Below are positions 1 through 17,265 of a stretch of DNA of 17,265 nt, piece by piece. Positions within the stretch are counted from its first letter, which is position 1; every line of letters begins with the position of its first letter. A model generated the notes under the pieces. That model did not search any database. It saw only the letters and a program-made list of their open reading frames with translations, and was not told the origin of the DNA. The stretch comes from Myxococcales bacterium (GTDB lineage Bacteria; Myxococcota; Bradymonadia; REDH01), in contig JAGWVZ010000022.1 of assembly GCA_018970625.1 (NCBI GenBank), positions 1 to 17,265 of the forward strand, written 5' to 3'. The position numbers and the translations under genes are program-made.

Positions 1-657
1 GTGTCGTTCCAGCCACTGTTGGCGCGCTTCCCGACCAATCACGGACTGAAAATGCCGCACCATCTGAGGGTAAGGGTGCGGCCCCAGCGCAGATCCCAGA
101 AGATAATAGCTGTTGTCCGGATCAGCAGCCCAGGCGCGCATGGCGTCGTTAATAGCGTCCTTGAGTGTAGCCGTTCCTGTCTCGACAGGAACCACCTCGG
201 CGCCCAGCAGACGCATACGCCAGACGTTCAACGCCTGCCGCGCGACATCGACGGCACCCATATACACCGTGCAGCGCATGCCGAGCTTTGCGCAAACGGT
301 CGCCGTCGCGACACCGTGCTGGCCGGCGCCGGTCTCCGCGATGATGTGAAGACAGCCCATTTCGCGCGCGACAAGCGCCTGACCCAGGCTGTTATTGATC
401 TTGTGTGCGCCGGTATGATTCAGGTCTTCGCGTTTGAGCCACACCTGACCCGCGGAACCCCACGCCTTCTCAAGGCGATCAGCGCGAGTCAAAGGCGATG
501 GTCTGCCGATGTAATCGCGACACCATAGCTGAAACTCTTCGTCGAAGCCCGCATCAACACGAAGCCGGCTCCAGGTCTCTTCAATGCGTCGGAGCGGCTC
601 GATGAGCGTTTCAGGTACATACGCGCCGCCGTACTTGCCGTAGCGTCCAGCTACCAT
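1..657 (-). CDS. trpB: Tryptophan synthase beta subunit, 5' part (cut by window edge)
   Basis: TrpB joins indole, channelled from TrpA, to L-serine to make L-tryptophan, using PLP in the cytoplasmic alpha2-beta2 complex. I translated the minus strand from the ATG at 657: 219 residues stay open to the window edge, about half of a normal TrpB of about 400. Family motifs are clear: GRYGKYGGAYVPE at the N terminus, the PLP-lysine segment NHTGAHKINN (Lys86) and ETGAGQHGVATA with the catalytic Glu at about 108. The ATG lies inside the last codons of trpF, so ATGGTAG is shared (651-657) and translation is probably coupled. The remainder, and probably trpA, lie to the left of the window. The identification is certain; only the 3' end is missing. 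Confidence 0.97.
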   Translation of the reverse strand, partial: MVAGRYGKYGGAYVPETLIEPLRRIEETWSRLRVDAGFDEEFQLWCRDYIGRPSPLTRADRLEKAWGSAGQVWLKREDLNHTGAHKINNSLGQALVAREMGCLHIIAETGAGQHGVATATVCAKLGMRCTVYMGAVDVARQALNVWRMRLLGAEVVPVETGTATLKDAINDAMRAWAADPDNSYYLLGSALGPHPYPQMVRHFQSVIGREARQQWLERH

Positions 658-1364
658 GAGTTCTCTCCAGGTTGTCCCAAACGAGTATCGTCGGGAGATG
701 CAGCGATATTCTGTATGGTTTCACGTGAAACCAGAGCGTCTCTGGCAGCACAAACGAAGGCGCGAATCGCGTCGTGCGACTTGCGTGGTGCCCGCGTAGG
801 GTCTTCTACGCCAGAGCTGACGTCCACCCCGGATGGACTCAGAAGCTGCACGGCTTCCGCCACGTTGTGTGCATTCAAGCCACCAGCGACCAGAAATGGC
901 CACTCGGGCCGGTCTATCCCCGACCAGGGAAGCGCCTGACCTGTTCCACCAAACTCACCAGCGTGAGCCGAGTCCAGCACGACACAGCCAACACCCGCTG
1001 GCGGCGCTACGACGCGCCATCGTTCGCCGTACGGTTCCGGCTTCTGTGCCCACCACACGGGCACCTCAGACCGTTGTGTGCAGTGCAGGACATCCTCGGC
1101 GGAGTAACCCCCATGCAGCTGGATAGCGGAGAGCCCCCACAGCTCCGCCAGCAGCAGCACGTCGGAGGTCTTATTGCCCTGAAACACACCCACGCGGCTC
1201 GCTGCACCCGAGGCGTCCATGAGCTCCAACCAGAGCGCCGGACCAACGGTGCGCCGGCGATCCGGTGCGAAGACAAACCCGACATGAGTCGCACCGGCTT
1301 CCACAGCGCATCGGACATCGTCCGGGTGCATGAGCCCGCAAACCTTGATGATCGACTGCGTCAC
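651..1364 (-). CDS. trpF: Phosphoribosylanthranilate isomerase
   Basis: TrpF isomerises N-(5-phosphoribosyl)anthranilate to the enol-ribulose phosphate that TrpC uses. Visible TIM-barrel motifs are KVCGL with the general-base Cys9, GFVFAPDRRRTV (29-40), QLHG, LDSAHAGEFGGTG with the acid Asp131, and the phosphate-binding segments LVAGGL and GVDVSSGVED. The start is GTG at 1364, with GGAGG overlapping the trpC stop codon (TAGGAGG), 8 nt between genes. At 237 residues it is about 30 longer than most TrpF proteins. The surplus is a C-terminal tail after DAIRAFVCAARDAL that has no barrel motif. Within that tail residues 212-216 (VSRET) are encoded by a perfect parS palindrome (717-732). The tail is therefore probably there for DNA reasons rather than catalysis. 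Confidence 0.96.
   Translation of the reverse strand: MTQSIIKVCGLMHPDDVRCAVEAGATHVGFVFAPDRRRTVGPALWLELMDASGAASRVGVFQGNKTSDVLLLAELWGLSAIQLHGGYSAEDVLHCTQRSEVPVWWAQKPEPYGERWRVVAPPAGVGCVVLDSAHAGEFGGTGQALPWSGIDRPEWPFLVAGGLNAHNVAEAVQLLSPSGVDVSSGVEDPTRAPRKSHDAIRAFVCAARDALVSRETIQNIAASPDDTRLGQPGENSW
717..732. promoter_or_regulatory. parS site 1 (ParB/Spo0J binding), inside trpF
   Basis: GGTTTCACGTGAAACC is a perfect 16-bp palindrome whose inner 14 bp equal the conserved bacterial parS core GTTTCACGTGAAAC. ParB CTPase clamps load at such sites and spread to build the partition complex. It lies in the frame that reads Val-Ser-Arg-Glu-Thr in the TrpF tail. It is one of three exact cores within 2.5 kb, which makes chance very unlikely. 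Confidence 0.88.
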
Positions 1365-1372
1365 ACCGCCTC

Positions 1373-2149
1373 CTACCGTGAACGACCGAGCAGGCGTTCC
1401 AGCTCTCGCCGAGGGTTGGCTGATGTAGCAAGAAGCTCACCTACGAGGATGGCGTCAGCACCGGCGTCACGCATGCGGTTGGCGTCCTGCGCGTCCAGAA
1501 TCCCCGACTCCGCGACCGTGATGATATGGCATGGAATCAGCGCCCGAAGGCGCTCGAACAGACCCATATCCATGGAAAAATCACGTAAATTGCGATGATT
1601 TACACCTATGATGCGAGCGCCGGCCTCAATGGCCCGTTGCAGCTCTTCGGCATCATGAGTCTCGACGAGCACGTCCATGTGCAGCGCATGGGCGGTTTCC
1701 AGCAGCTGCCGCAGAGGCAACACCGAAGGAAAGAGCGCGACGATCAGCAGAACGGCGGAAGCGCCGAGCGCCTTCGCCTGATGAATCTGGAACGCGTTGG
1801 AGACAAAGTCTTTTCGTAGCGCCGGTGTCTCGAGACTGGCCACGATCTGTCTCAGGTCTTCGTCCCGACCACCGAAACGATGAGGCTCGGTGAGGACGCT
1901 GATCGCCGCTGCACCGCCGGCTGCATATTCCCTGGCCAGCGCGACAGGATCAGCAATCGAGGCGAGCTCACCGCGGCTCGGGCTCTTGCGTTTGACCTCA
2001 GCGATCACGGAGAGTCCGGGCGCGGCGAGCGCCGCGTGAAACGCGAGCGTAGATGGGAGAGGTCGCAGCGGGTTGGACAGCGGGGCAGTGCATTCTACGG
2101 CTGCGTCGTGAGCACGCTGAAGGGTGATATCCCTGAGAATCGAGATCAT
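1373..2149 (-). CDS. trpC: Indole-3-glycerol-phosphate synthase
   Basis: TrpC closes the indole ring of 1-(o-carboxyphenylamino)-1-deoxyribulose 5-phosphate with loss of CO2 and water, making indole-3-glycerol phosphate. The 258-residue single-domain length is typical; no TrpF is fused to it. Signature and catalytic positions are present: VIAEVKRKSPSRG (Glu51, Lys53), LRKDF (Lys113), LVETHDAEEL (Glu163), GVNHRNLRDF (Asn184) and AESGI (Ser215), ending in the phosphate-binding ILVGELL. The start ATG overlaps the trpD stop by 4 bp (ATGA, 2146-2149). The stop forms part of the trpF ribosome-binding site. The only small oddity is His in NHRNL, where NNRNL is commoner. Confidence 0.97.
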   Translation of the reverse strand: MISILRDITLQRAHDAAVECTAPLSNPLRPLPSTLAFHAALAAPGLSVIAEVKRKSPSRGELASIADPVALAREYAAGGAAAISVLTEPHRFGGRDEDLRQIVASLETPALRKDFVSNAFQIHQAKALGASAVLLIVALFPSVLPLRQLLETAHALHMDVLVETHDAEELQRAIEAGARIIGVNHRNLRDFSMDMGLFERLRALIPCHIITVAESGILDAQDANRMRDAGADAILVGELLATSANPRRELERLLGRSR

Positions 2150-3186
2150 GCCATCGCTCCCTGAATCAGCTGACGATACTCTCTCAGCAATTTGCCGGGA
2201 GCCCCTTGTCGCAGCGCGAGACGCGCCATCTCAACGCCACCCTCCACCGACGACGAGGTCCCTGTGTGATGAAGCGCCAGGCCTGCGTTCAGCGCCACGG
2301 TCTCTGCGAGCCCATGGGCACCTTGACCATCAAGGAGTTGGAACAGCCTGGCCGCATTCTCTTCCGGTGCTCCACCATCCAGTTCGTGCATATCAATCGT
2401 GTGCACCCCATACTGTTCGGGATCACACGTCTCTGTGTGAGTGGGTTCACCTGGCCGAACATGTTTCACGTGAAACGGGTAACCGGGCAGGGCTTCATCG
2501 GCGCCAGAAGATGAATGCAAAAGCAGGGTGGGAATGCCTCGCGCCTCACAGACGGGGGCCAGAAGGTCGAGCGCCGACTTGCGCGGCACACCCATCATCT
2601 GGTGCGTCAGCGGAGCGGGGTTGATGAGTGGGCCCATCAGGTTGAACAGGGTCATGACACCGAGTGCACGCCTCACCGGACCCAGCGTCGCGAGCACCGG
2701 GTGATGATTGGGCGCGTGCATGAGCACAATCCCCAGCTCGCCAAGGGCGCGCTCAAGGACCGACAAGGGAACGCCCTGCATGGGCACCCCCGCGGCTTCC
2801 AGAACATCCGTCGAACCGCTGCGGCTGGAGACGGATCGATTGCCGTGCTTGGCAACCGCGACACCGCACGAGGCCACCGTGATCGCCACCGCCGTAGAGA
2901 TGTTGAATGTACCGGACCTGTCCCCGCCAGTACCGCAGGTATCCAGCAGCACACGAGGCGCTGTTTCCAGCAACAGAGCGCGCTCCATCAGGCCATCCCG
3001 AAATCCAAGCGCCTCATCACTGGTCTCGCCACGCATTCTTAGCGCCACCAGAATACCCGCTGCCGTCTCTGGCAGAATCTCGGCATCCACCAGCGACAGC
3101 AGCAGCACGCGCGCTTCCGACCGCGACAGCTGACCACCCAAGATCACATGCTCAAGCACCGATGGACCCAGCAATGTCGTCGTCAT
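2146..3186 (-). CDS. trpD: Anthranilate phosphoribosyltransferase
   Basis: TrpD transfers phosphoribose from PRPP to anthranilate. The 346 residues match the family length. Key motifs are DTCGTGGD (82-89), the PRPP/anthranilate loop KHGNRSVSSRSGS (113-125), FNLMGPLINP (181-190) and the metal-binding Asp-Glu pair at 230-231. Directly after the Asp-Glu pair lies a loop of variable sequence in the family. In it residues 238-241 (FHVK) are encoded by a parS palindrome at 2462-2477. The ATG overlaps the trpG stop (ATGA, 3183-3186) and the stop overlaps trpC, so trpG-D-C are tightly coupled. TrpD is a separate gene, not fused to TrpG as in enterics. Confidence 0.97.
   Translation of the reverse strand: MTTTLLGPSVLEHVILGGQLSRSEARVLLLSLVDAEILPETAAGILVALRMRGETSDEALGFRDGLMERALLLETAPRVLLDTCGTGGDRSGTFNISTAVAITVASCGVAVAKHGNRSVSSRSGSTDVLEAAGVPMQGVPLSVLERALGELGIVLMHAPNHHPVLATLGPVRRALGVMTLFNLMGPLINPAPLTHQMMGVPRKSALDLLAPVCEARGIPTLLLHSSSGADEALPGYPFHVKHVRPGEPTHTETCDPEQYGVHTIDMHELDGGAPEENAARLFQLLDGQGAHGLAETVALNAGLALHHTGTSSSVEGGVEMARLALRQGAPGKLLREYRQLIQGAMA
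2462..2477. promoter_or_regulatory. parS site 2, inside trpD
   Basis: TGTTTCACGTGAAACG contains the perfect 14-bp core (2463-2476) and matches 15 of 16 bases of the extended consensus TGTTTCACGTGAAACA. It codes for Phe-His-Val-Lys in a surface-type loop of TrpD. It is centred about 1.75 kb from site 1 and 0.74 kb from site 3. Confidence 0.88.
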
Positions 3187-3791
3187 GCGCTCGCTCCGTC
3201 ATCACGTTTCACGTGAAACGTGTTCACCAGCGACACAAAGTTACGCATCATGGCATGGCCATGTTGGGTGAGAATCGACTCCGGATGAAACTGAACCCCC
3301 CAGGTCGGATGTTCACGATGCGCCAGACCCATAATCACCTCATCGTCTTCTGAGCGCGCGGTCACACGAAGACAGTCGGGAAAGCTGGAAACTTCGCCAA
3401 CAAGGCTGTGATAACGACCCACCTCGACCGGGCTCGGTATCCCTTCGAAGATGCCCGTGCCGTCGTGCGTGATGCGGCTCGCTTTTCCGTGCACAGGACG
3501 CGAACCCCGAACGACACGCCCACCAAACGACTGCACCATGCACTGGTGCCCCAGACATACGCCCAGCAACGGCAGAATACCGGAAACCTCGGGAATGCAA
3601 GACAGGCTGATACCCGACTCCGATGGCGAGTTGGGGCCCGGACTAATCACGACCCCGCGATACCGGCCCCCTACAATCTCGGGTATCGTGATCTGATTCA
3701 CCCGACGAACCTCTACCTCGGCTCCGCATTCCAGCAGATACTGATAGAGGTTATAGGTAAAACTGTCGAAATTATCGATCAGCAGTATCAT
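3183..3791 (-). CDS. trpG: Anthranilate synthase component II (glutamine amidotransferase)
   Basis: TrpG hydrolyses glutamine and passes ammonia to TrpE for anthranilate synthesis. A class I amidotransferase of 202 residues opens with MILLIDNFDSFTYN. It has the oxyanion loop GPNSPSESG, the nucleophile Cys79 in LGVCLGHQ, and the His169/Glu171 pair in VQFHPESI. Such subunits can also serve folate synthesis (PabA), but the operon position makes the Trp role primary. No strong Shine-Dalgarno is visible before the ATG, and the 60-nt gap to trpE is the widest gap in the operon. Its last residues run past the usual C terminus and include FHVK (192-195), encoded by parS site 3. Confidence 0.96.
   Translation of the reverse strand: MILLIDNFDSFTYNLYQYLLECGAEVEVRRVNQITIPEIVGGRYRGVVISPGPNSPSESGISLSCIPEVSGILPLLGVCLGHQCMVQSFGGRVVRGSRPVHGKASRITHDGTGIFEGIPSPVEVGRYHSLVGEVSSFPDCLRVTARSEDDEVIMGLAHREHPTWGVQFHPESILTQHGHAMMRNFVSLVNTFHVKRDDGASA
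3203..3222. promoter_or_regulatory. parS site 3, inside the 3' end of trpG
   Basis: CACGTTTCACGTGAAACGTG is a perfect 20-bp palindrome with the parS 14-bp core at its centre (3206-3219), making it the most extended of the three sites. It encodes the C-terminal tail of TrpG a few codons before its stop, close to the trpD start. Confidence 0.88.
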
Positions 3792-3800
3792 TCTGTAACC

Positions 3801-3820
3801 CGATAAGTAAAAAGTTATCG
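3801..3820. repeat. Short inverted repeat between trpE and trpG
   Basis: In the 60-nt trpE-trpG gap, CGATAA and TTATCG frame an 8-nt A/T-rich loop. The 6-bp stem is weak and no T run follows it on the minus strand, so it is not a convincing terminator. It could influence mRNA processing or trpG translation, but no function is shown. Confidence 0.35.
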
Positions 3821-3851
3821 CTAATTCTGTGTTCGTTGGTGTTAGTAAACA

Positions 3852-5324
3852 TTACCTGAACCGCGGGCTCTGACGCAGCGCTTCCAGCACCGCGCTCGAC
3901 TTCTGCCGCGTCTCCTGCTCCTCGGATTCCGGCACGGAGTCTGCCACGACGCCCGCGCCAGCGTGCACACTCGCCATACCCTCCTGAAACAACAGGGTTC
4001 GGATCGTAATGCAGCTGTCCAGGCCGCCATGGCCATCAAAGTAACAGACCGCCCCCGCATAGGGACCTCGACCCACAGGCTCCATCTCGTCGATGATCTC
4101 CATCGCACGAACCTTTGGGGCGCCGCTCACCGTTCCCGCAGGGAAACACGCCAGCAGTGCATCCAGAGCGTCCACGTCGGGGCGAAGCTCGCCCACCACA
4201 CGGCTCACCAGATGCATCACGTGGCTGTAATGCTCGACCTCCATCAGGGACTCCACCCGCACCGTGCCTGACGCGCTCACACGACCAATGTCGTTGCGGG
4301 CCAGATCCACCAGCATCATGTGTTCGGCGCGCTCTTTTGGATCGTTCAGCAGCTCCGCAGCCAAAACGGCATCTTCCGCAGCCGAGGCGCCACGCCGACG
4401 CGTCCCGGCGATTGGCAGCGTCTCGACCCTACCCCCGCGCACACGCACCAGATCCTCCGGGCTGGAACCTACGAGCTGGAATGCGCCCGTATCAAAAAAC
4501 ACCTGAAACGGTGATGGGTTCAACATGCGCAAGGAACGATACACCGCAAATGGATCGCCCTCGAACGGCGCCGAAAATCGACGGGCAAGCACCACCTGAA
4601 AAATATCACCTCGCTGAATCAACTCCTGAGCCTGTGTCACCTGCGCGCGATACGTCCCGGCATCGGGAACCACATCCACCTGCATCGCCACATCGGCACC
4701 ATCATTCCAATGGCTCCCTGCCGCCTGACTTCTACCCAGGCCGGCACGGGTAAGCTGACGCGTCAGTACGTCATGTGTGTTGTCGATCTCCTGCATGGCG
4801 CGAACATAGGCTTGCTCCGTACGCTGCGCGGGAGGCAACACCAGCGCCACATGAAGGCGCCTGCGTAAATGGTCAAAGATGACGTGGTGACGAAAGTGCA
4901 CCAGCACAAAATCCGGCACCGCGCTCGGATCGTGACGCCGCCCTGCCAAAAGGCTCGGTTCAACCAGACGGATGGTGTCGTAGCCCAGAAAACCCACGGC
5001 GCCGGCCGGAAACGATGGCAAGCCCTCGGTGAGCACACACACCGCGTGTGAGGCGACAAACTGTCGAATTCGACCCAGCTCGTCGGCCGTCCCATCGGCA
5101 CGCCCCTGCACGCGCTCCTGCTCGTTCCAGCCAACAAAGCTGTAACGCCCCATCTTTTCGCCACCTTCAGCGCTCTCCAACACGTAGCCAGCGTGCCCGC
5201 GGTTCAGAAAGAGCAGCGCCGCCAGCACCGGCGTCGTCACATCCAGCGCGCGCTCACTGCTGACCACGACATGACGGTGGGCATCACTCGACAGAAACGA
5301 GGTCAGAGACGTTTGGGCAAACAT
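3852..5324 (-). CDS. trpE: Anthranilate synthase component I
   Basis: TrpE converts chorismate, with ammonia from TrpG, to anthranilate, the first and feedback-controlled step of the pathway. It has 490 residues from the ATG at 5324. The N-terminal domain carries YVLESAEGGEKMGRYSF, whose LES segment lies in the Trp feedback pocket known from the family. The chorismate-binding domain has PIAGTRRRG, ERAEHMMLVDLARNDIGRV, FPAGTVSGAPK (394-404) and AGAGVVADSVPESE (455-468). An in-frame TTG 75 nt upstream (5399) is rejected as the start. It would make the attenuator hairpin coding, and homology to TrpE begins only after MFAQTSLTSF. GGAG lies just 3 nt before the ATG, which is close. The attenuator T run ends about 7 nt upstream. 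Confidence 0.96.
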   Translation of the reverse strand: MFAQTSLTSFLSSDAHRHVVVSSERALDVTTPVLAALLFLNRGHAGYVLESAEGGEKMGRYSFVGWNEQERVQGRADGTADELGRIRQFVASHAVCVLTEGLPSFPAGAVGFLGYDTIRLVEPSLLAGRRHDPSAVPDFVLVHFRHHVIFDHLRRRLHVALVLPPAQRTEQAYVRAMQEIDNTHDVLTRQLTRAGLGRSQAAGSHWNDGADVAMQVDVVPDAGTYRAQVTQAQELIQRGDIFQVVLARRFSAPFEGDPFAVYRSLRMLNPSPFQVFFDTGAFQLVGSSPEDLVRVRGGRVETLPIAGTRRRGASAAEDAVLAAELLNDPKERAEHMMLVDLARNDIGRVSASGTVRVESLMEVEHYSHVMHLVSRVVGELRPDVDALDALLACFPAGTVSGAPKVRAMEIIDEMEPVGRGPYAGAVCYFDGHGGLDSCITIRTLLFQEGMASVHAGAGVVADSVPESEEQETRQKSSAVLEALRQSPRFR

Positions 5325-5331
5325 GGACTCC

Positions 5332-5368
5332 AAAAAGCGAAAAGGCCCGGCGCTGATGGCGTCGGGCC
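5332..5368 (-). terminator. trp operon attenuator (rho-independent terminator)
   Basis: On the minus strand a GGCCCG/CGGGCC stem extended by CGC/GCG, with one A-C mismatch and a 5-nt loop (5344-5368), is followed by TTTTCGCTTTTT (5332-5343). It lies between the Trp-rich leader peptide and the trpE ATG, where an attenuator belongs. An alternative 8-bp pairing between GGGUCCGG (5410-5417) and CCGGGCCC (5364-5371), with one G-U pair, would sequester the first five bases of the terminator stem and act as antiterminator. A stalled ribosome at the Trp codons leaves 5410-5417 free, while one at the stop codon covers it. Confidence 0.87.
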
Positions 5369-5405
5369 CGGGTGCTGCACAAAATCCAGAATGGGACAAT
5401 GCAAG

Positions 5406-5495
5406 TCAGCCGGACCCCTGACACCAACGCCAGCGCCAATCCTCACACAAGGTGGCAACGTCGGACAGGAGCGGGCTGAATAGTTCGTTTCTCAT
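5406..5495 (-). CDS. trpL: trp leader peptide with three Trp codons
   Basis: A 29-residue reading frame starts at ATG 5495 and ends with TGA at 5406-5408. Its C-terminal part reads EDWRWRWCQGSG: three UGG codons alternating with Arg codons at 5424-5438. Three Trp in five residues of a short frame placed directly before a terminator hairpin and trpE is the hallmark of ribosome-mediated attenuation. Low charged tRNA-Trp stalls the ribosome there and lets the antiterminator form. An in-frame ATG four codons upstream (5507) is possible, but it falls in the predicted -10 box. No Shine-Dalgarno is visible before either start, so initiation may be leaderless. Confidence 0.85.
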   Translation of the reverse strand: MRNELFSPLLSDVATLCEDWRWRWCQGSG

Positions 5496-5502
5496 GCCGC
5501 GT

Positions 5503-5531
5503 AACATGAAGCGAGCAACCCGCGGCGTCAA
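5503..5531 (-). promoter_or_regulatory. Putative trp operon promoter
   Basis: On the minus strand TTGACG (5526-5531; 5 of 6 to sigma70 -35) is followed after exactly 17 bp by CATGTT (5503-5508; 3 of 6 to -10). Predicted transcription starts at about 5495-5496, at or one base before the leader-peptide ATG. The -10 match is weak, but position and spacing fit. No TrpR-like operator was recognised. Confidence 0.5.
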
Positions 5532-5586
5532 CCCCCGCGACGAGATTTTGCTGAAGTCACTCGGCAGCCGACGCGACGGAGAGCCA

Positions 5587-6402
5587 CTACCCTGCGATAC
5601 GGACCGGGGTATGCCAGGTTGGCAAATCCAGCACCAACACGCGGCCCTCCATGATGTCACGCGCGCTTTGAAGACAGAGACCATATCGATCAGGTACCTG
5701 CCGCAATCGAAACGCTCGCTCAATCGCCGGCCAGGCCTGCTTCGCCCGCAGATCACAAAGCCTCAGGATTGACTCGTGACGTAGTTCGTCGGCGGTGCCC
5801 GGATCACTGACCAGCAGCAGTATCTCGCTCACAAGCCGACGACGCCAGCTCTCATTCAACCTTAGAAACGAATGCGGCACGTCTGGCTCCCGGGCCGACT
5901 GCAGCAGGCCGCACAGCACCCGCAGCGCGTTCGCGCGCGCAAGCGGTCGAGCGCTCGCGTCCGCCAACAGACGAGACACCGGAGCTGCTGCGCCTGCCCC
6001 CGCACGAATAAGCGCCAGCACCGTCTCTTCCGCACCAAACAGACGGTGTACCCGAAGACGGTTCACCAGTGGCTGTATCGCGCGCTCGCTACGCCATTCC
6101 CCAAGAATTCCAATCAGATGCACCGCTCGATACCCCGTCCGGAGTGTGCCGGGTGTGCGCAAGTCCTCCTCAACATAGTGCACCACCGCATCTTCGCACA
6201 GCGCGCGATGAGCCAGAATACGGTCCACGGCTCCCTGCTGCGGCTCCACCGATCCATCATCAGGAAGCTCCAGCAGCCATGTGCGAACATCGACCGTGTC
6301 TTCCGAAGCCTGCGCAATCGGGTGCGCACCCGTTGCAGAGAACCACTCCAGAATCGATTCAGGAAACAGCCGGGCGCGATGCGAAACAAGCAGACGATTC
6401 AT
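5587..6402 (-). CDS. HEAT-repeat-like protein of unknown function
   Basis: This is a 271-residue protein beginning MNRLLVSHRARLFPESILEW. The start at 6402 is chosen because GGAGG stands 7 nt before it; a longer frame from 6486 lacks this signal. There is no signal peptide or membrane segment. The middle and C-terminal parts are rows of amphipathic helices of HEAT/PBS-lyase type: VHLIGILGEWRSERAIQPLV, EETVLALIRAGAGAAAPVSRLL, ARANALRVLCGLL and RHESILRLCDLRAKQAWPAI. These usually form an alpha-solenoid for protein contacts. No catalytic motif is seen and I do not recognise a specific family. It is read in the same direction as trp and ends about 55 bp upstream of the trp promoter, so read-through into the leader is conceivable. 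Confidence 0.75.
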   Translation of the reverse strand: MNRLLVSHRARLFPESILEWFSATGAHPIAQASEDTVDVRTWLLELPDDGSVEPQQGAVDRILAHRALCEDAVVHYVEEDLRTPGTLRTGYRAVHLIGILGEWRSERAIQPLVNRLRVHRLFGAEETVLALIRAGAGAAAPVSRLLADASARPLARANALRVLCGLLQSAREPDVPHSFLRLNESWRRRLVSEILLLVSDPGTADELRHESILRLCDLRAKQAWPAIERAFRLRQVPDRYGLCLQSARDIMEGRVLVLDLPTWHTPVRIAG

Positions 6403-6477
6403 ACAGACACCTCCAGAACGTCGTTGAGAAATGTTCGTCTGGTGTGGCGTCGTATTCTGACCGCGATTGTTGCGTGC

Positions 6478-6500
6478 TTTTTGCAAAAACCTGCGTTTTT
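6478..6500. repeat. Overlapping A/T palindromes upstream of the HEAT-like gene
   Basis: TTTTTGCAAAAA (6478-6489) is a perfect 12-bp palindrome. Its right half overlaps a second inverted repeat, AAAAAC-CTGC-GTTTTT (6485-6500). They lie in the 176-bp intergenic stretch between the sugar dehydrogenase and the HEAT-like gene. They could be a regulator site or a weak bidirectional terminator for the dehydrogenase gene. I found no good promoter pair nearby and nothing else notable in this gap. Confidence 0.35.
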
Positions 6501-6578
6501 CCTGCCAGAACCACCGACGAGCTTCCCCCGAACCGTCACAGCAGGGTTGTCACTGCTCACTGCAGAACGGCGGCGAAC

Positions 6579-7835
6579 CTAGCCTGCCGTCTCATCCAGC
6601 CAGTGCAGCTGACCATCCAGCGACCCGACAAACAGACGGCCAGAGCCATCCAGCGCAAACGCTGTCACCGGCCAGGGCGTATTCCACAGCCGTAGCCATT
6701 CGTATTCGCCATCCGGGGTGCGTCGTATTCCATCAACGCGGCCACTACAAAAATCCGAGAAGATCCAGACACCTGCAAACACTCCCCGGGTAACCATGAC
6801 CCCTCCCGTAATCGAACACCCCTGAGGCCCGTGACGATACGAATGAATCGGACCCATCAGGGCGTCATTCGGCACCGACGGCAGAGCACCACCCGGGTAC
6901 TCGTGCGAACCTTCCATCAGGCGCCACCCCAGATTCACAGGCCTGAGCGCATCAGCAGGTACGTGGTTGACCTCTTCAAACCGATTCTGCCCCACGTCCG
7001 CTATCCACAGATCGTTCGAACCCTCGGCGACACCAAAACTAAATCGCCAGGGATTACGAAGTCCGAGCGCAACAATCTCCCACGGCACGCTCGCCCGCCA
7101 AGGGTCGGGCACGCCTTCGCCAGAGCCCTCCAGCAAAAGTGGTGACGGCGCTCCGGCCGCATCCATGCCTGCTGTGGTCACATTCAGACGCAGCAGCTTA
7201 CCGAGCGGTGTGGCCATGTTCTGGGCACGATTTTGTGGGTCACCACCTGAACCGCCATCACCCAGCCCGACATACAACCACCCATCGGAGCCCATCTGCA
7301 GCTGCCCACCGTTGTGGTTCGGATACGGTTGTTCAACCGCAAAAAGCAGCTGGGCTTGAGGTTGCACGAGCGCAATGACCGTATCGGCAACGCCGGGAAG
7401 CCGCCACGCCTCGATGACTGTCTGCCCACGCTCGCCCGTATAGTGAACAAAACAACGGGCGGCGTCCCGAGGGTCAAACACGACATCCAGAAGGCCCTGT
7501 TCGCCGCCCCGATCATTCACAAACTCCCGATAATCCACAATAAGTGTTGTTTCACCGCTGCCCTGTACGCGAAATATGCGCCCGTCACGAAGCATGACCC
7601 ACAGGGCGGTAGGCGAATCAGGAACAGCGCGAATGCCCGTGATCTGCCCATCCAGCTGAGCGTGCTTCACCCAGTCGCCGATCCCTTCTGGTAGGCGCTC
7701 CGGTACCTCCGGACGCTCCATCGCAGGTGACGGTGACTCGATCGAACGCAGCAGCCAGTCCCGAACCGGAAAAGCGCCGAGCGCAAGCACCAGAAACACA
7801 GTAAGCAGAATGCGGATTCGCTTGTTGGGCGGCAT
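6579..7835 (-). CDS. PQQ-dependent sugar dehydrogenase (GSDH/Hhip-like beta-propeller)
   Basis: The family oxidises aldose sugars or related alcohols in the periplasm using pyrroloquinoline quinone; the substrate here is unknown. From the ATG at 7835 it has 418 residues. A hydrophobic N-terminal helix (about 8-24, RILLTVFLVLALGAFPV) follows a basic stretch and acts as signal or anchor. The six-bladed propeller motifs are plain: RGGEQGLLDVVFDP (109-122), PNHNGGQLQMGSDGWLYVGL with the probable catalytic His174, GDGGSGGDPQNRAQ, LRNPWRFSF, DLWIADVGQNRFEEVN and NLGWRLMEGSHEYPG. A TTG start 30 nt upstream (7865) is possible; neither start has a strong ribosome-binding site. It is divergent from the methyltransferase gene. 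No pqq biosynthesis genes are in the window, so the cofactor may come from elsewhere. Confidence 0.88.
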   Translation of the reverse strand: MPPNKRIRILLTVFLVLALGAFPVRDWLLRSIESPSPAMERPEVPERLPEGIGDWVKHAQLDGQITGIRAVPDSPTALWVMLRDGRIFRVQGSGETTLIVDYREFVNDRGGEQGLLDVVFDPRDAARCFVHYTGERGQTVIEAWRLPGVADTVIALVQPQAQLLFAVEQPYPNHNGGQLQMGSDGWLYVGLGDGGSGGDPQNRAQNMATPLGKLLRLNVTTAGMDAAGAPSPLLLEGSGEGVPDPWRASVPWEIVALGLRNPWRFSFGVAEGSNDLWIADVGQNRFEEVNHVPADALRPVNLGWRLMEGSHEYPGGALPSVPNDALMGPIHSYRHGPQGCSITGGVMVTRGVFAGVWIFSDFCSGRVDGIRRTPDGEYEWLRLWNTPWPVTAFALDGSGRLFVGSLDGQLHWLDETAG

Positions 7836-7942
7836 GGTGACCAGAAAAATGAGGGGGGTACGCAAAAATCAGGCAACAGTTGCGCAAAACGGTCGACATC
7901 GGAGGGGAGAGCAACCGCAACGAACCCTTGGGGAGATGTACC

Positions 7943-10900
7943 ATGAAGATGAACGAACCGTCGTTTCTGATGCTGGAGGACGTACATAACGTCACGCAGT
8001 TCGCCGCCTGCATGCGGCAAGGGGGATGGGAAGTTGTGCCCGAGCGGGCCTGTGACGCCGGGGCAGGCGGATATTCCGCTGCGCGCTGGATGGAACGTCA
8101 GGGGTATGCTGGTACGCTCTGGGGTCTGAGTGGTGTCGACAGCTCGGGTATCTGGTTCTGGGACACCTCGGATAGTGTGCGCCCGCAGTCCGAATCAGCG
8201 TCACAACAGCTGGTCGAATACCTGGCTGAATCGGCTGCCACCGGCATGGCCATGCTGGTCACCTGGCACGGCGGCTTACGTCGGGAAATGGAGATTCATA
8301 CCGTTATTTCTGGCATCGGGACACGTTGCTGGCGGGGTGCTGCGGGCAACCGTACACTCGCTCGAGACGAGGTCTTCGAGGTATTTACCCGCACTCACGA
8401 ACCCGAGTTGTTGATCGTTGAATTGTCGGAGATATTGTCACGGCAGGAGGTGGGGCGTCGATTCTTTGCTGATGTACGAAAAAATATTCAGATGCTGGAT
8501 ATCGCGTGGCAGAATTTACGGGACGACCGTTCAGAGAGCCGTCGTTATCTGTCACTGCTGCTGTTGTGCCGCCTGATGTTTCTGTACTTCGTACAGCGAA
8601 AGGGCTGGCTGGCTCGTGATGAACGGTTTCTGGCTCGCTGGCTGTTGCATCGAGATGCACAATCCCCCTGGGGTCAGGGTGATATTTATACACATATTCT
8701 ACGCCCGATATTTTTCGAGATTCTGAACCGTGCAGATCGAAGCGGCCGCACCGAACCGGCTTTCTCGGGTGTGCCATTCCTGAATGGCGGTTTATTCTCG
8801 CCAGCCGAGGTGGAGTTACAAAATCCCGACGCGCAGATCTCGGACGAGGCTTTGCGAAAACTTATCGCTCAGGTTTTCGAACGCTACCGTTTTGTGGAGT
8901 CCGAGCGAGCGGGCCGCGAGGCCGCCGTCAATCCGGCGATGCTGGGTCGGGTATTCGAAGAGCTTATGATGACACCCGATCGCGAGTCCGCCGGGGCCTA
9001 CTACACGCCGCCGACGCTCGTGGATCGCATGGTGCGAGAGACGCTACAGGACGCCCTGGGAGCATCGCCCGACATTCCGGTATCATCAGAGGCAACTCAG
9101 CGCGCCGACCTGCTGGAATTGTACCAGCGAGCCTGCGCCATTCGGGTGCTCGACTGCGCGTGTGGCTCCGGCGCTTTTCTGTTGGGCATGCTGGATGCGT
9201 TGACCGACCTGCGGGTGACCCTGCTGCAACGTCTGGGAAAGCCGGCATCGCGATACGACGAGCGTCGCGATGCGCTCACGTCCTGCATCTACGGAATCGA
9301 CCGATCGCCTATCGCGATCATGCTCTGTGAGCTGCGGCTATGGCTCTCTCTCGCCAATGATCTGCCCGATGGCGCCGCACCCGAGCCGTTGCCCAACCTG
9401 GGTCAGCGTATCCGTTGCGGCGACGCTTTGCTGTCGCCTCACGATGTCTGGATGCAGGACGGCATCGCCCCGGACGCCGACCTCGCACATCAGCAGCGTT
9501 ACCTGACACTGGCGCTGGCCCGCGCCAACGGCGATGCCAAGTCCAGGCTCTCGAGCGCGCTCTCTGAAGTGGAAACAGAGCTCGCAAGGACCATGCTGGA
9601 GCGGGTGATGCAGCAACGTTCGGAAGAGCTGCAGCGGCTTACAGCGCCGGGCGTCGATCTGTTTGGCGAGCCATCCTCTGTTTCGAACGCGAACGCCGCG
9701 CAGATTCGGGCGGCCCAGAGGTCCTGGGAGGAGGCGTACAACCGTCTGCAGCAGTCGCAGGCGCAGGGGTGGACGCCTCCATTTCATCCGACACTGCACT
9801 TCGCGGGCGTTATGGCCGAGGGTGGCTTCGACGTGGTGATTGGCAACCCGCCATGGATTCGGCTTTCAGACCTGCCCGGTGAACAGCGGCGTTCTCTGCT
9901 CTCGCGCTATCGCTGGATGTCGGGTGCCGGCATGGGCGAGGTATTTGGCAGGCAACCCGATGTCGCCGTCGCGTTTGTCGAACGTGGTCTGGAGCTGCTC
10001 CGCGAGGGCGGTGTTCTATCGTATCTGCTGCCCAGCAAACTGTTTTCGGCCGGTTATGCGGCTCGACTGCGGCAGGAAATCCGGACGCATCACACGCTGC
10101 TGGCTCTGGCCGACCTGACCGGTTCGCCGGACGCCCGCTTCGATGCCGATGTATTTCCCGGGGTCATGCGGGTCCGTAAAGGTCGATCGTCAGGCGAAAT
10201 CCCGCTGGTGTCGGTGCAGCCGGTCGGCCAACGCACGGTGCAGGTGCCCGACTCGTTGATCGCACCGTTTTCGCACGACGCCCGACAAGGCTGGGCGCTC
10301 TTTGACGCAGGCGTGCTGGGCGTTCTTCAACAACTGGCAAGGCTTCCGAACTTGCAGTTAGCCGGTATTCTCCCCGCTTTAGGTCTAAAAACGGGGCTCA
10401 ATGAGGCATTTCGCACGCAGCGAAATCTTGCGTCGGAATGTCTACCGCTGGTCACCGGCGGCAGCGTGCGTGCCATGTCGTGGCAGGCTGACGGCCACCT
10501 GCTGTTTACGCACGACCTTCAGACGGCACGCCCGTTGACCCAACTCTCTCCCGAGGCGCTGCAACACCTGCAGGTGTATCAGGGCGCGCTGGAGAGACGC
10601 GTCGACCTGCGCGCCGGCGACCCGTGGTGGCGGCTGTTCCGTGTCGATGAGCGGGCACTGGGCTGGCGTGTAGTGTGGCGCGACCTTGCACCGCAGCTAC
10701 AGGCGACGTGGCTGCCACCGCTGTCGCAGGGGGGTCCTCTGGCGTTGAACTCCACCTATCTCATCGCCGTACGCGACCGACGGCAGGCGATACGCCTGGC
10801 TGCGTGGCTGAACACAACGCTCGCACGCTTCGTGGCCGTGAGCAGCTCGGAGCATGCTCTGGGCGGTTATCGACGCTTCGGCGCGGCGCACATGCAACGC

Positions 10901-11191
10901 ATACCCTGGCCATCCGGTTTTTCTGACGAGCGTGAGACGGTCATGGTGGGGCGATTTCAGGAGCTGGCTGAACACTGGGCCGATCATCCCGAGGACGAGT
11001 CGGCATACGAATCGCTCGACGCGCTGAGCGCCAGGCTCGTGGGACTTACCGGTTCGCAGTGGGCGATTCTTCGGCGCGCCGCGGCGTCGGTCTCGGCTGG
11101 TCGGCACCCGTTATCGTTGTCGTGCTCGACAGCTTCACTGGGAGCGGAGCTCTCAACGGGGGCATTGTCAGTGACGAGGGCGGGCACATGA
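7943..11191 (+). CDS. Eco57I-type N6-adenine DNA methyltransferase (restriction/defence type)
   Basis: This 1082-residue protein probably methylates adenine in a specific DNA site using SAM. The start is ATG 7943 with GGGGAG 7 nt before it; a TTG at 7880 would add 21 unlikely residues. The N-terminal third (1-330) is helical, with LLLLCRLMFLYFVQRKGWL as found in Type IIG/Eco57I-like enzymes. LGRVFEELM (from 334) and GAYYTPP (351-357) lead to SAM motif I VLDCACGSGAF (402-412). The catalytic motif IV is NPPW (635-638). A helical insert lies between them, and a target-recognition-like C-terminal part contains LNSTYLIAVRDRRQAIRLAAWLNT-type sequence. I see no clear PD-(D/E)XK or HNH nuclease. The stop overlaps the helicase start (ATGA). 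The family resembles DISARM DrmMI, BREX PglX and Type IIG enzymes; the exact subtype is open. Confidence 0.9.
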   Translation: MKMNEPSFLMLEDVHNVTQFAACMRQGGWEVVPERACDAGAGGYSAARWMERQGYAGTLWGLSGVDSSGIWFWDTSDSVRPQSESASQQLVEYLAESAATGMAMLVTWHGGLRREMEIHTVISGIGTRCWRGAAGNRTLARDEVFEVFTRTHEPELLIVELSEILSRQEVGRRFFADVRKNIQMLDIAWQNLRDDRSESRRYLSLLLLCRLMFLYFVQRKGWLARDERFLARWLLHRDAQSPWGQGDIYTHILRPIFFEILNRADRSGRTEPAFSGVPFLNGGLFSPAEVELQNPDAQISDEALRKLIAQVFERYRFVESERAGREAAVNPAMLGRVFEELMMTPDRESAGAYYTPPTLVDRMVRETLQDALGASPDIPVSSEATQRADLLELYQRACAIRVLDCACGSGAFLLGMLDALTDLRVTLLQRLGKPASRYDERRDALTSCIYGIDRSPIAIMLCELRLWLSLANDLPDGAAPEPLPNLGQRIRCGDALLSPHDVWMQDGIAPDADLAHQQRYLTLALARANGDAKSRLSSALSEVETELARTMLERVMQQRSEELQRLTAPGVDLFGEPSSVSNANAAQIRAAQRSWEEAYNRLQQSQAQGWTPPFHPTLHFAGVMAEGGFDVVIGNPPWIRLSDLPGEQRRSLLSRYRWMSGAGMGEVFGRQPDVAVAFVERGLELLREGGVLSYLLPSKLFSAGYAARLRQEIRTHHTLLALADLTGSPDARFDADVFPGVMRVRKGRSSGEIPLVSVQPVGQRTVQVPDSLIAPFSHDARQGWALFDAGVLGVLQQLARLPNLQLAGILPALGLKTGLNEAFRTQRNLASECLPLVTGGSVRAMSWQADGHLLFTHDLQTARPLTQLSPEALQHLQVYQGALERRVDLRAGDPWWRLFRVDERALGWRVVWRDLAPQLQATWLPPLSQGGPLALNSTYLIAVRDRRQAIRLAAWLNTTLARFVAVSSSEHALGGYRRFGAAHMQRIPWPSGFSDERETVMVGRFQELAEHWADHPEDESAYESLDALSARLVGLTGSQWAILRRAAASVSAGRHPLSLSCSTASLGAELSTGALSVTRAGT

Positions 11192-13797
11192 GCGCTGATT
11201 CCGCTTCACGCGACACGTGGCGACGCCTGTGGTCGGGTACCGGTGCGCCGGATTCGTGGGCGCATCGAACACCCGATATTCGACGGCTTCAGGCGCTTGC
11301 CGCGACGCTGCAATCCCTTCAGGGCGGGGTGGACGCCGATGGGTTGACACCTTCCCAACGGCTGGCGGTTCACTGGGCGGTGTCCTGCATTGCCGATTAT
11401 CGCGTGTCGCTGATTGCCGACGCCACCGGCAGCGGCAAAACGCACGTCGCGCTGGCGACCGCACGTGCGTTGGGGTTGCCAACGGCGGTCGTTTGCCCGC
11501 GACCGCTCGTCGCCGGGTGGAAAGCGACAGCATCGCACATGCAGGTACCCATTCGAGTGCTCAGCTGGGGCCAGCTACGTCGCGTCGCCGAGCACGAGAC
11601 TCCATGGGTGGGTCTGGCGATTCTCGATGAGGCGCACCACCTGCGCAACCCCGCCAGCGGAGTCAGTCAGGCCGCCCTGAAATGGCTGCCGTCGGCACGC
11701 ACACTGTTGTTGAGCGCGACACCGGTGTTCAACGACCTCCACGAGGGAGAGCACCTTCTGGGGATCACGCTTTCAAGCGCCCTGGCTCCCCCTCGCGCGA
11801 GCGTCAACACCCACGAGAGCCACGAAACGCAGCGGGCGCAGCCACCTCGACGAATCGCCTCATGGCCGATCACGATGCCGATTTCGTTGCCGTCGACCCA
11901 CATGAACGACTGGCTGGACCACTTTCTGTTGCATCGAACACCGACACAGCAACGGCAGTTTGACAGGGCGGCAGAATATCTGGGTGTGTGCACACACACT
12001 GGGCCGGGCGACTGGTCGGGGCGGCCCCGGACCCTGCACTCCGTCGTTCCAGAGCACGACGCTGGTACTGCAGCCGCCCTGCTCATGGTGTCGCGCGTGG
12101 CGGCGAGCCTATCGGGAGACGCCGGCGGCGCATGGCTGCACCGGACGCTGTTGCGGCGCATGGCGTCGTCCACGAGCGCGCTGCTGGCCAGCCTGCGTGC
12201 GCTGCGCGGCTATGTCGATGCCGGGCGGCGGGCGGCGCTGGAGGGTCGGCGCCTGCAACGACGCGATTATCGGCAATGGATGCAGGTTCAGGAGCCGGGG
12301 GCGGCCGAACAGCAGGTGCTGGCATTGTTTCTGGATGAAGCCGGGAGCTCAGACGGTTTCACGTGGAACGACGCGCTTCGGGTCATGGACGAAGCGCTCT
12401 CACACGCCTGGCCGAAGAACGAACCCACCATGCGACACGTCATGGAGCGCTACGTGAGAGGGGCAGCGGTCGTGTTCACCGAGTACCGGGCGACGGCGCG
12501 TTCGTGGTTTGACACGATTCGGGCCGAGGGTATCCCGGTGACGCGCATCACGGGCGATGCGGCATACGACAGCCAGTGGGGACGACTTGATATGGAGCAG
12601 GCGCTGGACGTCTTCGCGCGCGGCCGAAGCGGTAAACGCATGCTGGTTACGACCAGCGTGCTCTCAGAAGGTGTGAATCTGCCCATGGCCGACGTGGTGA
12701 TTCATGCCGATCTTCCCTGGACGCCCGCGCGTCTTCAGCAGCGAAACGGGCGCCTGGACAGACGTGGAGAGTCTGCGCCCATGCACATCGTCATGGTGCA
12801 GCCGTCGGCAGCGCTCGACCATCAGGCGCGCATTCTGGACACCCTGTTGCAAAAACAGGCCGCGCATCGAACGCTGGACCATAGCGTCAGCGCACCAGCG
12901 GTCTCGCTGACATCGGCGGTGGACCCACAACAGTGCCGCCCCACAGAGACAGACGACGCGTCGGTCGGTCAGCAGAGAGCCTGTGCTGTCGCACGCGCTG
13001 AGCAGCACCCGATACCGGTGGGCGGTGAGCTGTCGCTCGTGCAATCGTTGGTCAGTGGCGACGAACTGTGGCGCTGGGTGCACGTCCCGGACATGTCCGG
13101 GGTCGACATCGCACCCATGATCCCCTGGTGTTCTCATGGAGTCTCGGCGGAGTTGCCCGCGGGTCCCGATCGAGGGATGCGGTTCAATCAGTGTCGAATA
13201 CGCGGTGAGCTGGAGCGTGTGGCGCTGGTGTTGCGCTCTTCGGCGCTCGCGTGGGCCGTGCCAGCACCGGTCAGGCATCGATTTTTGGAGCAGCGACAGC
13301 AGAGCGAGCAGCGAGCGATGCTGCGACGGGAGGGTCGCCGAGAGCTTCTGGCGATGGCGCATCGGCTGGGCGCGCGTGCGGCTGTCGTTGGCGATACCGA
13401 TTGCGTTCGGTGGTGGACCCGTGGGTTTGTAGCCGCGCTGGGCGTCCCCCCGAGACTGAACGAGCTGGAGGTCGAGGAGCGGTGGCTGCGTACGTGCCTG
13501 CTCACGTGTGATGCCACAACGCCGACAGCAGAGCTGCGAGAGTGGGTTCAACAGCGACAGCATTTCGGACAACAGGTGCAAAAAGAACAGTGTCTGGCCT
13601 TCAGAGGGCCCTGGTTGGTGCTCGCAGGTGATCGCGCGACCGCGCTGGAGCAATTGAAGCGCTATCTGGATGAAACCGCCGCGGAGGGTAGTGGGGCGAG
13701 TGGGGTGGGGCGGACGAATGCGCGAAGTTTGACCACTCGTTGCGCAGTTCATGGTGATTGCGTCGGCCGTGGGTGCGGTTACAAGGCACGTCCGTGA
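11188..13797 (+). CDS. SNF2-like DEAH-box helicase paired with the methyltransferase
   Basis: This is an 869-residue superfamily-2 ATPase likely to move along DNA. Motifs: Walker A ATGSGKT (79-85), DEAH (147-150), SAT (176-178), and in the second RecA lobe LSEGVNL (492-498) and QQRNGRLDRRG (517-527). The shape LSATPVFN, with a large insert between the lobes (about 215-400), is SNF2/HepA-like. The last 300 residues (about 560-869) have no motif I recognise; the extreme C terminus is Gly/Arg/Cys-rich. The start is ATG 11188, inside the methylase stop (ATGA), so the two proteins are made together. A longer frame from 11059 is rejected because it would overlap the methylase by 130 bp. The likely role is the translocase/effector of a methylase-based defence or modification module. 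Confidence 0.88.
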   Translation: MSADSASRDTWRRLWSGTGAPDSWAHRTPDIRRLQALAATLQSLQGGVDADGLTPSQRLAVHWAVSCIADYRVSLIADATGSGKTHVALATARALGLPTAVVCPRPLVAGWKATASHMQVPIRVLSWGQLRRVAEHETPWVGLAILDEAHHLRNPASGVSQAALKWLPSARTLLLSATPVFNDLHEGEHLLGITLSSALAPPRASVNTHESHETQRAQPPRRIASWPITMPISLPSTHMNDWLDHFLLHRTPTQQRQFDRAAEYLGVCTHTGPGDWSGRPRTLHSVVPEHDAGTAAALLMVSRVAASLSGDAGGAWLHRTLLRRMASSTSALLASLRALRGYVDAGRRAALEGRRLQRRDYRQWMQVQEPGAAEQQVLALFLDEAGSSDGFTWNDALRVMDEALSHAWPKNEPTMRHVMERYVRGAAVVFTEYRATARSWFDTIRAEGIPVTRITGDAAYDSQWGRLDMEQALDVFARGRSGKRMLVTTSVLSEGVNLPMADVVIHADLPWTPARLQQRNGRLDRRGESAPMHIVMVQPSAALDHQARILDTLLQKQAAHRTLDHSVSAPAVSLTSAVDPQQCRPTETDDASVGQQRACAVARAEQHPIPVGGELSLVQSLVSGDELWRWVHVPDMSGVDIAPMIPWCSHGVSAELPAGPDRGMRFNQCRIRGELERVALVLRSSALAWAVPAPVRHRFLEQRQQSEQRAMLRREGRRELLAMAHRLGARAAVVGDTDCVRWWTRGFVAALGVPPRLNELEVEERWLRTCLLTCDATTPTAELREWVQQRQHFGQQVQKEQCLAFRGPWLVLAGDRATALEQLKRYLDETAAEGSGASGVGRTNARSLTTRCAVHGDCVGRGCGYKARP
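12355..12370. promoter_or_regulatory. Degenerate parS-like site inside the helicase gene
   Basis: GGTTTCACGTGGAACG contains GTTTCACGTGGAAC, one base from the three perfect cores. Read on the minus strand, its core GTTCCACGTGAAAC fits the B. subtilis-type consensus GTTNCACGTGAAAC exactly. It lies within codons for Phe-Thr-Trp-Asn, so codon content could produce it by chance. Whether ParB uses it is unknown. Confidence 0.45.
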
Positions 13798-13836
13798 ATC
13801 GGCGCCAGATGGCGCGGCTTGAGCATCGGCTGGTGC

Positions 13837-14793
13837 ATGTTGTCGACTCCCTCGCGCGTTTTGGTTGGTGTGGTGCTCGCTGTCGGGGTGCTGGCCGTTT
13901 CGGCGTCTGCGCTCATGGTGCAGGCGACCCTGGCGACTTCGCTGCAGACGGCCATCGCGCGAACGACGGGGTCGGCCCTGTTGATGGGAGCTATCGCTGC
14001 AGGCCAGCGCGCGGCAGCAGGACGTGAGCCGGAAGCGAAGGGCAGAGGCGTTCACACGCTGTCGCTGGGTCGGAGTGGCGCGTTGGCCATGCTCGTGGCA
14101 AGCACGGCGCTGGGCCTGCACTTCTGGTCCTGGATGGCGTCGCTGGACTGGACGTCGCCGGGTTCGTCCACGGTGATGGTCACGACGACGCCGGTCTGGT
14201 TGGCGTTACTGGCGCGCTGGATTCCGGGTGAACCACAGCTGCCGGCGCGGGGCTGGGCGGGGTTGGCGCTGGGCATTGCCGGTATGGCGATGCTGTCGCT
14301 GGATACCACGGGTCGGGTGACGTGGTTTGGCATGGGGCTGGCGGTGCTGGGCGCCTGGACAGCCGGCGCCTATTTTGTGGCGAGCCGTCTGGTTCGCGAG
14401 CGTTCAGAGCGCCCCTGGACCACGTTCGAGGTCGGTGCAGCGACGAACGCGGGCGCGGCGCTGGTGCTGACGCTCGCAGGTCTGGCCACCGGCGAGTTCC
14501 CCTTCGAGCCTGCCAGAGCTGACCTGCTGTGGTTCATGGCGCTGGTGCTGATACCGCAAATGCTGGGGCACAACGCCTTTTTGTGGGCGCTGCGGCACGT
14601 TCCAACAACGACGGTGTCTACGGTGCTGTTGCTGGAGCCTGCCGGAACGCTGATACTCGCGGTCAGTTTTCTGGGTCAGGCGGCGTCATTCATCGAGGTG
14701 TCTGGAATTCTGGTACTTCTGACCGGCGTGGGGCTTGTGACCGTGTCACGACGCCCATCGCCCGAGACCACCACCGTGGAACAGCAAGCATGA
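13837..14793 (+). CDS. EamA/DMT-family permease
   Basis: This is a drug/metabolite-transporter-superfamily inner-membrane protein with about ten hydrophobic helices in two EamA repeats. It has 318 residues from ATG 13837, or 324 from an upstream TTG at 13819; neither start has a clear ribosome-binding site. Typical EamA features are WMASLDWTSPGSSTVMVTTT in the first half and ALRHVPTTTVSTVLLLEP in the second, followed by GILVLLTGVGLVTVSRR. The substrate cannot be read from sequence; relatives export amino acids, metabolites or drugs. It starts 39 bp after the helicase and overlaps the next gene by ATGA (14790-14793), so it may be co-transcribed with both. Its link to the methylase-helicase pair is not evident. 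Confidence 0.9.
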   Translation: MLSTPSRVLVGVVLAVGVLAVSASALMVQATLATSLQTAIARTTGSALLMGAIAAGQRAAAGREPEAKGRGVHTLSLGRSGALAMLVASTALGLHFWSWMASLDWTSPGSSTVMVTTTPVWLALLARWIPGEPQLPARGWAGLALGIAGMAMLSLDTTGRVTWFGMGLAVLGAWTAGAYFVASRLVRERSERPWTTFEVGAATNAGAALVLTLAGLATGEFPFEPARADLLWFMALVLIPQMLGHNAFLWALRHVPTTTVSTVLLLEPAGTLILAVSFLGQAASFIEVSGILVLLTGVGLVTVSRRPSPETTTVEQQA

Positions 14794-15440
14794 ACGACTG
14801 GAATGTGTGGATTGAGACGCCGGTCTCAGCGATCGACGAAGAGGCCCTGACGGTTCATGAGCTCGGAGCCCATGTGCTGCGACGTCTGTCTGCGACGCTG
14901 GGACGTGGCGCGTGGAAAACCGTGGAACGTCACGCGGGCGGCGGACTTGCGGTTCTTCAGGTACAACAAAAGGGCCAGACGGCGCATGTGGTGATGGGGT
15001 TTGATCGCAGCGACGACCAGACGAGGCTGGCGCTTCGGGTGTTGCCGGTCAGCACCACGCTGGCTCGTTGGATCATGCTCACATGCACGCCGGCGATGTC
15101 GGCGCTGATCACCTGGTGGGTCTGGCGCATGCCCTGGGCGTTGCCCGTGATCTTTGGCGTGGGGCTGGCAGGCGGCATGCTGCTTGGGCTGGCGTTGTCG
15201 TCGATTGTGTATCTGCTGCTGGCGAAAGTGCTGAAGTGGACGCCAGCGGCCGTTCGACGACGCGAGATCGCATTGCTGTCGGCGATTCGTCGCGAGGTAG
15301 AGGCGAGCCTTCAGCCGCTGGGCGTGAAGCTGACAGAATCTCCAGTTCGGGTGGACCCCTTTCGCCGCTCACCGGGCGGTGGTGCGACCACCGACACGCG
15401 TCACTGGCTGACCACATTTGAGGATATTCCTCAGGATTAA
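14790..15440 (+). CDS. Two-helix membrane protein of unknown function
   Basis: The protein has 216 residues, MNDWNVWIET at the start and an ATG overlapping the permease stop (ATGA). A longer frame from 14529 is rejected because it would run far into the permease gene. The N-terminal soluble part (1-90) is followed by two adjacent membrane helices (about 93-112, rich in Trp, and 117-145). A basic cytoplasmic-type stretch (VRRREIALLSAIRREVEASL) and a polar C-terminal tail come next. The hairpin topology with two soluble flanks is clear, but I do not recognise the family. Translational coupling suggests it works or is expressed with the permease. Confidence 0.78.
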   Translation: MNDWNVWIETPVSAIDEEALTVHELGAHVLRRLSATLGRGAWKTVERHAGGGLAVLQVQQKGQTAHVVMGFDRSDDQTRLALRVLPVSTTLARWIMLTCTPAMSALITWWVWRMPWALPVIFGVGLAGGMLLGLALSSIVYLLLAKVLKWTPAAVRRREIALLSAIRREVEASLQPLGVKLTESPVRVDPFRRSPGGGATTDTRHWLTTFEDIPQD

Positions 15441-15476
15441 GGCTCGTACGTGGGGACCTGATCGTAGCGCATTTAT

Positions 15477-15495
15477 CCTGAACCCTAAATTCAGG
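15477..15495. terminator. Possible weak terminator hairpin between convergent genes
   Basis: CCTGAA and TTCAGG form a 6-bp stem with a 7-nt loop in the 119-bp gap between two convergent genes, followed on the plus strand by TGTATTTGT. The location suits a terminator for the region-3 operon, but the T-rich tail is poor. Confidence 0.35.
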
Positions 15496-15559
15496 TGTAT
15501 TTGTACTAAATCACTCACCAGAGGCAGGGCGGAATTTTTATCGGGCCACGATGCTGAGT

Positions 15560-16753
15560 TCAGGGTCGAACCTGCCAGCTGTCTTCACGAGGGGCGTCAG
15601 GCGTCTCATAGGGCTCTTCAAAGACCGCATTGAAGAATGCCACGGTCCAACCGGTGGCCGCCTGTCGACCGGTCAGTGGGTCAAGGTAGTTGAATTCATC
15701 ACCGTTGGTCTGGCGGTTGGCGGCTCCACAGCCGGGGGTCACCTCGGGTGTCAGACCATTGATGTCTGAGAATGACCAGTGGCCGGCATCGGCGACCTCG
15801 ACGAGCCACGCGACCCCTGGACCGGGCTTGTCGGCAAAGTTGGAACGCATCAGCTGATTGCCGAACTCGGTGATGCTGTTGTCCTCGGTCGCGACCAGAA
15901 ACAGCGCCGGGTCGGTGAGTTGCTCGATGGAGGTAGATGCAAACAGCGGGTTTACGGCGGGAGCAGCGAGCGCCGCAAACGCCCGAATTCGTTCGTCTTC
16001 CTGACTGACAAGCGCCGATGTGACGGCACCAAAACTGTGTCCGAGGACACCGATCCGATCGACGTCGAAGCGGAGCCCGGCGGGGATGTCCGCTTCAGCA
16101 CCGCCCTGCAAAAGCGTATCGAGCAGGAAGCGGACGTCGGCGGCACGCACCAGGAGCTCTTCGTCGTCGAGGTCACCCAGGGTATCGGCTTCGCGGTCCC
16201 ACAGCGTGGTGCCGTTGTGGTCAGCGGCGACAACCACGTAACCCTGACGTGCCAGCTCAGACGCGATGGACGCGCTCGACCAGCGAAGGCAACCGTAACA
16301 GTGCGAGAAGGCGAGCAGCGGCCAGGTTCCCGCAAAGGGGACGGCGTCACGGGTCGCCGAGGAACTGGTTTCGGGACAACCTACGGGGGCGGTAGTCAGC
16401 AGCTCCTGAATCCGCGCCTGTCGATCGCCGGTCTCGTAGGTATCCATCGGCGGCAGTGGCGACGACGGTGCCTGTGTGGTCGGGTACCAGATTTCGACCG
16501 TGAGGGTGCGGTCGCGGGTGCTATCGACCCACGTGCGCGTGACGTGGCCGGCGAAGAGCTCGGGCAGCGGCTCAGGCGCGTCCGCGGTCGTGTCGTTTTC
16601 GGAGTCGGCCGAGCCTTCAGCGTCGGAGCGGACGTCTGCGACGGTATCGACGTCGGTGTCCGCTGCGCCAGACTCGTCATCGCCGCACGCGGCGACTCCG
16701 GCGGCCAGGAGGGACAGAAGGACGAAGGAACGGAGTGGCGAGGCTGGGCGCAT
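15560..16753 (-). CDS. Lipoprotein alpha/beta hydrolase (PAF-acetylhydrolase/dienelactone-hydrolase-like)
   Basis: A 397-residue putative esterase anchored to the cell envelope. It has a signal peptide with lipobox VAAC (Cys23), then an acidic low-complexity linker (about 24-62, rich in Asp, Ala, Ser, Thr), then the hydrolase. Domain marks are LTVEIWYP (84-91), LLAFSHCYG (146-154), GYVVVAADHNGTT (171-183), the nucleophile elbow GHSFG with Ser240, a candidate acid at Glu290/Asp291 in ATEDNS, and His325 in DAGHWSFSD. This arrangement resembles predicted dienelactone hydrolases and PAF-acetylhydrolase-type lipases; the substrate is unknown. Six Cys in the mature chain could form disulfides outside the cytoplasm. 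No Shine-Dalgarno is seen; the start region instead holds a parS-like palindrome. Confidence 0.88.
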   Translation of the reverse strand: MRPASPLRSFVLLSLLAAGVAACGDDESGAADTDVDTVADVRSDAEGSADSENDTTADAPEPLPELFAGHVTRTWVDSTRDRTLTVEIWYPTTQAPSSPLPPMDTYETGDRQARIQELLTTAPVGCPETSSSATRDAVPFAGTWPLLAFSHCYGCLRWSSASIASELARQGYVVVAADHNGTTLWDREADTLGDLDDEELLVRAADVRFLLDTLLQGGAEADIPAGLRFDVDRIGVLGHSFGAVTSALVSQEDERIRAFAALAAPAVNPLFASTSIEQLTDPALFLVATEDNSITEFGNQLMRSNFADKPGPGVAWLVEVADAGHWSFSDINGLTPEVTPGCGAANRQTNGDEFNYLDPLTGRQAATGWTVAFFNAVFEEPYETPDAPREDSWQVRP

Positions 16754-16768
16754 GTGTCACGTGCAACA
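16753..16768. promoter_or_regulatory. Imperfect parS-like palindrome at the lipoprotein start
   Basis: TGTGTCACGTGCAACA matches 14 of 16 bases of TGTTTCACGTGAAACA, including the central CACGTG and the outer TGT/ACA. It fills the position where a ribosome-binding site would stand and touches the ATG of the lipoprotein gene. It may be a weak ParB site, another regulator's operator, or chance. Confidence 0.25.
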
Positions 16769-16785
16769 TGGGCGCAGCTCTGGGA

Positions 16786-17262
16786 TCAGCCGCGCGCGTG
16801 GGCGAGTTCTTCGAGCAGACGGGAGCCTGAATGCAGAACGCGGTCAAGTTCGTACTGCACCTGAGCTGCGTAACGCTCGACCCAGCGATCAACCCATTTC
16901 TGGCGCGAGGGATGCTCTTGCGCCTGCTGTAGCAGCAATTCGGCGATGGTCGTGAACGACTCCATGCGAATCAGTCGTTCGGCGTGCAGCATGGCCCACG
17001 AAAAGTCGCGCTTGGGATCCCAGCCGGTGGTGAGGTTACGACGCCATTCCTTCAACGGCAGACCGCGAACCTGACCCAGCTTGTCGGCTGCGGTACGGGT
17101 AAGCAGGTATTGCTGGGCGCGGCAGACGGCATAGCGCATGCGGGCTACCTCGCGCGCGGTCTCGCCTTTGCCGGTGAGGCTGCGAACACGGCTGCGGGCC
17201 ATCTGATCGGCGAATTCACCAGGCCGCTGAATCATGCCCATCAGCGAGTCCTTCATGGACAT
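16786..17262 (-). CDS. Protein of unknown function, possibly truncated by the window edge
   Basis: A 158-residue frame from ATG 17262 (MSMKDSLMG) to TGA at 16786. No upstream stop is visible in the 3 remaining bases, so the true start may be outside the window. The protein is helical and rich in Arg, Gln, Leu and Trp, without a signal peptide or membrane segment. Segments such as REVARMRYAVCRAQQYLLTR and ESFTTIAELLLQQAQEHP look like helix-bundle elements. No catalytic motif or known family is recognised. It lies 32 bp before the lipoprotein hydrolase in the same direction, so the two are likely in one transcript. Gene reality rests on length, position and even protein-like composition. Confidence 0.65.
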   Translation of the reverse strand: MSMKDSLMGMIQRPGEFADQMARSRVRSLTGKGETAREVARMRYAVCRAQQYLLTRTAADKLGQVRGLPLKEWRRNLTTGWDPKRDFSWAMLHAERLIRMESFTTIAELLLQQAQEHPSRQKWVDRWVERYAAQVQYELDRVLHSGSRLLEELAHARG

Positions 17263-17265
17263 CAG

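Follow-up and report, generated by a model that had tools for sequence, protein, structure and literature searches.

Probable chromosomal parS sites embedded in the coding sequences of a trp operon

The occurrence of chromosomal parS sites within genes is known from other bacteria, the closest described case being Corynebacterium glutamicum, where, according to the available text of PMC7083940, parS1 lies in trpCF near oriC, and ParB loads at this site and spreads up to 16 kb to each side. A search of that text for the relevant terms retrieved no analysis of tryptophan or of transcription for parS1, and it was, as judged from listings, the only relevant paper to connect parS with trp. For P. 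aeruginosa, nine of the ten parS sites are predicted to lie in coding sequences (PMC4368675, in excerpt), the intergenic sites being given as parS3 and parS4 in the accessible part of PMC5521831 and as parS4 only in that of PMC4368675, and at the native ParB level only genes near parS3 and parS4 were affected (PMC5521831, same part). The M. smegmatis parS is listed in a table row of PMC7022226 as GTTTCACGTGAAAC, a 14-mer which also occurs in PMC9100643, while for M. xanthus an abridged view of PMC3899335 gives 22 parS sites, clustered near the origin, and a parAB locus approximately 35 kb from oriC.

The stretch of DNA analysed here (hereafter the window; 17,265 bases) carries three exact copies of GTTTCACGTGAAAC, a 14-bp palindrome identical to the parS of M. 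smegmatis (PMC7022226, table row), and these are located in trpF, trpD and trpG of an operon with the order trpEGDCFB, in which all genes were assigned by profile matches to the minus strand (Table 1). The window thereby resembles C. glutamicum in having a perfect parS of chromosomal type inside a trp gene, but whereas the latter is described as having one site in one trp gene and its other nine sites in intergenic DNA (PMC7083940, available text), here three sites occupy three trp genes. It likewise resembles P. aeruginosa, where parS sites are predicted to lie inside genes; an origin-proximal cluster in that species comprises four sites. The excerpts of PMC4368675 and PMC5521831 name no trp gene as a parS host.

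Table 1. Positions of the trp genes, parS sites and other features of the window
Feature	Position	Strand	Basis and remarks
trpB (initial part; truncated by the window end)	1..657	-	TIGR00263, E 2.1e-96; misses the whole-protein cut-off because of the truncation
trpF	651..1364	-	PF00697
parS site 1	718..731	no strand	perfect 14-bp palindrome (18 bp with flanks); in trpF, where it specifies V-S-R-E-T of the C-terminal tail
trpC	1373..2149	-	PF00218
trpD	2146..3186	-	TIGR01245, above cut-off
parS site 2	2463..2476	no strand	perfect 14-bp palindrome; in trpD, encodes F-H-V-K in a variable internal loop
trpG	3183..3791	-	TIGR00566, above cut-off
parS site 3	3206..3219	no strand	perfect 14-bp palindrome (20 bp with flanks); 3' end of trpG, C-terminal tail; encodes F-H-V-K and the first base of an R codon
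trpE	3852..5324	-	profile match; start probably the ATG at 5324, with a longer ORF beginning at 5399
Putative attenuator terminator hairpin, then U-rich run	5332..5370	-	ahead of trpE
Putative trp leader peptide	5406..5495	-	MRNELFSPLLSDVATLCEDWRWRWCQGSG, three Trp codons
Eco57I-type methylase ORF	7880..11191	+	profile match
SNF2/helicase-like ORF	11059..13797	+	profile match; carries the fourth parS site
Probable fourth parS site	12356..12369	no strand	variant GTTTCACGTGGAAC; inside the helicase-like gene

The number of copies expected in the window was 2.5e-5 from base composition and 5.6e-5 under a first-order Markov model. When up to three mismatches were allowed, six matches to GTTTCACGTGAAAC were obtained against a shuffle mean of 0.59, a number reached by none of 200 shuffles, so that the clustering exceeds chance. 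The variant site GTTTCACGTGGAAC fits the parS consensus GTTNCACGTGNAAC, as do the three perfect sites, and this pattern was matched in none of 200 shuffles and nowhere across 400 kb of control stretches, while the same variant was present in parS-bearing stretches of three relatives (G008, G063 and, on the other strand, G053). The window sites have the CACGTG core of parS. The palindrome grows into the flanks of sites 1 and 3, while inspection of the flanks of site 2 revealed no extension beyond 14 bp; each of the three perfect sites differs from the 16-mer TGTTTCACGTGAAACA at one or both of its outer bases. An earlier sequence-only reading had placed three exact copies within trp coding sequences and judged their recurrence too frequent for chance; the pattern search and the profile matches for trpE, trpG, trpD, trpC, trpF and the start of trpB agree with it on both counts, but its tally of three sites omitted the variant copy.

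The peptides encoded by the sites were found to be restricted largely to the closest homologues. Among the 120 homologues listed for each enzyme, VSRET occurred in six TrpF proteins and FHVK in five TrpG proteins, in both instances the closest ones, while FHVK occurred in seven TrpD proteins, comprising the closest ones and P0127 at 56% identity. Within the close rows, VSRET was present in all seven TrpF sequences (the window and P0001-P0006), FHVK in all seven TrpD sequences and FHVKR in all six TrpG sequences (the window and P0241-P0245). P0008 was excluded from the TrpF clade, as it matches just 43% of the query, then diverges and has no tail. In these rows FHVKR supplies five of the seven invariant positions within the last 17 residues of TrpG, and VSRET five of the 13 within the last 33 of TrpF. 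In other homologues of the three enzymes the site-encoded residues vary or are absent, and FH is common at the same TrpD position outside the lineage. As the encoded peptides recur in the closest homologues, in a comparison made at the protein level and not of DNA, the parS sites have probably been maintained in this lineage.

Across the phylum of the nearest relative, GTTTCACGTGAAAC was present in 118 of 377 sampled genomes, as compared to 4 of 377 for its letter-reversed control (read off a table), and it was present in all six collection genomes of the nearest relative's order, each of which has at least one ssb, luxE or luxC-like gene near parS. In one genome (G001) the motif gave two exact matches and the control none, and with one mismatch allowed each gave two. 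The exact motif, its clustering, the lineage-restricted conservation of the peptides and the phylum-wide enrichment together indicate that the window sites are very probably genuine parS of the ParB/Spo0J type, as the sequence-only reading had proposed. A ParB_N match above the cut-off was obtained in all 11 chosen relatives, and a parA-parB pair of chromosomal type was identified in the nearest genome, its ParB matching structures of Spo0J/ParB. dnaA was located on the parS contig in six of the 11, at a distance of 10-492 kb, and on a separate contig in five; in G146 dnaA is at 3.30 Mb and parS at 3.48-3.52 Mb. GC skew of this genome, sampled in 20 stretches of 20 kb, was negative at 0-1.6, 2.8, 3.2, 3.6 and 4.0 Mb, positive at 2.0, 2.4 and from 4.4 Mb onwards, and close to zero at 3.4 Mb, and was not used to place oriC as it was too noisy when set against the dnaA and parS positions. 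By analogy with these relatives the window is likely to lie near oriC. In the two large-contig relatives examined parAB was 2.2-3.2 Mb from dnaA, in contrast to the short distance given for M. xanthus.

The genes that neighbour the operon recur at parS elsewhere, as homologues of the methylase and helicase genes were found at parS in three relatives, but not in seven others. In G008 the methylase homologue lies between two perfect parS sites and the helicase homologue carries parS, in G029 both homologues are at parS and the methylase homologue contains it, and in G001 the helicase homologue contains parS. In G146 the methylase shares the parS contig but is 0.84 Mb away, and neither homologue was detected in 20 control stretches of 20 kb from this genome; in six further genomes the methylase is on a parS-free contig, their parS contigs being approximately 99-369 kb. 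The window's trp proteins had no match in the parS stretches of 17 relatives, the trp loci serving as positive control for this search with window proteins, and parS was absent from the fetched flanks of all 80 TrpE-related loci. In a TrpE tree of 81 rows the window groups with L001 (support 100/87), both being on long branches and flagged by the tool. Relatives of the window's EamA gene at approximately 40% adjoin parS in G053, G218 and G269; EamA is a large family and this observation was not leaned upon.

We consider it highly probable that the sites are genuine chromosomal parS belonging to an origin-region centromere in and around the trp operon, for which the operon is most likely a bystander host. 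The three perfect sites, and probably the variant one too, are predicted entry points for ParB as a CTP-dependent clamp, which would then slide across the neighbouring DNA, whereby ParA and SMC may act on the region; ParB binding and spreading, the proximity of oriC and function in this organism are what we infer from the above. Genes can accommodate the sites because the palindrome can be read through in two frames, as VSRET and FHVK, and because their positions, in the TrpF and TrpG tails and a TrpD loop, are ones at which additional or varying residues would be tolerated. In such an arrangement the centromere itself would be ordinary and its host gene unusual, a similar placement having been described in Corynebacterium.

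A regulatory role, with ParB loaded in trpG, trpD and trpF impeding or tuning the transcription of distal trp genes and tying tryptophan synthesis to segregation or replication, appears very unlikely. The presence of a site in each of three genes of the operon, retained in the close homologues listed, would agree with it, as would, in the available portions of PMC5521831 and PMC7022226, ParB repression near P. aeruginosa parS3/parS4 and of S. pneumoniae comCDE and the lowered expression of most genes around P. aeruginosa parS1-4 upon mild ParB overproduction. The sites are, however, internal to the operon, some 2 kb or more downstream of its leader, and as far as the partial sources go, absence of ParB did not derepress the genes next to the intragenic P. 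aeruginosa sites parS1/2 at the native ParB level, and genes beside parS in B. subtilis were unchanged in the absence of Spo0J. The operon also appears to carry its own attenuator, judging by the leader peptide containing Trp codons and the terminator that precede trpE, as is characteristic of ribosome-dependent attenuation, albeit the hairpin alone was no better than 25 of 200 shuffles, a simple terminator scan did not flag it, and Rfam gave no match at the leader or terminator. Owing to this putative attenuator and to the unaffected neighbours of the intragenic P. aeruginosa sites, the trp-segregation link is weakly supported, as is the suggestion in the sequence-only reading that ParB may affect trp transcription. 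It is very unlikely that parS and trp are kept together for a reason, with ParB clamps as roadblocks or topological barriers such that trp output follows origin segregation; if true, the independent occurrence of parS1 in trpCF of C. glutamicum would be convergence rather than coincidence.

That the sites instead serve a secondary replicon, a chromid or megaplasmid carrying the trp operon, is highly improbable: plasmids do carry relatives of TrpD (106 records by tblastn), but all at less than 60% identity, the motif accompanies dnaA in related genomes, and none of the 14 window ORFs scanned was recognised as a gene for origin, replication or partition functions. The methylase-helicase linkage at parS made this possibility less likely still and the chromosomal centromere likelier. 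An IMG/VR scan with TrpD found no relative, and an Rfam scan of the window gave a single match, far below the gathering score. Finally, that the motif is bound as an operator by some other DNA-binding protein, or is a coincidence of coding which the enzymes have kept, would suit sites that are wholly within coding sequence and the frequency of FH at the TrpD position. It is extremely improbable, however, given that the sites occupy two reading frames in three unrelated enzymes, are perfect palindromes where about 6e-5 copies would be expected, and encode residues which are variable or lacking elsewhere among the homologues.

The chromosomal centromere reading would mean that coding sequence can take up centromere sites, by way of two open frames and of enzyme tails and loops that tolerate them. 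It would also provide a second case of parS within trp genes besides Corynebacterium, and therefore the idea that trp genes are favoured hosts of parS becomes testable.

The sequence-only reading held that three perfect copies of the 14-bp parS palindrome are embedded in the coding sequences of a trp operon and that their recurrence is not due to chance. Both points were borne out, as an exact match search of the window returned all three copies, against roughly 6e-5 predicted for it by a first-order Markov model, and the host genes were found to constitute a minus-strand trp operon arranged E-G-D-C-F-B. The window sites are very probably real parS sites, and have probably been maintained. A further site, fitting the looser consensus GTTNCACGTGNAAC, is plausibly real as well, because its fit was matched by none of the shuffles of the window, the same variant recurs in the parS-bearing stretches of two relatives (G008 and G063) and in a third (G053), where it is on the opposite strand and flanked by perfect sites on both sides, and no consensus match occurred in a control of 400 kb of the relative G146.

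Features of the window and dnaA-parS distances in related genomes
Feature	Location	Position or distance	Strand
Perfect parS site 1, trpF	window	718-731	
Perfect parS site 2, trpD	window	2463-2476	
Perfect parS site 3, trpG	window	3206-3219	
Putative terminator-like hairpin and U-rich run, ahead of trpE	window	5370-5332	minus
Putative trp leader peptide, 29 residues, run WRWRW, ending DWRWRWCQGSG	window	5495-5406	minus
Eco57I-type methylase ORF (1103 aa) overlapping SNF2/helicase-like ORF (912 aa)	window	7880-13797	
Fourth site, parS variant	window	12356-12369	
dnaA-parS distance	G008	about 485-492 kb, if 5,045,683-base contig circular	
dnaA-parS distance	G014	about 141-153 kb	
dnaA-parS distance	G029	31 kb	
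dnaA-parS distance	G117	about 198-200 kb	
dnaA-parS distance	G146	177-221 kb	
dnaA-parS distance	G251	10-61 kb	

The palindrome reads V-S-R-E-T in its first frame and F-H-V-K in its second, while the third contains TGA; site 1, in the tail of TrpF, is read in the first of these, and sites 2 and 3, in a TrpD loop and the TrpG tail, respectively, in the second. Among the best 120 of 4599, 7795 and 7999 scored TrpF, TrpD and TrpG hits, VSRET was present in six TrpF proteins (P0001-P0006, 67-95% identity), and FHVK in seven TrpD (P0121-P0127, 56-98%) and five TrpG proteins (P0241-P0245, 87-99%), being absent from the next TrpG relatives, P0246-P0249. Across the close listed homologues and the window, compared at the protein level rather than as DNA, the parS-encoded residues are invariant in otherwise variable tails. 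If the FHVK of the TrpD homologue P0127 represents parS, the trpD site would seem to predate the other sites.

The trp operon is an unusual yet not unprecedented host for parS. Among named genome contigs, L001 of genome G001 gave the best TrpE match, at 51%, and an 81-row tree joins it to the window, both on long branches. Within the samples examined, parS inside trp looks particular to the lineage of the window, since the window trp proteins had no match in the parS stretches of 17 relatives, trpG and parS lay on different contigs in all five genomes of G001's order with a trpG match, and the fetched flanks of 80 TrpE-related loci contained no parS-like site. The 14-mer itself was found in 118 of 377 sampled genomes of G001's phylum (its letter-reversed control in 4, as read from the table), with a maximum of 21 exact copies in the 4.2-Mb genome G223, and in all six collection genomes of G001's order, in each of which one or more ssb, luxE or luxC-like genes lie nearby. 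On its contig 69 (L083 10049-10112), G001 carries two perfect parS sites 50 bp apart where a helicase-like ORF reaches its 3' end, one forming the stop codon of this ORF and the other encoding FHVK in it.

Among 11 parS-bearing genomes chosen from those listed, dnaA and parS share a contig in six and lie on different contigs in the other five. The window sites probably lie near oriC. The parA-parB pair (loci L154 and L155) is ~2.2 Mb from dnaA in G008:C1 (5.05 Mb contig) and ~3.2 Mb in G146:C1 (8.05 Mb contig), and, being 2.3-3.4 Mb from parS in these genomes, seems uncoupled from it there. This may not hold everywhere, as G251 has a second, weaker ParB_N match (C81:38377), whose distance to dnaA is 14 kb and to parS 25 kb.

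Each of 14 chosen genomes yielded a single clear best match to the window methylase, which possibly forms a putative restriction or defence pair with the helicase; by reading of match positions, a helicase match adjoins it in 11. The block neighbours parS repeatedly, though not universally. In G008 the methylase is flanked by two perfect sites, at distances of 3.7 and 1.2 kb, the second inside the helicase ORF and reading VSRET; in G029 a site reading VSRET lies inside the methylase ORF; and in G001 parS is accompanied by the helicase alone. By contrast, 0.84 Mb separates the methylase from parS in G146, and the methylase is off the parS contig (about 99-369 kb) in G014, G024, G034, G091, G117 and G251. 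G053, G218, G269 and G274 were uninformative, the parS contig being too short or the site near a contig end. That the window carries this block is consistent with a parS domain of the origin region. The fourth window site and the G008 helicase site, nine alignment columns apart, need not be the same site, as their frames differ and the linker is poorly aligned.

ParB loading at parS and subsequent spreading are established in other systems, according to the available portions of PMC7053999, PMC9242446 and PMC7083940, and the window sites are best read as a normal ParB loading cluster. By analogy with those systems the whole trp operon would lie under ParB. It is doubtful that such coverage matters for trp transcription, because the accessible parts of the published accounts describe genes adjoining the intragenic parS1/2 of P. 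aeruginosa as not derepressed without ParB (PMC5521831, PMC7022226), and the parS neighbours of B. subtilis as unchanged without Spo0J (PMC7022226). In P. aeruginosa genes adjoining parS3/4 were derepressed without ParB, and excess ParB reduced expression of most genes in the region (PMC5521831, PMC7022226, in the same parts). The proposed link between trp and segregation is thus weakly supported. The trp operon seems to be under a more conventional control, namely attenuation by leader peptide and terminator. The leader region has a folding z of -2.3 against shuffles, and in its centroid fold the third Trp codon, together with the bases after it, pairs with the terminator's 5' arm, a putative antiterminator-like pairing which would break the terminator. 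Against attenuation, the leader region had no Rfam family match, and the terminator hairpin alone was equalled or bettered by 25 of 200 shuffles and was unflagged by a simple terminator scan.
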